A DNA stretch of 64,000 nt from Bacteroidota bacterium (GTDB taxonomy: Bacteria > Bacteroidota > Bacteroidia > NS11-12g > UBA955). The stretch covers positions 1 to 64,000 of the forward strand of contig CAUJCT010000027.1 of assembly GCA_963169345.1 (NCBI GenBank). The letters are read 5' to 3'. Position numbers and translations under genes: made by a program. Of this stretch, positions 1-64,000 are shown one piece after another; within the stretch, counting starts at the first letter, position 1, and each line of letters opens with the position of its first letter. The notes beneath the pieces were generated by a model. That model had not been told where the DNA came from. It did no database searches and was given only the letters and a program-made list of their open reading frames with translations.

Positions 1-96
1 GAGTCATTAGATGCAAATTAAGATCTGACGGGGTATTTAACCCCTTCATATCTTAGCAAACAAGCTAACAATTCCAGATGTAATATCTGCAATTAG

Positions 97-141
97 GTTA
101 ATAGTTAGCGAAAAGCGGTCAACCTTATTTAGGCATGGACA
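97..141. repeat. 45-bp direct repeat, copy A
   Basis: These 45 bases recur without a mismatch at 31266-31310 in the same orientation. The core runs from GTTAATAGTTAGCG to AGGCATGGACA. Both copies are intergenic and both lie beside short tandem arrays with 7-bp units. No open reading frame is conserved across it. I do not recognise the element. Confidence 0.9.
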
Positions 142-153
142 CTCCCCTCAATC

Positions 154-181
154 CTAATTCCTAGTTCCTAGTTCCTAATTC
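154..181. repeat. Heptanucleotide tandem array (4 x 7 bp)
   Basis: Four consecutive 7-mers are visible: CTAATTC, CTAGTTC, CTAGTTC, CTAATTC. The array begins 12 bp after the 45-bp repeat core. Together with the octamer array that follows, it fills the non-coding left end of the window. Confidence 0.85.
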
Positions 182-226
182 CTTTTTCTTATATCCTTTT
201 TCCTTCAATCTTTCTACCGCCACACA

Positions 227-258
227 ATTCAGCTATTCAGCTTTTCAGCTATTCAGCC
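227..258. repeat. Octanucleotide tandem array (4 x ATTCAGCT-like)
   Basis: Four consecutive 8-mers of the form WTTCAGCY are seen. The last overlaps the stop codon of the leftward glycosyltransferase gene at 253-255. The same ATTCAGC word recurs several times at 31.35-31.78 kb, so this is part of a repeat family rather than chance composition. Confidence 0.75.
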
Positions 259-996
259 CTTCAAATACTTATACTTCACCAAACCCCATTTCTGGAAGCG
301 GTACTGGAAAGAGACTTTTAGAACACCAAGGCCGTAGATACTGCTTCTTTTGAAGTTGATACTGCTAGCTTCATCAAAATATTTTGTCGGGCAAGTGACC
401 TCCCCTATTTCGAAACCGGCCATAAAAATCTGCGCAATCATCTGGTTGTCGAAAATAAAATCATCTGAATTTGCTTCAATATCAATTTTTTCAAAAATAG
501 ATTTATCAAAAGCACGGTAGCCTGTGTGGTATTCGGATAACTTTTGCCCCAACATGATATTCTGAAATAAAGTCAGCATACGATTGGCTATATATTTATA
601 CATAGGCATGCCGCCTTTTAATGCACCTTTACCAAGAATACGAGAGCCAAAACTGACAGGATAAACTTCATTGGCAATCATATAGGCCATACTTTCAATA
701 AGTTTTGGCGTATATTGATAATCCGGATGCAGCATGACGATGATATCTGCTCCAATTGAAAGTGCCTTAGAGTAACATGATTTTTGATTACCGCCATAAC
801 CTCTGTTGACTTCATGTTTAACCACATGCTTTATACCAAGCTCCTGAGCTTTTCTAATCGTTTCATCGCGACTATTGTCATCAACCAGTACGACATCATC
901 CACTATTTCAAATGGAATTTCGCGATAGGTTTTTTCCAGGGTAGCTTCGGCATTGTAGGCCGGAAGTACAACGACTATTTTTTTCCCTTTTATCAT
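253..996 (-). CDS. Family 2 glycosyltransferase (dolichyl-phosphate-mannose-synthase-like)
   Basis: A 247-residue soluble GT-A enzyme that probably moves a sugar from a nucleotide donor to a lipid or glycan acceptor at the inner face of the cytoplasmic membrane. The N-terminus has the GT2 opening VVVLPAYNAEATLEKT, the nucleotide-site acidic motif LVDDNSRDET near residue 40, the HEVNRGYGGNQ segment near 65 and the metal-site-like HPDYQY near 92. There is no C-terminal membrane domain, so it resembles short DPM1-like members. The ATG start is clear. It stands alone, divergent from the membrane-protein gene at 1080. Donor and acceptor cannot be told from the sequence. Confidence 0.85.
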   Translation of the reverse strand: MIKGKKIVVVLPAYNAEATLEKTYREIPFEIVDDVVLVDDNSRDETIRKAQELGIKHVVKHEVNRGYGGNQKSCYSKALSIGADIIVMLHPDYQYTPKLIESMAYMIANEVYPVSFGSRILGKGALKGGMPMYKYIANRMLTLFQNIMLGQKLSEYHTGYRAFDKSIFEKIDIEANSDDFIFDNQMIAQIFMAGFEIGEVTCPTKYFDEASSINFKRSSIYGLGVLKVSFQYRFQKWGLVKYKYLKG

Positions 997-1067
997 TGAG
1001 TGCGCAAAAATAATCGAATATTGAGTAAATTATTAGGAAAAAATTTGTTCCATTCCGATACATTCCA

Positions 1068-1075
1068 TAATCTTG
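1068..1075 (+). promoter_or_regulatory. Bacteroidota -7 promoter box
   Basis: TAATCTTG matches the phylum's TAnnTTTG -7 consensus with one mismatch and ends 4 nt before the ATG at 1080. The transcript would therefore have almost no leader. Confidence 0.5.
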
Positions 1076-1079
1076 AGCC

Positions 1080-2006
1080 ATGAAACACTACTTACCGCTA
1101 TTCAGAGATCAGGCTTTCTCAGCTTCAACAAAATTATTTAAAAGGACATTTTTAAGCACCTTGCTGGGGGCAATATTGGTTGGTATCATTGCTTTGATAA
1201 TCACTACACCTCTCATGCTCATTGCATTTGGATATGGTGCAACCGATATGATTGCTTATCAAAAAGACATGCAGGAAATGCAAATGCAGTTGATGCAGGG
1301 TGGAGGCGATCCTGAAGCAATTATTGAAGCATATACAAGTCAATTCGCCAATGTCAGTTTTGGATTGTTTGGTTTGATATTTGTCCTCGCCTTATTCATC
1401 TACGGATGGGCCATTAATTTGTTCTATGGTATTTCAGACAATGAAATCAGAAATGGTAAGCCGGACTTAATTGGTGCATTAAAAAATTCATTTAATTCAA
1501 GAATATTCAGAATAGCAGGATTTTTAATTTTATATGCCTTGATACAGATAGCAACGACTCTTATCTTTATATTTATATGCAGTTTACTTGTATCCGTATC
1601 AAAAGCGCTTGGTGTACTGGTAGGTTTTGTAGGATTCTTATTCCTTATTGTTTTCTTCTTAAGGTTTTCAATTGGTTTAGCTGCGATGGTTCATGGCAAC
1701 AAAGGGATTGTAGAATCTATCTCTTTCAGTTTGAGTAATCTCAACTGGAAAAGAGGCTGGATGCTGTTTCTGTTAGGATTGATTAGTATGATAGGATTAA
1801 TCATTTTGAGCATTGTGATTGCTTCAGCATTTGGTGGTAATCCTGAATCCATCAGCATGAGTAGTTATGTTATAGCTCAATTATTCGGATTGGTCATCAA
1901 TGGTATATTCATTGCATATCTGATAGCTGCCACATCTACATTGTATTTCAGATACAGTGATGACAATTTAGATGAGGAAGGTCTTGAGCAACATATTGTA
2001 GATTAA
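1080..2006 (+). CDS. Polytopic inner-membrane protein of unknown function
   Basis: A 308-residue protein with about six hydrophobic segments, near residues 28-52, 98-122, 145-180, 184-205, 228-252 and 265-288. A Met/Gln-rich loop lies near residues 60-80 and the C-terminal tail is acidic (DDNLDEEGLEQ). The layout recalls the membrane domain found with some glycerophosphodiester phosphodiesterases, but no catalytic domain is present and I would not assign a reaction. It stands between a divergent glycosyltransferase and an intergenic hairpin element, so neighbours give no clue. Confidence 0.75.
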   Translation: MKHYLPLFRDQAFSASTKLFKRTFLSTLLGAILVGIIALIITTPLMLIAFGYGATDMIAYQKDMQEMQMQLMQGGGDPEAIIEAYTSQFANVSFGLFGLIFVLALFIYGWAINLFYGISDNEIRNGKPDLIGALKNSFNSRIFRIAGFLILYALIQIATTLIFIFICSLLVSVSKALGVLVGFVGFLFLIVFFLRFSIGLAAMVHGNKGIVESISFSLSNLNWKRGWMLFLLGLISMIGLIILSIVIASAFGGNPESISMSSYVIAQLFGLVINGIFIAYLIAATSTLYFRYSDDNLDEEGLEQHIVD

Positions 2007-2085
2007 TTTAAGTTTTTTTCTGGTTCTTCATCATAACACCTGGAACATTATTTAGTCAATCCTAAATAACTGAATATTATTAGTT

Positions 2086-2283
2086 CTGCCTGCTCATGCC
2101 GCAGGCGTGGCATTTACTTTTTTTTGATTGGCCAAAAAAAAGTAAACAACTAAGCAACGCGTTCTCACGAGCTTGCGAGTAAAAAAAGGCCACCACGAAC
2201 AAAAATTTCAATCATGGCTTTGCCGCTGCATGCCTCTCCTGCTCGAGACTGCCATGATTTAAATTCTACGCGTTCGTGGACTC
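2086..2283. repeat. Structured intergenic element with nested inverted repeats
   Basis: The 515-bp gap between the membrane protein and gpmI holds three palindromic structures. GCCTGC at 2088-2093 pairs with GCAGGC at 2101-2106. A perfect 13-bp stem pairs 2113-2125 with 2134-2146 around an 8-nt loop. A compound stem pairs CCACGAAC (2193-2200) with GTTCGTGG (2272-2279), and inside it 2204-2218 pairs with 2251-2265 at 14 of 15 positions. Its composition is richer in G+C than the flanks. It looks like a dispersed, non-coding REP- or MITE-like element; whether other copies exist cannot be seen here. Apart from the promoter at 2510, the rest of the gap shows nothing. Confidence 0.6.
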
Positions 2284-2509
2284 AACCCGCACATCCGTTT
2301 CCATTAATGCATAGTTGAAAAATCAATATTTAAACTCAAATTTCACTAAAAGCAATTCAGATACATTATTGGATGATAAAAAAATAAAGTTTAAATGCCA
2401 GGTGAGTCTAGTAAATCCAAAATTAGTTTGATCAAAATTTTCTATTTCAAAAGAATATTGCTTTAGCATTTAGCGAATAATCGCTTTTCTTCAATTCCAC
2501 AAATCCTAT

Positions 2510-2517
2510 TAACTTTG
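2510..2517 (+). promoter_or_regulatory. -7 promoter box of gpmI
   Basis: TAACTTTG is a perfect TAnnTTTG match that ends 4 nt before the gpmI ATG at 2522. No purine-rich ribosome-binding site is present. Confidence 0.65.
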
Positions 2518-2521
2518 TGCC

Positions 2522-4048
2522 ATGCAAGCACAACAGAGAGCGTTCCTCATGATTTTGGATGGTTGGGGTATTGGAAAACACGATTTCACAGATGGTATTT
2601 ACAATGCTAAAACACCATTTTTCAACGAATTAATTCAAAACTATCCAAATACAACACTGACAACTTTTGGTCATGCAGTAGGTCTGCCTGAAGGTCAAAT
2701 GGGCAACAGTGAAGTTGGCCACATGAATATTGGCGCCGGTAGAGTTGTATGGCAGCAGCTGGCTCTTATCAACAAACAATTTACAGATGGCACTGCGGCA
2801 AATGAACCGGGTATAAATGAACTGGCTCAATATTGTCTGGAGAATGACAAACCGCTTCACCTAATTGGATTAGTGAGTGATGGAGGTGTGCACAGCAGCA
2901 TGGACCATCTGATAGAACTTTGTAAAATTTTCACTTCCAAAGGCGTAAAAACAATCAACATTCATGCATTTACCGATGGTCGGGACACTGACCCAAAAAG
3001 CGGAAAAGGATATTTGCAAACAGTTGAAAAAGCGATTGAAGGCACGAATGCCCGCATAGTTTCTGTGATTGGAAGGTATTATGCTATGGACCGCGACAAG
3101 CGTTGGGAAAGGGTTAAACTGGCTTACGATTTAATGGTCAATGGAGTTGGTCAACCTTTCTTATCTACCGAAGCTGCTATGGATGCAGCCTATAATAATA
3201 ACATAACCGATGAGTTCATTCATGCATCTGTAATCACCGAGAGTGCACATCAAGCTCTGGCAACTATTCGTGAAAATGACGCAGTTTTGTGTTTTAATTT
3301 CAGAACCGATAGAGGTCGTCAGATTACTCAAGTATTGACACAAATGGATATGCATGAATTTAACATGCATAAACTCAAACTTAAATACGCGACCATGACC
3401 GAATACGATCAGACTTATAAAGATGTACTGGTGATATTCGAATCAAAGAATGTAACTGAAACACTTGGAGAGGTAATCAGTAAAGCCGGACTCAAACAAT
3501 TGAGAAGTGCCGAGACAGAGAAATACCCTCATGTGACATTTTTCTTTTCGGGAGGCAGAGAAGAAGTTTTCGAAGGTGAAGAGCGCATCATGGAACCATC
3601 GCCTAAAGTAGCTACCTACGATTTGCAACCTGAGATGAGTGCTTTACCATTAACAGAAAAAATATACCAGGCCATAGATTCGGAGAAGTTTGATTTCATT
3701 TGTCTCAATTTTGCCAATACAGATATGGTAGGTCATACCGGTGTTTGGGAAGCTATTATTAAGGCTGCTGAAACAGTTGATAGTTGTGTAGAACGTCTGG
3801 TAAAAAAAGCAATTGAGCACCATTACCAAATCATTATCATAGCCGACCATGGCAATTCAGATGAAGCCAGAAATCCGGATGGCAGTCCAAACACTGCACA
3901 CAGTATGAATCCAGTTCCATGTATCATTATCAGCGATAAATGTAAAAGTTTACCAAACAAGGGTATTTTAGCAGATGTTGCGCCAAGCATTTTAAAGATG
4001 ATGAACCTCAAACAACCAGAAGTTATGGGAGGTGTTTCTTTGTTTTAG
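2522..4048 (+). CDS. gpmI: 2,3-bisphosphoglycerate-independent phosphoglycerate mutase
   Basis: Interconverts 3- and 2-phosphoglycerate in glycolysis and gluconeogenesis, in the cytosol. The 508-residue length is normal for the Mn-dependent alkaline-phosphatase-superfamily enzyme. Visible signatures are LMILDGWGIG-like metal binding at residues 8-17, the phosphoserine site GNSEVGHMNIGAG with the catalytic serine at residue 63, the substrate loop AFTDGRDTDP near 150, and the C-terminal metal motifs NTDMVGHTG and ADHGNSDEA. The start is fixed by the promoter box 4 nt upstream. The next gene starts 37 bp downstream with its own promoter-like box. pgk, the preceding step of the pathway, lies 1.4 kb away on the other strand. 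Confidence 0.97.
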   Translation: MQAQQRAFLMILDGWGIGKHDFTDGIYNAKTPFFNELIQNYPNTTLTTFGHAVGLPEGQMGNSEVGHMNIGAGRVVWQQLALINKQFTDGTAANEPGINELAQYCLENDKPLHLIGLVSDGGVHSSMDHLIELCKIFTSKGVKTINIHAFTDGRDTDPKSGKGYLQTVEKAIEGTNARIVSVIGRYYAMDRDKRWERVKLAYDLMVNGVGQPFLSTEAAMDAAYNNNITDEFIHASVITESAHQALATIRENDAVLCFNFRTDRGRQITQVLTQMDMHEFNMHKLKLKYATMTEYDQTYKDVLVIFESKNVTETLGEVISKAGLKQLRSAETEKYPHVTFFFSGGREEVFEGEERIMEPSPKVATYDLQPEMSALPLTEKIYQAIDSEKFDFICLNFANTDMVGHTGVWEAIIKAAETVDSCVERLVKKAIEHHYQIIIIADHGNSDEARNPDGSPNTAHSMNPVPCIIISDKCKSLPNKGILADVAPSILKMMNLKQPEVMGGVSLF

Positions 4049-4085
4049 ATCTTATCATTTATTACATTTCACATATCTTCGTTTT

Positions 4086-4874
4086 ATGAATTTACAAGCC
4101 ATCAGTGCCGGAATTAACTCTATTGTTACTGAAACTGCACAGTATATTAAAGAACAACGCAAAGGTTTTACTTTCGATAAAGTTTCAGACAAAGGTTTAA
4201 ATCAACTGGTAAGTTATGTTGATATTGAAGCTGAGAAAAAACTTGTGGAAGCGCTGTCACTGCTGGTTCCTGAGGCAGGATTTATCACTGAAGAAAACAC
4301 TTCTGATATTGGCCGACAAACCTATAACTGGATCATAGACCCATTAGATGGTACCACTAATTTCATTCACAATATTCCTGTGTACAGTGTCAGTGTAGCA
4401 TTGGCAAATGGAAATGAAATACTGGCCGGTGCTGTTTATGAAATAGGAAGAGATGAGTTATTTACGGCTCATAAAGGAGGAGGAGCCTGGCTCAACGGTC
4501 AATTAATACGTGTATCCAATAATCATTCTTTGAAAAGTTCGCTGATGGCCACCGGTTTTCCGTATTACGACTTCGAGCAGATGGAAGCATATTTAACTGT
4601 GCTAAAAGAATTGATGCAAACAACGCATGGTTTGAGACGAATGGGTTCAGCTGCAGTTGATTTGGCTTATGTAGCTAGCGGAAGATTCGAAGGGTTTTTC
4701 GAATACGGTCTCAATGCCTGGGATGTTGCAGCTGGTATATTACTTGTGCAAGAAGCCGGAGGCACCGTTACTGATTTCAAAGGCGGAGACGATTATTTAT
4801 TTGGAAAATCGATTGTAGCAGACAATACCTCTATTCACAAGGATTTTCTGGAAATCATCAAAAATAAATTTTAA
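4086..4874 (+). CDS. Inositol monophosphatase family phosphatase
   Basis: A 262-residue Mg-dependent sugar-phosphate phosphatase of the IMPase/SuhB/CysQ superfamily. Key motifs are the metal-binding DPLDGTTNF in the first half and WDVAAG in the C-terminal half, with TEEN between N-terminal helices as the extra acidic ligand. An earlier in-frame ATG at 4032 lies inside gpmI and would add residues unlike the family; the ATG at 4086 follows a TATCTTCG box by 4 nt and gives the usual N-terminus. Substrate could be inositol phosphate, another sugar phosphate or phosphoadenosine phosphate; motifs do not separate these. Confidence 0.9.
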   Translation: MNLQAISAGINSIVTETAQYIKEQRKGFTFDKVSDKGLNQLVSYVDIEAEKKLVEALSLLVPEAGFITEENTSDIGRQTYNWIIDPLDGTTNFIHNIPVYSVSVALANGNEILAGAVYEIGRDELFTAHKGGGAWLNGQLIRVSNNHSLKSSLMATGFPYYDFEQMEAYLTVLKELMQTTHGLRRMGSAAVDLAYVASGRFEGFFEYGLNAWDVAAGILLVQEAGGTVTDFKGGDDYLFGKSIVADNTSIHKDFLEIIKNKF

Positions 4875-4887
4875 AAAATTAATCTGT

Positions 4888-5391
4888 TTAAGACAGATTG
4901 AGTTTTAAATTATCCGGATTGGAATTATCAAAATTCAAATGTTCGTGCAAGGTTGTTGCCATACTGATTCCTACGAAATCGGCTCTTACAGGAAACAAGC
5001 GATGGTTGCGGGAAGCCAGCACTGCTACCTGAATCTTTGCCACTTGTCTTCTAACTAAAGGCAGCATAGCGCTAAACATTGTTTTACCTGTGTTCAAGAC
5101 ATCGTCAACCACTATAATAACGGCATCTTTGAGATTTTCTGTATCGAAATCAGAGTAAAAAGAAGGTTCAAAATTCTTTCTGTCTACCAGAATATTCACC
5201 AGTCTTAATTCCTGATTGGTAATTGTAGCCAGTTCCTTCTTAATCATCTCAGCAACGTACATTCCTCTTTCATCTATGCCTGCCAGCCAAAGGACTTGTT
5301 CGTCCATGTTGTTCTCGTAAATCTGCCAGGCCAGACGAGTAATTTTGCTATTTATCTGTCGATGATTGAGAATGATATCGGCACTTTCCAT
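4888..5391 (-). CDS. Type I phosphoribosyltransferase (PyrR/HPRT-like)
   Basis: A 167-residue PRTase. The diagnostic PRPP-binding loop VVDDVLNTGKTM is near residue 95, and AGIDERGMYVAEMI forms the PP-loop region near residue 37. PyrR-type proteins both attenuate pyr operons and show uracil PRTase activity; hypoxanthine PRTases look similar at this resolution. No pyr gene or attenuator is nearby, so a regulatory role is not supported. It lies downstream of pgk on the same strand with a 35-bp gap and may be cotranscribed. Its 3' end faces the IMPase gene, 13 bp apart. Confidence 0.85.
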   Translation of the reverse strand: MESADIILNHRQINSKITRLAWQIYENNMDEQVLWLAGIDERGMYVAEMIKKELATITNQELRLVNILVDRKNFEPSFYSDFDTENLKDAVIIVVDDVLNTGKTMFSAMLPLVRRQVAKIQVAVLASRNHRLFPVRADFVGISMATTLHEHLNFDNSNPDNLKLNLS

Positions 5392-5426
5392 TGCGTTTCA
5401 AACTTAGTGCTTATTGGATTAAAATC

Positions 5427-6617
5427 CTAATCTAAAACAGCCTTTACTCCAGGGAGTTCTTTACCTTCAAAATATTCAAGGAGAGCACCACCACCGGTTG
5501 AAACATAACTCACTTTGTCTGCAAGTTTAAATTTATGAATGGCTGCAGCACTATCGCCACCACCAATCAGACTGAATCCACCGGCCTGAGCGACATCAGC
5601 AACTGCCTGAGCCACTGCTTTTGTACCTGCTTCGAAACTGCTCATTTCAAACACACCCATTGGTCCGTTCCACAATACAGTCTTAGAGGCTCTTATTGCT
5701 TCACAGAAAACATCAGTAGCTTTAGGTCCAATATCCAGCCCCATATACTGGTCATCAATTGCATCATTATTAGAAATAGTCGTATGTGCATCATTTGCAA
5801 AATTGTCTGCAACGACACTGTCCTCAGGTAATAACAATTTTACCCCTTTGGCTTTTGCTTTTTCGATTAACTCAAGTGTCAGAGGCATTCTGTCATCTTC
5901 ACACAATGATTTACCAATTTTACCACCCTGAGCTTTTGCAAATGTATAAGCCATTCCACCGCCAATAATAATATAGTCAGCGATGCTCATGAGATTTTCG
6001 ATGATCAATAATTTATCAGACACTTTTGCTCCACCAACAATGGCAGTAAATGGACGGGCAGGATTGTCGAGGACTTTGCGAGCATTAGAAATTTCGCCAG
6101 CCATTACATAACCAAAACACTTTTTACCTTTAAAAAACTGAGCAATTACTGCAGTAGACGCATGTGCTCTGTGGGCAGTACCAAAAGCATCGTTGACATA
6201 AAAAGTGCCCAGTTTGGATAATTTTTCAGCAAATCCAAGGTCACCTTTTTCTTCTTCTTTATAGAAACGCAAATTTTCGAGCAACAATATTTCGCCGCTT
6301 TGCAAACCTGCAGCTAACTGGTAGGCAGAGTCTCCAATGCAGTCATCAGCAAAATGCACTTTGGCGCCAGTCAATTCAGAAACTCTGTTAACGATGTGTT
6401 TCAAAGAGTATTTTTCGGTTGGCCCTTCTTTTGGACGACCTAAGTGACTCATCAAGATACAAGAACCACCATCAGCCAATATTTTCTTAATGGTTGGAAC
6501 GGTAGCTGCTATTCTGGAATCGTCGGTAATGGCGAACTCTGCATTGAGAGGTACATTGAAGTCGACTCTGATGAGCACTTTCTCGTTTTTGAAATTAAAA
6601 TCGTTAACTGTTTGCAT
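5427..6617 (-). CDS. pgk: Phosphoglycerate kinase
   Basis: Transfers phosphate from 1,3-bisphosphoglycerate to ADP in glycolysis. The 396-residue protein shows the N-terminal signature VLIRVDFNVPLN, the 3-PG-binding LMSHLGRPK, the hinge-region GGAKVSDK and the nucleotide-binding WNGPMGVFE and GGGDSAAA near the C-terminus, all in order. A start nine codons upstream (6644) is possible, but the ATG at 6617 gives the usual N-terminus MQTVNDFNF. It is divergent from the polyprenyl synthase gene with 78 bp between them, which must hold both promoters. Confidence 0.97.
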   Translation of the reverse strand: MQTVNDFNFKNEKVLIRVDFNVPLNAEFAITDDSRIAATVPTIKKILADGGSCILMSHLGRPKEGPTEKYSLKHIVNRVSELTGAKVHFADDCIGDSAYQLAAGLQSGEILLLENLRFYKEEEKGDLGFAEKLSKLGTFYVNDAFGTAHRAHASTAVIAQFFKGKKCFGYVMAGEISNARKVLDNPARPFTAIVGGAKVSDKLLIIENLMSIADYIIIGGGMAYTFAKAQGGKIGKSLCEDDRMPLTLELIEKAKAKGVKLLLPEDSVVADNFANDAHTTISNNDAIDDQYMGLDIGPKATDVFCEAIRASKTVLWNGPMGVFEMSSFEAGTKAVAQAVADVAQAGGFSLIGGGDSAAAIHKFKLADKVSYVSTGGGALLEYFEGKELPGVKAVLD

Positions 6618-6695
6618 TGTCTGAATATTTTTTTGAGGCTGCAAAAATAACTCAAAATATTATTGTTTAATTTGCAAATTATAAAAATCACCTGA

Positions 6696-7670
6696 TTGGG
6701 TATCTCCATAGACCATATCAAACAACCAATTGACAAGGAATTAGAAGCTTTTGAAGCAACTTTCAGCAAGAGTATGAAAACGAATGTTCCTTTGCTGAAT
6801 ACTATCATGACCTATATTGTTAAGCGGAAAGGCAAGCAAATTAGGCCAATGTTTGTGTTGTTTTGTTCTAAATTACATGGAGAGATTAATGAAAGATCTT
6901 ACAGAGGAGCGAGTTTAATTGAGCTTTTGCACACAGCCACTTTGGTTCACGATGACGTAGTGGATGGCAGTGATATGCGCAGAGGATTCTTTAGCATCAA
7001 TGCCCTCTGGAAAAATAAAATTGCTGTATTGGTTGGTGATTTTCTTCTGGCGAAAGGACTTTTGCTGTCAATTGACAATGAGGATTTTGATTTACTAAAA
7101 ATAGTCAGCGAAAGCGTCAAAAAAATGTCCGAGGGTGAGTTACTTCAGCTTGAAAAAGCGCGTCGTCTAGATATTACAGAAGATGTCTATTACGATATAA
7201 TCACCAAAAAAACAGCCTCACTGATTGCCAGTTGTTGTGCCATTGGAGCTGCGGCCGTTAATACTGACAGTGAGACCATCGAAAAAATGAGATTGTTTGG
7301 TGAGTATACGGGGATAGCATTTCAAATCAAAGATGATTTGTTTGATTACGGAGACAATAATGTAGGAAAACCAACGGGACTAGACATCAAGGAAAAGAAA
7401 ATGACTTTGCCGCTTATTTATGCGCTTAATCAGTCGGATAAATCTGAAAGGCAACACATCATACAATTGATTAAAAACAAAGGCGAAAAGCGCAAAGCAG
7501 TTGATGAAGTCATTCAATTTGTGTTATCCAAGGGAGGCTTTGATTATGCCAGAACCCAGATGCAGAATTACAAACGAAAAGCAGAAGAAATCCTCATAAC
7601 AATGCCAGACAATGCAAGCAGAAAAAGTCTGTTTGATATGCTAAATTTTGTCATTGAGCGCAAAAAATAG
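6696..7670 (+). CDS. Trans-polyprenyl diphosphate synthase
   Basis: Condenses isopentenyl diphosphate onto allylic diphosphates, probably to make the octaprenyl- or heptaprenyl-size side chain of menaquinone. The first aspartate-rich motif DDVVD is at residues 86-90 and the second, DDLFD, at 213-217; the IPP-binding GKQIRP is near 45. The reading frame opens directly after a stop codon at 6693-6695, so the only start that keeps the conserved N-terminus is TTG at 6696; the first ATG (6774) would cut 26 residues. At 324 residues the length is typical. A quinone role fits the Act quinol oxidoreductase elsewhere in the window but is inference. Confidence 0.9.
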   Translation: MGISIDHIKQPIDKELEAFEATFSKSMKTNVPLLNTIMTYIVKRKGKQIRPMFVLFCSKLHGEINERSYRGASLIELLHTATLVHDDVVDGSDMRRGFFSINALWKNKIAVLVGDFLLAKGLLLSIDNEDFDLLKIVSESVKKMSEGELLQLEKARRLDITEDVYYDIITKKTASLIASCCAIGAAAVNTDSETIEKMRLFGEYTGIAFQIKDDLFDYGDNNVGKPTGLDIKEKKMTLPLIYALNQSDKSERQHIIQLIKNKGEKRKAVDEVIQFVLSKGGFDYARTQMQNYKRKAEEILITMPDNASRKSLFDMLNFVIERKK

Positions 7671-7780
7671 TCCATTTGGCCTAAATATTTCTTTTACATT
7701 TCCTTCAGAACAGAGATTTTTATTTGTGATTTCCCTTTAAAATCCTGAGATTCTTGCTATGAAGACACCTAAAAATTCAT

Positions 7781-7788
7781 TAATTTTG
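7781..7788 (+). promoter_or_regulatory. -7 promoter box of sucA
   Basis: TAATTTTG is a perfect TAnnTTTG match, 15 nt before the sucA ATG. It gives a slightly longer leader than the other boxes seen here. Confidence 0.55.
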
Positions 7789-7803
7789 CAGAAATTTTAG
7801 TTT

Positions 7804-10512
7804 ATGCTCCCTAACTCCTATTTAAGCAATGCCGATGTCAACTACATTGACGACCTGTATAAGCAGTATCAGAGTGACAAGACATCAGTAGATTTTGGCT
7901 GGCAGAAATTCTTTGAAGGTTTCGATTTCGGAACAGGCAAAAACATGCCGGGAACCAATGCGATCAGTGAAGATGCTTTGAAAGAAATCAATGTCTTGAA
8001 TCTTATCAATGCATACAGAACCAGAGGGCATTTGTTTACCAAAACCAATCCGGTTAGAGAGAGACGAAAATATACCCCAACACTTGACTTATCCAATTAT
8101 GGGTTAAATGATGCCGACCTTGAAAAAACATTCAACGCCGGACATGAACTTGGACTTGGCTCAGCCAAACTGAAAGACATTGTTCAACATCTTAAAAATA
8201 CCTATTGCGAGAGCATAGGTGCAGAGTACATGCACATTGGCGACCCTAGTAAAATTGAGTGGTTGAGAAATCTGATGGAGACAACCAAAAATCAGCCAAA
8301 TCTTAGCATAGATGAGAAAAAGCAATGTCTAAACAAACTCAATCAGGCTACAGCATTCGAAAACTTTCTGCATACTAAATTTATTGGTCAAAAGCGCTTT
8401 TCCTTAGAAGGTCTCGAATGTCTGATACCGGCTTTAGATAGCGTGATTCATTACGGTGCAGAGCTCGGTGTAAGTGAATTTGTGATGGGTATGGCTCATA
8501 GAGGTCGCTTAAACGTGTTGGCCAATATTTTCAACAAAACCTACTCTGATATATTCAGTGAATTTGAAGGTAAAGTATTTCAGGATGATCAGTTTGAAGG
8601 GGATGTAAAATACCATTTAGGCTACAGCACATTGGTATCAACACCAAATGGAAAAGAAGTTAAACTCAAGCTTTCTCCGAATCCTTCTCACCTGGAAGCA
8701 GTTAATCCTGTTGTTAAAGGTATGGTCCGTTCTAAACTCGATCATCTATACAACAGCGATATCAATAAAGTTTGTCCGATACTGATTCACGGTGATGCAG
8801 CTATTGCCGGTCAGGGTATTGTTTACGAAGTGATTCAAATGAGTGGACTGGAAGCCAACAGAATTGGTGGTACCATTCATATCGTCACCAACAATCAGAT
8901 AGGCTTTACAACCAATTATACCGATAGTCGTACAAGTATCTATTGCACAGATGTCGCTAAAACCACCAATTGTCCGGTATTTCATGTAAACGGAGATGAT
9001 GTGGAAGCGGTGGTGCACACCATTAAAATGGCTATGGCATACAGAAACAAGTTCAACAGTGATATCTTCATTGATTTGCTTGGTTACAGAAAATATGGTC
9101 ACAATGAGGGAGATGAACCAAGGTTTACACAACCAGTGCTGTATAAAATCATTTCATCGCATCCGAATCCAAGAGAATTATACAAAGAGAAGCTGATAGC
9201 GAGGGGTGAGATAGATGCTGAGATTGCCCGTGAAATGGAAGAGAAATTCAAACAGCTGCTTCAAGTGACTTTGGATGATGTTAAACAGAACAAAGCGCCA
9301 GAGTCAAAACCAAAAATTGACGATATCTGGAAAGACTATCATTTCCCTAAAGCTGAAGATTTTGACAAAACTTCAAAAACTCAGTTTGACGATAAACGCT
9401 GGAAAGCACTTGCAGAAAAAATCAATGCTATTCCCGAAGACAACAAACCAATTAAGAAAGTGCAGCAATTGTATGAAGGTCGTTTGAAAATGATTGAAAG
9501 CAACCAATATGATTGGGCTATGGGTGAATTGATGGCTTATGCAACCTTGCTGGATGAAGGACATTCTGTTCGACTGGCTGGTCAGGACGTAGAAAGAGGT
9601 ACATTCAGTCACAGACATGCGCTCATTAAAAAAGAAGATTCTGAAGCTGAATATGTGCCATTACAACATTTGTCTGATAAGCAAGGTAAATTTTATATTT
9701 ACAATTCACTGCTGAGTGAGTATGCCGAACTTGGATTTGAATATGGATACAGTGCTTGTACACCGAATGATTTAACCATTTGGGAAGCTCAGTTTGGCGA
9801 CTTTGCCAATGGGGCTCAAATCATGATAGATCAGTTTATTGCCAGTGCTGGAACCAAATGGGGTCAATACAGCGGACTGGTGATGATGTTGCCCCATGGT
9901 TATGAAGGACAGGGACCGGAACACTCATCAGCCAGACTTGAAAGATTTTTGCAATTGAGTTCCAATAACAATATGCAGGTTATTAACTGCACTACTCCGG
10001 CTAATTATTACCACGCTCTCAGAAGACAGTTAAAGCGCGATTTCAGAGTACCTTTAATTGCCATGACACCAAAGAGTTTGCTCAGACACCCTAAATGTGT
10101 GAGTAACCTGGAGGATTTTACAAAAGGTCAATTCCAGGAGATAATTGGCGACACTTATGCTGATGCCAAAAAAGTTAAAAGAGTTTTGTTGTGCAGTGGC
10201 AAAATTTACTACGAATTGCTAGAGAAACAACAAGCTGAAAAGCGTAAAGATATTGCGATTGTGAGAGTTGAACAGCTCTACCCATTGCCTGAAAAACATC
10301 TGGCAGAACTGTTTGAAACCTATAAAAAAGCTGAATTCTGCTGGGTACAGGAAGAACCAAGAAATATGGGCACCTGGATGCATCTCAGCCGCTACGACTT
10401 GCCATTTGCAATTCGCTATATAGGCAGAAGAAGTTCAGCCAGTCCTGCAACAGGTTTTAAGAAAACCCACGACAAAGAACAAGCAGCTATCATAGACGAA
10501 TCATTCGCCTAA
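7804..10512 (+). CDS. sucA: 2-oxoglutarate dehydrogenase E1 component
   Basis: The thiamine-diphosphate-dependent decarboxylase of the 2-oxoglutarate dehydrogenase complex (TCA cycle). The 902-residue protein begins with the E1o-specific N-terminal region (NADVNYIDDLYKQYQ, VDFGWQKFF). MAHRGRLNVLANI and HGDAAIAGQGIVYE with IVTNNQIGFTT form the ThDP/Mg site, and PHGYEGQGPEHSSARLER marks the transketolase-like second half; the C-terminus has WVQEEPRNMG. No E2 (sucB) follows, which is unusual, since the two are often adjacent; the next gene is an alpha/beta hydrolase 9 bp downstream. Confidence 0.97.
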   Translation: MLPNSYLSNADVNYIDDLYKQYQSDKTSVDFGWQKFFEGFDFGTGKNMPGTNAISEDALKEINVLNLINAYRTRGHLFTKTNPVRERRKYTPTLDLSNYGLNDADLEKTFNAGHELGLGSAKLKDIVQHLKNTYCESIGAEYMHIGDPSKIEWLRNLMETTKNQPNLSIDEKKQCLNKLNQATAFENFLHTKFIGQKRFSLEGLECLIPALDSVIHYGAELGVSEFVMGMAHRGRLNVLANIFNKTYSDIFSEFEGKVFQDDQFEGDVKYHLGYSTLVSTPNGKEVKLKLSPNPSHLEAVNPVVKGMVRSKLDHLYNSDINKVCPILIHGDAAIAGQGIVYEVIQMSGLEANRIGGTIHIVTNNQIGFTTNYTDSRTSIYCTDVAKTTNCPVFHVNGDDVEAVVHTIKMAMAYRNKFNSDIFIDLLGYRKYGHNEGDEPRFTQPVLYKIISSHPNPRELYKEKLIARGEIDAEIAREMEEKFKQLLQVTLDDVKQNKAPESKPKIDDIWKDYHFPKAEDFDKTSKTQFDDKRWKALAEKINAIPEDNKPIKKVQQLYEGRLKMIESNQYDWAMGELMAYATLLDEGHSVRLAGQDVERGTFSHRHALIKKEDSEAEYVPLQHLSDKQGKFYIYNSLLSEYAELGFEYGYSACTPNDLTIWEAQFGDFANGAQIMIDQFIASAGTKWGQYSGLVMMLPHGYEGQGPEHSSARLERFLQLSSNNNMQVINCTTPANYYHALRRQLKRDFRVPLIAMTPKSLLRHPKCVSNLEDFTKGQFQEIIGDTYADAKKVKRVLLCSGKIYYELLEKQQAEKRKDIAIVRVEQLYPLPEKHLAELFETYKKAEFCWVQEEPRNMGTWMHLSRYDLPFAIRYIGRRSSASPATGFKKTHDKEQAAIIDESFA

Positions 10513-10521
10513 ACCTCCACT

Positions 10522-11277
10522 TTGAAACTGTTTTACAAACAATACGGAGAAAACAAACCGGCTTTGTTTATTCTTCATGGCATTTTTGGCATGCTGGATA
10601 ACTGGCATAATATTGCCCGACAGCTGAGTGAAGACTATACCGTTTACACTATTGATGCCCGCAACCATGGTCAGTCGCCACACAGCATGGAAATGGGCTA
10701 TGAGGTTATGGCAGATGATATCATAGAGCTTGCAGACGATCTGAGAATTGATACATTTACTTTAATTGGACATAGCATGGGAGGAAAAACTGCCATGTTT
10801 GCCGCAGACAAATACCCTGAACGTATCAACAGACTCATTGTAGTTGATATTGCACCTAAAGGCTATAAACCCGGTCATGTAACATACTTTAAAGCATTTG
10901 AAGAAATAGATTGGAGTGCCTTGAATAGTCGCAGCGAAATAGATGCAGCTTTGACGCAATATGAATCCAATGCAGGCATTCGTTTGTTCCTTGCAAAAAA
11001 CGTTGAGAGAAGTGAAAATGGAGGATTCATTGTGAAAAGCAACATACCTGCATTAAAGGCTGCCTATGAAGAAATTATTGGACCATTGAAATTGAATCAT
11101 GTCTTTCAAAGTCCAAGTTTATTCATCACCGGAGCGCAATCCAATTACCTCAAAGAAGAGGACAAGGCATATATTCTGACACATTTTCCAAATACAAAGT
11201 TTGAAGTGGTTTCAAATGCCGGACACTGGGTACATGCAGACAATCCAAAAGAATTTTTAGAAAAGCTAAAGGTTTAA
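10522..11277 (+). CDS. Alpha/beta-fold hydrolase (YbfF-like esterase)
   Basis: A 251-residue serine hydrolase. The oxyanion-hole segment HGIFGMLDNW is near residue 18, DARNHGQSPHS near 52, the nucleophile elbow GHSMGG near 88, and the catalytic histidine is in NAGHWVHADNP near the C-terminus. This set resembles the YbfF/2-succinyl-benzoate-synthase-like esterases. The start codon is TTG, 9 bp after the sucA stop, because the conserved N-terminus LFYKQYG has no ATG. Cotranscription with sucA is likely from the spacing; the natural substrate is unknown. Confidence 0.85.
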   Translation: MKLFYKQYGENKPALFILHGIFGMLDNWHNIARQLSEDYTVYTIDARNHGQSPHSMEMGYEVMADDIIELADDLRIDTFTLIGHSMGGKTAMFAADKYPERINRLIVVDIAPKGYKPGHVTYFKAFEEIDWSALNSRSEIDAALTQYESNAGIRLFLAKNVERSENGGFIVKSNIPALKAAYEEIIGPLKLNHVFQSPSLFITGAQSNYLKEEDKAYILTHFPNTKFEVVSNAGHWVHADNPKEFLEKLKV

Positions 11278-11305
11278 ATTGGACAAAACGTTACAGAAGT
11301 CAATT

Positions 11306-12211
11306 TTACGACTTGATTTTCCTGATAACAGAAAGCAAACGCCAATAATCCAGGGGCCATCTGTATGGTTTAGAATTTATTTTGGCAAACACTTTCAATA
11401 CATCCTGGTTAACCTGAATATCTTTATTGATAGTTATAGTATCCGCGTTGAGTTGTTCGACTTCATAGGCTTTAAGAGGCTTTGAATGCGTTCCAGAATT
11501 ATCCAGGCCTATATTTCGAATTAAAGAGCGGACAGGATACAGACAATAACCATTATTTAAAAAGTGATTATAATCCCAGATAATGGCCCATGAACTGCTA
11601 TTCCCGCTTAATTCACGGACGAGCATTCGCAGTTTATCGCCACCGGTCTGACCATATAACTGATGATTCAATCTCAATTGACTGAGGACATATTGAGAGT
11701 CAAAATTTGCCTTAATCCATCTGGATTTCCAGGTACTCCAGCCCCAGGAAGAAGCCCTTTTAGCCAAAACAGTATCCTGACCTGTAATTTTTTGGCACTT
11801 CTCCCCTATTTCAGGAATAACAAAACCTGAGACCGACCAGATATCTTCACGGTGTTTAAGGGTATCGAGCGCCTGAAGGTGATACTGCAAAAAATTCGGG
11901 GACACACAAATATCATCTTCAAGAATAATGGCCTGATCGAACAGTTCAAAGACATGGGAAATACCTGTAATAACGGAGCGTTTAAGCCCAAGATTATTAT
12001 CTCTGGCAACGATATTCAAATTCTTGACAGGAATAGCATTGGCGATAGCCTTCACATCATTAACAGCCTTAACATCCTCTTCATTACGGGGACCATCAAC
12101 AAAAACAAACACAGGCAAAGTTCCGAACTCAGGATTGAGTTTCAGGTGTTCAATGGTAGCTTTCAGGTGCCTGGGTCTGTTAAACGCAAAAATGACTATA
12201 GCCGTTGACAT
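11306..12211 (-). CDS. GT-A glycosyltransferase (GNT-I-like fold)
   Basis: A 301-residue cytosolic transferase. IVIFAFNRPRHLKATIEHL at the N-terminus, RDNNLGLKRSVITGI near residue 70 and the acidic ILEDDICVSPNFL near 95 are typical of the GNT-I-like or sugar-transferase members that act in surface-glycan synthesis. KRASSWGWSTWKSRW near 155 is a further family-typical block. It stands divergent from a LamG protein gene and converges on the hydrolase gene, whose stop is 28 bp away. Confidence 0.8.
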   Translation of the reverse strand: MSTAIVIFAFNRPRHLKATIEHLKLNPEFGTLPVFVFVDGPRNEEDVKAVNDVKAIANAIPVKNLNIVARDNNLGLKRSVITGISHVFELFDQAIILEDDICVSPNFLQYHLQALDTLKHREDIWSVSGFVIPEIGEKCQKITGQDTVLAKRASSWGWSTWKSRWIKANFDSQYVLSQLRLNHQLYGQTGGDKLRMLVRELSGNSSSWAIIWDYNHFLNNGYCLYPVRSLIRNIGLDNSGTHSKPLKAYEVEQLNADTITINKDIQVNQDVLKVFAKINSKPYRWPLDYWRLLSVIRKIKS

Positions 12212-12294
12212 GCGAGGGCGAAGATACTTGAAATCTTTAAAAATATAATTAATGCGAAAACGTATAGAAAAATTGCAATTTTTAAAAAATTTAA

Positions 12295-12302
12295 TACTTT
12301 TG
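12295..12302 (+). promoter_or_regulatory. -7 promoter box of LamG/T9SS gene
   Basis: TACTTTTG is a perfect TAnnTTTG match, 4 nt before the ATG at 12307. Confidence 0.6.
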
Positions 12303-12306
12303 TTTT

Positions 12307-13296
12307 ATGAAAGCTAAGATATTACCAATATTATTTTTATTCTCCGGTAGCCTGATGGCCCAAATACCGAGTAATGGACTTGTTGCATTTTTCCCTTTTT
12401 CGAGCGATGCAAGAGATTCAAGCAGTAACAAAACTCATGGAACAACTTCTAATGTTAATCTGACGACGGACAGGTATGGCAATCCAAATTGTGCATACGA
12501 ATTCAAAGGATTAACCAACAGTTACATTGAATTCCCTTCTACGTACGTAAAAAACAACAGGTATACATATTCTTTGTGGGCAAAAATAAATGTCAAACCC
12601 AATAGTGGAAGTATGGCATTTGCATTAAACATTGGAAGTTCAGGAGGAGATCAATCTTTAAACATTGCCAACAATTTTTCAGGTTCATTTAATGGATGGC
12701 TTGGTGGAGGCTATAATACTGTTGCACCTCATTTTGATATGCAGCAATCTGCTCCTTTAAGTACCAGTTCATGGAGACATATTGTATGTGTGCGCGACTC
12801 TAACCATGCAAGATTGTATGTTGATGGCATATTAGTAGACTCAATGGGAAAAAGTACTATAGTTTATCCAAGTTATGGTTCAGGTACTGTTAAAGCATTT
12901 ATCGGTATCCGCAATAATTTATCTTCCCCATTTAACGGAAAAATTGACGATGTCATTATCTACAACCGTGCAATTTCTAAACAGGAAGTTGATCAGTTAT
13001 TTACAGACAAGTCGACATCAATAGATGGAATTACAGTCAACAAAATTAATTTTGATATTTATCCTAATCCAAGTCATGCATCATTTGTAGTAAGTTTAGG
13101 AAATCTTAATATCAATATATCCGGTGTTAAATTAAAAATCATCAATACGCTGGGGCAAGAAATGAATCTTGAATATACCGAAATTAGTGAATCTACATTC
13201 GAGGTCAACCATAGCTTAATGCCAGGCGTATATTTTGTGCAAGTATGCGACAGCAATGGAAGAGTTATCGGAACTGAAAAGTTAATTGTTCAATAA
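12307..13296 (+). CDS. Secreted LamG-domain protein with T9SS type A sorting domain
   Basis: A 329-residue secreted or surface protein. Residues 1-18 are a signal peptide (ILFLFSGSLMA, cleavage before QIPS). Residues 20-225 form one LamG/concanavalin-like beta-sandwich (YSLWAKINV, WRHIVCVRDSNHARLYVDG, GKIDDVIIYNRAIS), a fold that often binds carbohydrate. The last 80 residues are a T9SS C-terminal domain: FDIYPNPSHASFVV, GVYFVQV and a basic end ...EKLIVQ. Three more genes of this window share the LamG region, so this is a paralogous family. A terminator hairpin follows. No enzyme domain is present; a binding or adhesion role is inference. Confidence 0.88.
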   Translation: MKAKILPILFLFSGSLMAQIPSNGLVAFFPFSSDARDSSSNKTHGTTSNVNLTTDRYGNPNCAYEFKGLTNSYIEFPSTYVKNNRYTYSLWAKINVKPNSGSMAFALNIGSSGGDQSLNIANNFSGSFNGWLGGGYNTVAPHFDMQQSAPLSTSSWRHIVCVRDSNHARLYVDGILVDSMGKSTIVYPSYGSGTVKAFIGIRNNLSSPFNGKIDDVIIYNRAISKQEVDQLFTDKSTSIDGITVNKINFDIYPNPSHASFVVSLGNLNINISGVKLKIINTLGQEMNLEYTEISESTFEVNHSLMPGVYFVQVCDSNGRVIGTEKLIVQ

Positions 13297-13317
13297 TTAC
13301 AATTGATTTGATATTAT

Positions 13318-13342
13318 AAGGGGGATTTATTCCCCTTTTTTT
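13318..13342 (+). terminator. Rho-independent terminator of the LamG gene
   Basis: AAGGGG and CCCCTT form a stem around a short AT-rich loop, followed by a run of seven T. It lies 22 bp after the stop codon at 13296. In the reverse direction the T-run is weak, so it mainly serves the rightward gene. Confidence 0.7.
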
Positions 13343-13355
13343 ATTGAATTTGGTT

Positions 13356-15659
13356 TTACCTTAATAATTGAATAACACCACTCACGGTTTTTATAATCTG
13401 ATTGGCATTTCTGAATTGAACTATATATAAATAATTACCTTCCTGTACATCCTCACCCATATATGTCCCATCCCATCCTTTAGAAACATCATCTGTTTCA
13501 AAAATAAGTTCGCCCCATCTGTTAAAAATCTGCAATTTATAGTCTCTGCTTACTATACCTTTTAAATAAGGCATAAATACATCATTACTTCCGTCGTTAT
13601 TCGGAGAAAAAGCATTAGGATAAAACGTTACATAATCATCAAATACCTTTACATTTAATTCACTTGTATCATTGCAACCAAATTGATTGGTCGCAAACTG
13701 ACGAATGGTATATTGACCAATTTTTGAGTATCGTATATAAGGGTTCAAGGAATCAGACGAATATCCATTGTCAAAATCATATCTTATAGAATCATAATTT
13801 TTTGCCTGATTATTGATTTTAAAAACAGGATTAGAAATATAAGCAAAGTCGGGAATTACATTAAATTTTGAAACAGCATAAGGATTTGTTTTAAATTCAA
13901 GTGTATCCGAGTTGCTACAACCGTTCGAATCAATGACCTCGAGAATGCATTGAATCTGATTCTTTAGAATAAGAAAAGAATCTATAGAGCCATTGCACCA
14001 TTTATAAGACTTAAAACCACTCAAACGAATTATAGCAGTATCTCCAAGGCATCTAAAAATTGTATCATTGAAACCAATGGCTTTTGGAATAACCTGAGAA
14101 ATTAGTATCGAATCTTTGAGTTTGCATCCATTTTTTAAAACAACATCCAAAACATATTTTCCGGGTTGATTTATAGTTATAATTTTCTGATTAGTTAAAA
14201 TTCCATTCCATTTGGATATCATGACGGAATCTGGCATCGACACTTGACGGTTAAAGTTATTACAATACACTGTATCCTTACCAATATCATAATCAGGTAT
14301 GTTATGCTTAAGAATATTGATAGTATCAGAATTCGGACAATTATTATAATCGATAGTTTTAACAGAATACGTCCCAATGGTATTAACCACGAGACTATCC
14401 AATTTACTGCCATCGCTCCATAAATGTTGTTTAAAAGGAGCACTTGCTCTCAATACTAACCGAAAATCAGAACAGAACCAAGTGTCTTTACCTATAGAAT
14501 AGGTAGTTGGACTATATTGTTTAACATCAAAAGTATCGTATAAGGTACAACCCAATTTGTCTTTAACTTTAAGAATATAATTACCGGGAGTATTTATAGT
14601 GATGGATTTAGTTTTCTCACCAGTATTCCAAAAACAAGAATCATTCGTATTAGCGTTGAGAACTCTTGAAAATGGCTGGCAATAAAATGTATCTTTAGGT
14701 AAGAAATTGCCTGCATTAGATATCTTGACAACAACTGTAGCTGAGTCACCCAAATGATTAAAGACTCTGTAAGTTGCACTTGTATTTTTAGACACTGTCA
14801 TCTGACTATCGGTGCTCAGCACTACATTTCGGTTGCTAATATCTATCCATTTATAGGAACAATATTTACCAAAAGCTTTAATTTTAAATGGCTTAAATGT
14901 ATTTAAACATATTGTAGTATCACGACTTGCAGACAATGGTTTAAAGTTGTTATACAAAGCTGCTATTTGTCTGGCATCTAAAGCACAATTGAACACTTTC
15001 ACATCGTCCATATCTGCATCCACAAACTTTGTCAAATTATTTCGTGCACCAATAATAGAATTAGAAATTCCATTTCCATAAAAAGGCAAAGATCCATTCG
15101 TATTTTTACTTGTACCCATCAAGCAACCGTTGACATATATTTTAAAATAATTGGTATCACGGGTACAAACAACATGATTCCACTCTCCAACTTTTGGCAA
15201 TTTTCCTGAAGCTGCTCCACCCCTAAAAAATCCGTTAATATTATAGGCTGTAATTGTAAAACCAGTCAGATAACCTAAAGTCGCATTATCCTGATTGTTT
15301 TCAATTTGCATATTCTGATCTCCTCCTGTGCTGCCTACAGAGAAGAAAATGTATGCATTGCCATTGGGTGGCAAAGAATTAAGTTTAATCCATACCGAAT
15401 AAGAATAGTTTGAAAACTGAAAACTCTTTGTAGGTAATAAGATATAACTTTTGTCACTTGCAATAAATCTTGCGGCCGAATTTGGATTACCAAATCTGTC
15501 GCTTACATAAGTTACATCTTTTGAAGATCCATGATTTGTCCCAACCGAATCTGATGAATTCCCATCCAGCTTATAATGCGAAACTAAACATTGAGAACAT
15601 GCAGTTGGCAATTCTGAAATTATCAAACATACAATCAATATCTTAATTCCCAATTTCAT
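13356..15659 (-). CDS. Secreted LamG multidomain adhesin-like protein with CHU_C (T9SS type B) C-terminus
   Basis: A 767-residue surface protein. A signal peptide (residues 1-22) is followed by a LamG domain to about 235, then four or five Ig-like stretches of 75-80 residues marked by repeated motifs such as DTFYCQPFSRVLNANT, DTWFCSDFRLVLRAS and DTVYCNNFNR, then a PKD-like segment (RYDFDNGYSSDSLNP near 640) and the gliding-motility-associated C-terminal domain FYPNAFSPNNDGSNDVF ... IFNRWGELIFETDD ... GWDGTYMGE. It lies 10 bp downstream of the larger paralogue on the same strand, so the two are probably one transcript. No catalytic motif is seen. Confidence 0.85.
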   Translation of the reverse strand: MKLGIKILIVCLIISELPTACSQCLVSHYKLDGNSSDSVGTNHGSSKDVTYVSDRFGNPNSAARFIASDKSYILLPTKSFQFSNYSYSVWIKLNSLPPNGNAYIFFSVGSTGGDQNMQIENNQDNATLGYLTGFTITAYNINGFFRGGAASGKLPKVGEWNHVVCTRDTNYFKIYVNGCLMGTSKNTNGSLPFYGNGISNSIIGARNNLTKFVDADMDDVKVFNCALDARQIAALYNNFKPLSASRDTTICLNTFKPFKIKAFGKYCSYKWIDISNRNVVLSTDSQMTVSKNTSATYRVFNHLGDSATVVVKISNAGNFLPKDTFYCQPFSRVLNANTNDSCFWNTGEKTKSITINTPGNYILKVKDKLGCTLYDTFDVKQYSPTTYSIGKDTWFCSDFRLVLRASAPFKQHLWSDGSKLDSLVVNTIGTYSVKTIDYNNCPNSDTINILKHNIPDYDIGKDTVYCNNFNRQVSMPDSVMISKWNGILTNQKIITINQPGKYVLDVVLKNGCKLKDSILISQVIPKAIGFNDTIFRCLGDTAIIRLSGFKSYKWCNGSIDSFLILKNQIQCILEVIDSNGCSNSDTLEFKTNPYAVSKFNVIPDFAYISNPVFKINNQAKNYDSIRYDFDNGYSSDSLNPYIRYSKIGQYTIRQFATNQFGCNDTSELNVKVFDDYVTFYPNAFSPNNDGSNDVFMPYLKGIVSRDYKLQIFNRWGELIFETDDVSKGWDGTYMGEDVQEGNYLYIVQFRNANQIIKTVSGVIQLLR

Positions 15660-15669
15660 AGAATTAGAA

Positions 15670-18600
15670 TTATCGCAAAAGAGTTATTGACAGATTCTCA
15701 CTTCGAATAGCACCACGCATTGGCACAAGATATATTCTGCATATATAAACGCCCTGCTCACAATCTTCCCCGTTATATGTACCATCCCAACCTTTGGTAA
15801 GATCATCGCTATAAAACACCCTCTCTCCCCATCTATTGAAAACCTCCATTACATACTTTCTCACATAAGGTGTCATTACAGGTTTTAAAACGTCGTTGAC
15901 TCCGTTAGTTCCCGGACTAAACGCATCTGGCATGTAAAATACGAAATCTGAAACAAGCGAACCGGTTCGTGCGCTGAATGTATCTGTACATCCTACATTG
16001 TTAGTGACTATAAGAGTTACTAATTTACGGAATGTATCATTAAAATCTGCTTCCGGATTTTCTTCAGTTGAAGTATTTCCATTCCCAAAATTCCAATTGT
16101 ATAAGGTTACATCGTTTGATGACGCATTTGTGAATTTTATAGTGGCTACATCAAATTGTTTATCCGGCAATCTTTCCTGAGTAAACAATGCATTTGGTTT
16201 AACTCTGACAATGATTGAACCGGGTTTGTCTAAAGTATCTTTACACCCTTTATCGCTAATGGTTGTCAACTTAACACCATAAGTACCAGCAGTTGTAAAT
16301 TTGTGTGATGGGTTAATTAAAGTCGACTGGAAACCATCAGTCATTTCGAATTTATAAGATGAAATTGTCCCAACTGAGATTGAACTGGTATTTGTAAGTT
16401 TAACTGAATCAGGAAAACAAGGTGAATTTGTAGTAAATGATAAAATCGCCTGAGGGTGAACAACAACATTATATCTGGCTGTATCCAGGCAACCATTGAG
16501 ACTGGTTGTTTCCAGTAAAACTATTTTATGACCTTCTGATGCATAACTATGTGTCGGATTGCTTAAAGAAGATTGTCCCGCATCGCCAAACTCCCAACGT
16601 TGTGATACAAAACTAACATCAGGATTATTACTACCGGATGTAAATTGAAACAAATTGCCTTTCAAACATTGAGAGTCGAGACGCGTTTGAGTGATATAAG
16701 TATTCAAATTCTTCTCCAGAAAAACTACTCTAGACACAGTATCAGGACAACCTTGATAAGAATATACTGCTAACTTCACCAGGTGATAAGCAGATACCTT
16801 AAACTGCTTATTGCTGTAATCCTTACTGGTCGATTCAATTCCATCATCAAACATCCATTTTGAAGTAAATGGACCATAGGAAGTGGTGGACTGATTAGTA
16901 AAGTCAAAACCTTGTTTATTGAGACATTGGGCAGTATCATTGATTGCGAACCTGGCAATAGGATGAGGAATTATAACAACAGGTTTTGTGATTGAATCAG
17001 AACAATTGTTATTAGTTGTTACTTTCAACTTCACATTTCTCATAAAACCTGAACTGTATATTTTAACAGGATGTATGAGTGTGTCAAAGGTTCCATCATT
17101 ATAAGTCCAAAGGTATTTAAGTTGACCAAATGAAACAGAAGATTGATTAGTAAAGACGAATCTGTTGGTCCTTAAACATTGAGAGTCTTTATTGATATTG
17201 AAATCAGGTACTGAATGAGGAGCAGGAAGGACTCTGTATACAGTTGTGTCGTAACAATTAGTAAGATATGAATAGGCAATCAGACTAACATTGTGATAAT
17301 TGGGAGTTAAATAAGTTGAAGTTTTAGGCAAAATACCTATGCTGGTATCACCATTGCCATAATCCCAATAATACGACACAGTATTGATTGCACTAAAAGT
17401 TGTTTTATTGGCAAATGTAAACAAATGACCTCTGAAGCACTGGATACTATCATTAATTGAAAAGTCAGCAATAGGTCTTTCAAGTAAATGAATACGATGA
17501 TTAAGAGAATCTCCACAACCATGGTCAGACAATACCTTATACCTTACCATATAGGAAGCCGATTTATTAGCATATTTTTTTGTAGCCGGGGTGTAACTTG
17601 TATCAGATGTATAATCTCCAAAATCCCAGTTATGGCTCATTGTGCCATATTTGATTTTTGATTGATTGTTAATGTTGAAATAGTTCTTTTGCCAGCACTG
17701 ACTGTCATTAGGAATATTGTAAACAGCTATTGGTTGAGCAAAGGTAACGGCTAGATGTCTGAATGTATCCTTGCATCCTAAATTGGATGTTGAAGACAAA
17801 GTGACATAAAAACTATCTTCAGTAAGATATTTGTGATTTAAGACATCTACGGATGTAAAAGTATTCCCATCATCTAAATTCCAGACTCTATTGGCAATAT
17901 TTCCGGAAGGTATAGTGGTTTTATTTATAAAATTAAACACATTTCCTCTAAAGCATTGCCTGTCTGAAGGTACAAAGAAGGTATCCACCGGGCTTGAGTG
18001 AACTGTAATGGATTTTACTAAAGAGTCTTTGCAACCAGCAGAAGTAGTGGTTTCTAGAAATACATTATAAGTTCCGAATAAATTGTACTTTTTCCCGGCA
18101 ATATTTCTCAAATCCGATGTATTGCCGTCCCCAAATTTCCATGAACTTGAATAAGTACCATATGCTAATGAACTTGCATCGTTAAAGTTAAAGCTATTCC
18201 ATTTGAAACATTGGGTATCCTTATTGATATTAAATCCAACCACAGTATTGGGATGAATGATAAAATCTTTAATGAGAGAATCACGGCATCCCTTATCCGA
18301 AATAGTTTCCAATAAAACCGACAAAGTATCTGGCTGACTGAATTTTTTATTGATAATATTATGAGTAGAATCAATTGTTGAATTTGAAAAATGCCAATAT
18401 TGTTTAATAACAGAGCCCGTTCTGATATAGGATGAATTAGCAATATTCAGACTATTATTATTAAAACACTGTGTGAATTTATCAATCGAATAAGACAAGT
18501 GACTATTTGGAAAAACTGTTACAGATTTAGATAGAGTATCATAACAATTTTGATTGGATTTGGTAATCAGTCTGACAGAATATGTGGAGTCGAGGGAATA

Positions 18601-20388
18601 AGACTTTGAACTAATATTTTTAGATGTATCATTGGTTCCATCACCAAAATTCCAATTGTAACTCAATTGTCCGCTGTTGATGCTTGAAGTATTAGTAAAA
18701 ATGAATTTATGGTTAGAATCGCATTGTTCGGACTGATTAATGGTAAAACCCTTTTGAGCATTAGGCCAAACTCTAATTGTTTTGAAAGCCGAGTCAATAC
18801 AATTTTTATTAGTTAAAATTTTAAGTTGAACATTGTAAACACCGGGCTGATTATATATTTTGAGCAATGAATCGAGAGAAGAGCTGGTATTATCTTTAAA
18901 ATAAAAAGTTGAACTCACTTTATAATTTGCTTCAAGCCAACTTGTATCCTGGAAAACAAACCGATTGGTATTGAGACAAGAATCCAATGTTTTCACGGTG
19001 AAACCGGCAGCAGTTTTAGGATTATCAATCAGGATACTGTCTCTGAAAAAGCAGTTATTAGAGTCTTTAGCTTCTACCCAGAATAAGCCTTTTTGGTTAA
19101 CAGCAATTGATGATGTTGTGTCATTGGTATTCCAGGTATACTTACTGACATTGGGTATAGCTGAAAGCGTTCGGTTAAACGTATTACAGTAATGTGTATC
19201 AGGACCCAGATTAAATTTGGGGAGAGGATGAATTCTGAGCCAAATAGTATCCCGGGCTTTACAACCGAAGGAATCGGTATAAAGGACGTGAAACTTCCCT
19301 GAATCGTTTACCGTTCGGTATCTTGAAGACGAATTATCATTCCAGAGGTAACTTCTGGCTTTAGGTCCTGCATCCAGTGTTCGAAGTAGTTTACCGCAGT
19401 AAAAAGTATCATTTCCTAATTTTACAATTGGGCGCTGAATGATGGTGACTTTAGCATAAGCAGTATCTTTAGAATTGGTAATACATCTAAAAGTTGCTGT
19501 AGAAGTAATATTAATGAGTAAATGCGAATCAGTTCCCAGCACAGAGGAAGGACTGGCCATATTGACCCATCTGTAAGTACAGTAAGTTCTGGGAGCTTTC
19601 AGTTTAAATTGCTGAAAATCATCTTTGCAAATAGTAGTATCCTTAGAGATTTTAAGAGGTTTGAGGTTGTTGTATAGTTTGGTAACTTCTTCTGCTTTTA
19701 GAGCCCTGTTGTATATTCCAACTTCATCAATTACAGCATCAGAAAAAAATGATCCCCTTTCTCTGCAACCTATCCTTGCATCAAAATTATTATTTCCATA
19801 AAATGGCAAAGCTCCACTCGTACTAGCACTGGTGACTTTCAGGCATCCATCGACATAAATTTTATAATAATTGGAATCACGTGTAACCACAACGTGATAC
19901 CATTGATTTGTATTTGGCAATGTCCCGGTGCATGTTCCACCAACAGCAACAGTACTTCCACTTTTTTGATATCCAGTTAAACTGAAACCATGAATAACAC
20001 CTATTGAGCCTCCATAATTTCTAGTGTTTTCAATTTGAAGATTCTGGTCACCGCCATTTCCGCCAATTGAAACTAAAATAACTGAGTTACCTGTACTTGG
20101 TATACTTGTAGGCTTAACCCAAATAGAATATGAATAGTTTGGAACAAAAAAATTAGAATAAGGAATCTGTACGTAACTACTGGAAGAGGAGCTAAAGGCA
20201 TAGGCAGAATTTGATACACCAAACCTGTCGGTTGTAAGAGTTGCATTACTTACTGTCCCATGATTAGTCCCTTTTGAATCATTTGCATTACCCGAAAAAT
20301 TATATTGGGCAAGATGACCAGATATTTGTCCTTTGAGAATAAGATTAAATCCTATAAAATGGATTAAAAGTAGAAATTTAAATTTCAA
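15670..20388 (-). CDS. Giant secreted LamG/PKD-repeat protein with CHU_C (T9SS type B) C-terminus
   Basis: A 1572-residue surface protein. After the signal peptide comes a LamG domain to about residue 245, then Ig-like stretches with the DTxYCxxxxRxL motif. About twelve PKD-like modules of 75-95 residues follow; most open with a QC pair (e.g. DSQCLRTNRFVFTNQSS), contain YxWxFGDG-type turns and close with GC/NC-D (e.g. DKGCRDS), so most hold two cysteines at fixed places. The end is FYMPDAFSPGTNGVNDVL ... VFNRWGERVFYSDD ... GWDGTYNGE. It resembles SprB-type cell-surface adhesins in plan. The frame opens with TTG at 20388; no in-frame ATG precedes the hydrophobic signal segment. The downstream paralogue follows after 10 bp. 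Confidence 0.85.
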   Translation of the reverse strand: MKFKFLLLIHFIGFNLILKGQISGHLAQYNFSGNANDSKGTNHGTVSNATLTTDRFGVSNSAYAFSSSSSSYVQIPYSNFFVPNYSYSIWVKPTSIPSTGNSVILVSIGGNGGDQNLQIENTRNYGGSIGVIHGFSLTGYQKSGSTVAVGGTCTGTLPNTNQWYHVVVTRDSNYYKIYVDGCLKVTSASTSGALPFYGNNNFDARIGCRERGSFFSDAVIDEVGIYNRALKAEEVTKLYNNLKPLKISKDTTICKDDFQQFKLKAPRTYCTYRWVNMASPSSVLGTDSHLLINITSTATFRCITNSKDTAYAKVTIIQRPIVKLGNDTFYCGKLLRTLDAGPKARSYLWNDNSSSRYRTVNDSGKFHVLYTDSFGCKARDTIWLRIHPLPKFNLGPDTHYCNTFNRTLSAIPNVSKYTWNTNDTTSSIAVNQKGLFWVEAKDSNNCFFRDSILIDNPKTAAGFTVKTLDSCLNTNRFVFQDTSWLEANYKVSSTFYFKDNTSSSLDSLLKIYNQPGVYNVQLKILTNKNCIDSAFKTIRVWPNAQKGFTINQSEQCDSNHKFIFTNTSSINSGQLSYNWNFGDGTNDTSKNISSKSYSLDSTYSVRLITKSNQNCYDTLSKSVTVFPNSHLSYSIDKFTQCFNNNSLNIANSSYIRTGSVIKQYWHFSNSTIDSTHNIINKKFSQPDTLSVLLETISDKGCRDSLIKDFIIHPNTVVGFNINKDTQCFKWNSFNFNDASSLAYGTYSSSWKFGDGNTSDLRNIAGKKYNLFGTYNVFLETTTSAGCKDSLVKSITVHSSPVDTFFVPSDRQCFRGNVFNFINKTTIPSGNIANRVWNLDDGNTFTSVDVLNHKYLTEDSFYVTLSSTSNLGCKDTFRHLAVTFAQPIAVYNIPNDSQCWQKNYFNINNQSKIKYGTMSHNWDFGDYTSDTSYTPATKKYANKSASYMVRYKVLSDHGCGDSLNHRIHLLERPIADFSINDSIQCFRGHLFTFANKTTFSAINTVSYYWDYGNGDTSIGILPKTSTYLTPNYHNVSLIAYSYLTNCYDTTVYRVLPAPHSVPDFNINKDSQCLRTNRFVFTNQSSVSFGQLKYLWTYNDGTFDTLIHPVKIYSSGFMRNVKLKVTTNNNCSDSITKPVVIIPHPIARFAINDTAQCLNKQGFDFTNQSTTSYGPFTSKWMFDDGIESTSKDYSNKQFKVSAYHLVKLAVYSYQGCPDTVSRVVFLEKNLNTYITQTRLDSQCLKGNLFQFTSGSNNPDVSFVSQRWEFGDAGQSSLSNPTHSYASEGHKIVLLETTSLNGCLDTARYNVVVHPQAILSFTTNSPCFPDSVKLTNTSSISVGTISSYKFEMTDGFQSTLINPSHKFTTAGTYGVKLTTISDKGCKDTLDKPGSIIVRVKPNALFTQERLPDKQFDVATIKFTNASSNDVTLYNWNFGNGNTSTEENPEADFNDTFRKLVTLIVTNNVGCTDTFSARTGSLVSDFVFYMPDAFSPGTNGVNDVLKPVMTPYVRKYVMEVFNRWGERVFYSDDLTKGWDGTYNGEDCEQGVYICRIYLVPMRGAIRSENLSITLLR

Positions 20389-20520
20389 AGTAATAAGTTT
20401 TGTTTTTAATTGGAAACCAAATGCAAAAATATAGTACTTTTATTGTATTTTCAAATAGAAACATAACAATATATTTGAATAACCGGAGTTTAACATTATT
20501 TTTGAGGCTTTTCAGGAAAA

Positions 20521-21201
20521 ATGTACGAGTTATTAAAGAAAATACTTTCAGACAAATCGAAGAATAGGATTTTTCTGTTTTTTATTAAAATTATTAGAAG
20601 AAAGCTGGTGGATGTTGAAAACAGGATTCCCAAATATACGCTTTCACAAAAGCATTTAAACTCACTAAAAGCTTTAGAAAACAGAAAAGCATTGTTAGAG
20701 TTACTTCCCAAAAATGGTATTGTAGCTGAATTAGGAGTAAACAAAGGAGATTTTTCAAGACAGATAATAGATATTTGCCAACCTAAGAAATTACATTTGG
20801 TTGATATATGGAATTCTGAAAGATACCATATGGGTTTGAAACTTGAAATAGAAAACAAATTTTCAAGTGAATTTGAAAAAGGTCAAATGATCATTAATTA
20901 TGGCTTATCTACAGACGTTGCGGGTGATTTTCAAAATGAGTATTTTGATTGGATTTACATTGATACTGAACATACATATAAATGCACCATTGCAGAGCTT
21001 GAAAAATACGCTCCTAAAATAAAACCAGGTGGAATTATAGCTGGGCACGACTACATGATGGGTAATTGGACAAATCTTGTGAGGTACGGAGTAATTGAAG
21101 CTGTTTATGAATTTTGCTTTAAAAACAATTGGGAAATAATTTACATTACAATGGACATTCAAGAATATCAGTCATTTGCAATTAAAAAGATTCAAAATTA
21201 A
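20521..21201 (+). CDS. Class I SAM-dependent methyltransferase (Methyltransf_24-like)
   Basis: A 226-residue enzyme. The SAM-binding motif I is GIVAELGVNKGDFSRQI near residue 65, followed by an acidic strand end LHLVDIWNSE and the motif DWIYIDTEHTYKCTIAELE near 142, then KPGGIIAGHDYM near 170. This set is typical of methyltransferases found in polysaccharide and cephalosporin-hydroxylase-like clusters. The gene starts the rightward part of the polysaccharide locus and is followed after 19 bp by a glycosyltransferase. The acceptor is unknown. The ATG start is the only reasonable one. Confidence 0.82.
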   Translation: MYELLKKILSDKSKNRIFLFFIKIIRRKLVDVENRIPKYTLSQKHLNSLKALENRKALLELLPKNGIVAELGVNKGDFSRQIIDICQPKKLHLVDIWNSERYHMGLKLEIENKFSSEFEKGQMIINYGLSTDVAGDFQNEYFDWIYIDTEHTYKCTIAELEKYAPKIKPGGIIAGHDYMMGNWTNLVRYGVIEAVYEFCFKNNWEIIYITMDIQEYQSFAIKKIQN

Positions 21202-21220
21202 TTTAATCAATATATAAGAG

Positions 21221-22423
21221 ATGAAAAATTTCATCTATAAAATCAGAAAAAAACTAAGATCAATTTTCTACTATGTAACGGATTATTTAAAGCTTGTTGA
21301 CAGAAAATCTAATATTAACAATTCAAACAATAAGATAATTTTTTTGGGAGAATATTTTCCTGCCAGGATTCAACGAATAGTTAAATATTTAAAACTAATA
21401 CGTGAAGAAGAGTTTGTTCTTTATATTTCAGAATGGGGAAATGAGCCAAAACTAATAGGTCCATACTTTGACCGTGTAGTTACATATAGAAATCAATTTG
21501 ATTTAAAGGCAAAAATAAGTTGCGAAGCAAATATTCAACTTGTACACGCATTTGAACCCAAAGCTCAATATCAATATGTTGCTTTTCAAAATGTCAAAGC
21601 ACCTTTTATTTATGATATTCAAGATATATTAATTACTTACTTTTATAAAAATCCCCCTAGAAAGTGGCAAAGAAAGAACTTAAAATTTGAGGAAAAATTA
21701 CTTGCTTCAAATGTGTCATTTATTTCTCAAAGTTTAGAACTAAATGAAGCCTTAAGACTACATGAAATTAAACGTGGCATAAATACACGGCTTTTTTTTC
21801 CATTGTTTTGTGATAAAGCAAACTTTATGCCTTTAAATGATAAAAATTTAGGCGTACCATGTCATATAGTATATATTGGTGGCATAAATAATCCTAATGA
21901 ACACACCTCATCCAATTTTAAACCATTCATTGATGCTATTTCAAAAACCCCTATTAAGTTCGATATTTTCCCATCACCTATTAGTGAAAAAAACTGCTAT
22001 AATGAATACAAACAAATAGAAACAGAATACCCAAATTTCAAAATAAACAAGAGTGTTCCATTTAATCAGCTCAATTTAAGTTCATACGATTTTGGAGTAG
22101 TTCCATTCGATCACCATTTCAGCGAGAAATACTATTCAAAGAACAAGTATGCTTCCACATTAAAATTCTTTGTGTATCTAGAGATGGGTTTACCAATAAT
22201 TATCTCAGAATATTGGGCATTCCCTGCATGGATAGTAAAAAGATACGGACTTGGCATAGTTATAAGTTTTGAAAATTTGGGTTCACTTAACGAATATATC
22301 CAAAACTTAGACTATAAAACAACATTAGAGAATATAAAGAATTTTAGAGAAAAGTTCGAATTAAGTAGTCAAATCCCAAAACTTAATTCATTCTACAATA
22401 CATTAATCTCTTCTAAAATATAA
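21221..22423 (+). CDS. GT-B-type glycosyltransferase
   Basis: A 400-residue transferase for surface-glycan assembly. IIFLGEYFPARIQRIVKYL near residue 39 is the first Rossmann domain, and HIVYIGGINNPNEHTSSNF near 208 opens the second. The region DFGVVPFDHHFSEKYYSKNKYASTLKFFVYLEMGLPIIISEYW near 290-335 (quoted here only to locate it) corresponds to the donor-binding part in which GT4-like enzymes carry ExxxxGxP; here it is YLEMGLP. It is very AT-rich. The last 31 bp overlap the convergent epimerase gene. Confidence 0.75.
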   Translation: MKNFIYKIRKKLRSIFYYVTDYLKLVDRKSNINNSNNKIIFLGEYFPARIQRIVKYLKLIREEEFVLYISEWGNEPKLIGPYFDRVVTYRNQFDLKAKISCEANIQLVHAFEPKAQYQYVAFQNVKAPFIYDIQDILITYFYKNPPRKWQRKNLKFEEKLLASNVSFISQSLELNEALRLHEIKRGINTRLFFPLFCDKANFMPLNDKNLGVPCHIVYIGGINNPNEHTSSNFKPFIDAISKTPIKFDIFPSPISEKNCYNEYKQIETEYPNFKINKSVPFNQLNLSSYDFGVVPFDHHFSEKYYSKNKYASTLKFFVYLEMGLPIIISEYWAFPAWIVKRYGLGIVISFENLGSLNEYIQNLDYKTTLENIKNFREKFELSSQIPKLNSFYNTLISSKI

Positions 22424-23313
22424 TTTTCAAGACTAACAGAAGGTGTCCATCCAAGCTTATTCTTTGCTTTAGAAATATTTGCCCAGGTTATTTCAGACTC
22501 CCCTTCCCTTTTCTCAATAAATGTAATTTTGTCAGAAATTAATTTAGCCATATCAAGAATTGATATAGTTTTTCCAAAACCTATATTAAAAAAATCATTA
22601 ATATAGTCTGGCGCAATTGATGCAAGATAATTTGCTGAAGCGACATCCTTAACATGTATAAAGTCTCGTCTTTGAGAGCCATCACCGGTTATTGTCAGTG
22701 CATTTCCCTTCTTGTATTGGTTCAGAAAAATACCTACGACACTGCTATATGCATTAAACTTATTCTCAGGATTGAAAGATCGCGGACCAAACGGATTAAA
22801 ATATCTTAGTGTAACATAATTCAAAGGATATCTTGTAGCAATTAATTGTAAATATTTTTCAACCTCATATTTCTGAAAAGCATAAGGGCTTAAACAATCT
22901 ATTCTTTCTTCTTCACCAGTAGGATAATTTAGTGGTGTTCCATAAATTGAACTGGAACCGCTATATACAAGTTTGGGGAAATGTTTTTCATTAATCATGA
23001 GTTCAATTAAGGAACAGGTTTCAAGTAAATTTGCCTTAATGTGTTCTGTAATTAACTCAAAAGATGGCTGTATCCTGGGCAAAGCCGCTAAATGAAAAAC
23101 CTTGCTGTACTTTAAAAGAGATGTGATATCAGAACAACTTTTATTAATAAAATTGAATCTGTCATTCCCCAAATGTGTATTTATATTATTTAGATGTCCG
23201 GTGCTTAAATTATCTAATCCGTCTATCTCCCAATCTGTTTCATCAATTAAATAGTCAAGAAGATTAGAGCCAATAAATCCGGCAACTCCTGTAATTAAAA
23301 CATGTTCAGACAT
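22393..23313 (-). CDS. NAD-dependent nucleotide-sugar epimerase/dehydratase (SDR)
   Basis: A 306-residue extended short-chain dehydrogenase. The NAD-binding GVAGFIGSNLLDYL is at residues 9-22, DNLSTGH near 34 is the GalE-like ribose contact, and the catalytic triad is represented by SSSIYGTP (Ser) and the SPYAFQKYEVEKYL block (YxxxK). RYFNPFGPRS and RRDFIHVKD are usual for GalE/WbpP-type epimerases. It is the last gene of a leftward operon that begins at 25706; its ATG shares a base with the stop codon of the methyltransferase upstream. The substrate (UDP-hexose, or an activated heptose) cannot be settled from motifs. Confidence 0.88.
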   Translation of the reverse strand: MSEHVLITGVAGFIGSNLLDYLIDETDWEIDGLDNLSTGHLNNINTHLGNDRFNFINKSCSDITSLLKYSKVFHLAALPRIQPSFELITEHIKANLLETCSLIELMINEKHFPKLVYSGSSSIYGTPLNYPTGEEERIDCLSPYAFQKYEVEKYLQLIATRYPLNYVTLRYFNPFGPRSFNPENKFNAYSSVVGIFLNQYKKGNALTITGDGSQRRDFIHVKDVASANYLASIAPDYINDFFNIGFGKTISILDMAKLISDKITFIEKREGESEITWANISKAKNKLGWTPSVSLENYILEEINVL

Positions 23314-23888
23314 TACTTTTTACCTGTACAGATGAACACAAAATGATACATATTTTCAGGATAAAATGTGGTTATAGTTTGATCAATCTGGCCAAATGTA
23401 TAAACATTTTTAAAATACTTTGTGCAGTAGTCTAATAACTCCTGAAAGGTAAGTTCTCTTATATGTTCGATTTGTCTGTTTTTTGTTGGAGGAGGATCCA
23501 TTTTTCTAACAGTAGATATGAATAAAGTCCCATCCTCCTTTAAATGAGAGTGCAATCTCTGCATCAACTCTTCTTGGGTTTTCTCATCCAAATGTTCAAT
23601 CACTTCAAAGCATGTAACCACATTGTAATGGTCTTTTTGAAGTTTATTAAAATCTGTAATAATACCCCTTTGTTCACTGATTCCAAGGTCTTTTTCATCA
23701 ACAACATCAAAAGCATCTACTTCTTTAAAATATTCTCTTAAAACTTTAGTACCATAACCAGTACCACAACCAAAATCCAGAACCTTCAGGTTTCTGTTTT
23801 GCATTGTCCTTATTACAAAATTGTATCTTGATAAGCTAACAAGGGCGTCCATTACGCCTAAATTATAATCTATTTCGAGTCTTCTCAT
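23313..23888 (-). CDS. Class I SAM-dependent methyltransferase
   Basis: A 191-residue enzyme with motif I VLDFGCGTGYGTKVL near residue 35, the acidic strand DAFDVVDE near 57, and VVTCFEVIEHLDEKTQEEL near 88, the post-motif region of ubiE/Methyltransf_11 proteins. It lies in the sugar-activation operon between the nucleotidyltransferase (21 bp upstream) and the epimerase (stop/start overlap), so an O- or C-methylation of a sugar or glycan is a reasonable inference. Confidence 0.82.
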   Translation of the reverse strand: MRRLEIDYNLGVMDALVSLSRYNFVIRTMQNRNLKVLDFGCGTGYGTKVLREYFKEVDAFDVVDEKDLGISEQRGIITDFNKLQKDHYNVVTCFEVIEHLDEKTQEELMQRLHSHLKEDGTLFISTVRKMDPPPTKNRQIEHIRELTFQELLDYCTKYFKNVYTFGQIDQTITTFYPENMYHFVFICTGKK

Positions 23889-23909
23889 ATGGGTTCAAAA
23901 ATAAGTATT

Positions 23910-24326
23910 TTAACTTTCAGTCTCTTTATTTTCTATTAATTGCCTGTATTTACTTGTCGATAAGCCATGGTCGCGGCTTGTATAATAGATTTCCTTTACA
24001 GCTTCGGGAGCTGTTATTGGCCTCCCTTTATAGTCCATCCCCAGAAATCTTATGTCTATATTTTCTGTCTTTAAAATGTTTTCCAAATCCTCCTCAGAAT
24101 CATAAGTCATCACTTTATCGACATATCTTGAATTTTCCAATATTAATACACGATGGGCTAAATTGTATACTGGCCTGTTTTTCCCAGGATTTATAGCATA
24201 ATCGATGTTTTTTGTGCTGTTTACCGCTACAATTAAATAGTCGCAGTGCTCTTTACATTCCTGTAACATTAAAACATGACCTGCATGAAATAAATCAAAA
24301 ACACCACAGGCAAACCCTACTTTCAT
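23910..24326 (-). CDS. Cytidylyltransferase-fold nucleotidyltransferase (HldE-C/TagD-like)
   Basis: A 138-residue enzyme that activates a sugar- or polyol-phosphate with CTP or ATP. FACGVFDLFHAGHVLML at residues 5-21 holds the HxGH catalytic motif; NRPVYNLAHRVLILENSRYVDKV (about 50-72) and RDHGLSTSKYR (near 117) supply the other family blocks, the last equivalent to the GxSTTxI end of TagD-type enzymes. It overlaps the SIS-domain gene by 4 bp (ATGA). With a PfkB kinase and a GmhA-like isomerase in the same operon, heptose-1-phosphate is a plausible substrate; glycerol-3-phosphate remains possible. Confidence 0.82.
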   Translation of the reverse strand: MKVGFACGVFDLFHAGHVLMLQECKEHCDYLIVAVNSTKNIDYAINPGKNRPVYNLAHRVLILENSRYVDKVMTYDSEEDLENILKTENIDIRFLGMDYKGRPITAPEAVKEIYYTSRDHGLSTSKYRQLIENKETES

Positions 24327-24850
24327 TTTTTATTTTCAGCTAATTGATCCAAAATAGAATGCAGAATTACCTGATGAAAACATTCGACTACTCCATAATT
24401 CTCAGCACCAATGTGAAATGAAACAGGGGCAACTGATTTTAATTTGTTGTTAGATTTAAAACCTGACAAAGCTATCACTTTAGCACCTTTATTGCCTGCA
24501 ACCTCTACAGCATTCAATATATTGGGAGAATTGCCTGAACTGCTTATTGCAACCAATATATCCCCTTCCTGCATATAAATTTTCAACCATTCTGCCATTG
24601 CGTTTTCGTAGCCAAAATCGTTGGCAAAACAGGTTATCAATGCGGCATCACTAAAAGCAAAAGTCTGGTACCCTCCGATTTTTGCATAGTCTTCATACAT
24701 ATGAGAACATATTGAATTGCTGCCACCATTACCAATAAAAAACACACGTTTAGTTGCTTGCAGTAACTCGATTGATTTATTATAGTGTTCAATAAAATTT
24801 TCAGAATTGAAATATTCTGTAAAAACTTCCTTATAAATATTTTGAAGCAT
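24323..24850 (-). CDS. SIS-domain sugar-phosphate isomerase (GmhA-like)
   Basis: A 175-residue protein like sedoheptulose-7-phosphate isomerase, the first step of ADP/GDP-heptose synthesis. Phosphate-binding FFIGNGGSNSICSHM is near residue 37 and AISSSGNSPNILNA near 101; YGVVECFHQVILHSILD near 150 matches the C-terminal GmhA helix that holds a catalytic Glu and His. It overlaps the upstream kinase gene by 20 bp and the downstream nucleotidyltransferase gene by 4 bp, so the three are translationally coupled. Confidence 0.82.
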   Translation of the reverse strand: MLQNIYKEVFTEYFNSENFIEHYNKSIELLQATKRVFFIGNGGSNSICSHMYEDYAKIGGYQTFAFSDAALITCFANDFGYENAMAEWLKIYMQEGDILVAISSSGNSPNILNAVEVAGNKGAKVIALSGFKSNNKLKSVAPVSFHIGAENYGVVECFHQVILHSILDQLAENKK

Positions 24851-25706
24851 GTTCTTTTAAATTGTTTTTATTGACTGAATATTCGTTACAGAGCCAGGTG
24901 GTCGATAAACTCGCCGCTATTCCGGGAATATTCAGATATTTTTTGGGGTCAGGTAATACAGATATCAAGGATGCAAAACTAAAAAACGTATCTCCCGCTC
25001 CTATTGTATCTACTATATCACTTTTATAAACAGGTTGACGATAAAATGAACTTCCATCAAAGAAGCAACTTCCAGTCTTGCCAGTCGTTACAAACAAATA
25101 TTTTGTATTCAGTTCATAATTATAAATCTCATTCATCATTGATAAATCAGCATCAGGATAATGCTTATTCATTTGTAAACTTGCTTCTCTCAAATCCAGA
25201 CAGACCATTAGTTTTTTATAATTCTTCCACTTGGATACTCTATTGAAACCAAAGTTATTGCTATTGGTTTGAGTCATTAAACAAAATTGCTTGTCTGTGA
25301 CAATATTCTCACAGTATCCATGCCCAAAATCTGCTATAATTATTAAATCATAATCTTCATCAATCGAGGGTATGTTACCATAATTATCCTTATCAAATTT
25401 ATTAATTTCAACATGTTTTCGATTATCGAAAGGATCGTAAAATCTGGTTTTAACTATAGTTCCCAATGGATTTGAAATCAACTTAACCTCTTTAACAAAG
25501 TCTTTTAAGTGATTAGATATTGCTGTGGCCCCACCTTCCTGTCGGCTTGGATTGCCATTGTATTTTAAAACAGGGCAATTAGACTTCATAGAATTACCCT
25601 CATAACTGACAGGTATAAACTCGTCCACAATAGTTTCTCCGATCACCAGAACACGTAAATCTTTGACTTCTTTAATAAAATCTTCAATGACTTCTAGCAT
25701 AAACAT
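24831..25706 (-). CDS. PfkB-family carbohydrate kinase (HldE-N-like)
   Basis: A 291-residue ribokinase-fold kinase. The N-terminal sugar-binding block VLVIGETIVDEFIPV and the GG-containing QEGGATAISNHL near 57 are typical, as is the catalytic C-terminal motif DTIGAGDTFFS near 235, which includes the base aspartate. In heptose pathways the equivalent domain of HldE phosphorylates heptose-7-phosphate. It is first in the leftward operon; 76 bp separate it from the divergent flippase. An ATG two codons downstream (25700) is an alternative start. Confidence 0.82.
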   Translation of the reverse strand: MFMLEVIEDFIKEVKDLRVLVIGETIVDEFIPVSYEGNSMKSNCPVLKYNGNPSRQEGGATAISNHLKDFVKEVKLISNPLGTIVKTRFYDPFDNRKHVEINKFDKDNYGNIPSIDEDYDLIIIADFGHGYCENIVTDKQFCLMTQTNSNNFGFNRVSKWKNYKKLMVCLDLREASLQMNKHYPDADLSMMNEIYNYELNTKYLFVTTGKTGSCFFDGSSFYRQPVYKSDIVDTIGAGDTFFSFASLISVLPDPKKYLNIPGIAASLSTTWLCNEYSVNKNNLKEHASKYL

Positions 25707-25777
25707 GCAAATATAATTAAATGAAGGTGTTTTTAAATAATTTATCGAAAGATATAAACACTACTGAGAGTATAGAT

Positions 25778-25785
25778 TACTTTTG
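25778..25785 (+). promoter_or_regulatory. -7 promoter box of the flippase gene
   Basis: TACTTTTG is a perfect TAnnTTTG match, 6 nt before the ATG at 25792. It overlaps the TTG at 25783 that would otherwise look like an earlier start, which argues for the ATG. Confidence 0.55.
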
Positions 25786-25791
25786 CAGCAA

Positions 25792-27288
25792 ATGGGCGTA
25801 ATAATAAGACAAGGATTCAAAGCTGCAATTTCAAACTATATAGGTTTAGTTTTAGGTTTTGCCAGTTTGTTTATCCTTTTCCCTTTATTTTTTGAGCCTG
25901 GAGAACTCGGAGCTATACGTATATTCCTGGAACTGGCTACAATTCTTTCAGCCTTTGCTTTAATGGGAACCAATTACAGCATCAACCGTTATTTCCCTTA
26001 TTTCAAAACCAGCGACCAAAAAAACCATGGCTTTTTTTTCTGGGTATTTATATTACCTTTAGTTGGTTATCTGATTCTCCTATTTACACTCTGGATTTTT
26101 GGTGATAAATTTTTCAATTTTATTAATCCGGATGCTGCACAATACAAAGCTCTTTTGCCAGTTCTTCTTAGTTTAATCCTAATTATTTTATATCAAAATG
26201 TAGTAGAAGTTGCCTGCGCCAATCACGGTCGTACTGCTGTACCTAACTTCATGAAAGAAGTTATAATGCGAACACTTATCATTATTGCAGGTACTTTATA
26301 TTACTTTAAAGTTCTCAGTTTCAATCAGACTGTTTGGGCAATTACATCTTGTTATTTGATTGCCTTTCTTGGAAGTTTAATCTTTCTCTCAAGGTTAACC
26401 AAAATTTCCCTGAAACCTGACTTTGAATTCCTAAAGAAAAACAAAGCACTAAAGACGGAAATATTCAAATTCACACTCTACTTGTTTTTCTCTGGCGCAT
26501 TAGCACTGGTTATCCCTAAAATCGATTTCATTTTAATATCAAGTATTAAGAAAGATCTGGCTCTTGTAGCTATATATAGCATTGGTTTTTATTTAGCTAC
26601 TTTTATAGAAGTTCCCAAAAGAACCATTCTTCAAATTGCAATTCCGATTATTTCAAATCACATGAAAAACAGTGATTACAAAGAAGTTGAGCAATTGAAT
26701 AAGAAAAACGGCACCAATCAGCTAATTATTTCCGGTTTATTGTTTTTTATGATATGGCTGAACATCGACAATTTATATGCTATAATGCCCCGTGGCGACT
26801 ACTACGCTCAAGGAAAATGGGTAGTGTTCTTTATCGGGCTTTCGAAAATGATAGATGCTTTGTTTAGTGGTAACGGGCCAATTATAGCTAATTCCAAATT
26901 TTTTGCGTGGGCATTAATTACAATGCTTCTGGCTGCATTTTTCGGTGTTCTGTTCAATTATATCCTCATCAATGAATTTGGCATTATCGGAGGTGCAGTC
27001 AGCACTATTTTAGTCATGATAATAGTTAATCTTTACAATTTACTTTTAGTTCAAATTAAGTTGAAAATTAATCCATTTGAAAGTAATCAAATAAAAATCA
27101 TTGCAATTCTGGCACTATTTTTTGGCCTTTCATTTACGGGTACCTGGTTCCAGAATCCTTATATTGACATTGTAGTCAGATCAGCTGTTTTTGGAGCAGT
27201 ATTAATGTTTATAATCTATAAAACTAAGATATCAAAAGAGTTTAATGAACTTTTAAATAAACTTTTCAAATTCAACATTAAAATGTAG
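25792..27288 (+). CDS. Polysaccharide flippase (Wzx/MATE-like)
   Basis: A 498-residue integral membrane protein with 12-14 hydrophobic helices, typical of polysaccharide transporters that flip undecaprenyl-linked repeat units across the inner membrane. The N-terminal GFKAAISNYIGLVLGF and the GTNYSINRYFPYF loop near residue 60 resemble family members. It is divergent from the sugar-activation operon, which fits export of the glycan made there. Its stop codon abuts that of the convergent LamG gene with no base between. Confidence 0.82.
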   Translation: MGVIIRQGFKAAISNYIGLVLGFASLFILFPLFFEPGELGAIRIFLELATILSAFALMGTNYSINRYFPYFKTSDQKNHGFFFWVFILPLVGYLILLFTLWIFGDKFFNFINPDAAQYKALLPVLLSLILIILYQNVVEVACANHGRTAVPNFMKEVIMRTLIIIAGTLYYFKVLSFNQTVWAITSCYLIAFLGSLIFLSRLTKISLKPDFEFLKKNKALKTEIFKFTLYLFFSGALALVIPKIDFILISSIKKDLALVAIYSIGFYLATFIEVPKRTILQIAIPIISNHMKNSDYKEVEQLNKKNGTNQLIISGLLFFMIWLNIDNLYAIMPRGDYYAQGKWVVFFIGLSKMIDALFSGNGPIIANSKFFAWALITMLLAAFFGVLFNYILINEFGIIGGAVSTILVMIIVNLYNLLLVQIKLKINPFESNQIKIIAILALFFGLSFTGTWFQNPYIDIVVRSAVFGAVLMFIIYKTKISKEFNELLNKLFKFNIKM

Positions 27289-28293
27289 CTAAATTATTTG
27301 AAAAATTCTTCTATATGAATTTCCATCAATGTTTATTTCTATAATAAACATACCTGATTGTAAATTATTAATTAAATCTATTTCGTACATATGAAAGTCA
27401 TTTATAGAAAGTTCAAAATCTATTTGCTTTCCTTGAATGTTATAAATTTTCACGTTTGAATATGTTAAATCTACTGAAGTATTTATGTAAAATGTTTTAA
27501 AGGTCGGGATTGGATAAATCGTAAAATCAAATGTTTCTTTTTCAGAAATTTGAATTCCACTATTCAAAACTTTTTTATTGTAAAGAGCTAAAATTTCTTT
27601 ATTAGTTAAAACTCTATTATATATTTTAACTTCATCTATTTTTCCATGAAAGAAATTTGCTGCCATCCTAGTTCCCAATGTACCTCCCGGACTAATACCC
27701 CAATTTGGTTTAGTTCCATGTGTACTATCATTAAATCCATTATAACTTCTTATGTTTTGATTTAAAATCCCATTTATATAAAGTCTCATTTGAAACGAAT
27801 CTCTGACTAAAACCAAATGATACCACTTAGCCTCTAGCGGCATCTCTGATGTTGAAATTAATGTTAACATTGGAGAACCAAAATTATACGATCCTCCAAA
27901 CCAACCTTGCATCAAATTTGTATTAGTTAGTGCAATATTTGTTCCACCCGATTCACCACCAACAGCAATTACATATTGTGTTTGCCCTGCATCAGGTAAT
28001 GAAGATGGAAACGCCCATACTGAATAGGTAAAAACATCTATCATTAAACTATCTGTTGGAAAACTAATAAAATCATTTTTCCCATCAAAAAAATAACACC
28101 CTGCCATTTTTCCATACATATCACTTGAAAGAATTGGACCATTTATTAAACCATTTCTTTCATTACCACTATAATCTTTCAAATCTCCATTTAATGGAAA
28201 ATACACAATCAAACCAGAATCCAAGTTTATTTGACAATTAAGTGTATTTGTAATCAAAGCTAGTATTATACTAATTATAAAAATTTTCATCAT
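27289..28293 (-). CDS. Secreted LamG-domain protein with T9SS type A sorting domain
   Basis: A 334-residue paralogue of the protein at 12307. A signal peptide (about residues 1-20, ending LNCQ) precedes a LamG domain with the same landmarks: IVYFPLNGDLKDYSGNERNG, YSVWAFPSSL, WYHLVLVRDSFQMRLYINGI and GKIDEVKIYNRVLT. The end is the type A sorting domain FTIYPIPTFKTFYI ... SGMFIIEINIDG. It is AT-rich compared with polA, which lies 34 bp upstream on the same strand, so readthrough from polA is possible. Function beyond ligand binding is unknown. Confidence 0.85.
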   Translation of the reverse strand: MMKIFIISIILALITNTLNCQINLDSGLIVYFPLNGDLKDYSGNERNGLINGPILSSDMYGKMAGCYFFDGKNDFISFPTDSLMIDVFTYSVWAFPSSLPDAGQTQYVIAVGGESGGTNIALTNTNLMQGWFGGSYNFGSPMLTLISTSEMPLEAKWYHLVLVRDSFQMRLYINGILNQNIRSYNGFNDSTHGTKPNWGISPGGTLGTRMAANFFHGKIDEVKIYNRVLTNKEILALYNKKVLNSGIQISEKETFDFTIYPIPTFKTFYINTSVDLTYSNVKIYNIQGKQIDFELSINDFHMYEIDLINNLQSGMFIIEINIDGNSYRRIFQII

Positions 28294-28327
28294 AATATAT
28301 TTAAAATAAAACCCTTACCTTCCTCCC

Positions 28328-31135
28328 CTAATGCGCTTCCAGCCAATTTTTGCCACTGCCGGCTTCGGCTATCACTGGTACTTTGAGGGGCATGGCGTTT
28401 TGCATTTCTTCCTGTATCAGCGTTTTTAATTCTTCTAACTCCGACTTATGGACGTCAAACAACAATTCGTCGTGAACCTGTAAGATCATTTTGGATTTGT
28501 AATGTCCCCCTTTTAGTCGATTCTGCACATTGATCATAGCCAGCTTAATCATGTCTGCGGCGGTACCCTGAATTGGCGCATTAATAGCGTTTCGCTCAGC
28601 AAAACTTCTTACTGTGGCATTGGCCGAATTGATGTCTCTTAAATACCTTCTTCGTCCCATCAGTGTCTCCACATAGCCCCTCGAACGCGCTTCTTCTATA
28701 ACCCGGTTCATATAGGATTTTATGCCCGGAAACTGAGAGAAGTAATTGTCTATGATTTCCTTGGCTTCTGTCCTGCTGATACCCAGATTTTCGGCCAATC
28801 CGAAAGCACCCTGTCCGTATATCAATCCAAAGTTTACGCTTTTAGCTTTATACCTTTGTTCTTTTGTAACCTCTTCTATGGCGACTCCAAATACTTTTGC
28901 TGCAGTAGCCGTGTGGATGTCTATGTTCTTTGAAAATGCCTCCATCATGCCTTCGTCTCCGCTGATACTGGCTATCACTCTCAATTCAATCTGCGAATAG
29001 TCGGCACTGACTATCACATGGTCTTCATCTCTCGGTATAAAAGCTTTACGCACTTCACGTCCCTTCTCTGTGCGAATTGGTATGTTTTGCAAATTCGGGT
29101 TGGTAGAACTCAATCTTCCTGTTGCTGCAACAGCTTGATTAAATGTAGTGTGAACGCGACCAGTCTTTGGATTGATCAGCTCTGGCAAGGCATCCACATA
29201 GGTCGATTTAAGTTTCTGCAAGCCTCTGAAATCTAAAATATCCTGCACAATTGAACTCTTATGGGCCAGCTTAAGTAAAATATCTTCACCTGTCTGATAC
29301 TGTCCTGTCTTAGTCTTCTTAGCTTTCTCATCCAGCTTCAACTTATCAAACAGAATTTTGCCAAGTTGTAATGGAGAGGCTATATTGAATTTCTCTCCAG
29401 CTTGCTCATAAATTCTGGCTTCAATTTCAACAACTTCCTTCCCTATTTCCTCTGAATATTGTCTTAAGAAATCGGCATCCACTCTTACACCTTCGCGTTC
29501 CATATCCGCTAAGACCGGCACCAATGGCAATTCTATTTTCTCCAAAACATTGGTAGCGTTAAGAGTGGCAATTTTAGGCGCTAATATATCTTTCAACTGC
29601 AAAGTTATATCAGCGTCTTCTGCTGCGTATTCCTTCACTTTTTCAATATCCACTTCCGACATTTTCAGTTGGTTTTTACCCTTTTTGCCTATTAAAGTTT
29701 CAATTGAAACAGGGTCATATTTTAAATATTGCCTCGACAACTCATCCATATTATGCCTCTTGTCAGGCTCAATTAAATAATGCGCCAACATCGTATCAAA
29801 ATAAGGCTCACTGACTTCCATCCCGTAATTTTTCAGAATCTGCAAATCATATTTCAAATTTTGCGCAACCTTCAAAGCCTTTGATTCAAAAGCAGGAGCA
29901 AACATTTTTAGGTCATTTGGACTAGATATTTTAACGTAATAAGCTTCTCCCTTTTTGAAAGAAACTGCCAAGCCCAGAGCATCGGCATTCAAAGCATCTA
30001 AACCTGTTGTTTCAGTATCAAAACAAAAGGCATCAGCATCCAGCATTTTTCTCAGCAAAGTCTGCCTTCCTTCATCAGAATCTATTAACTGATAATTATG
30101 CTCTACATTCTCAATAGTATCATAAACAGCCGAAGGATCCGGAATTTCATCTTCAACAAAGACACTGGGTTCGCTATTTTCAGAAGCAGTTTGTGCAGGC
30201 TGACTGAATAAATCGGCCTGAGCACTTTGCTTAGGTGCAGGAGCCGGAGAGGGCGTAGGTTCTTCACCTAAAACTCTCTTGGTCAGTTGCCTGAATTCAA
30301 GCTCATTGAACAGTTCTCTTACTTTATCCTTATCAATATCCTTTACCTGATAATCATCCAGAAAATGATCGATAGGCACTTGTGTATTAATAGTGGCCAA
30401 GTGTTTGGATAAAAGGCCTTGTTCTCTGAAATTAATCAGATTTTCCTGTTGTTTACCTTTGAATTTATCGGTATTGGCCAAAATATTTTCGAGGGAGCCA
30501 TATTCTTTAATCAGTTTCTTAGCGGTTTTTTCGCCCATGCCTGGAATTCCGGGGATGTTGTCAACGGCATCACCCCATATCGCCAGAATGTCGATGACCT
30601 GATGGATGTGCTCAATTTCCCACTTCTTAAGTACTTCCGGAACACCCATGATTTCGTAGTCGTTACCCAATCGAGCCGGTTTAAAAATAAACACATGCTC
30701 ATTCACCAACTGACCAAAATCCTTATCCGGTGTCATCATAAAAACTTTGCAATCCGGGGAGCCATCTCTGAGTGCAATTGTTCCTATGATATCGTCAGCT
30801 TCATAGCCATCTTTGGTTATCACAGGGATATTGAAAGCTTCAAGTATTCTGAAAATATATGGAATACTTTTACTCAGATCTTCAGGCATTTCTTCACGAT
30901 GAGCCTTGTAAGCTTCGTATACTTCATGTCTTTCAGTTGGTGCCGAGGTATCAAACACCACAGCCAAATGCGTAGGTTTTTGATTTTTAATAACATCGAG
31001 AATGGTATTGACAAAGCCATACATAGCAGAAGTATTCAAACCATAGGAGGTTATGCGCGGGTTCTGGCTAAAGGCAAAAAAGGCTCTGTAAATAAGGGCC
31101 ATGCCATCTAAAAGGAATAAACGTTTCTCACTCAT
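28328..31135 (-). CDS. polA: DNA polymerase I
   Basis: A 935-residue repair and Okazaki-processing polymerase. Residues 1-290 are the 5'-3' flap exonuclease (LFLLDGMALIYRAFFAF, GYEADDIIGT, WGDAVDNIPGIPGMGEKTA). Residues about 350-530 are the 3'-5' proofreading domain with an intact FDTETTGL exo I motif, so this copy probably proofreads. The polymerase domain shows motif A SADYSQIELRVIAS, motif B RYKAKSVNFGLIYGQG and motif C LQVHDELLFDV. An acidic/Pro-rich linker (APAPKQSAQ) separates the first two domains. A TAACTTCG box lies 7 nt before the ATG. Confidence 0.97.
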   Translation of the reverse strand: MSEKRLFLLDGMALIYRAFFAFSQNPRITSYGLNTSAMYGFVNTILDVIKNQKPTHLAVVFDTSAPTERHEVYEAYKAHREEMPEDLSKSIPYIFRILEAFNIPVITKDGYEADDIIGTIALRDGSPDCKVFMMTPDKDFGQLVNEHVFIFKPARLGNDYEIMGVPEVLKKWEIEHIHQVIDILAIWGDAVDNIPGIPGMGEKTAKKLIKEYGSLENILANTDKFKGKQQENLINFREQGLLSKHLATINTQVPIDHFLDDYQVKDIDKDKVRELFNELEFRQLTKRVLGEEPTPSPAPAPKQSAQADLFSQPAQTASENSEPSVFVEDEIPDPSAVYDTIENVEHNYQLIDSDEGRQTLLRKMLDADAFCFDTETTGLDALNADALGLAVSFKKGEAYYVKISSPNDLKMFAPAFESKALKVAQNLKYDLQILKNYGMEVSEPYFDTMLAHYLIEPDKRHNMDELSRQYLKYDPVSIETLIGKKGKNQLKMSEVDIEKVKEYAAEDADITLQLKDILAPKIATLNATNVLEKIELPLVPVLADMEREGVRVDADFLRQYSEEIGKEVVEIEARIYEQAGEKFNIASPLQLGKILFDKLKLDEKAKKTKTGQYQTGEDILLKLAHKSSIVQDILDFRGLQKLKSTYVDALPELINPKTGRVHTTFNQAVAATGRLSSTNPNLQNIPIRTEKGREVRKAFIPRDEDHVIVSADYSQIELRVIASISGDEGMMEAFSKNIDIHTATAAKVFGVAIEEVTKEQRYKAKSVNFGLIYGQGAFGLAENLGISRTEAKEIIDNYFSQFPGIKSYMNRVIEEARSRGYVETLMGRRRYLRDINSANATVRSFAERNAINAPIQGTAADMIKLAMINVQNRLKGGHYKSKMILQVHDELLFDVHKSELEELKTLIQEEMQNAMPLKVPVIAEAGSGKNWLEAH

Positions 31136-31233
31136 TACAGTGCGAAGTTAATGAAATAAATTTAGGGCTGAAAGGCTGAATTGCTGAATCACTGAAATGT
31201 GTTGCGTTAGAAAGATTAAAGGATGAAGGGAAT

Positions 31234-31275
31234 AGGATCTAGGGGTTAGGATTTAGGGGTTAATAGTTAATAGTT
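31234..31275. repeat. Heptanucleotide array (6 x 7 bp)
   Basis: Six heptamers in perfect register: AGGATCT, AGGGGTT, AGGATTT, AGGGGTT, AATAGTT, AATAGTT. The last two run into copy B of the 45-bp repeat. Confidence 0.85.
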
Positions 31276-31310
31276 AGCGAAAAGCGGTCAACCTTATTTA
31301 GGCATGGACA
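31266..31310. repeat. 45-bp direct repeat, copy B
   Basis: Identical over 45 bases to 97-141. The base before and the base after differ between the copies, so the repeat ends are sharp. It is bracketed on both sides by heptanucleotide arrays. Confidence 0.9.
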
Positions 31311-31345
31311 AATAACCAATAACTAATAACCAATAACTAATAACC
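31311..31345. repeat. Heptanucleotide array (5 x AATAACY)
   Basis: AATAACC and AATAACT alternate five times with no interruption, starting at the base after copy B of the 45-bp repeat. Confidence 0.85.
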
Positions 31346-31596
31346 ATTTCGCCACAATTCAGCGATTCAGCATTCCCCAACGACTTAACGACTTATGTTC
31401 CTTTAAGCGTCGCGATAAATCGACGACGCCTACGGAAGCGACAAAAATGATTGTGGGCATTGTTTGCAGTAAGTATATTGTCTACCAACAAGACATGCGA
31501 CTTAACGACTTAACGGCGAAGCCTCGACTTAACGCCTTTCTTTGACACGTGTGGGTTTACATGCGCAGACAAAAGGTATGTAAAGAAATATATGAT

Positions 31597-31680
31597 CTAT
31601 GAAACCGCCACCTCATCCGGGACTTGAATCTCGTCATTTACTATTTCTATGAAACCGCCGTCCCGCTGGGACTTTGATTC
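31597..31680. repeat. Imperfect direct repeat with 50-bp period
   Basis: CTATGAAACCGCC occurs at 31597-31609 and again at 31647-31659. Each copy is followed after about 8 bp by GGGACTT and a GATTC/GAATC end. The second copy contains the small palindrome GTCCC-GCT-GGGAC. Only two units are present, so it is not a CRISPR array. Confidence 0.7.
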
Positions 31681-31812
31681 CAGATTAACTATAAAACTTA
31701 TATACAAGCAAAACGCTTTCATCTCTACCGCGAAACAATTCAGCAGCGAAGCCTCAGCATTTCAGCTATTCAGCATTCCCCAACGACTTAACAACTTAAC
31801 GACTTAACTTCC

Positions 31813-31820
31813 TATCTTTG
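31813..31820 (+). promoter_or_regulatory. -7 promoter box of the thioesterase-smpB operon
   Basis: TATCTTTG is a perfect TAnnTTTG match, 4 nt before the ATG at 31825. Confidence 0.6.
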
Positions 31821-31824
31821 CCTT

Positions 31825-32223
31825 ATGAAGTCCATATTTAAAACCGGTGATGTGAAAATATTCGAAAAAATAGTTGGGCCAAATGATATAGCTGAATTTG
31901 AAAGTGGTAAGGTTCACGATGTTTATGGCACTTTTGCGCTGGGACGGGATGCCGAATGGAGCAGTCGGTTGTTTGTGCTGGAAATGAAGGAAGATGATGA
32001 AGAAGGGATAGGTACATTCTTAAATATTAAGCACCATTCACCGGCCTTATTAGGTGAAACAGTTCGGTTTACAGCGGTAATTTCCAAACTCGAAAAAAAC
32101 ATTGTCGATTGTCATGTTAAGGCAGAAGTTGGCTCCCGACTTATTGCAACATGTGAGACAGGTCAGAAAATAATTAAAAAAGAAAAGCTAAATTTGCTGT
32201 TTGAGAGTTTAAAAAGCCAATGA
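31825..32223 (+). CDS. Hotdog-fold thioesterase-like protein
   Basis: A 132-residue protein with the outline of the FlK-like acyl-CoA thioesterases: GTFALGRDAEWSSRLFVLEM, then GIGTFLNIKHHSPALLGETVRFTAVI, the strand-turn block that contacts the thioester in this fold, then a further strand and CETGQKIIKK. The substrate is not evident. The ATG at the end overlaps smpB by 4 bp (ATGA), so the two genes are coupled. A longer acidic loop (KEDDEEG near residue 57) is unusual. Confidence 0.75.
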   Translation: MKSIFKTGDVKIFEKIVGPNDIAEFESGKVHDVYGTFALGRDAEWSSRLFVLEMKEDDEEGIGTFLNIKHHSPALLGETVRFTAVISKLEKNIVDCHVKAEVGSRLIATCETGQKIIKKEKLNLLFESLKSQ

Positions 32224-32669
32224 GCGAAAAGGGCGTAAGCATTGTCAACAGAAAAGCGAATTTTGAATATCATACCGAGCTGAAATTCACGGCCGGAATG
32301 GTATTAATGGGTACCGAAGTGAAGAGTATTCGCAATGGGAACGCCAATATCAGCGATGCTTATTGTATGATGGAAGACGGTGAACTCATTATTAAAAACA
32401 TGCACATTAGTGAGTTTAAGCAAGCTAGTTTCACCAAACACGAAACATTGCGCAACAGGAAATTGTTGTTGAACAAACAGGAATTGAAAAAAATCGCCAA
32501 CAGATTAAAGGAAAAAGGAACTGCAGTTTTTCCGATTAAATTATATGAAAACGACAGAGGTTTTCTTAAGCTGGACATTGGAGTTGGAAAAGGAAAGAAA
32601 GCATTTGATAAACGGGATGATATTAAATCAAAAGACATTCAAAGAGAATTAGCTAAAATCAAATTTTGA
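32220..32669 (+). CDS. smpB: SsrA-binding protein
   Basis: Binds tmRNA and brings it to stalled ribosomes for trans-translation. The 149-residue protein has the family core NRKANFEYHTELKFTAGMVL, GTEVKSIRNGNANISDAYC near residue 31, and a basic C-terminal tail (GKGKKAFDKRDDIKSKD) that reaches the decoding centre. It overlaps the preceding thioesterase gene by 4 bp and the following outer-membrane-type gene by 4 bp. The tmRNA gene itself is not in this window. Confidence 0.95.
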   Translation: MSEKGVSIVNRKANFEYHTELKFTAGMVLMGTEVKSIRNGNANISDAYCMMEDGELIIKNMHISEFKQASFTKHETLRNRKLLLNKQELKKIANRLKEKGTAVFPIKLYENDRGFLKLDIGVGKGKKAFDKRDDIKSKDIQRELAKIKF

Positions 32670-33262
32670 GACTGTTGTTTTTCATATCATTCGTAATCCT
32701 GAATATTGGTCAAGTAAATGCCCAGCTATTTGGTCGCAATGACCTTGGATTGAATGTAGGAATAATGACATTTCACCAGGCATCTCTCAATAATTCTGTT
32801 AATACCAATACCCGCATTTCAAGGGTAACTGAACTCGACAAGAGATTTGTATTGGGTCGTAAAACTTCATTTGAAACCGGATTGGGATATGGTACACTTG
32901 AGAATCTGGACAACAGATTCAGCAGCAACGAACACAGTAAGTTCCTCAGAATTAAACTTGGATTGTTACTTCATTTGCCTCAGCAATACACCCCTACCAA
33001 CTGGTCGCCCCGCAAGTTTAACCCCTATTTTAAAGTTGCTTATAATTTTGACTTCTTCGACCATACCTATACCTCCGTCAATGGCAATTCTTTGGGCAGC
33101 AGCTTAAAATATGGCGTCGGAGCTGTTTACAGAGTATCTCATTACCTAGGTGTATTCTATGAATTTTCACACAACCAAAGAGTCACTAAAGATTACAGGA
33201 CCTTTTTTCAGCACAATCTTGGAATTATAATCAACATGGATCAGATTTATCTTCCACGTTAA
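32666..33262 (+). CDS. Predicted outer-membrane beta-barrel protein
   Basis: A 198-residue protein with a signal peptide (FISFVILNIGQVNAQ) followed by alternating-hydrophobicity strands, such as SFETGLGYGTL, FLRIKLGLLLHLP, YFKVAYNFDFF, LKYGVGAVYRVSHYLGVFYEFSH and HNLGIIINM. This pattern is that of small 8-stranded OmpA/OprF-like barrels of Bacteroidota. The start is TTG overlapping the smpB stop; no ATG precedes the signal peptide. The 3' end overlaps the convergent small lipoprotein gene by 4 bp. Confidence 0.7.
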   Translation: MRLLFFISFVILNIGQVNAQLFGRNDLGLNVGIMTFHQASLNNSVNTNTRISRVTELDKRFVLGRKTSFETGLGYGTLENLDNRFSSNEHSKFLRIKLGLLLHLPQQYTPTNWSPRKFNPYFKVAYNFDFFDHTYTSVNGNSLGSSLKYGVGAVYRVSHYLGVFYEFSHNQRVTKDYRTFFQHNLGIIINMDQIYLPR

Positions 33263-33450
33263 TTCCCCCATTTTTTGCGTCTTCTTTCTTTCTTGGAAAA
33301 CAAACCAATGTTTTTCTTTCTGCGTTTTGATGGACCATCATCGGAAACATTGTTGGATGTATCGCAGGATTTGGCCTTACAGGAAGGCAAACCGGTACTT
33401 AGAAAAACAGACATCAAGATTAAGAATAGTGCTTTTTTATATAAGCGCAT
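33259..33450 (-). CDS. Small basic lipoprotein
   Basis: A 63-residue protein. LILMSVFLSTGLPSC is a lipoprotein signal with the lipobox cysteine near residue 24, followed by a short Cys/Ser/Asp stretch and a strongly basic C-terminal third (KRRKKNIGLFSKKERRRKK). Small lipoproteins with a GLFxKK-type tail recur in Bacteroidota; their function is not known to me. A perfect TAATTTTG box at 33456-33463 (minus strand) ends 5 nt before the ATG, which supports that this short frame is a real gene. Confidence 0.72.
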   Translation of the reverse strand: MRLYKKALFLILMSVFLSTGLPSCKAKSCDTSNNVSDDGPSKRRKKNIGLFSKKERRRKKWGN

Positions 33451-33552
33451 TATTACAAAATTAATATTTATAGTTTAAAACTACCAAGAAAATTTGCATT
33501 ATACTACCCCTTTCTGTGATTAAAGTTACTGAATCAGACGACCTTTTGATTT

Positions 33553-33560
33553 TAATTTTG
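33553..33560 (+). promoter_or_regulatory. -7 promoter box of the tauE-like operon
   Basis: TAATTTTG, a perfect TAnnTTTG match, is 10 nt before the ATG at 33571. Confidence 0.5.
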
Positions 33561-33570
33561 CGTTATAAAC

Positions 33571-34374
33571 ATGGAAATTTTAGGATATGTACTGGCTTTC
33601 ATCGTAGGCTTATCTTTAGGTCTTATTGGTGGTGGTGGCTCCATACTAACTTTGCCTATTCTGGTTTATATTATGGGTGTTGAAGCTGAGCTCGGCACCG
33701 CATATTCACTTTTTATTGTTGGTACAACAGCTTTGGTTTCGGGGCTGCAATACGCCAAACAAAAGAAAGTTGAACTAAAAACTGCTGTTATCTTTGGTAT
33801 ACCATCCATCGTTTCCGTTTATCTGACACGGGCCTTTTTAGTACCTGTAATTCCTAATCCTGTCTTCAGTACATCGACATTTATTTTAGACAAAAACACA
33901 TCTTTTATGCTTTTGTTTTCAATCGTTATGTTACTGGCGGCCTTCAGTATGTTAAAACCGGGTAAGAAAAAAACTGAACCTGAGGTAAACAGCCAACCTC
34001 AATACAACTATCCCATGATATTTATTGAAGGCATTTTTGTTGGGTTACTTACAGGATTAGTTGGTGCCGGGGGTGGATTCCTCATAATTCCGGCCTTGGT
34101 TTTATTTGCCCGACTTCCAATGAAGCTAGCCATTGGGACATCTTTGCTCATTATTGCCACTAAATCTCTTATAGGTTTTATTGGAGATATTCAAAGCCGA
34201 CAGGATATAGATTGGAAATTGCTGATATTATTTTCGGGAATTTCTATTGTCGGTAGTTTTGTCGGCAATCTACTGGCTCAAAAATTTGACAATACTTTCC
34301 TTAAAAAATTGTTTGCCTGGTTTGTACTTTTGATGGGAACATTCATACTTACTAACGAATTATTTATCAAATGA
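33571..34374 (+). CDS. TauE/SafE-family membrane permease
   Basis: A 267-residue inner-membrane protein with seven to eight helices and the two internal repeats of the family: GLSLGLIGGGGSILTLPILVY at the N-terminus and VGLLTGLVGAGGGFLIIPALVL after residue 155. Members export sulfite, sulfoacetate or similar anions, or take up sulfur compounds. The 4-bp overlap with a methyltransferase and a rhodanese lipoprotein next in line suggests a sulfur-related group, though this is inference. Confidence 0.88.
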   Translation: MEILGYVLAFIVGLSLGLIGGGGSILTLPILVYIMGVEAELGTAYSLFIVGTTALVSGLQYAKQKKVELKTAVIFGIPSIVSVYLTRAFLVPVIPNPVFSTSTFILDKNTSFMLLFSIVMLLAAFSMLKPGKKKTEPEVNSQPQYNYPMIFIEGIFVGLLTGLVGAGGGFLIIPALVLFARLPMKLAIGTSLLIIATKSLIGFIGDIQSRQDIDWKLLILFSGISIVGSFVGNLLAQKFDNTFLKKLFAWFVLLMGTFILTNELFIK

Positions 34375-34952
34375 AACTCGACAAACAATTTTGGGACGAC
34401 AGATACAAGCAAAATGAAACCGGATGGGACTTATCAGGCATTTCACCACCCTTAAAAGCGTACATTGACCAGCTTAAAAACAAAGATATAGATATTCTTA
34501 TTCCTGGTTGCGGCAATGCTTATGAAGCTGAATATTTAAATGAACTTGGCTTTAATTCAGTCACATTATTAGATATATCACCCAGCCTGGTAAATCAGTT
34601 AAAAATTAAACTACAGGATAAAAAAGGAATAGACATTATCGAATCAGATTTCTTTGAACATCAAAATTCTTACGATTTGATTTTGGAACAGACTTTTTTT
34701 TGTGCCCTTGAACCGAAATTAAGGTCACAATATGTAGCAAAGATGCATCAACTATTAAAACCAAAAGGGAAATTAGCAGGATTGCTATTTCAGGTTGAAT
34801 TTGAAAGACAAGGCCCGCCATTTGGTGGTGACACAAACAGCTACAAAGAACTTTTCAGTCCGTATTTCGAAATCAAAACAATGTCTACAGCCTACAATTC
34901 AATTCTTCCAAGAGCGAATAATGAGGCTTTCATCATACTTCAAAAAAAATAA
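34371..34952 (+). CDS. TPMT-family SAM-dependent methyltransferase
   Basis: A 193-residue enzyme of the thiopurine S-methyltransferase family, which methylates thiols, selenium or tellurium compounds. The N-terminus QFWDDRYKQNETGWDLSGISPPLKAY is the family hallmark (W...RY...TGWD...P), motif I is DILIPGCGNAYEAEYL near residue 40, and EQTFFCALEPKLR near 105 matches the family's active-site region. GPPFGGD near 145 is also typical. The gene overlaps the upstream permease by 4 bp (ATGA). Confidence 0.88.
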   Translation: MKLDKQFWDDRYKQNETGWDLSGISPPLKAYIDQLKNKDIDILIPGCGNAYEAEYLNELGFNSVTLLDISPSLVNQLKIKLQDKKGIDIIESDFFEHQNSYDLILEQTFFCALEPKLRSQYVAKMHQLLKPKGKLAGLLFQVEFERQGPPFGGDTNSYKELFSPYFEIKTMSTAYNSILPRANNEAFIILQKK

Positions 34953-34958
34953 ATCAAT

Positions 34959-35378
34959 ATGTATATCAACAAATTCTTCCAAATTTCAATCCTGGCTTTA
35001 TCAGTAGTAGGATGTTCATCAAATGCCAGTTCACAATCAGGTCAGGGGCAAAGTGCTCAGGCAGAGGTTGTACAAATTGACGCTACGGAATTCACAAAAA
35101 TGTCAACAGACAGCAACACCATCATTATCGATGTACGCACTCCAGGCGAAGTAGCTTCAGGATATATCCCGGGGACTAAATACTTTATAGATATAAACGG
35201 CAGCAGTTTCGAAACTCAGATTGAGGCATTAGACACAAATAAAACCTATCTGGTTTATTGCAGAAGTGGAGCTAGAAGTGGCAGAGCTGCAGATTTCATG
35301 GTCAGCAATGGATTCAAAAAGGTTTACAATCTGCAGGGCGGAATCATGAACTGGCCGGGTGAGATTAAAAAAGACTAG
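34959..35378 (+). CDS. Rhodanese-domain lipoprotein
   Basis: A 139-residue periplasmic or outer-membrane-anchored sulfurtransferase-like protein. The signal ILALSVVGCSS has a lipobox cysteine near residue 19; a Ser/Gln linker follows. The rhodanese domain has IIIDVRTPGEVASGYIPGT and the active loop VYCRSGARSGRAA, with its catalytic cysteine in place, and ends GGIMNWPG. It follows the TPMT gene by 6 bp and is last in the three-gene group. Persulfide handling or thiosulfate sulfurtransfer in the periplasm would fit. Confidence 0.88.
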   Translation: MYINKFFQISILALSVVGCSSNASSQSGQGQSAQAEVVQIDATEFTKMSTDSNTIIIDVRTPGEVASGYIPGTKYFIDINGSSFETQIEALDTNKTYLVYCRSGARSGRAADFMVSNGFKKVYNLQGGIMNWPGEIKKD

Positions 35379-35433
35379 GCAGGTGGTTCGTAATTCTACA
35401 CCATAGTTTTGCCATAAATTGATGTCATAGTAT

Positions 35434-35441
35434 TAGCTTTG
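35434..35441 (+). promoter_or_regulatory. -7 promoter box of the thiolase gene
   Basis: TAGCTTTG is a perfect TAnnTTTG match, 9 nt before the ATG at 35451; it overlaps an earlier in-frame TTG and so argues for the ATG start. Confidence 0.55.
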
Positions 35442-35450
35442 CAGCGCTTT

Positions 35451-36656
35451 ATGACAAAAGAAGTTTTCGTAATCGACGCAGTGCGTACAGCAATTGGCAA
35501 GTACGCCGGAAGTTTTTCAAATGTCAGACCTGACGATATTGCAGCACATGTTATCAAATCTTTGATTCAGAGACAAAGTCAAGTCGACTTTAATCAAACC
35601 GAAGAAGTGATACTTGGAGCAGCCAATCAGGCCGGAGAGGACAACAGAAATGTGGCGAGAATGGCAACTTTACTTTCAGGTTTGCCAGTAACTGTTGCAG
35701 GATATACTGTAAACAGACTTTGTGCCAGCGGACTTCAGGCTATAGCCAATGCCAATATGGAAATTTTAGCCGGTCATGGCGATTTATATATTGCAGGTGG
35801 CGTAGAGAGTATGACCAGGGCACCTTTTGTGATGGCCAAATCAGATTCAGCTTTTGGAAGAACACCAGAGATACATGACACGACAATAGGCTGGCGTTTT
35901 ACCAACCCTGCATTATCTGCCTTATACCATCCTTACACAATGGGGGAAACTGCAGAGAATGTAGCTGAGAAATGGCAAATTAGCCGTGAAGAACAAGATG
36001 AATTTGCTTATAACTCCCAATACAAATGGAGTGAAGCCAACAAAGCTGGCAAATTTAAATCAGAAATTACACCTTATGCCATACCACAAAAAAAGGGAGA
36101 TGCCATTGTATTTGACACAGATGAGCAACCACGACTGAGCAGTATGGAAGTACTGGCAGGTTTGAAGCCGGCATTCAGAAAAGGAGGTAGCGTAACCGCG
36201 GGTAATTCAAGTGGGGTTAACGATGGCGCCAGTGCATTAGCAATTGCCTCATCCGATTTTTGCAAAACCAACAACATAGCTGCAAAAGCACGCATAGTAG
36301 CATCGGCTGCTTCAGGTGTAGAACCGGCTATTATGGGTATTGGACCGGTTGAAGCCGTTAGAAAAGCAATCAAAAGAGCTGGATTACAAATTCAGGATAT
36401 AGGACTTTTTGAATTAAATGAAGCCTTTGCTTCTCAAAGTATAGCCTGTATCAGAGAACTGGGAATAGACCCAGGCATAGTCAATGTAAATGGAGGAGCT
36501 ATAGCTATTGGACATCCATTGGGATGCAGCGGTGCCAGAATCAGCACTACCTTAATTCATGAGATGAATCGCCGTCCAAATGTTAAGTATGGAGTTGCCA
36601 CTATGTGTATTGGTGTTGGGCAAGGCTTGGCTGTCGTTTACGAAAACATGGTATAA
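35451..36656 (+). CDS. Acetyl-CoA C-acyltransferase (thiolase)
   Basis: A 401-residue thiolase for thiolytic cleavage of 3-ketoacyl-CoA or condensation of acetyl-CoA. The acyl-accepting cysteine lies in NRLCASGLQAIANA near residue 90; NEAFASQS, GGAIAIGHPLGCSGAR (catalytic His) and MCIGVGQGLA (second cysteine) complete the active site. The length and EVFVIDAVRTAIGKYAGSF start are typical of PaaJ/PcaF/FadA-like enzymes. No other beta-oxidation gene is adjacent, so degradative versus biosynthetic use is open. Confidence 0.92.
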   Translation: MTKEVFVIDAVRTAIGKYAGSFSNVRPDDIAAHVIKSLIQRQSQVDFNQTEEVILGAANQAGEDNRNVARMATLLSGLPVTVAGYTVNRLCASGLQAIANANMEILAGHGDLYIAGGVESMTRAPFVMAKSDSAFGRTPEIHDTTIGWRFTNPALSALYHPYTMGETAENVAEKWQISREEQDEFAYNSQYKWSEANKAGKFKSEITPYAIPQKKGDAIVFDTDEQPRLSSMEVLAGLKPAFRKGGSVTAGNSSGVNDGASALAIASSDFCKTNNIAAKARIVASAASGVEPAIMGIGPVEAVRKAIKRAGLQIQDIGLFELNEAFASQSIACIRELGIDPGIVNVNGGAIAIGHPLGCSGARISTTLIHEMNRRPNVKYGVATMCIGVGQGLAVVYENMV

Positions 36657-36685
36657 TTTTTGCGTCTTTAAAGCAGTTACAGACC

Positions 36686-37045
36686 TTGAAAAGATACATT
36701 CATATATTTTCAGCTATTTGTCTCTTGTTATGCTTTTGCTATAACAGTGCGATGGCTGTTAGACTGAATGACAATGTTAATTTCTCCATCAATCAGGCTT
36801 ATTCCAAATTAAGCAATGAATTTCAAGGACAACCAATACAGGTATTAAGTACAGTAGATTCTGAAAGCGACCTTATAATTGAAAATGAATTAGAGGATAA
36901 CAATGAAGAATCAATCACAGAAGAACATTCAGAGGCACATAAGTTATTGTTAGTGGATATTTCTGAAGCATCTAAACGGTTGCTTACAGACCAAAATCAA
37001 AATCCACAATCACTCAATATTCTTTACTGCGTTTTCAGGATTTAG
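36686..37045 (+). CDS. Small secreted or periplasmic protein upstream of dabA
   Basis: A 119-residue protein that I do not recognise. KRYIHIFSAICLLLCFCYNSAMA is a signal-peptide-like start with AMA as a cleavage site; the mature part is polar and acidic (ENELEDNNEESITEEHSE), ending near LNILYCVFRI. The longer open frame begins inside the thiolase gene, but TTG at 36686 gives the signal peptide at the N-terminus. It is 78 bp upstream of dabA on the same strand and may be its partner or an unrelated gene. Whether it is real rests on the signal peptide and composition. Confidence 0.55.
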   Translation: MKRYIHIFSAICLLLCFCYNSAMAVRLNDNVNFSINQAYSKLSNEFQGQPIQVLSTVDSESDLIIENELEDNNEESITEEHSEAHKLLLVDISEASKRLLTDQNQNPQSLNILYCVFRI

Positions 37046-37123
37046 ACGCACGATTTCTACTCGGGTTTTTTACTGTTTTTTTTATCAAACAAAACAGCTA
37101 CATACATTTCTCCCAAAAGCACA

Positions 37124-39604
37124 ATGAATCAAATAAAGTTTGATGAACACGAGTGCCTTCATGAGTTGAAACATTTCCTTCCCGCGCAATCACCTCTGAA
37201 GGACTTTATACATCACAATACGCTTCATGCCTTCCAGGATGAGAAGTTTCATGAAGCATTAGCAAAAGCAACCCAAATTTTTGGGTATAAGACATACTTA
37301 AGTCTTGATGAATACAGACAAGCGTATCATCAAGGCAGAATCAGCCAAAAGGCTCTACAAAATGCCATGCAATTAAGAGATGCAGAAGGCAAAAACATTC
37401 ATTTAAACACTTTAGTTCATCAGGATTTCGACGCCAATGTACATCCCCGTATAGGCAGATTAAGGTCGGTATGGAAAGACATTTACCACATGAATATGGA
37501 TAAATACACACATCCCACCATATTCAGACTTCTGTCCAACTATCTCGATCAGGGGATTTCAGTACACCATTTTCCAGTTTTAAAAGAAGGGTTTATAGCT
37601 TCTTTAAGACAGATTGAAAAGAACAGTTATATCAGCATGTTTAAATCAGAGCGAGCAAAACTATTGTTTGAACGCTCAGATCTCGATATTTCTTATTTGC
37701 TTTCCTTACTGGTGGGTGACCCCAAATTATATTTCAATTATCTGTTTGATCAACAATTTGCACATCCCGGCTGGTCAGGTATGGTAGCAGTTCTCGAAGA
37801 TCAAATTGACTCCTTATACGACAAAAGAAGCATCCAGTTAAAGGAAATTATACAATTGGAATTATTACTTGAGTTAGATGCTCTGGATTCAAAATTCGGA
37901 CATGAGTGGGCTCCATTAAACACAAGACTTCCATTCGGTTTTGATGATTTATTCAAACCAGTTATCAGAACCAAATTGTCTGAAGTACTAGCTATTTGGC
38001 AGGAAGCCTATGAATGGTCTTATTATGAAACAGTTTTAGCCGGAATTAAAAACAACATCACAAGAAAACAAACAGAAAGCAATGGATTTAAAGCTTTCTT
38101 CTGTATTGATGACAGGGAATGTTCTTTTAGAAGACATTTAGAAACGCTCGACTCGAGTATTGATACTTATGGTACCCCTGGATTTTTTAATGTCGAATTT
38201 TTCTTCCAGCCACAAGATGGCAAATTCCACACAAAGGTTTGTCCGGCCCCTGTTCAGCCAAAGTACTTAATAAAAGAAACCTCTATACAATCAGGAGTAG
38301 TTAAAGACCCTCACATGTCTAAACATACCCACTCCCTGATATCAGGTTTTGTAATTTCACAAACACTTGGTTTTTGGTCGGCATTAAAACTGTTCTTTAA
38401 CATATTCAAACCGGGAGTCAGTCCTGCTACTTCCTACTCTTTCAGACACATGGATAAACTGGGTCAACTCAGTATTGAATTCGACCCTTCCAATCCGAAC
38501 CAAGATGGATTACAAATTGGATTTACCCATAAAGAAATGGCCGACAGAGTGGAAGGATTATTGAAGAGCACCGGTATTATTCAATTAAACAATACACTGG
38601 TTTATGCAGTTGGACATGGGGCCAGCAGTGTCAACAATACACACTATGCGGGGTATGATTGCGGTGCCTGCAGTGGCCGTCCGGGTTCTGTTAATGCGCG
38701 TGTGATATCCTATATGGCCAATCATCCTGCTGTCAGACAAATATTGCAACAGAGAGGTTTACATATTGCGGATGATGTACAATTTATAGGGGCATTGCAT
38801 GATACTACAAGAGATGAAATTGAATTCTATGATATAGATAAACTTTCGGAAGCTCAATCAAAAGAGCATCAAAAACACGCAGAGCTATTTAAGCAAGCGC
38901 TGGATAACAATGCAAAGGAAAGATCGCGAAGATTTATTCTTACCAATACCAAAAACAATGCTACTAAAGTCCACGAAAGAGTCAAATTGCGTTCAGTTTC
39001 ATTGTTCGAACCAAGACCAGAATTGAATCACGCAACTAATACGCTTTGTATTATTGGAAGAAGGCAACTCACCAAAGATTTATTTTTAGACCGACGTGCT
39101 TTTTTAAATTCCTACGATTACAGACTGGACGAAGATGGTCGATATTTATTAGGGATATTAAATGCTGCTGCACCTGTATGTGGCGGTATTAATCTTGAAT
39201 ATTATTTCTCGCGGACTGACAATTATAAATTGGGGGCCGGAACAAAATTACCACACAATGTTATGGGACTTATCGGAGTAGCTAATGGTACGGATGGAGA
39301 CCTGAGAACAGGATTGCCATGGCAGATGGTAGAGGTACACGAACCAATGAGATTGTTGTGTGTGGTTGAGCAAATTCCTGAAAAACTTCTGGAAATTTTA
39401 AGCAGACAATCCAACACAGAAGCCTGGTTTAAAAAGGAATGGATACATCTGGTTGCGCTCAATCCAATTAATCAAAAATTCTATCAGTACCGGGATGGTG
39501 CTTTTATAGAATATGGAACAAAGGGCGAAACACCATATCTCAAAGATTTAATGAGATATGTAGAATCCCAATCAGACAATATTGAAGTAAGTTTAATCAA
39601 TTAA
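37124..39604 (+). CDS. dabA: DabA: carbonic-anhydrase-like subunit of the DAB inorganic-carbon transporter
   Basis: An 826-residue peripheral inner-membrane protein (UPF0753/DUF2309). DabA is thought to hydrate CO2 unidirectionally at a beta-carbonic-anhydrase-like zinc site powered by cation flow through DabB. The zinc-site residues are visible: Cys327 and Asp329 in FFCIDDREC, His498 in AVGHGASS and Cys513 in YDCGACSGRPG. The 15-residue His-Cys spacing and the C-x-D arrangement equal those of the characterised Halothiobacillus protein (Cys351, Asp353, His524, Cys539). dabB begins 3 bp after the stop. The N-terminal HHNTLHAFQ is also conserved in the family. No RuBisCO or carboxysome gene is nearby, so the bicarbonate probably feeds anabolic carboxylases. 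Confidence 0.93.
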   Translation: MNQIKFDEHECLHELKHFLPAQSPLKDFIHHNTLHAFQDEKFHEALAKATQIFGYKTYLSLDEYRQAYHQGRISQKALQNAMQLRDAEGKNIHLNTLVHQDFDANVHPRIGRLRSVWKDIYHMNMDKYTHPTIFRLLSNYLDQGISVHHFPVLKEGFIASLRQIEKNSYISMFKSERAKLLFERSDLDISYLLSLLVGDPKLYFNYLFDQQFAHPGWSGMVAVLEDQIDSLYDKRSIQLKEIIQLELLLELDALDSKFGHEWAPLNTRLPFGFDDLFKPVIRTKLSEVLAIWQEAYEWSYYETVLAGIKNNITRKQTESNGFKAFFCIDDRECSFRRHLETLDSSIDTYGTPGFFNVEFFFQPQDGKFHTKVCPAPVQPKYLIKETSIQSGVVKDPHMSKHTHSLISGFVISQTLGFWSALKLFFNIFKPGVSPATSYSFRHMDKLGQLSIEFDPSNPNQDGLQIGFTHKEMADRVEGLLKSTGIIQLNNTLVYAVGHGASSVNNTHYAGYDCGACSGRPGSVNARVISYMANHPAVRQILQQRGLHIADDVQFIGALHDTTRDEIEFYDIDKLSEAQSKEHQKHAELFKQALDNNAKERSRRFILTNTKNNATKVHERVKLRSVSLFEPRPELNHATNTLCIIGRRQLTKDLFLDRRAFLNSYDYRLDEDGRYLLGILNAAAPVCGGINLEYYFSRTDNYKLGAGTKLPHNVMGLIGVANGTDGDLRTGLPWQMVEVHEPMRLLCVVEQIPEKLLEILSRQSNTEAWFKKEWIHLVALNPINQKFYQYRDGAFIEYGTKGETPYLKDLMRYVESQSDNIEVSLIN

Positions 39605-39607
39605 CAA

Positions 39608-41479
39608 ATGGAGCAATTACTCAATATTTTCATCATACTTCCCGGCTTAGGTCTTTTGCTGAGCTTGTTAATTAAAAATGAGCGCGAAGACTTGCTTTCA
39701 AGAGTCGCTTTTTATACGGCAGGTTTGTCGTTTATTAGTATTCTATCATTTTCCATTTACGGGTTTTCGCATGGTTTTACTCCAGTTAACCTAAAAGAAG
39801 TCGTCTTATATTCAAGTAAAGAATATGAATTTGTAATTGACTTTTACTTTGACAAAATCACTGCAACTTATTTATTTACAGGTGCATTTTTAACCTTTCT
39901 CATCACTATATACAGCCGATATTATCTACACAGAGAAAATGGATATAAGAGATTTTTTAACACCATTCTTTTCTTTTTTCTGGGTTTTAATTTAACTGTT
40001 TTGTCAGGCAACTTCGAAACACTTTTTATTGGTTGGGAGATTTTAGGTATTTCCTCATTTTTACTAATTGCATTTTATCGTGACAGATACATGCCAGTTA
40101 GAAATGCTGTAAAAGTATTTTCTGTATACCGAATCGGGGATGTAGGAATATTATTAGCGATGTGGGCCAGTCATCACCTATGGCACGAAAACATTACCTT
40201 CTCAAAACTGTACAATGCAGAATTGGTTCATGAGCATTTGAGCGGGCATACATGGGTTGGTGTATTCATATCTCTGATGATTCTCATAGCTGCTGCTGTT
40301 AAATCGGCACAACTTCCTTTTTCATCATGGTTACCAAGAGCTATGGAAGGACCTACCAGTTCCAGTGCTATTTTTTATGGTTCATTATCTGTTCACTTTG
40401 GTGTATTCCTTTTATTGAGAACTATGCCATTCTGGGAACAACAAACTTCAGTTAGAATTTTGATAGGAACATTAGGCGTACTTACTGCTATAGTAGCTAC
40501 ATTAATAGCAAGGGTTCAATCATCCATGAAAAGTCAGATAGCTTATGCATCCATTTCACAAATAGGTATCATTTTCCTTGAAATTTCATTGGGCTTAGAC
40601 AACTTAGCTTTGGTGCATTTTGTTGGGAATGCAGGATTGCGCACCTATCAGTTACTGGTTTCTCCGTCAGCAGTCAGTTATTTAATCAGAGAGCAATTCT
40701 ATCACTTTGAACCACGTCACTGGGAAATGGAAGATTCATTTCCGCGCAAACTAGAATACACTTTATACTGGTTAAGTGTTAAAGAATTTTACCTGGATGT
40801 AATGGTAAATAAACTCATCTTTGACCCATTAAAAGTGATAGGGAAAAAGCTTGGTTTTTTATCATTGAAAAATGTATTTTACTATATCATCCCATTGTAT
40901 GCAGTTGGCGTAATTGCTATGTATAACGAAGCTTCTATACCTGAGTATATCCATCAAAAAATTCCAATAGTTTTATCATTCATCGGATTGACATTTGTAT
41001 TAAAATCATTTACTGAAAGAAAGTCTCCCGGATTTGCGTGGTTACTGATTGTTCTCAACCATTTATTCGTTGCGCTGGCCATATCATTTAATGAGCATTT
41101 CAGTTTTAGTGAAGTGGCCTGGTATTTGAGCGGAGTAATGGTTTGTGGAGGTCTGGGTTATTTTATTTTAAACACTTTGAAAAAACAGGAACCGGCATAT
41201 TTTGATCTGAATACCTATTATGGTCATGTTTATGAGTACCCATTATTGGCAGTGGTTTTTCTTTTGGCCTGCTTAGGTTTGGCAGGATTTCCAATAACGC
41301 CAACCTTTATAGGAGAAGACCTTATCTTCAGCCATATCCACGAAAATCAATTCCTGTTGGCTTTTTTCAATTCACTGGCCTATATCATGGGAGGCATATC
41401 GATTATACGTTTGTATGCTCGTGTGTTTCTTGGACCACATATTAAAACCTATCACGAAACCCCTTATAAATCATCTTAA
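39608..41479 (+). CDS. dabB: DabB: NuoL/MrpA-like ion-conducting subunit of the DAB transporter
   Basis: A 623-residue membrane protein with about 15 helices, of the proton-conducting complex I antiporter family. The core motif AAVKSAQLPFSSWLPRAMEGPTSSSAIFYGSL near residues 235-265 holds the channel lysine; GWEILGISSFLLIAFYRDR near 145 holds the family glutamate. No other complex I gene is present, and its partner dabA lies 3 bp upstream, so it is the DabB of a DAB pair and not NuoL. The C-terminal region (residues 400-623) is longer than I expect for compact DabBs. A porin gene follows after 3 bp. Confidence 0.92.
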   Translation: MEQLLNIFIILPGLGLLLSLLIKNEREDLLSRVAFYTAGLSFISILSFSIYGFSHGFTPVNLKEVVLYSSKEYEFVIDFYFDKITATYLFTGAFLTFLITIYSRYYLHRENGYKRFFNTILFFFLGFNLTVLSGNFETLFIGWEILGISSFLLIAFYRDRYMPVRNAVKVFSVYRIGDVGILLAMWASHHLWHENITFSKLYNAELVHEHLSGHTWVGVFISLMILIAAAVKSAQLPFSSWLPRAMEGPTSSSAIFYGSLSVHFGVFLLLRTMPFWEQQTSVRILIGTLGVLTAIVATLIARVQSSMKSQIAYASISQIGIIFLEISLGLDNLALVHFVGNAGLRTYQLLVSPSAVSYLIREQFYHFEPRHWEMEDSFPRKLEYTLYWLSVKEFYLDVMVNKLIFDPLKVIGKKLGFLSLKNVFYYIIPLYAVGVIAMYNEASIPEYIHQKIPIVLSFIGLTFVLKSFTERKSPGFAWLLIVLNHLFVALAISFNEHFSFSEVAWYLSGVMVCGGLGYFILNTLKKQEPAYFDLNTYYGHVYEYPLLAVVFLLACLGLAGFPITPTFIGEDLIFSHIHENQFLLAFFNSLAYIMGGISIIRLYARVFLGPHIKTYHETPYKSS

Positions 41480-41482
41480 CAA

Positions 41483-42841
41483 ATGAAAAATCACATTTTA
41501 TTACTCACCTTTTTCAGTCTGTTGATTTCAACTTATGCATCGGCACCCAAGCCTACACCATCATTGAGATATCATCTGAATGACAGTGGCACTCAATATT
41601 TTCAAGTAACATTTCTTAATCAAACCTGGCTCAGATATAATCAGGCCAATCCGGGAAGCACCATTGACAATGTCGAAAAAAATGAAACTTTTGATATTGG
41701 ATTAAGAAGAACACGCATACAAATGTTTGGACAGATAACAGACAAAGTCTTTCTGTATTTTCAGTTTGGGCAGAACAATTTTAACAGCATGTACAATTCA
41801 GTTCCTGCAGGCAACAGAAAAAATGCCGCATTCTTTCACGATGCAGTTGGTGAATATAAAGTGTCAAAAAAGAATCAACTTAAATTGGGCGCCGGACTGA
41901 CTATTGCCAACGGACTATCCAGATTTTCGCAACCAAGCATCGGTACTATCATGACAATGGATGTGCCTGTTTTTGCACAAACTACTGTCGACCAAACTGA
42001 CCAATTCAGCAGAAAACTGAGTGTGTATGCAAGGGGGCAATTAGGCCATTTGGACTATAGATTTTCTTTAAGCGACCCCTTCCCTGTTCAATCGAATGGT
42101 GCCGGTATTACAAAGCCCGGAGTTTACTCAACTTTCGCTTCAAATGGCAGAAACAAGCAATATCAGGCTTATTTAATCTGGCAGTTTTTTGAAAACGAAT
42201 CGCATACCACTCCCTATATGACCGGCACTTATCTTGGGAAAAAGAAAATCTTCAATATTGCATTCGGATCCATATACCAAAAAAATGCAATGTGGAACCG
42301 CGCAAGTGCCAACGATTCCATTCAATATGAGGATATGATCTTATTGTGTGCAGAAAGCTTCCTGGACATGCCGGTCAATAAAGCAAAAGGTACAGCCCTT
42401 TCAGCTTACGCAGGATATTTTTTAACCAACTATGGCAAGAATTATTTGCGATACAATGGATTGATGAATCCAATGAATGGCACAAATCCCAACGGCAGCA
42501 ACAGCATCAGTGGTCAGGGACCGGTATACGGCAACGCTTATCCAATGTTTGGTACCGGCACAGTACTATACGCGCAAGTGGGTTATTTACTGCCAGCGGA
42601 ACTAATAAAAAATGGTCAATTAATGCCTTATGCTACCTATACCTATTCTAAATACGACCGATTAGGCAATCAGAATGTAGATATTTACAATGTGGGGCTC
42701 AACTGGCTAATCAATGCACATAATGCCAAAATCAGTCTTGACTGGCAAAACCGCCCTACATTCCAAACAGCCGGTGATGGCACAATTATCAAAGGGGTTC
42801 GAAAAAACGCCTTCACTTTACAATATCAAATTTTTATTTAA
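41483..42841 (+). CDS. Outer-membrane porin of the OprO/OprP type
   Basis: A 452-residue beta-barrel protein. The signal peptide LLLTFFSLLISTYASA ends near residue 21. YFQVTFLNQTWLRYNQANPG and FDIGLRRTRIQMFGQITDKVFLYFQFGQNNF near residues 35-95 match the N-terminal strands of phosphate-selective porins O/P, which pass anions. Long strands alternate to the end (NAFTLQYQIFI). It sits 3 bp after dabB and 9 bp before a SulP transporter gene, so it may let bicarbonate, or another anion, through the outer membrane. The selectivity cannot be read from the sequence. Confidence 0.82.
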   Translation: MKNHILLLTFFSLLISTYASAPKPTPSLRYHLNDSGTQYFQVTFLNQTWLRYNQANPGSTIDNVEKNETFDIGLRRTRIQMFGQITDKVFLYFQFGQNNFNSMYNSVPAGNRKNAAFFHDAVGEYKVSKKNQLKLGAGLTIANGLSRFSQPSIGTIMTMDVPVFAQTTVDQTDQFSRKLSVYARGQLGHLDYRFSLSDPFPVQSNGAGITKPGVYSTFASNGRNKQYQAYLIWQFFENESHTTPYMTGTYLGKKKIFNIAFGSIYQKNAMWNRASANDSIQYEDMILLCAESFLDMPVNKAKGTALSAYAGYFLTNYGKNYLRYNGLMNPMNGTNPNGSNSISGQGPVYGNAYPMFGTGTVLYAQVGYLLPAELIKNGQLMPYATYTYSKYDRLGNQNVDIYNVGLNWLINAHNAKISLDWQNRPTFQTAGDGTIIKGVRKNAFTLQYQIFI

Positions 42842-42850
42842 AGAAATCAA

Positions 42851-44440
42851 ATGAAAAACGAAAAACCGCATATACCAGGTGATGGTTTAAAGGGTTTAAA
42901 AGAAAATCTCATACCTGACCTGAGTTCAGGATTCAGTATATTTTTGCTGGCCTTACCCTTAAGTTTAGGTATTGCCAAAGCTTCCGAGTTTCCACCTATT
43001 ATGGGATTGGTAACTGCCATAATCGGAGGTTTACTGGTTAGTTTTTTTATGGGCGGCAGATTAACCATTAAAGGACCGGCAGCAGGATTAATCGTCATTG
43101 TTGCAGGAGCTGTTACAGAATTTGGTGGAGGCGAAACAGGTTGGCATTTGGCATTAGGTGCCATGGTGGCAGCAGGTTTACTTCAAATACTTTTTGGAGT
43201 ACTCAAGTTAGGCAGATTGACAGAATTTTTCCCTTTATCTGCAGTTCATGGAATGTTGGCAGCTATTGGTTTAATTATTATCATTAAACAGTTGCCCGTA
43301 TTTATGGATATCAATCCGAGTTTAACCAAGGGCAAAGAACCACTTGAAATTTTAAAAGAACTACCACATTTTATTGCAGGTATGGATACAAAAGCCACCC
43401 TGGTTGGAGTCATTAGTTTATGGATTATGCTTGGATGGAATAAAACCACACATCCGAAACTTAAAAAAATTCCCGCTCCACTTATGGTGTTGTTATTTGC
43501 TATACCAGCAGAAATAGTTTTGGATTTTCAACATACAGAACCCACCTATGCATTGGTTCATATTGGCAATCTGACAGAAAACATTAAGTACAATGTAGAT
43601 TTTAGTGGTGTCCAAATGACGGGTACATTCATCAAGTATATCATTATGTTTGCCCTTGTAGGGTCATTAGAATCTTTACTTACTGTAAAGGCTATTGATA
43701 TGTTAGACCCATACAGAAGAAAATCAGACTACAATAAAGACCTTGTAGCCGTTGGAATAGGTAACACCATATCAGCGTTTCTCGGAGGTTTACCAATGAT
43801 ATCAGAAGTAGCCAGAAGTTCAGCCAATGTAACAAATGGAGCGAGAACCCGCTGGGCAAATTTCTTTCATGGTGTATTCATTTTGGTATTTGTCATTTTC
43901 GCATCCAGATACATTGAAATGATACCCAATGCAGCACTTGCAGCCATGTTGATTTTTGTTGGTATCAGATTGACACATCCTAAAGAATTTATTAAAACCT
44001 TTAAAATAGGGAAAGAACAATTACTCGTATTTGTAATTACTATAGTTTTTACTTTTATGACCGACCTGTTGGTGGGAATAGCCATGGGTATATTGACAGA
44101 AATACTGGTCAATATATTTAACGGAAAACCTATTTCTGCCATATTTAAAGCTCCAACATCTGTTTCTTTTACTGAAGACAGTTATTCTGTAGATATCAGT
44201 CAGGCGGCTGTCTTTACAAACTATCTTGGTATCAAAAGAAAACTGGATGCTATACCTCCGGGATTTAAAGTAGATATCAATCTGAGTCATGCAAAACTCA
44301 TTGACCATACGGTGATGGAAAATATCCTTCATTTTAAGCACGACTACGAAGAGTCAGGAGGCAAAGTCAACTTATTGGGCTTAGATTCACATAGAGCTGT
44401 TTCTGAACATCAGGCAGCTGCCAGGGTGAAAGTAAAATGA
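42851..44440 (+). CDS. SulP-family anion transporter (candidate bicarbonate importer)
   Basis: A 529-residue inner-membrane protein with the SulP core: LIPDLSSGFSIFLLALPLSLGIAKAS in the first helix, GLVTAIIGGLLVSFFMGGRLTIKGPAAGLIV, the signature region MLDPYRRKSDYNKDLVAVGIGN near residue 280 and GGLPMISEVARSSANVTNGA near 310. The C-terminus keeps a short STAS-like domain (GFKVDINLSHAKLIDHTVMEN, KVNLLGLDSH). SulP members include sulfate permeases and BicA-type Na-dependent bicarbonate importers; position directly after dabA-dabB-porin favours bicarbonate, by inference. A terminator follows. Confidence 0.85.
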   Translation: MKNEKPHIPGDGLKGLKENLIPDLSSGFSIFLLALPLSLGIAKASEFPPIMGLVTAIIGGLLVSFFMGGRLTIKGPAAGLIVIVAGAVTEFGGGETGWHLALGAMVAAGLLQILFGVLKLGRLTEFFPLSAVHGMLAAIGLIIIIKQLPVFMDINPSLTKGKEPLEILKELPHFIAGMDTKATLVGVISLWIMLGWNKTTHPKLKKIPAPLMVLLFAIPAEIVLDFQHTEPTYALVHIGNLTENIKYNVDFSGVQMTGTFIKYIIMFALVGSLESLLTVKAIDMLDPYRRKSDYNKDLVAVGIGNTISAFLGGLPMISEVARSSANVTNGARTRWANFFHGVFILVFVIFASRYIEMIPNAALAAMLIFVGIRLTHPKEFIKTFKIGKEQLLVFVITIVFTFMTDLLVGIAMGILTEILVNIFNGKPISAIFKAPTSVSFTEDSYSVDISQAAVFTNYLGIKRKLDAIPPGFKVDINLSHAKLIDHTVMENILHFKHDYEESGGKVNLLGLDSHRAVSEHQAAARVKVK

Positions 44441-44515
44441 TATTTCCGGGCGGCACATTTCATGTCGGATTAAGTTTGTTTATTACCTAGCCAAACGGAA
44501 TTTTTTCAAATGTCT

Positions 44516-44550
44516 GAAGCCGGGGAGTTTTCTCCGGCTTCTACTTTTTA
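44516..44550 (+). terminator. Rho-independent terminator of the dab operon
   Basis: GAAGCCGG and CCGGCTTC form a strong stem (44516-44541) with a short loop, followed by TACTTTTTA. It lies 75 bp after the SulP stop codon and closes the rightward operon; the next gene is convergent. Confidence 0.8.
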
Positions 44551-44610
44551 AGTAAATCGAATTTAAATTTAGAGAGCTTTCTTTTAGTTAGTCAGATATA
44601 ACCTATTTAA

Positions 44611-46119
44611 TTAATTGATATACTGACGACCTGTATCGTCGATCACAATCCATACACCATCGCTGGTTTTTACGCGTAAAAAATGTTTAGAACCAATTTG
44701 TTTATTACAATTATAGTAATCTGAAAACTCACATGGCACAAGGATGAATCCACCATTATTACAAAATGCAAAACCATAATACCCACCGTTTTTCAATACA
44801 AGAGCTTCATGATAACTGAACCAACCTTCCGCATATTCAAGAGTCAAATCGTCTAATTTATCAAAATCGTAAGCAGTTTTTCTTCCGCTTGTTCCATATA
44901 AGGCATAACGATTGTCTTTAACAGCAAATAAAATCAATTCATTGTTACATCTGTGCCAGTCCAATCCACCTGATGCATATTTAAAACTATCCACTTCATT
45001 TGGCACAAGAACCTTTCCATAAACATTAACTACCCCATAACCATCAGCAGTTTTACTTAGAAAATACTCTGCACCAAACATCATTAGTGAATTATATATG
45101 AATGGCACATTTAAACTCGAATCAGTTGATAACATGCCTAATTTTCCGTCCTTTTTGCAAATCCATAATAAAGTTCGTCTGTCATAATCACTACTGTAGT
45201 AATATCCATAATAATGTTCCATCAAAATAGTATCATAAATTATTGGCACTATTACACGACGATTTTGAGACATAATCCCCCATTTACCATTCACCTTAAC
45301 TTTTGAAAGTCCCGGATTATAATAACAAGGTTGCGCCGATTCTACTCGAATGGAAGAATTGAGCAAAGGTTTTGATACATATCTGCTGCTGTCAAAATTG
45401 TGTTTATCTCTACCCATGGATGGAACTGGTGGAGAATCATCGGCATTGCCTATTCCCCATGGATCACCTCTTCCTATTAAATCATCATTTTCATAATTTC
45501 CATCTTTGACTTTTCCTGTGACCAAATTATAAGTTTCTTTGGTTCTATCATTGAAATAAATCACATAATACTGATTATTCAACACAAAGTCAAAAGACTC
45601 TTTAAACTTTATTTCATTAGCTTCCTCATAAGTTCTGATTTTATTTAATTTACCTGTCTTAAAATCCTGCAAATACACTTTTATGGACCGATCCCAATCA
45701 TAAACAAAAACATACCTCGACTTAAATTCAGTGAACTCAATTTTTTCATAACTAGCAGGCAAAAGTGGAACTCCAGATGTATTTAAAAGTTCGTAATTTG
45801 ATTCTGTATTTTCTGTTACAATATAATAACCATGCACGACTCTGATGTCTTTGTATTTTGGCTTAACTATAACTTTCAAGGTTGTATTGATTAGTCCAAT
45901 CTTTCCTGTAGAATCTGTAATTTTGGCAAATCCATATTCATCAAAGAAGTCGAGCATATTTCGAGAAAATGGCTTCACCTTAATCTTACCTGAAGTATCT
46001 GAATAGCCCCAAAGTCCTTTGGAGTAGAAAGGCACATAGGATTCCCATTCCTGAGCATTGGTTTGAAATGCATGACAAAACAATACAATTGTAAGAAGAT
46101 GTTTAAATAATTTATTCAT
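44611..46119 (-). CDS. Secreted WG-repeat protein
   Basis: A 502-residue protein with a signal peptide (LLTIVLFCHAFQTNA) and several WG repeats: KGLWGYSDTSGKIKVKPF near residue 35, GKIGLINTTLKVIVKPKYKDI near 70, GKWGIMSQNRRVIVPIIYDTI near 280, GKLGMLSTDSSLNVPFIYNS near 325 and DGYGVVNVYGKVLVPNEV near 360. WG repeats form a beta-propeller-like array of unknown role. The gene overlaps the NUDIX gene by 8 bp, so both come from one transcript. Confidence 0.82.
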   Translation of the reverse strand: MNKLFKHLLTIVLFCHAFQTNAQEWESYVPFYSKGLWGYSDTSGKIKVKPFSRNMLDFFDEYGFAKITDSTGKIGLINTTLKVIVKPKYKDIRVVHGYYIVTENTESNYELLNTSGVPLLPASYEKIEFTEFKSRYVFVYDWDRSIKVYLQDFKTGKLNKIRTYEEANEIKFKESFDFVLNNQYYVIYFNDRTKETYNLVTGKVKDGNYENDDLIGRGDPWGIGNADDSPPVPSMGRDKHNFDSSRYVSKPLLNSSIRVESAQPCYYNPGLSKVKVNGKWGIMSQNRRVIVPIIYDTILMEHYYGYYYSSDYDRRTLLWICKKDGKLGMLSTDSSLNVPFIYNSLMMFGAEYFLSKTADGYGVVNVYGKVLVPNEVDSFKYASGGLDWHRCNNELILFAVKDNRYALYGTSGRKTAYDFDKLDDLTLEYAEGWFSYHEALVLKNGGYYGFAFCNNGGFILVPCEFSDYYNCNKQIGSKHFLRVKTSDGVWIVIDDTGRQYIN

Positions 46120-46552
46120 TTGAAGATTTCAATAGTTTTAAGACATGTTGGTCGATTGGAAAAGTTAAATCATCCACCATAACTTTTTCCAAAGGTAGGA
46201 AATAAAGATTGAGCAAATGCTTTTTACCTGGTATTGATTGATCTGAAGCTTTAGATTTCCAGTTGACATCCGCGTTTACCTTGTAGTAAACTGATACAAT
46301 TTGTTCATCTGGTTTAAAGGCACTGACCTGAAGAAAATCGGTAGTGTAAAAATGTTCAGCGCTTTTCAATTCAATTTCACCTTCCTCCATCAATTCACGT
46401 TTGAGAGCATCCATAATTCCTTCACCCAGTTCGACACCACCACCGGGAAATTTGGTAAATGCAAAATCGTTGATAGATTCATCGGCTAGCAAGACATCAT
46501 CTCCATTAAAAATAATAGCATAAACCCGTATATTAAAACGTCGGATGGACAT
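46112..46552 (-). CDS. NUDIX hydrolase
   Basis: A 146-residue enzyme that hydrolyses a nucleoside diphosphate linked to another group. The Nudix box is GGVELGEGIMDALKRELMEEGEI near residues 39-61, with the metal-binding REL.EE intact; the glycine usually found after EE-x is replaced by glutamate. The substrate is not evident. It is first in a two-gene leftward unit with the WG-repeat gene. Confidence 0.88.
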   Translation of the reverse strand: MSIRRFNIRVYAIIFNGDDVLLADESINDFAFTKFPGGGVELGEGIMDALKRELMEEGEIELKSAEHFYTTDFLQVSAFKPDEQIVSVYYKVNADVNWKSKASDQSIPGKKHLLNLYFLPLEKVMVDDLTFPIDQHVLKLLKSSNE

Positions 46553-46925
46553 AAGGCAAAGTTAGAGGAAATTTTGACGAAAGCTGGCCCCGAACTTAAA
46601 CTTAAGTTAAAATTAGTGTCTGTTTAATTTTATATAAGCTCGTCTGATTTAACTTTAAATCTTCTTTTCGATACTAGCTCAATTCAATTTTTCTGATTAA
46701 TTTTGGACAAATGATTTTAAAAGGAGAATTTTAATGTTATCCTGCAATCATGATGATGGATTATCTTTAAAGAGAACAAGAGAGGAGAGTATGATTTAAC
46801 ACAATTTTTTAATCATAAATTAATTGCACTTAAATTCTGAATTTAAACAGAGAATTTAATTCCGCATTAGAACAATATAATATAAAATTAGTGTGAAAAA
46901 AGAGATTAAGAGAGAGGGGTAGTAT
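46553..46925. other. Very AT-rich intergenic region
   Basis: These 373 bp hold no credible gene. Poly-purine words (AGAGAGGAGAG near 46780 and AGAGAGAGGGG near 46909) precede the transposase remnant; no clean inverted repeat of the REP type could be found by eye. The NUDIX gene's promoter should be at its left end. Confidence 0.5.
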
Positions 46926-47222
46926 ATGCAAAATTATCAGAACAAACACAATCGGCAAACCACCCGATTGCAAACATGGGATTATGCCCTACCCATACCG
47001 AACCGTTTTCAAAACCCGGGTAAAAATTCGATTTCAACGATTGTGGGTAGTTACAAATCCGCGGTTTCAAAACATGCCTATCGTCTAGGGTTTGAGTTTG
47101 AATGGCAAACGCGATTTCATGACCGAATTATACGCGATGAACAAGCATTTCTTAACATTTCAAATTACATCATTAATAATCCCAAAAAATGGGAGAAAGA
47201 CGAATTAAGTCAGGTACCTTAA
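46926..47222 (+). pseudogene. REP-associated (Y1/IS200-like) transposase with an internal in-frame deletion
   Basis: A 98-residue frame joins the two ends of a RAYT-type transposase. Residues 1-21 (YQNKHNRQTTRLQTWDYA) match the N-terminus of Bacteroidota Y1 transposases, which run on into the YFITICTHNR region. Here the frame goes straight to PNRFQNPGKNSISTIVGSYK and then SKHAYRLGFEFEWQTRFHDRII and NISNYIINNPKKW, the C-terminal part with the tyrosine region. About 100 residues that hold the HUH metal-binding site are missing, so it cannot be an active transposase. The frame is intact across the join, which leaves open that a small protein is still made. The family identification is from memory of the motif pattern. 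Confidence 0.7.
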
Positions 47223-47341
47223 ATCTTACAATAATTTCTATTTCTTCTGAATACATATCTTTCTTATGCTGTTTATGACATTCTGGTTATCTGTCAAAAT
47301 GATTACTAAAAACAATAGCATAGTTGTCTATATTTGCCCAA

Positions 47342-48295
47342 ATGAACCGCATAGACCGGATTTCAGCTATACTCATTCATCTGCAATCGAGACGGATTGT
47401 TAAAGCCAGTGACCTTGCAGAGCGATTTGAAATTAGTCTGAGAACTGTTTACAGGGATATTCGTACATTGGAAGAAGCAGGAGTGCCAATAACCGGTGAG
47501 CCAGGCATTGGATACTCCATTCTTCAAGGGTATCACATGCCTCCTATCATGTTTAGTCTTGATGAAATAACGGCTTTACTTACCGCCGAAAAACTTGCGG
47601 GTTTACTCACCGATTCAATCACAGAAAAGCATTTGCACTCTGCAATGATAAAAATTCGAGCTGTGCTTGGCAATTCCGAAAAAGCCGCTATTGAATCTCT
47701 GGATGACAAAATTGCCGTGTTGCCAAATCCATACAGAAAGGATGAGTGGAGAGATAGTACCATTTTGAAAGATATCACTTCAGCTATTGAAAGCAAACAC
47801 ATCATCGAAATCACCTATTACAGCAACCACAGTTTAGAAACCAATATTCGTCGTCTCGAACCAATAGGTTTATGGTTTCAGGCTGGCAGATGGCATTTGG
47901 TTGCCTGGTGTCAGTTGAGAAAGGATTACAGAAATTTCAGAATAGACAGGGTAACAGAACATAAAATTTGTCCGGATACATTTAAAACCATACATCCCAA
48001 GCTCGACCAATTTATCCGTAAGACAGCTGAAGAACGGGATTTAACCGAAGTGATTCTCAGTCTCGATTCAGAAAATTACAAATTGCTGGGTGACCAAAAA
48101 CTGTTTATGGGTTACGTCTCTCAAAAAAAGAACAAAGACAAAGTTGAAATCACATTCCTGAGTCCGGGTCTTGAAGGCATGGCAAAATGGATTATGATGA
48201 TGGGACCTGAAGTTGAGATAATAAGACCAGACTCTCTAAAAAAGATGGTTAAAACCATGGCCAGTCGTTTTATAGAAAAATTAAATGACTACTGA
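47342..48295 (+). CDS. WYL-domain transcriptional regulator (YafY-like)
   Basis: A 317-residue regulator. The N-terminal HTH is RRIVKASDLAERFEISLRTVYRDIRTLEEAG (residues about 16-47). The WYL domain follows near 140-220 with GLWFQAGRWHLVAWCQLRKDYRNFRIDR, in which the WYL triad reads WHL. Members bind ligands such as nucleic-acid or nucleotide fragments. TATATTTG (47329-47336) ends 5 nt before the ATG at 47342, which favours that start over a TTG 18 bp upstream. DinB follows after 36 bp and may be its target. Confidence 0.88.
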   Translation: MNRIDRISAILIHLQSRRIVKASDLAERFEISLRTVYRDIRTLEEAGVPITGEPGIGYSILQGYHMPPIMFSLDEITALLTAEKLAGLLTDSITEKHLHSAMIKIRAVLGNSEKAAIESLDDKIAVLPNPYRKDEWRDSTILKDITSAIESKHIIEITYYSNHSLETNIRRLEPIGLWFQAGRWHLVAWCQLRKDYRNFRIDRVTEHKICPDTFKTIHPKLDQFIRKTAEERDLTEVILSLDSENYKLLGDQKLFMGYVSQKKNKDKVEITFLSPGLEGMAKWIMMMGPEVEIIRPDSLKKMVKTMASRFIEKLNDY

Positions 48296-48331
48296 CATAG
48301 GGTTGTCATACGCCTGTTGTTTGTTTGTATC

Positions 48332-48829
48332 ATGGATATAATTAAAAACCTCATCGACGAACTGAAGCAGGAAGCTTTAGTCACTCAAAAATTTCTTGCA
48401 CAGGTAACTCCGGATAAATTTTCCTGGAAACCACACGAAAAAAGTATGGACCTTAAAGCACTTAGCACTCATATTGCTGAGTTACCGGGTTGGATTGCTC
48501 TGGTCATCGAAACTGAAGGCATTGATTTTGCCAAAGGTTACACCCCAACCCCAGTTGAAAGCACTGAGGATTTATTGAGAATACACAGTGAAAATCTCGA
48601 AAAATCGGTTAAGGCGCTTGAGCAATTACCTTTATCCGTATTTGATGATACATGGACCATGCGCATGGGCGACCACATTATAGACAGCAGCAGCAAATGG
48701 AAAAACATACGTCATTCTTATAGTCAGACTTCACATCACAGAGCCCAGTTAGGTGTTAATTTTCGCTTAATGGGACTGTCGGTACCGGCATCGTATGGAC
48801 CAAGCGCCGATGATAGCATGGGCTTCTGA
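48332..48829 (+). CDS. DinB/YfiT-like metalloprotein
   Basis: A 165-residue four-helix-bundle protein of the DinB superfamily, in which three histidines bind a metal and which includes thiol-dependent S-transferases. ALSTHIAELPGWIALVIE near residue 45 and YSQTSHHRAQLGVNFRLMG near 132 carry the expected histidines; SWKPHEKSMDL near 32 is the usual opening block. The ATG at 48332 is preferred to the TTG at 48317. It follows the WYL regulator, a common pairing in Bacteroidota. Confidence 0.85.
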   Translation: MDIIKNLIDELKQEALVTQKFLAQVTPDKFSWKPHEKSMDLKALSTHIAELPGWIALVIETEGIDFAKGYTPTPVESTEDLLRIHSENLEKSVKALEQLPLSVFDDTWTMRMGDHIIDSSSKWKNIRHSYSQTSHHRAQLGVNFRLMGLSVPASYGPSADDSMGF

Positions 48830-48886
48830 CGCAAATACCCCTATGATTGAGTAAAACACCCCTTAAATTTTCGTCGAATAATTTAT

Positions 48887-48906
48887 AAATGAACGAACAT
48901 TCATTT
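48887..48906. promoter_or_regulatory. Putative TetR operator
   Basis: AAATGAACGAACATTCATTT is an imperfect palindrome: 7-bp arms AAATGAA and TTCATTT around a 6-bp centre. It ends on the first base of the TAAATTTG -7 box (48906-48913), 7 nt before the TetR ATG at 48921, so binding would block the promoter. The ATGAACGAACATTCAT core resembles operators of AcrR/TetR-type repressors. Confidence 0.65.
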
Positions 48907-48913
48907 AAATTTG
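48906..48913 (+). promoter_or_regulatory. -7 promoter box of the TetR-MFS operon
   Basis: TAAATTTG is a perfect TAnnTTTG match, 7 nt before the ATG at 48921, and touches the palindrome above. Confidence 0.55.
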
Positions 48914-48920
48914 CGCCCCG

Positions 48921-49520
48921 ATGCGGGTAAGAGACGAAAACAAAGAGCGAATCATCCGGGATAAAGCAATAAAGATTATTGTAGAGAAAGGATTTGACGG
49001 CCTGAGCATGCAGAAGCTTGCCCGGGCTGCCGGTGTTTCTCCAGCTACCATTTATATCTACTTTAAAGACAGAGAGGATCTGATAGAACGGATTTCTATT
49101 GAGGAAGTCGAGAAAATGACACAGGCTACACTTAAAGGCTTTAATCCCGATATGCCATTTGAAAAAGGATTGAGGAAGCAATGGGAAAATCGCCTACAAT
49201 TCTGGATGAATAATCCGGTAACAGCAAGGTTTATGGAACAGGTAAAACACTCCCCTATCGGCCATAAAGTTCAAATGAAAGTGAAACAGGAGTTTTCTGA
49301 GATAATGGGATTATTTGTAAAGAATTCGATTAAGAAAAATGAATTGGTAAAATTGCCATTGGAAGTTTATTGGTCTGTAGCATACGCTCCACTTTACAAT
49401 CTTATCAAATTTCATTTAGATGGTAAAAGTATAGGGAGCCGGCCGTTCTCTCTGGATAAAAAAACGTTTAATACGGCATTTAAAACAGTTATAAAAGCAC
49501 TCACACCACCCAAGGCATGA
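48921..49520 (+). CDS. TetR-family transcriptional regulator
   Basis: A 199-residue repressor. The HTH is KIIVEKGFDGLSMQKLARAAGVSPATIYIYFKDREDLIERI (residues about 16-56), followed by a helical ligand-binding domain. The palindrome over its own promoter implies autoregulation. Its stop overlaps a 70-residue gene by 4 bp, and an MFS exporter follows, so the operon is probably drug- or metabolite-induced efflux. The ligand is unknown. Confidence 0.92.
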   Translation: MRVRDENKERIIRDKAIKIIVEKGFDGLSMQKLARAAGVSPATIYIYFKDREDLIERISIEEVEKMTQATLKGFNPDMPFEKGLRKQWENRLQFWMNNPVTARFMEQVKHSPIGHKVQMKVKQEFSEIMGLFVKNSIKKNELVKLPLEVYWSVAYAPLYNLIKFHLDGKSIGSRPFSLDKKTFNTAFKTVIKALTPPKA

Positions 49521-49729
49521 TCCTAGTATTCAAAACCAATATAAAGGACAATACATCTATAGAGAAAGCAAGCGAATTGCTCAACGCTCATATCGATATT
49601 CAAAAATGGAATTTCGACCATTGGGATATCGACAATATTTTGCGCATAGAATCTGAAAATGATTGTACGGATACTATTATTCAAAGATTATCGGAGGCAG
49701 GATTTTATTGCGCAACTTTAGAAGATTAA
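49517..49729 (+). CDS. Small HMA-like-fold protein without CxxC
   Basis: A 70-residue protein. The predicted strand-helix-strand order (MILVFKTNI, SIEKASELLNAHI, IQKWNFDH, NILRIES, CTDTIIQRLSEAG, FYCATLED) is ferredoxin-like, as in heavy-metal-associated domains, but the metal-binding CxxC is absent. It overlaps tetR by 4 bp (ATGA) and precedes the MFS gene by 3 bp, so all three are coupled. I do not know a function for it. Confidence 0.75.
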   Translation: MILVFKTNIKDNTSIEKASELLNAHIDIQKWNFDHWDIDNILRIESENDCTDTIIQRLSEAGFYCATLED

Positions 49730-49732
49730 TTA

Positions 49733-50956
49733 ATGATTAAAAATAAATTTACTCGATATGAGATATTCCTCATAACCACTCTTGCCATTTTACAGTTTAG
49801 TGTAATACTCGACTTCATGGTATTATCCCCATTAGGCGCTTTCTTATTAAAAGATTTAAATATTACTACCTCACAATTTGGTTTGGTTGTATCAGCTTAT
49901 GCCATCAGTGCATTTGCATCCGGCATATTATCTGCAGGTTTTGCGGATAAATTCGACAGGAAAAAGTATCTGTTGTTCTTTTATATAGGTTTCATTTTAG
50001 GTACTGCAATGTGTGCTCTGTCTACCTCCTATGAAATGTTGCTGGTTGCTCGAATCATTACCGGGATTTTTGGAGGTGTAATTGGATCCATCGGATTTGC
50101 CATTATAACAGATATTTTTAAAGTTGAACAAAGAGGACGTGTCATGGGTTTTGTTCAAATGGCATTTGCTGCCAGTCAGATTTTAGGTATTCCAATTGGA
50201 CTAGAGTTAGCCCAGCGCTTTGGCTGGCATTCCTCATTCTGGATGATTGTTCTGTTTGGTATCCCTTTAGGTCTGGTGATATTTTTCTTTATGAAACCCA
50301 TCAATGAGCACCTTGCCATTAGAACAGAACAGAGAGCATTTACACATTTGTTAAACACATTAAAAAACCCAAGGCATTTAAAAGCTTTTGCTGCAACTGT
50401 ATTGTTAGTAACGGGTGGATACATGATGATGCCTTTTGGTTCAGCTTTCAGCACAAATAATTTAGGTATAGACGTTAAAGACCTGCCTCTGTTTTATGAA
50501 ATAACCGGTTTGTTCAGCATCATCACCGGTCCATTGGTGGGTCGATTAAGTGATAAGATAGGACGTTTTAAAGTATTTCTATCAGGTACAATTCTAAGTA
50601 TATTGGTATTGTTGTATTATACACAACTTGGAATAACTCCATTCTGGACCTGTGTTGCATTGAATGTGTTGCTATTTGTAGGCATCAGCAGTCGAATTGT
50701 TTCTTCTTCAGCATTGATATCCATTGTTCCGGAGCCACAAAACAGAGGATCATTTATGAGTGTCAATGCATCCTTACAGCAATTATCCGGGGGTATTTCA
50801 TCAGCTATTGCCGGCATGATAGTCGTTCAGCAATCCAGTGGATTTATTGAGCATTATGAAATTCTGGGATATGTTGTTGCATTATCCATGATAGTAGCTT
50901 GTATCATGATATACAGATTGGAAAAGTATATCGAAAAACATGGAAAGCCTGCATAA
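49733..50956 (+). CDS. MFS efflux transporter
   Basis: A 407-residue 12-helix exporter. The motif A block GFADKFDRKKYLLFFY lies between helices 2 and 3 near residue 70, and the antiporter-type motif C region is represented by GFVQMAFAASQILGIPIG near 140; a second-half GRLSDKIGRFKVF repeats motif A. This resembles DHA-type drug or sugar-efflux permeases. It is the last gene of the tetR operon, so its expression is likely induced by the ligand of the repressor. Confidence 0.9.
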   Translation: MIKNKFTRYEIFLITTLAILQFSVILDFMVLSPLGAFLLKDLNITTSQFGLVVSAYAISAFASGILSAGFADKFDRKKYLLFFYIGFILGTAMCALSTSYEMLLVARIITGIFGGVIGSIGFAIITDIFKVEQRGRVMGFVQMAFAASQILGIPIGLELAQRFGWHSSFWMIVLFGIPLGLVIFFFMKPINEHLAIRTEQRAFTHLLNTLKNPRHLKAFAATVLLVTGGYMMMPFGSAFSTNNLGIDVKDLPLFYEITGLFSIITGPLVGRLSDKIGRFKVFLSGTILSILVLLYYTQLGITPFWTCVALNVLLFVGISSRIVSSSALISIVPEPQNRGSFMSVNASLQQLSGGISSAIAGMIVVQQSSGFIEHYEILGYVVALSMIVACIMIYRLEKYIEKHGKPA

Positions 50957-50966
50957 AAGCAAGTCA

Positions 50967-51329
50967 TCAAACAAACTTTTCCATTTCACTTAGCAGAATA
51001 TTGACACGGTTTCTGACATCTTTAATTTTAGATTCCTTGTCTTCCAAAATAAGCAACTGCTTTTTTAATATTTGAATTCTTTTGGTATTGGAAATTCTTT
51101 GTCCATACCAAACTCTGATAAGGGAAGTTATTTCAGTAATTGTCATGCCAACAGACCTGCATTCTTCGATAAGTTCGAGTCGGTCTATTGTTTCCTGATC
51201 GTAATAAATGTACTCTGTTTTACGAACACCTTCAGTTTTGGTTCCTTTGATTAAACCCAGTTTTTCGTATTGTCTGATAGCGGGTATAGAAACCTTGCTC
51301 AGTTTTGAAACCTGATTAATTAAAAACAT
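50967..51329 (-). CDS. MerR-family transcriptional regulator
   Basis: A 120-residue regulator. INQVSKLSKVSIPAIRQYEKLGLI is the winged-HTH, with a Q in place of the usual R/Y at the RYYE position, and a dimerisation helix (residues about 78-115) ends the protein. The C-terminus lacks the cysteine pair of CueR/ZntR/MerR metal sensors; the only cysteine is in EECRSVGM. It follows the metal-efflux operon by 114 bp on the same strand, but metal sensing is not supported by its residues. Confidence 0.88.
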   Translation of the reverse strand: MFLINQVSKLSKVSIPAIRQYEKLGLIKGTKTEGVRKTEYIYYDQETIDRLELIEECRSVGMTITEITSLIRVWYGQRISNTKRIQILKKQLLILEDKESKIKDVRNRVNILLSEMEKFV

Positions 51330-51443
51330 CTCAATAGTCGCGTTTATTTTGTGTGAATCAGCTAATAGCTAATCTCACGCAATTACGTTTTTTGTTCTCA
51401 ATTCTCATTCAATTTTATACATATAGATTTCCACTAAATATTC

Positions 51444-52436
51444 CTATCCGCCATTCAGCTGGTGTTTTGAATTGGCCAGAATGTTGTCATGGTTCCATTC
51501 CACTTTTGAAATAAATTCTGAATTTCTGGAAGGACAATCCGGCACAGAACAAAGCGTACACTGGCTTTTCAGACATCCGTCTACATGCACAAAAAACTCA
51601 ACTCTATTGTCGAAATGCTCACTAAACATATTGGTCAGGCTGTCCATTATCTCATGCGCCTGATGCACATTCTTATAAAATGGCACTGTTAAATGACAGT
51701 CTATATGATAAAATCCCGAATAGTTGATTACACGCATATTATGCACGTCAATCCATTCAGATTGTCTGTTTTTATTCAGCACTTTTATGATTTCATTCAC
51801 AATTTCGGTATCTGTTTCATCCATAATACCGGAAATAGAGCGTCTGACAATTTTATATCCTGTGAATAAAATCACCAGCGCAAAAATCATAGCAGCGGCA
51901 CTGTCAATCCAGTTTTGTCCTGTTAAGATGATCAATCCAACTCCAACTAATATTCCCAATGTCGAATAGGTATCAGATTTTAAATGCTCACCGCTGGCTA
52001 TTAAAACCGGTGACCCCGACTTTTTCCCATGCCGGACACAATATATACCAAAAGCATAGTTGATAAGTGCTGTTGCACCAATCAGCCACATACCTGCATC
52101 CAGTTGTTTCAATTCATGCGGATGAATCAGATTATCTAGCGATTCATATAATATAATAAGTCCGGCGACACTGATCAAAACCCCTTCCAAAGCCGAGGAT
52201 AAAAATTCTACTTTACCATGTCCATAAGGGTGTTCTCTGTCTTTGGGTTTGGAGGATAATATGACACTGTATAGTCCAATAAGCCCTGCTATAACATTCA
52301 CCGTACTCTCCAGAGCATCCGTTAATATTGCAACAGATGCAGTCAGATACCAGGCAATCACCTTGACTATAAACAATGTAATTGCTACTATAACCAGGAG
52401 CCTTTGAACCTTTATAATATGTTTTCTGGATTGCAC
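51444..52436 (-). CDS. Cation diffusion facilitator (CDF) with cysteine-rich tail
   Basis: A 330-residue metal/proton antiporter. Six helices are followed by a cytosolic ferredoxin-like domain. The metal sites are suggested by ILTDALEST in helix 2, the HPYGHGKVEF loop near residue 68 and GEHLKSDTYST in helix 5. After the usual domain comes a Cys-rich tail, DGCLKSQCTLCSVPDCPSR (near 290-308), which could bind a further metal ion. The start is GTG at 52436, 14 bp after the adaptor stop, so it is part of the efflux operon. It supplies cytosol-to-periplasm export, which the RND pump can carry onward. Confidence 0.9.
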   Translation of the reverse strand: MQSRKHIIKVQRLLVIVAITLFIVKVIAWYLTASVAILTDALESTVNVIAGLIGLYSVILSSKPKDREHPYGHGKVEFLSSALEGVLISVAGLIILYESLDNLIHPHELKQLDAGMWLIGATALINYAFGIYCVRHGKKSGSPVLIASGEHLKSDTYSTLGILVGVGLIILTGQNWIDSAAAMIFALVILFTGYKIVRRSISGIMDETDTEIVNEIIKVLNKNRQSEWIDVHNMRVINYSGFYHIDCHLTVPFYKNVHQAHEIMDSLTNMFSEHFDNRVEFFVHVDGCLKSQCTLCSVPDCPSRNSEFISKVEWNHDNILANSKHQLNGG

Positions 52437-52450
52437 TATAATTTTGCAAT

Positions 52451-53590
52451 TTACTCTTCTTCCTCTACATTTTTCAACATCATCAATAATTCATACACCC
52501 CCGAAACAACGATTTGCTTTCCTATCAATTGATCTGCATCCTTTATTTCAACATTTAGTCCTTCTTCCAAACCTGTTTCCACTTTAATCATTCTGTAATT
52601 CAAATTACCTTCTTTAATGAAAATGTATTTATCGCCCTGGAAACTGACTATAGACGATGATGGTAAAACAAAAACCTGCGTAGATTGAGTTTCAATTTCG
52701 GCATTCATATACATACCCGGAATCAAGCTTTTGTTGTATTTCTCAAAATGGCAGTGCACTTCCACATGTCGGTCGGTCGATACATCCTGACCAATAAGAA
52801 TGATTTCGCATGGATAAATGACTGAAGGATTGGAATTGTTATAAGCTTTCACTTTTTGTCCAATTGCTATATATGGGAGATCTTTTTCAAAGACGGTCAT
52901 ATTAAGATGTATGTCTTCAGGGTTAACCAAATCGAACAGGACTTCAGATGCCTGAATATATTTTCCAATGTTCACTTTTACCTGAGAAACATAACCAGAT
53001 ATTGGTGAATAGATTTTTATTGTGGAACTGATATTACTTTCATTCAAGTTGCCAGGATTAATCCCTATTAATTTTAATTTTTCACCCATAGCCAGATGGT
53101 CGGTGCGTTTCATTTTATACGCTGACTGTGCCTGTTCAAAAGATTTATCGCTTACTGCTTTTGTGTCATTTAATTGTTTTTGACGTTGATATTCCTTTTC
53201 CAGATAATCGAGTTCATATCCACTGGTGAGATAATCGTGTTGCAATTGGATATATTGCTGGTCTTCCATAATTGCAATCACCTCACCTTTATTAATATGC
53301 ATACCAGGCAACAATTGCGTGTTTTTTAAAAATCCTCCTAATGGTGCTGATATAGACACCATATTTTGCGGAGGTACATCAATTTTACCACTCACTTTTA
53401 TGACATGAGCTAAGGTTTTTAATTGAATAGTATCTGATTTAATTTTTGCATTATCGAATTGAGCCTGAGTTAATGTTACAATGTCGATATTTAACTCTTC
53501 GACTGCTTTATTTTCATTCGATTTATTGCCACAGGAAAACAAAGTTCCTGAAAGCAAAAGGATATATATAACTTTTTTAATTTGTTTCAT
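52451..53590 (-). CDS. RND efflux periplasmic adaptor lipoprotein (CzcB/CusB family)
   Basis: A 379-residue membrane-fusion protein. LLLSGTLFSCGNKS is a lipoprotein signal with the lipobox cysteine near residue 19. GKIDVPPQNMVSISAPLGGFL opens the barrel-sandwich domain, DYLEKEYQRQKQLNDTKAVS is the helical hairpin that meets the outer-membrane channel, and YSPISGYVSQVKVNIGKYI the returning strand. The open frame extends 39 codons upstream into the RND gene, but the ATG at 53590 begins the signal peptide, 8 bp after the RND stop. Confidence 0.92.
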   Translation of the reverse strand: MKQIKKVIYILLLSGTLFSCGNKSNENKAVEELNIDIVTLTQAQFDNAKIKSDTIQLKTLAHVIKVSGKIDVPPQNMVSISAPLGGFLKNTQLLPGMHINKGEVIAIMEDQQYIQLQHDYLTSGYELDYLEKEYQRQKQLNDTKAVSDKSFEQAQSAYKMKRTDHLAMGEKLKLIGINPGNLNESNISSTIKIYSPISGYVSQVKVNIGKYIQASEVLFDLVNPEDIHLNMTVFEKDLPYIAIGQKVKAYNNSNPSVIYPCEIILIGQDVSTDRHVEVHCHFEKYNKSLIPGMYMNAEIETQSTQVFVLPSSSIVSFQGDKYIFIKEGNLNYRMIKVETGLEEGLNVEIKDADQLIGKQIVVSGVYELLMMLKNVEEEE

Positions 53591-53598
53591 AATATAAA

Positions 53599-56500
53599 TT
53601 AATTTCCACTCATAAACTGTAAATCTATGATGGTGGCGTTGTATTGGTTGATATTGTCTAAATATTGGTTTTTGGTATTTAAATACTGGGCGATTAACAT
53701 AGTCCATTCAAGATAATCAATCTCTCCTTTGAATAATTTTTCATTAGCTGTTGTCTTTATTAATTCAGCATTGGGTAACATGGAATTTTCAAATAAGGCC
53801 AGTGCATTATTTAATTGAAATAGTGTATTGAAACTTTCGGACCACTGCGATTTCATTTCATTCATTTTTTGCTGATAGGCATTTTTTGCCATTTCAGTTT
53901 CAAGTTGTGAAAGAGCAATTTTCTTGTTCTGCGTTTGCAAATTAAAAAGCGGTACACTTATACCAACCTGAATGGATTGAAATCTGGTATTACCCGAATA
54001 CATAACATTATCAGCACCTACGCCACGCATGCTCATATTTGAATATCCAAACGTAATATCGGGAAGGAGATTAGATTTTTCGAGGCTGGATTTAGCCTGT
54101 GCTGCTTTATATTCATACCATAACTGACTTATCAGCGGATGAGAACTTAATAAACCTGAATCCATTTGTTTCCAATTATATTTCAGTTGATCAGATACCG
54201 GAACATATACTTTAACAGTATTGAGCAAAAGTTGCAATCTAAACTGATATATTCTTCTGTCTGTTTCCAATTGAGTCAGTTGAATACTTATTCCGGATCT
54301 TTGATTCTCTACATTGGCTTTTTCTAATATATCCGTTGCACCAAGCTGGAACTTTAAACTTGTTCTCGTTTGAATTTCCAGAAATAATGAATCCGATTGT
54401 TTTAGAAGTTTTTCCTTTTCATCCAAATATAAGAGGTAATAGAAAATTTTTCTGACTTGTTTTCTTAATTCAAGATTTGTAGCAGCATTTTTAAAATCAG
54501 CTGTATTAATCAATTCATTAAAATAAGCTTTGTTCCGAATATACACTGTCGGGAAATTAAAAGACTGAGAAACGCCAAATCTGTTATCGGTATAAAAACT
54601 GTTGATTTGGCCTGCTTCCACTATCAAATCAGTTTTAGTCGGATTGAATGCCGTATTGGCTATTAGCCTCGAAAATTCCAGTCTTAAATCTTCATTGCGC
54701 AATGTGAGATTATTTACAAGAGCTGAATCAATTGCAGGCTGTAGAGCAATACCTGACTGAGCACTGGCATTATATCCGGAGAAACAGAAAAGTAATAGTA
54801 CTAAGGTCTTCATATTAACTGGCAGTTTTATGGGTTGTTTTTTAAATCTAAGATATAAAATAGGCAACAAGAATAAAGTCAGGAACGTTGCAATGAGCAA
54901 ACCACCAATAACTACTGTAGCAAGAGGTCTCTGAACTTCGGCACCTGCACCATGACTCAGGGCCATAGGCAAAAATCCAAGCGAAGCAACCAAAGCAGTC
55001 ATTAGTACAGGTCTCAATCTGGTTAATGTTCCTTTCTTGACAACTTCATTGACATCATCTATTTCAAGATTCAATCTGTTGAATTCTGCAATCAGAACTA
55101 TTCCATTGAGAACAGCCACACCAAACAAAGCAATAAATCCAACACCAGCACTAATACTGAATGGCAAGCCTCTTAAGGCCAGTGCAAAAATTCCACCTAT
55201 TGCGGATAATGGAATGGCTGTAAAGATCAACAGTCCCATCCTGAGTGAACCAAAAGCAAAATACAGCATAAGGAAAATAAGGACCAGAGCAACCGGGACA
55301 GCAATTGATAATCTTTTTTTGGCAGCATTCAGATTTTCGAATGCACCACCATATTTGACAAAGTAACCCGGAGGGAATTTAACTTGTTTCTCGATTTTTG
55401 TTTGTAATTCCTGAACAATAGATTCCATATCACGACCTCTCACATTAAAACCAACGATAATACGACGTTTAGCATCTTCCCTTTGAATTTGGTTGGGGCC
55501 TATTTTTTCTTCCACATTTGCCAGGAGATACAAAGGCACTGCCAATTCGCTACTAACAGGTACTAATAAATTTTGAACATCATCCAGATTTTCCCTTTCT
55601 TGTTCATTTAATCTAACCACTAAATCAAAGCGCTTTTCACCTTCATATACTCTACCCGCACTTTGACCTGCAAAAGCGGTATTGACAACTTTGTTGACTG
55701 TTTCAATATCCAAATTGTATTGAGCCAGAGCTTGCCTGTTGTACTCTATTATGATTTGAGAAATGCCAGCTACTGGCTCTACGTATACGCCCTCTGCTCC
55801 CTCGACAGTATGAGCTATTTTTCCTAAAACTTCGGCATACTTTGAAAGTGTATCCAGATTTTCTCCAAAAATTTTACAGACAACATCTTGTTTAGCACCT
55901 GTCATCAGTTCATTAAAACGCATTTGCACAGGATATTGAAATCCAAAGCTCACACCGGGAATTGCACTTAACTCCTCTCCCATTTTCTCTGCCAGTTCAT
56001 CAAACGTTTTGGCACTGGTCCATTGGCTTTTATCCTTTAAAATGATCATTAAATCCTGGGCATCAATTGGCATCGGATCAGTTGGTACTTCACCACTGCC
56101 AATTTTTGAAACTACTTTTTCCACCTCTGGGAATTTATTCATCAGAATAGCTGATGCGTCTTTGGCTGCTTTAATACTCACATTAAGGTTACTACCGGGT
56201 AACACGCGTGTTTCTAAAGCAAAGTCCCCTTCTTCAAGTGCAGGAATAAATTCTCCACCTAACTGCGTTAATGTAATTACCGAACCAAGCAATAAAACTA
56301 CAGTGATAACAATTGCTTTCAGTTGATGTCTGAGAACAAGGTTGAGCAGTTTTGTAAACCCGGATTCAATTTTTCCCATCATTCTATCTGAAATATTGCG
56401 CTTATGAGTCGTGTTCCTACTTAGAAAAGCAGCACTCATCATAGGTATATAAGTTAATGATAGAATAAATGCCCCAGCCAAGGCAAAAGCAACAGTTTGA

Positions 56501-57942
56501 GCCATAGGCTTGAACATTTTACCTTCAATGCCCTGTAAAGAAAATATCGGCAAATAAACAATCAATATGATGATCTGGCCGAACACAGCACTGTTCATCA
56601 TCCGTGATGAAGATTTAATAACTTCTTCATCCATTTGATTTCTGTTTAACTTTAATATTCCCTGATAGTGTTTATTAGACCCGAGTGCGTGCATAACAGC
56701 TTCCACTATAATAACAGCACCATCGACAATGAGTCCGAAGTCGAGAGCACCCAAACTCATCAGATTACCACTTACCCCAAACAGATTCATCATAATGATG
56801 GCAAACAGCATTGAAAGTGGAATAACAGATGCCACAATTAATCCTGCTCTGAAATTACCCAAAAACAACACAAGTATAAAAATGACAATTAAAGCCCCTT
56901 CCAGTAAATTCTTTTCAACTGTACCAATAGCATTGTTTACCATTTTAGTTCTATCAAGAAATGGCTCAATTATCACACCTTCAGGCAGGGTTTTCTGTAT
57001 GTCTTCAACCCTTTTCTTAACTTCTTTGATTACCTCATTGCTATTGCCTCCTTTAAGCATCATTACAACGGCACCAGACACTTCCCCCTGGTCGTTGTAT
57101 GTCAGGGCACCATATCTAACAGCTGAGCCCAATTTAACTTCAGCAATATCTCTAACAAGAATTGGCACACCATTATCCAACACTTTAACTTTAATAGAAG
57201 CTATGTCTTCTATACTTGTCACCAAACCTTCACTTCTGATATATAAAACTGAAGGACCTTTTTCAATGTAAGCACCTCCTGTGTTTGAGTTATTAGCATT
57301 AACAGCATCAAATAATTCATTTACGGTTACATTCAGCTCACGCAGTTTTTCTGTTTTGATGGCTATTTCGTACTGCTTGAGTTTACCTCCAAAACTGCTG
57401 ACATCTGCTACCCCCTTCACACCTAAGAGTTGTCTTCTTACTATCCAGTCTTGTATGGTTCTTAAGTCGGTGATGCTGTATCTGTGTTCGTAACCCACTT
57501 TAGGTCGAACAACATATTGGTATATTTCTCCAAGACCGGTAGTTACTGGTCCTAATTCAGGGACAACAATACCAGGAGGTATTTCGGCCTGCACCTTTAA
57601 CAAACGCTCACTAACCTGTTGTCGGGCCCAATAAATATCAATATCATCATCAAAAACGACTGTAACCAATGACAGTCCAAATCTTGAGAAGCTTCTTATT
57701 TCGACTATACCCGGAATATTACTATTAGCCTGTTCAATTGGAAACGTAACAAGTCTTTCAATATCTGTTGCTCCTAAAGATGGCGCAACGCTGATGATCT
57801 GAACCTGATTGTTGGTGATATCGGGAACTGCATCAATTGGCAATTTACTAACCTGAAATGCTCCATAAATGATTAAGGCTAGAGTAAACAGACCAATGAT
57901 CAATTTATTTTTAATAGAAAATCTAATGATTGTATTTAGCAT
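53599..57942 (-). CDS. CzcA-type heavy-metal RND pump fused to its TolC-like outer-membrane protein
   Basis: A 1447-residue polypeptide. Residues 1-1043 are a full HME-type RND pump with two sets of six helices. Helix 4 contains DFGLIVDGAVIIVE with Asp401, Asp407 and Glu414, equal to the proton-relay residues of CzcA (Asp402, Asp408, Glu415), which marks divalent-cation pumps and not CusA. After the last helix (FLTLFLLPILYLRF) and a basic cytosolic linker comes Met1044 with NMKTLVLLLFCFSGYNASAQS, a complete signal peptide with AxA-type cleavage site, then a 400-residue TolC/OEP domain rich in coiled-coil (QTRTSLKFQLGATDILEKAN). Topology predicts delivery of the OEP to the periplasm for cleavage. 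It is third in the efflux operon. Confidence 0.93.
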   Translation of the reverse strand: MLNTIIRFSIKNKLIIGLFTLALIIYGAFQVSKLPIDAVPDITNNQVQIISVAPSLGATDIERLVTFPIEQANSNIPGIVEIRSFSRFGLSLVTVVFDDDIDIYWARQQVSERLLKVQAEIPPGIVVPELGPVTTGLGEIYQYVVRPKVGYEHRYSITDLRTIQDWIVRRQLLGVKGVADVSSFGGKLKQYEIAIKTEKLRELNVTVNELFDAVNANNSNTGGAYIEKGPSVLYIRSEGLVTSIEDIASIKVKVLDNGVPILVRDIAEVKLGSAVRYGALTYNDQGEVSGAVVMMLKGGNSNEVIKEVKKRVEDIQKTLPEGVIIEPFLDRTKMVNNAIGTVEKNLLEGALIVIFILVLFLGNFRAGLIVASVIPLSMLFAIIMMNLFGVSGNLMSLGALDFGLIVDGAVIIVEAVMHALGSNKHYQGILKLNRNQMDEEVIKSSSRMMNSAVFGQIIILIVYLPIFSLQGIEGKMFKPMAQTVAFALAGAFILSLTYIPMMSAAFLSRNTTHKRNISDRMMGKIESGFTKLLNLVLRHQLKAIVITVVLLLGSVITLTQLGGEFIPALEEGDFALETRVLPGSNLNVSIKAAKDASAILMNKFPEVEKVVSKIGSGEVPTDPMPIDAQDLMIILKDKSQWTSAKTFDELAEKMGEELSAIPGVSFGFQYPVQMRFNELMTGAKQDVVCKIFGENLDTLSKYAEVLGKIAHTVEGAEGVYVEPVAGISQIIIEYNRQALAQYNLDIETVNKVVNTAFAGQSAGRVYEGEKRFDLVVRLNEQERENLDDVQNLLVPVSSELAVPLYLLANVEEKIGPNQIQREDAKRRIIVGFNVRGRDMESIVQELQTKIEKQVKFPPGYFVKYGGAFENLNAAKKRLSIAVPVALVLIFLMLYFAFGSLRMGLLIFTAIPLSAIGGIFALALRGLPFSISAGVGFIALFGVAVLNGIVLIAEFNRLNLEIDDVNEVVKKGTLTRLRPVLMTALVASLGFLPMALSHGAGAEVQRPLATVVIGGLLIATFLTLFLLPILYLRFKKQPIKLPVNMKTLVLLLFCFSGYNASAQSGIALQPAIDSALVNNLTLRNEDLRLEFSRLIANTAFNPTKTDLIVEAGQINSFYTDNRFGVSQSFNFPTVYIRNKAYFNELINTADFKNAATNLELRKQVRKIFYYLLYLDEKEKLLKQSDSLFLEIQTRTSLKFQLGATDILEKANVENQRSGISIQLTQLETDRRIYQFRLQLLLNTVKVYVPVSDQLKYNWKQMDSGLLSSHPLISQLWYEYKAAQAKSSLEKSNLLPDITFGYSNMSMRGVGADNVMYSGNTRFQSIQVGISVPLFNLQTQNKKIALSQLETEMAKNAYQQKMNEMKSQWSESFNTLFQLNNALALFENSMLPNAELIKTTANEKLFKGEIDYLEWTMLIAQYLNTKNQYLDNINQYNATIIDLQFMSGN

Positions 57943-57948
57943 AGTGTC

Positions 57949-58368
57949 TTAACTTTTATCAGACAGGTGATGGGCATATCTCTTAAATGTCATTTCATCT
58001 AAACTGATTCTCTCACTCACAAAACCGATTAAATTAAATGCAGTTAATACTGACAAAATGCTTAAAATTGAGAGCATAAAAGTCAAGTGTTTTACTTTCT
58101 GCCAATTAATCAGGGTTAGAATTGAAAAAATAGATCCCGCAACGAGTAATATACGCGGAAGCTGATAATTTATATAAGAAGAATATACTGAATGGGAATT
58201 CTTTAGAAATGGGTATAAGGCTACAGCTGTCAATAGCAGAAGGACAGAAGCCCACTTTGTACAATTTGCTTTTTTCTTTATGAGACTACAGACTAAAAGT
58301 CCAAGTCCCAATGTTGTGCCCAATAAAACTAAATTTTCGAGCATCAACAGTTTGGGTTGTTGATTCAT
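57949..58368 (-). CDS. Small membrane protein of the metal-efflux operon
   Basis: A 139-residue protein with four hydrophobic segments: LENLVLLGTTLGLGLLV, WASVLLLLTAVALYP, ILLVAGSIFSILTLI and LTFMLSILSILSVLTAF. It ends in a polar tail with KRYAHHLSDKS. No family is recognised. The ATG at 58368 is chosen; a TTG at 58434 would add 22 residues and lies only 3 bp after the preceding stop. It is 6 bp upstream of the RND gene, so coregulated with it. Confidence 0.65.
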   Translation of the reverse strand: MNQQPKLLMLENLVLLGTTLGLGLLVCSLIKKKANCTKWASVLLLLTAVALYPFLKNSHSVYSSYINYQLPRILLVAGSIFSILTLINWQKVKHLTFMLSILSILSVLTAFNLIGFVSERISLDEMTFKRYAHHLSDKS

Positions 58369-58437
58369 TTTTAAAATAAGTAAATAATAAATTGTCCCTT
58401 TTATAGTCTGAAGGGAGAGCAGACATTCCAACAAATA

Positions 58438-58818
58438 CTAAGCTATTTGAGGAGGCTGCCAGATAGAACCAACATTTTCAGAAACATAAGAGTTTTGGTA
58501 AAATGCCTGATTGTTGATGAGCTGTACAGGTGTTATTTGTTTCAAAGCAGGCTGAAAGATTTCCAAAACCAGAATTTGATTCATGTTTTGACATTCGTGA
58601 GATTTAAAAGGCAAGTGGTTGTGCTTGTCATTTGAATCATGACCTGCATTTTCAGACTGATAGTGCATTTTAAGAAATCCCACAAATGATATCGACTCAT
58701 CCTGAGAGAGATGTTCAGTATAATGCTGTATAAGAGCGGGTATTTTGACCAATTGATCGAACTCCCAACTATTCAATAGCATTATGGACAGAATTAATAT
58801 GGAAACGAAGCGTTTCAG
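58438..58818 (-). CDS. His-rich secreted protein, first gene of the metal-efflux operon
   Basis: A 126-residue protein beginning, in this reading, at CTG 58818: KRFVSILILSIMLLNSWEF is a signal-like segment, followed by ALIQHYTEHL and a metal-binding-looking stretch with many histidines (SENAGHDSNDKHNHLPFKSHE, residues about 55-78, shown to locate it). The open frame continues to a TTG at 58854 that lies inside the terminator of actF, upstream of the promoter box, so the shorter form is likelier. A periplasmic metal chaperone or sensor would fit the operon. I recognise no named family. Confidence 0.65.
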   Translation of the reverse strand: MKRFVSILILSIMLLNSWEFDQLVKIPALIQHYTEHLSQDESISFVGFLKMHYQSENAGHDSNDKHNHLPFKSHECQNMNQILVLEIFQPALKQITPVQLINNQAFYQNSYVSENVGSIWQPPQIA

Positions 58819-58823
58819 TATTA

Positions 58824-58831
58824 CAAATTTA
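58824..58831 (-). promoter_or_regulatory. -7 promoter box of the metal-efflux operon
   Basis: On the minus strand this reads TAAATTTG, a perfect TAnnTTTG match, 5 nt before the CTG at 58818. A TTTG for the -33 element falls about 20 nt upstream, inside the stem of the actF terminator. Confidence 0.5.
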
Positions 58832-58843
58832 AACTCTTGAAAC

Positions 58844-58877
58844 AAAAAAAGCAAACTCTGTTCCGAGTTTGCTTTTT
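58844..58877 (-). terminator. Rho-independent terminator after actF (bidirectional in form)
   Basis: AGCAAACTC (58850-58858) pairs with GAGTTTGCT (58865-58873) around a 6-nt loop, flanked by A-run and T-run, so it terminates in either direction. It begins 21 bp after the actF stop codon at 58898. Confidence 0.85.
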
Positions 58878-58897
58878 ACAATAAATATTAGTGAAGC

Positions 58898-60286
58898 TTA
58901 TACACCAACGTCGTGGTGTGCACTTTCTTGAATATAAGGGTGGTTAACCGGAATCAGACCACGTTTACTCAAGGCAGTTAATACCCAATAGATGAATATA
59001 CCTGCAAAAGTAAGTGTCATACCAATTTCCAGCGGACCAATAGCAGCTTGTTTGTCAAGTGAACCTGGTACAAACATTAAGTAAATATCGTTCCAGTGAC
59101 CTACAAGGATACAAATTGCAACGAAGGTGACAATTTTTGGATTACGCTTGTTATTTCTGGTCATCAATACTAAGAATGGAACCAGGAAGTTAAGGATCAG
59201 GTTAACAAAGAAATTAACTTTGAATGGCATTTCCAAACGTTTGTAGTAGTAGATACTTTCTTCAGGAATGTTGGCATACCAGATCAACAGGTATTGAGAC
59301 AACCACAGGTAAGTCCAGAAGATAGAGAAAGCGAACATGAATTTACCCAAGTCATGAACGTGCTCATCAGTAACGATATTGAGGTAGCCATTTTTTCTCA
59401 GATAAAGAACGATTAAAGCCATTATTGAGAGTAAGCTTACCCAACCTGTAGCAAAGTTGTATATTGAGAAGATGGTACTGTACCAGTGTGCATCAACGCT
59501 CATAGTTACTACCCAGCTAAGGATAGACAAAGAGAATGCGAAGAAGAAAGTGAAAGCGGCACCATAGCGGATAGACTTATTGAAGAAAGTCAAACCACCC
59601 TCTTGATCTTCTTTATAAGAAAGGCCTCTCAGTTTTTTACCAAACAGGAACCAAACTACCGGAATACCGATTAGGAAGATATAGGCCATTTTAGAGTTCA
59701 GGAACCATGATTTGTTATCGAGGATAGCATCATAACCCGGATCAGTTGGTTTAAGATGCTGGTGTTCGTAATGCAACCAGTGGTAGATATTCTGACCATC
59801 GAGAATGAATACCAGTAAAACGATAGCGGCACCCAGTGGTAAAATGGTAGAAATAGCCTGAGGAATACGCAGAATTGCAGCGCTCCAACCGGCATTGGCA
59901 ATGTATTGCAAAGCGAAGAAGAACAAACCACAAATCGCCAATAACAAAAGGAAATACCCGTTAATCAGCAGAGCAACAAAAATTCTGGTTGAAGCAGGTT
60001 TTGGGTGTTCAGCTGTAATAGGATAAACAGATTCGTCACTGTGAGCGATATCTACACCGTGAATATTGTATTCGTGGTGTTCAGCAGGCTTTGCCTCGTG
60101 AGCTTCGTGAGCAGCACTTTCAGCAACAGATGCTTCATTGTGGTGAGATGTGTCTTTAGGAAGAGTAAATATACCAACAACAGTAAGTACAATACCGATA
60201 ACCAATAACGCCAGACTTAAAGTTTTGGCTTTACCGGTGAACTTATAATTTTCCTGATGAATATGAATTTCGTGTCCGTGGCTCAT
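58898..60286 (-). CDS. actF: Alternative complex III subunit ActF
   Basis: A 462-residue membrane subunit of the quinol:electron-acceptor oxidoreductase. About ten helices are seen; the N-terminal cytosolic part is His-rich (MSHGHEIHIH ... SHHNEASVAESAAHEAHEAKPAEHHEY region, residues 1-75). FFNKSIRYGAAFTFFFAFSLSILSW and DLGKFMFAFSIFWTYLWLSQYLLIWYANIPEE are typical of ActF. It is last in the operon, 1 bp after actE, and a terminator follows. ActF helps hold the quinol site and the proton path together with ActC. Confidence 0.92.
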   Translation of the reverse strand: MSHGHEIHIHQENYKFTGKAKTLSLALLVIGIVLTVVGIFTLPKDTSHHNEASVAESAAHEAHEAKPAEHHEYNIHGVDIAHSDESVYPITAEHPKPASTRIFVALLINGYFLLLLAICGLFFFALQYIANAGWSAAILRIPQAISTILPLGAAIVLLVFILDGQNIYHWLHYEHQHLKPTDPGYDAILDNKSWFLNSKMAYIFLIGIPVVWFLFGKKLRGLSYKEDQEGGLTFFNKSIRYGAAFTFFFAFSLSILSWVVTMSVDAHWYSTIFSIYNFATGWVSLLSIMALIVLYLRKNGYLNIVTDEHVHDLGKFMFAFSIFWTYLWLSQYLLIWYANIPEESIYYYKRLEMPFKVNFFVNLILNFLVPFLVLMTRNNKRNPKIVTFVAICILVGHWNDIYLMFVPGSLDKQAAIGPLEIGMTLTFAGIFIYWVLTALSKRGLIPVNHPYIQESAHHDVGV

Positions 60287-60287
60287 T

Positions 60288-60989
60288 TTACTTATCGTTT
60301 TTTGTTGTTTCTTCGATTTTTACTACTGCTGCTGTTGTATCAACAGAAACAGGAGCAGCCTGAATACCGTTGATAGCTTGAATTGGAGGCAAATTACCGT
60401 TGGCATCCATCATACTGAGGCGCTTAACGTAACTGGCAACACTCCATCTTTGTTTAGGGGTAAGAGCATAAGCATAGCTTCCCATGTTGTTTTTACCGTA
60501 AGTAATTACGTGGTAAACTTTACCGATAGGAAGGTTTTTGATATAGGCATCTTGGTAATTAGGCCAGGCTGGCTTAAGCACTGCTTGTTTTTTAGATACT
60601 GCGCCATCATTACCACCGTTAGCACCGTGGCAAGGAGAGCAATAGATACCGAATAATCTTTCACCTTCTTTCTGATCATTTTCATCGAGGGTGATATTCA
60701 TACTCAATCCGGCTGAGGCATCGTAACCTTCAGGTGTATTATCGTAAGGGTACTGATAGTCTAACTGACCGATAGCCACTGTACCTTCAACAGGCTCTCT
60801 CATTGACATGAAATAAGGGTTATAGCGGTATTTGCTAGAGTCAGAGAATTGTGTCATTGGCTCATAACCTTTGGAGTAGTACATATCTGGTGCATACTCG
60901 ATACCGGGATCATTGCCTCCTGCTTTCCACCAGCATGATGATAGTGTTGCAACAGTCAGGGCTCCGATGATTAATATAGAATTCTTCAT
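60288..60989 (-). CDS. actE: Alternative complex III subunit ActE (monohaem cytochrome c lipoprotein)
   Basis: A 233-residue periplasmic cytochrome. LIIGALTVATLSSCWW is a lipoprotein signal (lipobox cysteine near residue 18). The haem motif is GIYCSPCHGANGG near residue 113; the distal methionine may be in GKNNMGSYAYAL near 165. The ATG at 60989 begins the signal; the open frame runs 23 codons further into actD. It passes electrons from the complex to a downstream oxidase or carrier. It is 19 bp after actD. Confidence 0.92.
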   Translation of the reverse strand: MKNSILIIGALTVATLSSCWWKAGGNDPGIEYAPDMYYSKGYEPMTQFSDSSKYRYNPYFMSMREPVEGTVAIGQLDYQYPYDNTPEGYDASAGLSMNITLDENDQKEGERLFGIYCSPCHGANGGNDGAVSKKQAVLKPAWPNYQDAYIKNLPIGKVYHVITYGKNNMGSYAYALTPKQRWSVASYVKRLSMMDANGNLPPIQAINGIQAAPVSVDTTAAVVKIEETTKNDK

Positions 60990-61008
60990 GTGATACTTGC
61001 TCCTTAAA

Positions 61009-61623
61009 TTAGTGATTGGCACTTGCATTGATGTTTGAACCTTTGGTGATATCGACATCTGTGAAATCTTCGTAACCGTGATTGGTTCTTTCTTTCACTT
61101 CAACAGCTCCACCATTGAAAAGCATGTTGCTCAGTTCACTTTTATTTACAGATGGACCGTCGGTAGCGATGGCAACAACCATTCTGTCGTCGGTTTGTCT
61201 GAAATCAATTCTCTCTTGTGGTAATTTTCCGTGGATCATCTTACTTCTTACGAAGAACATGAAAGCCATACCAAATGCAGTGAAAAGTACGCTCATTTCG
61301 AACAATACAGGCACATAACTGACACCGATAGTTGGTTTGTTACCAATCACCATTGGCCAGTCGAAGTGCATCATATACAATTGTATGGTGGCGGCTGTAA
61401 TAAAACCTAAGCATCCGCTCATGAAAGCACCAACAGGCAACAGCGAACGCTTTAAGCCCATTGCTTTCTCTATTCCGTGAATTGGAAAAGGCGTATAGCA
61501 ATCGAGGATATTGGCGCCATTTTGATTGACTTGAGCCACTGTGTGCAGAAACTTATCCGGATCTTCGAAGATGCCGAACATTACAGTTTTGTTATTATCA
61601 AGATATAATTTTTTGTCTATCAT
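61009..61623 (-). CDS. actD: Alternative complex III subunit ActD
   Basis: A 204-residue protein with two helices (GAFMSGCLGFITAATIQLYMM near residue 80 and PVLFEMSVLFTAFGMAFMFFV near 115) after a soluble N-terminal domain (MFGIFEDPDKFLHTVAQVNQ ... DCYTPFPIHGIEKAMGL). This is the DUF3341 layout. ActD is a structural membrane subunit; no cofactor motif is present. It stands between actC (20 bp) and actE (19 bp). Confidence 0.93.
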   Translation of the reverse strand: MIDKKLYLDNNKTVMFGIFEDPDKFLHTVAQVNQNGANILDCYTPFPIHGIEKAMGLKRSLLPVGAFMSGCLGFITAATIQLYMMHFDWPMVIGNKPTIGVSYVPVLFEMSVLFTAFGMAFMFFVRSKMIHGKLPQERIDFRQTDDRMVVAIATDGPSVNKSELSNMLFNGGAVEVKERTNHGYEDFTDVDITKGSNINASANH

Positions 61624-61643
61624 TTATCTGTCTGTTAAAATGA

Positions 61644-62996
61644 TTATTCTCTGTTTTTCAAAATACCTTTTACTTCAGCCATATTGATTACCGGCAGGAA
61701 CTTGCTAAACAAGAAGAAGCAGGTAAAGAAGAGACCAAATGTTCCAAGGAAGATTCCAATTTCGGTTAAAGTTGGAGAGTACATAACCCAACCTGCTGGC
61801 AAATATTCTCTGTGCAGGGAAGTCACGATGATTACGAAACGCTCAAACCACATCCCTACGTTTACAACGATAGAGAGCATGAAGATGAACCAAGGTGTAG
61901 TACGTGCCCATTTGAACCAGAACACCTGTGGTGCAATTAGGTTACAGGTCATCATACTCCAGTATGCCCACCAGTATGGTCCGGTTGCTCTGTTGATGAA
62001 CGCATATTGTTCGTATTCAACACCAGAGTAAGCTGCTACGAAGAACTCGGTAATGTAGGCCAAACCAACCATAGTACCAGTCAGCATAACTACTTTACAC
62101 ATAGCTTCAAGGTGACCAATGGTGATGAAATCCTGATAGTTCATTACTTTACGTGCAATAACCAGTAGGGTTAATACCATACCGAAACCTGAGAAGATTG
62201 CACCTGCAACGAAGTATGGAGGGAAGATGGTGGTGTGCCAACCCGGTACAACCGAAGTTGCAAAGTCCATGGATACAATGGTGTGTACAGACAATACAAG
62301 CGGAGTAGAAATACCAGCAAGTACCAGTGATACAACTTCATATCTGTTCCAGGTTCTGACAGAACCGGTCCAGCCCATAGAGAAGAAATTATACCAGAAT
62401 TTTCTTCCGGCAGTTTTAGCTCTGTCTCTTACTGTAGCGATATCCGGAATCAGACCCAAATACCAGAACACTAATGATACAGAGAAATAAGTTGAGATTG
62501 CGAATACGTCCCAAAGCAAAGGAGAGTGGAAATTTACCCATAGAGAGCCGAATGCATTTGGCAAAGGGAATACCCAGTATCCTCCTACCCAGATACGACC
62601 CATGTGGAAGAGCGGGAAAATAGCAGCGCACATTACCGCAAAGATTGTCATCGCTTCAGCAGAACGGTTAATGGACATTCTCCATTTTTGTCTGAAAAGC
62701 AACAAAATCGCTGAGATAAGCGTACCGGCGTGACCGATACCAACCCAGAACACGAAGTTGGTGATATCCCAACCCCACTGAACCGATTTATTAAGACCCC
62801 AGGTACCGATACCATAGGCCAAAGTAACTCCAAGAGATAATAACAGTAAGCCCAGGAATATTACTGAGAGAATGAAACCAACTGTCCATGAGGTAGTAGG
62901 TTTGTTCTCAATCGGGCGACATATTTCGGTGGTAACATCGTGGAGGGTCTTATCACCGGTTACTAGCTGCGGTCTAATGACTGAATCGTGAATCAT
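61644..62996 (-). CDS. actC: Alternative complex III subunit ActC (NrfD/PsrC-like quinol subunit)
   Basis: A 450-residue polytopic protein with about ten helices. [21 protein letters not shown] near residue 90 is the NrfD-type quinone-pocket block; [17 protein letters not shown] and [35 protein letters not shown] (near 240-275) are further ActC landmarks. It docks the Fe-S protein ActB on the periplasmic side and oxidises menaquinol. It lies 25 bp after actB. Confidence 0.95.
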
Positions 62997-63021
62997 CTTT
63001 TGATTGTTATTTTTTAGGTAA

Positions 63022-64000
63022 TTATGCTTTTACTTTTTCAATGTCTCTCACTTTAACCATGTATTTCACGGCTGTTTGAGTGTTCAATTCTTCCAGAACT
63101 CTGTATGAACGTTCGTTCTTGAAGAGTTTGTGTACTTCGCTGTTAGGGTCGTTTACGTCACCGAATACGATTGCACCGGCAGGACAAGCACGCTGACAGG
63201 CAGTTTTAACTTCACCATCGTTCAGCTTGCGCTTTTCGCGTTTTGCTTTGGTTTTACCTGCCTGAATGCTTTGAACGCACATACTGCATTTCTCCATAAC
63301 CCCTCTGGTTCTTACAGTAACATCAGGATTGATGACCATTTTACCTAAGTCGTTGTTGAAATGGAAGTCGAAACGATCGTTATCATTGTATCTGAACCAG
63401 TTGAAACGTCTTACTTTATAAGGGCAGTTATTTGCGCAATATTTGGTACCGATACAACGGTTGTAAGTCATTTGGTTCAAACCTTCAGTAGAGTGGGTAG
63501 TTGCGAGTACAGGACAAACTGTTTCGCATGGAGCCTGACCGCAGTGCTGACACATCATTGGCTGGTGAACAACTTTTACATTTTCCCAGTATACATAAGA
63601 TTTGTCTTTGCCTTCTGCTTCCAGTTTATCCAATGCTTCCAATCCTTTTTCTTTGGTCACGTTCATATCTTCAAAATCACGTGATAAGAAAAGTTCATTT
63701 TTATAATCCACTCTGTTGCGGTTTTCGAAAGTGAAGTAGCGGTCGATACGCATCCAGTGCATCTCTCTTCTTCTTCTTACTTCGGCACGTCCAACAACCG
63801 GAACGTTGTTTTCGATGCTGCAACTCACTACGCAGGCACTGCAACCTGTACATGAGTTCAGGTCGATAGCCATTGCCCAGTGGTGATTAGGAGCGCCTTC
63901 TTTTTTGTACTCTTTAGTTTCCCAAAGTGTATATAAATGCGGTGCTTTTTTATCATTACCTGCTTTTGGGTTATCTTTAATTTCACCCAAAGTAGTTTCT
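63022..64000 (-). CDS. actB: Alternative complex III subunit ActB, C-terminal part (partial; continues beyond the window)
   Basis: At least 326 residues of the Fe-S domain, open to the right edge. An in-frame TTG at 63990 is not taken as a start because full ActB has a large N-terminal molybdopterin-oxidoreductase-like domain. Four cysteine clusters bind [4Fe-4S]/[3Fe-4S] centres: [38 protein letters not shown] and CSMCVQS with CQRACPAGA. It relays electrons from quinol to the cytochrome subunits. The upstream actA gene would lie outside the window. Confidence 0.95.

Follow-up and report, generated by a model that had tools for sequence, protein, structure and literature searches.

What occupies the space between polA and a thioesterase-like gene in this Bacteroidota genome? 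In the window, that is, the whole stretch of 64,000 nucleotides analysed, polA, the thioesterase-like gene and smpB neighbour a repeat-flanked sequence that we call copy B of the core; copy A lies at the start of the window. Positions 31234-31345 around copy B comprise 112 bp, or 16 x 7 bp without a slip: six heptamers (AGGATCT AGGGGTT AGGATTT AGGGGTT AATAGTT AATAGTT, 31234-31275), a 35-bp core (31276-31310, AGCGAAAAG...GGACA) and, from 31311, five further heptamers (AATAACC AATAACT AATAACC AATAACT AATAACC), for which TRF reports a period of 7 and, better, a period of 14 with 100% matches. A preliminary description had placed the core of copy B between two arrays in heptad register, a layout that is exact. 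It counted six heptamers before the core, and they can be read so, but the last ten bases (31266-31275) already belong to the end of an insertion sequence (IS): since a full IS ends in exactly the 45 bp of 31266-31310, these ten bases are part of that end and not of the array. The features, in window coordinates, are as follows.

1..141, + strand: copy A, the last 141 bp of a full-length IS copy, the rest being cut off by the contig edge (100% identical to the copy on contig C3)
136..206, + strand: heptad array of the CCTAATT type that begins where the IS of copy A ends (TRF, lag count)
227..263, + strand: octad array ATTCAGCT beside copy A (TRF)
28328-31135, - strand: polA (gene name from Pfam)
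31136..31824, no strand: intergenic region from polA to the thioesterase-like gene, repeat-filled in this genome only, as compared with eight syntenic same-genus genomes
31168..31196, - strand: octad-like stretch on the left, CTGAATTG CTGAATCA CTGAA, in opposite orientation to the right-hand octads (by reading)
31234..31275, - strand: left heptad array of six heptamers, G-rich on the + strand, its last 10 bp common to the IS end
31266..31310, + strand: copy B, a solo 45-bp right end of an IS3-type element (identical to the 45 bp that end the full IS, G000:C3)
31287..31310, + strand: right terminal inverted repeat, 24 bp, whose reverse complement TGTCCATGCCTAAATAAGGTTGAC pairs with the left terminal inverted repeat TGTCAATGCCTGAAATAGGTTGAC
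31311..31346, + strand: heptad array on the right, AATAACC/AATAACT, roughly the left arm in reverse complement (TRF, lag count)
31355..31395, + strand: octads ATTCAGCG/ATTCAGCA and AACGACTT (TRF)
31758..31808, + strand: second octad block, ATTCAGC and AACGACTT (TRF)
31825-32223, + strand: thioesterase-like gene (gene name from Pfam)

On folding of 114 bp, the arms of copy B pair with -23.6 kcal/mol. Further repeats, GCGTCGCGATAAATCGACGACGCCTACGGAAGCGACAAA and two CTATGAAACCGCC...GGGACTT units, occupy the same intergenic space at 31380-31700, and a sequence related to them, ACGACGCCTACGGAAGCGACAAA, is also present on contig C7.

Among 17 same-genus genomes, polA was found in 15, the window genome included, and in eight of the 14 non-self loci the thioesterase gene and smpB stand beside it. 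Here 689 bp separate polA from the thioesterase gene; in all eight of these syntenic loci the gap is far less than half as long, and heptads, octads and the core, sought by eye in the eight gaps, were absent from them. As the sister gaps are short and contain neither arrays nor core, the whole filling at 31136-31824 is specific to this lineage.

The core and the insertion sequence

The core occurs in eight places of the genome, seven times exactly and once with two mismatches. A 145-bp query taken from the start of the window is matched over 140-145 bp in four places, over 87 bp in one, and over exactly 45 bp in copy B. On contig C3 lies a full IS (L051:2567-4009), 1443 bp long, with two reading frames and with terminal repeats, TGTCAATGCCTGAAATAGGTTGAC and TGTCCATGCCTAAATAAGGTTGAC, that begin with TG and end with CA, as is characteristic of the IS3 family. 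Likewise in keeping with this family, orfA lies upstream of orfB in another frame and encodes an HTH_Tnp_1 domain (PF01527, 43.1 bits, cut-off 24.1), and orfB encodes an rve (DDE) integrase core (PF00665, 60 bits, cut-off 32.6); the NCBIfam IS3 model NF033516 gives 155.2 bits for the orfB piece alone, its cut-off of 160 being set for the whole protein. IS3 family members duplicate 3-5 bp of their target. Read from the contig ends, the IS at C3/C11, which splits a single coding frame, shows the 3-bp duplication TGC, and the one at C7/C27, to which copy A belongs, shows CTC; both fit the IS3 range, and a related IS in genome G056 shows at most 2 bp. The left end matching copy A is found on contig C7, with the matching CTC duplication. 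Thus, judged from the sequence, an IS element with terminal repeats, reading frames and target duplications at C3/C11 and C7/C27 makes copy A the right end of a full IS at the contig edge, and copy B a solo right end. The preliminary description had not recognised the core as an IS end; we dropped the idea of an independent conserved motif or structured RNA, as the 45 bp are the end of a 1443-bp IS.

Copy B matches the IS without a difference over 45 bp and the contig C49 copy over 46 bp; beyond that point, each passes into heptads. The edge of this identity lies in GTTAATAGTTA, which is common to the left array, and its presence in both the left array and the IS end makes a deletion of the IS body between short direct repeats plausible.

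How widely is the transposase distributed? At E <= 1e-20, orfB is found in eight of 59 relatives' genomes, the window genome included. Twelve of the 13 other relatives with core-like sequence have no related transposase at the same threshold, a count to be read in the light of short-read drafts losing such copies. Plasmids were searched for a close, named relative of the transposase, with no match above 60% identity. Two arrangements of IS ends may be recorded here. On contig C50 (L057:2902-2964) a full IS is inserted about 14 bp from a solo right-end relic, the terminus of which is repeated as the heptads TGGACAA TGGACAA, and at the end of G057:C14 (L031) a right end, a short spacer and a left end abut, as in an IS-circle junction or in tandem copies.

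Growth and pairing of the heptad arrays

Three lag-7 segments are present in the window, all beside the two core copies, as against none in each of 50 dinucleotide-preserving shuffles. They are also the only ones in 464 kb of the 3.63-Mb genome (the window plus 20 sampled 20-kb stretches), where lag-8 segments number 13; in this sample TRF lists 24 rows with period 8 and two with period 7, the latter two in the window. Core-less heptad arrays exist elsewhere in the genome, on contigs C2, C19, C21, C22, C31, C48 and others; the CCTA heptad pattern is weakly specific, with 40 matches against 18 for its reversed control. The preliminary description would have been contradicted by a lack of lag-7 signal elsewhere together with a stable, non-repetitive locus in sisters: the sister species indeed lack the array at this locus, but lag-7 arrays do occur elsewhere in the genome. 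The tandem repeats commonly met in this genome are the period-8 arrays (ATTCAGCT, GTTAAGTC), whose two unit types often occur near each other; these arrays are seen in the window at 227-263, 31355-31395 and 31758-31808, and at L061, L066, L067, L071 and L075.

How the arrays change can be read from two near-identical paralogous segments on contig C2. They measure 260 and 267 bp and differ by one 7-bp gap inside the array; the extra unit copies its neighbour, and all eight substitutions lie outside the array. Unit identity, measured over 69 arrays, declines steadily with distance, being 0.822 at lag 7, 0.784 at lag 14, 0.749 at lag 21, 0.712 at lag 28 and 0.692 at lag 35, against 0.22-0.33 at non-heptad lags. 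Both the one-unit difference between the paralogues and the identity that falls with distance are those of slippage-type repeats, and support a change of arrays by duplication of neighbouring units, sequence included, combined with point mutation. The copying process suggested in the preliminary description, one that keeps length and not sequence, fares accordingly: its slippage agrees with the C2 paralogues and the identity decay, but the sequence of the neighbour is copied too. In the form of a reverse-transcription-like or otherwise template-driven mechanism, such copying would explain why units vary along an array of constant period and why arrays drift to about 0.70 identity at 35 bp. This we hold to be very improbable, as identity decays with distance just as local duplication and mutation would have it and the C2 paralogues differ by one copied unit; a reverse-transcription-like step is not needed, and nothing points to reverse transcription. 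With regard to diversity-generating retroelements and other RT-driven repeats, the genes beside copy B are polA, the thioesterase-like gene and smpB.

The arrays often face each other. Copy B and C49 each have a G-rich left and a C-rich right array, and a single strand folds into a stem, in which most heptads of C49 give six pairs. Of 28 neighbouring array pairs within 700 bp, 11 run G-then-C, three of them with a core between, one C-then-G, and 16 on the same strand. At L341 (G000:C22:6354-6671), a PF05635 four-helix-bundle gene (23S rRNA intervening-sequence protein) lies between inverted G-type and C-type heptads; we rejected such genes as a general cargo of inverted arrays, since only one of the two genome copies is so flanked (L342 is not). 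A second dispersed hairpin element, TTTTTTTAATTTC(C/T)(G/A)ACACCCTAGCAG(G/A)GTGA...GATTAAAATAATTCAA, has seven copies in the loci of this genome that were examined, with sites at L259 (contig C2; about 1447 and about 1637), L262 (about 1630), L064, L075 and L223; several copies are directly followed by heptad arrays.

Right ends and arrays across Bacteroidota

A right-end pattern scan with one genome per species yielded at least 112 stretches. Duplicate sequences and ends with less than 60 bp of flank were left out of the end set, and ends were typed as left or right by transposase evidence. Among the matches listed, the outward 70 bp of 51 right-type ends have their best lag at 7 or 14 in 43 cases, and the periodicity is strong in 33 (65%), as compared with 21 of 2092 random 70-mers of the same loci (1%). 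Array-bearing ends among these matches belong to Bacteroidales, Flavobacteriales, Saprospiraceae, Hymenobacteraceae, Algoriphagus and other Bacteroidota, one being binned as Chlorobiota. Adding the loci of relatives and of this genome to the matches listed gives 146 ends, with strong arrays at 48 of 77 right, 12 of 51 left and 7 of 18 ambiguous ends. Reading outward, 47 of the 48 right-end arrays in this enlarged set, the matches listed included, have more C than G, and their phase carries an information of 1.665 against a maximum of 0.648 in 2000 rotations. This phylum-wide juxtaposition of an IS clade with heptad arrays, fixed in strand and phase, is the new point: among the open-access papers listed, covered by titles and the starts of abstracts, none joins an IS insertion with heptad arrays.

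Could the association be a coincidence, intergenic space being the only place where IS relics and repeats are both tolerated? Relic and repeats are indeed both intergenic here, but the contrast between right ends and random 70-mers and the fixed strand and phase make this scarcely credible; it is refuted unless shared descent of the insertions biases that test. In the copies of this genome an AAC consistently occupies positions 4-6 beyond the IS end, a phase that differs by 3 from the phylum consensus. Since target choice gives the same register within a genome, the register alone does not prove that arrays grow from the IS end, and we did not use it alone to that end.

Across the enlarged set, matches listed included, 49 of the 146 ends have no detectable transposase frame or nearby contig edge, an upper count, since some retain longer IS remnants and a few terminate IS copies that the profile misses through divergence or breakage; 33 of the 49 are right, 7 left and 9 ambiguous. 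The excess of right over left solo ends might suggest that a solo core with its array is a discrete self-spreading unit, REP- or MITE-like, with one terminal repeat and an array, moved by the IS transposase. Genome G017 offers some encouragement for this idea: its five solo cores have unrelated left flanks, yet all begin with approximately AAACGG or AATAACGG and carry CACTTA-type arrays, and no related transposase was found in this genome. Still, we consider it quite improbable, as reading beyond the arrays revealed no second end, several solo ends retain longer IS remnants (175 bp at L177, 116 bp at L193), and the boundary of the unit is made uncertain by A-rich left edges.

Which came first, the array or the IS? 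The near-complete genome G056 has eight copies of a related IS (1303 bp) in the loci taken, seven of them equal in length and 0-5 substitutions apart. Their right flanks have a best lag of 7 or 14 in seven of eight cases, with scores of 17-23 of 28; on the left the best lag is 7 in three of eight, and a fourth is at lag 14 with a background score. Two copies with zero differences adjoin different, internally diverged arrays. The 158 distinct arrays in the loci examined comprise 73 at most 40 bp from a core (67 of these on its downstream side), 68 that are separated from every core by more than 300 bp or are in core-less loci, and 17 at intermediate distances; the loci were mostly chosen for their cores, such that genome-wide densities are not derivable from these counts. 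Residual cores were sought in core-less arrays of this genome, and none of those checked rose above shuffles. Near-identical IS copies with different arrays and the frequency of core-less arrays thus make it most likely that arrays mostly predate the IS, which inserts at pre-existing ones. A different IS of G056 (L333-L335; 1404 bp, three identical copies) has a best lag of 8 in two of three right flanks, which hold octads, not heptads.

The opposite order, in which the right end seeds the array and repair or replication at this end repeatedly duplicates the adjoining 7 bp, outward and in register, seems to us rather unlikely. It requires identical or near-identical IS copies to have produced different, internally diverged arrays, does not account for common core-less arrays, which in this genome keep no trace of a core, and has to accommodate one IS (L121) with the same array on both sides. 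In its favour are the position of arrays mostly on the right, starting at the IS end or no more than a few bases from it, their phase, fixed relative to that end, and first heptads that repeat the IS terminus, both in L057, as described above, and in L055 (TGGACAA TGAACAA). Distinctly unlikely, in our estimate, is a right end that serves as an array-building site, at which bound transposase or stalled replication drives outward tandem copying of 7 bp, or of 8 bp in a sister IS. If this were true, lone right ends would have been kept as array founders and spread across Bacteroidota.

Origin of copy B and known systems

The reading we favour, with a probability of about 0.68, is that copy B is the solo right end of an array-targeting IS3-type element that landed at inverted, slippage-grown heptad arrays and later lost its body. 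The arrays would be intergenic simple-sequence DNA in which whole units are gained or lost by slipped-strand copying and then drift by point mutation, which is presumably why the period holds while the units change. An IS3-type element would have landed at such an inverted array pair between polA and the thioesterase-like gene. Its clade would prefer arrays as targets, with the right end abutting the array and the C-rich strand outward; the distance between the IS end and the AAC(T/C) step of each heptad is fixed, as would be expected of a transposase that recognises this step in a periodic target. The IS body at copy B may have been lost later, plausibly by deletion between the GTTAATAGTTA of the left array and that of the IS end. 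Of all this, the identity to the IS end, the association across the phylum, its orientation and phase, and array change by whole units are shown by the data; target choice by the transposase and the route of this loss are what we infer.

Several observations speak against this reading. While insertion anywhere in an array predicts equal flanks, strong arrays are found at 48 of 77 right and 12 of 51 left ends, matches listed included; as simple targeting inside arrays does not predict this asymmetry, insertion would have to be aimed at the 5' edge of a C-rich array. Further points are the solo excess of 33 right over 7 left ends, two IS copies in G025 without arrays, the phase shifted by 3, and the relatives without a transposase. 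Our result ties the dispersed heptanucleotide arrays of Bacteroidota, until now listed as simple repeats without a known role, to an IS clade that, through strand and phase, marks where they end. If insertion at pre-existing arrays is confirmed, it would be an example, found across the phylum, of an IS that recognises a periodic target and not a fixed sequence. Such a safe-harbour strategy would be open to direct assay, and the natural insertions would form a set for asking when arrays arose.

How do these arrays and this IS compare with known systems? In the STRR heptamers of cyanobacteria a 7-bp period is favoured, and slippage has been proposed. The arrays described here resemble these and long simple sequence repeats in both respects, but their units drift strongly within an array and the arrays often come in inverted pairs. 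Long simple sequence repeats are cited in the introduction of a study (MacGregor, 2015; PMC4679880) which, in the part consulted, describes TAACTGA heptamer direct repeats from Beggiatoaceae, Cyanobacteria and a few Bacteroidetes, as well as two Cyanothece strains whose indels are mostly in 7-nt steps. Heptamer arrays in Bacteroidetes are, by this part of the study, already known. The likeness extends to intergenic heptad arrays, differences in 7-nt steps and occurrence in Bacteroidetes, and copy B is indeed intergenic with a period of 7. However, while TAACTGA stands within several nucleotides of a start codon in the BOGUAY genome, the units here read AATAACC/AATAACT and are separated from the starts of polA and the thioesterase gene by about 100 and 480 bp, respectively.

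For the IS itself, the precedent is set by the IS3 elements IS1397, ISKpn1 and ISPsy8, which insert into REP sequences, as stated in the part consulted of PMC1525189. To the extent described there, these elements share with ours an IS3-type transposase and a preference for a dispersed intergenic repeat. They differ in the target: in place of a palindromic REP unit, the flanks here are tandem heptads, and inverted array pairs are not REP units. The target is thus a heptanucleotide tandem array of species-specific sequence, met on a fixed strand and in a fixed phase, in Bacteroidota hosts.
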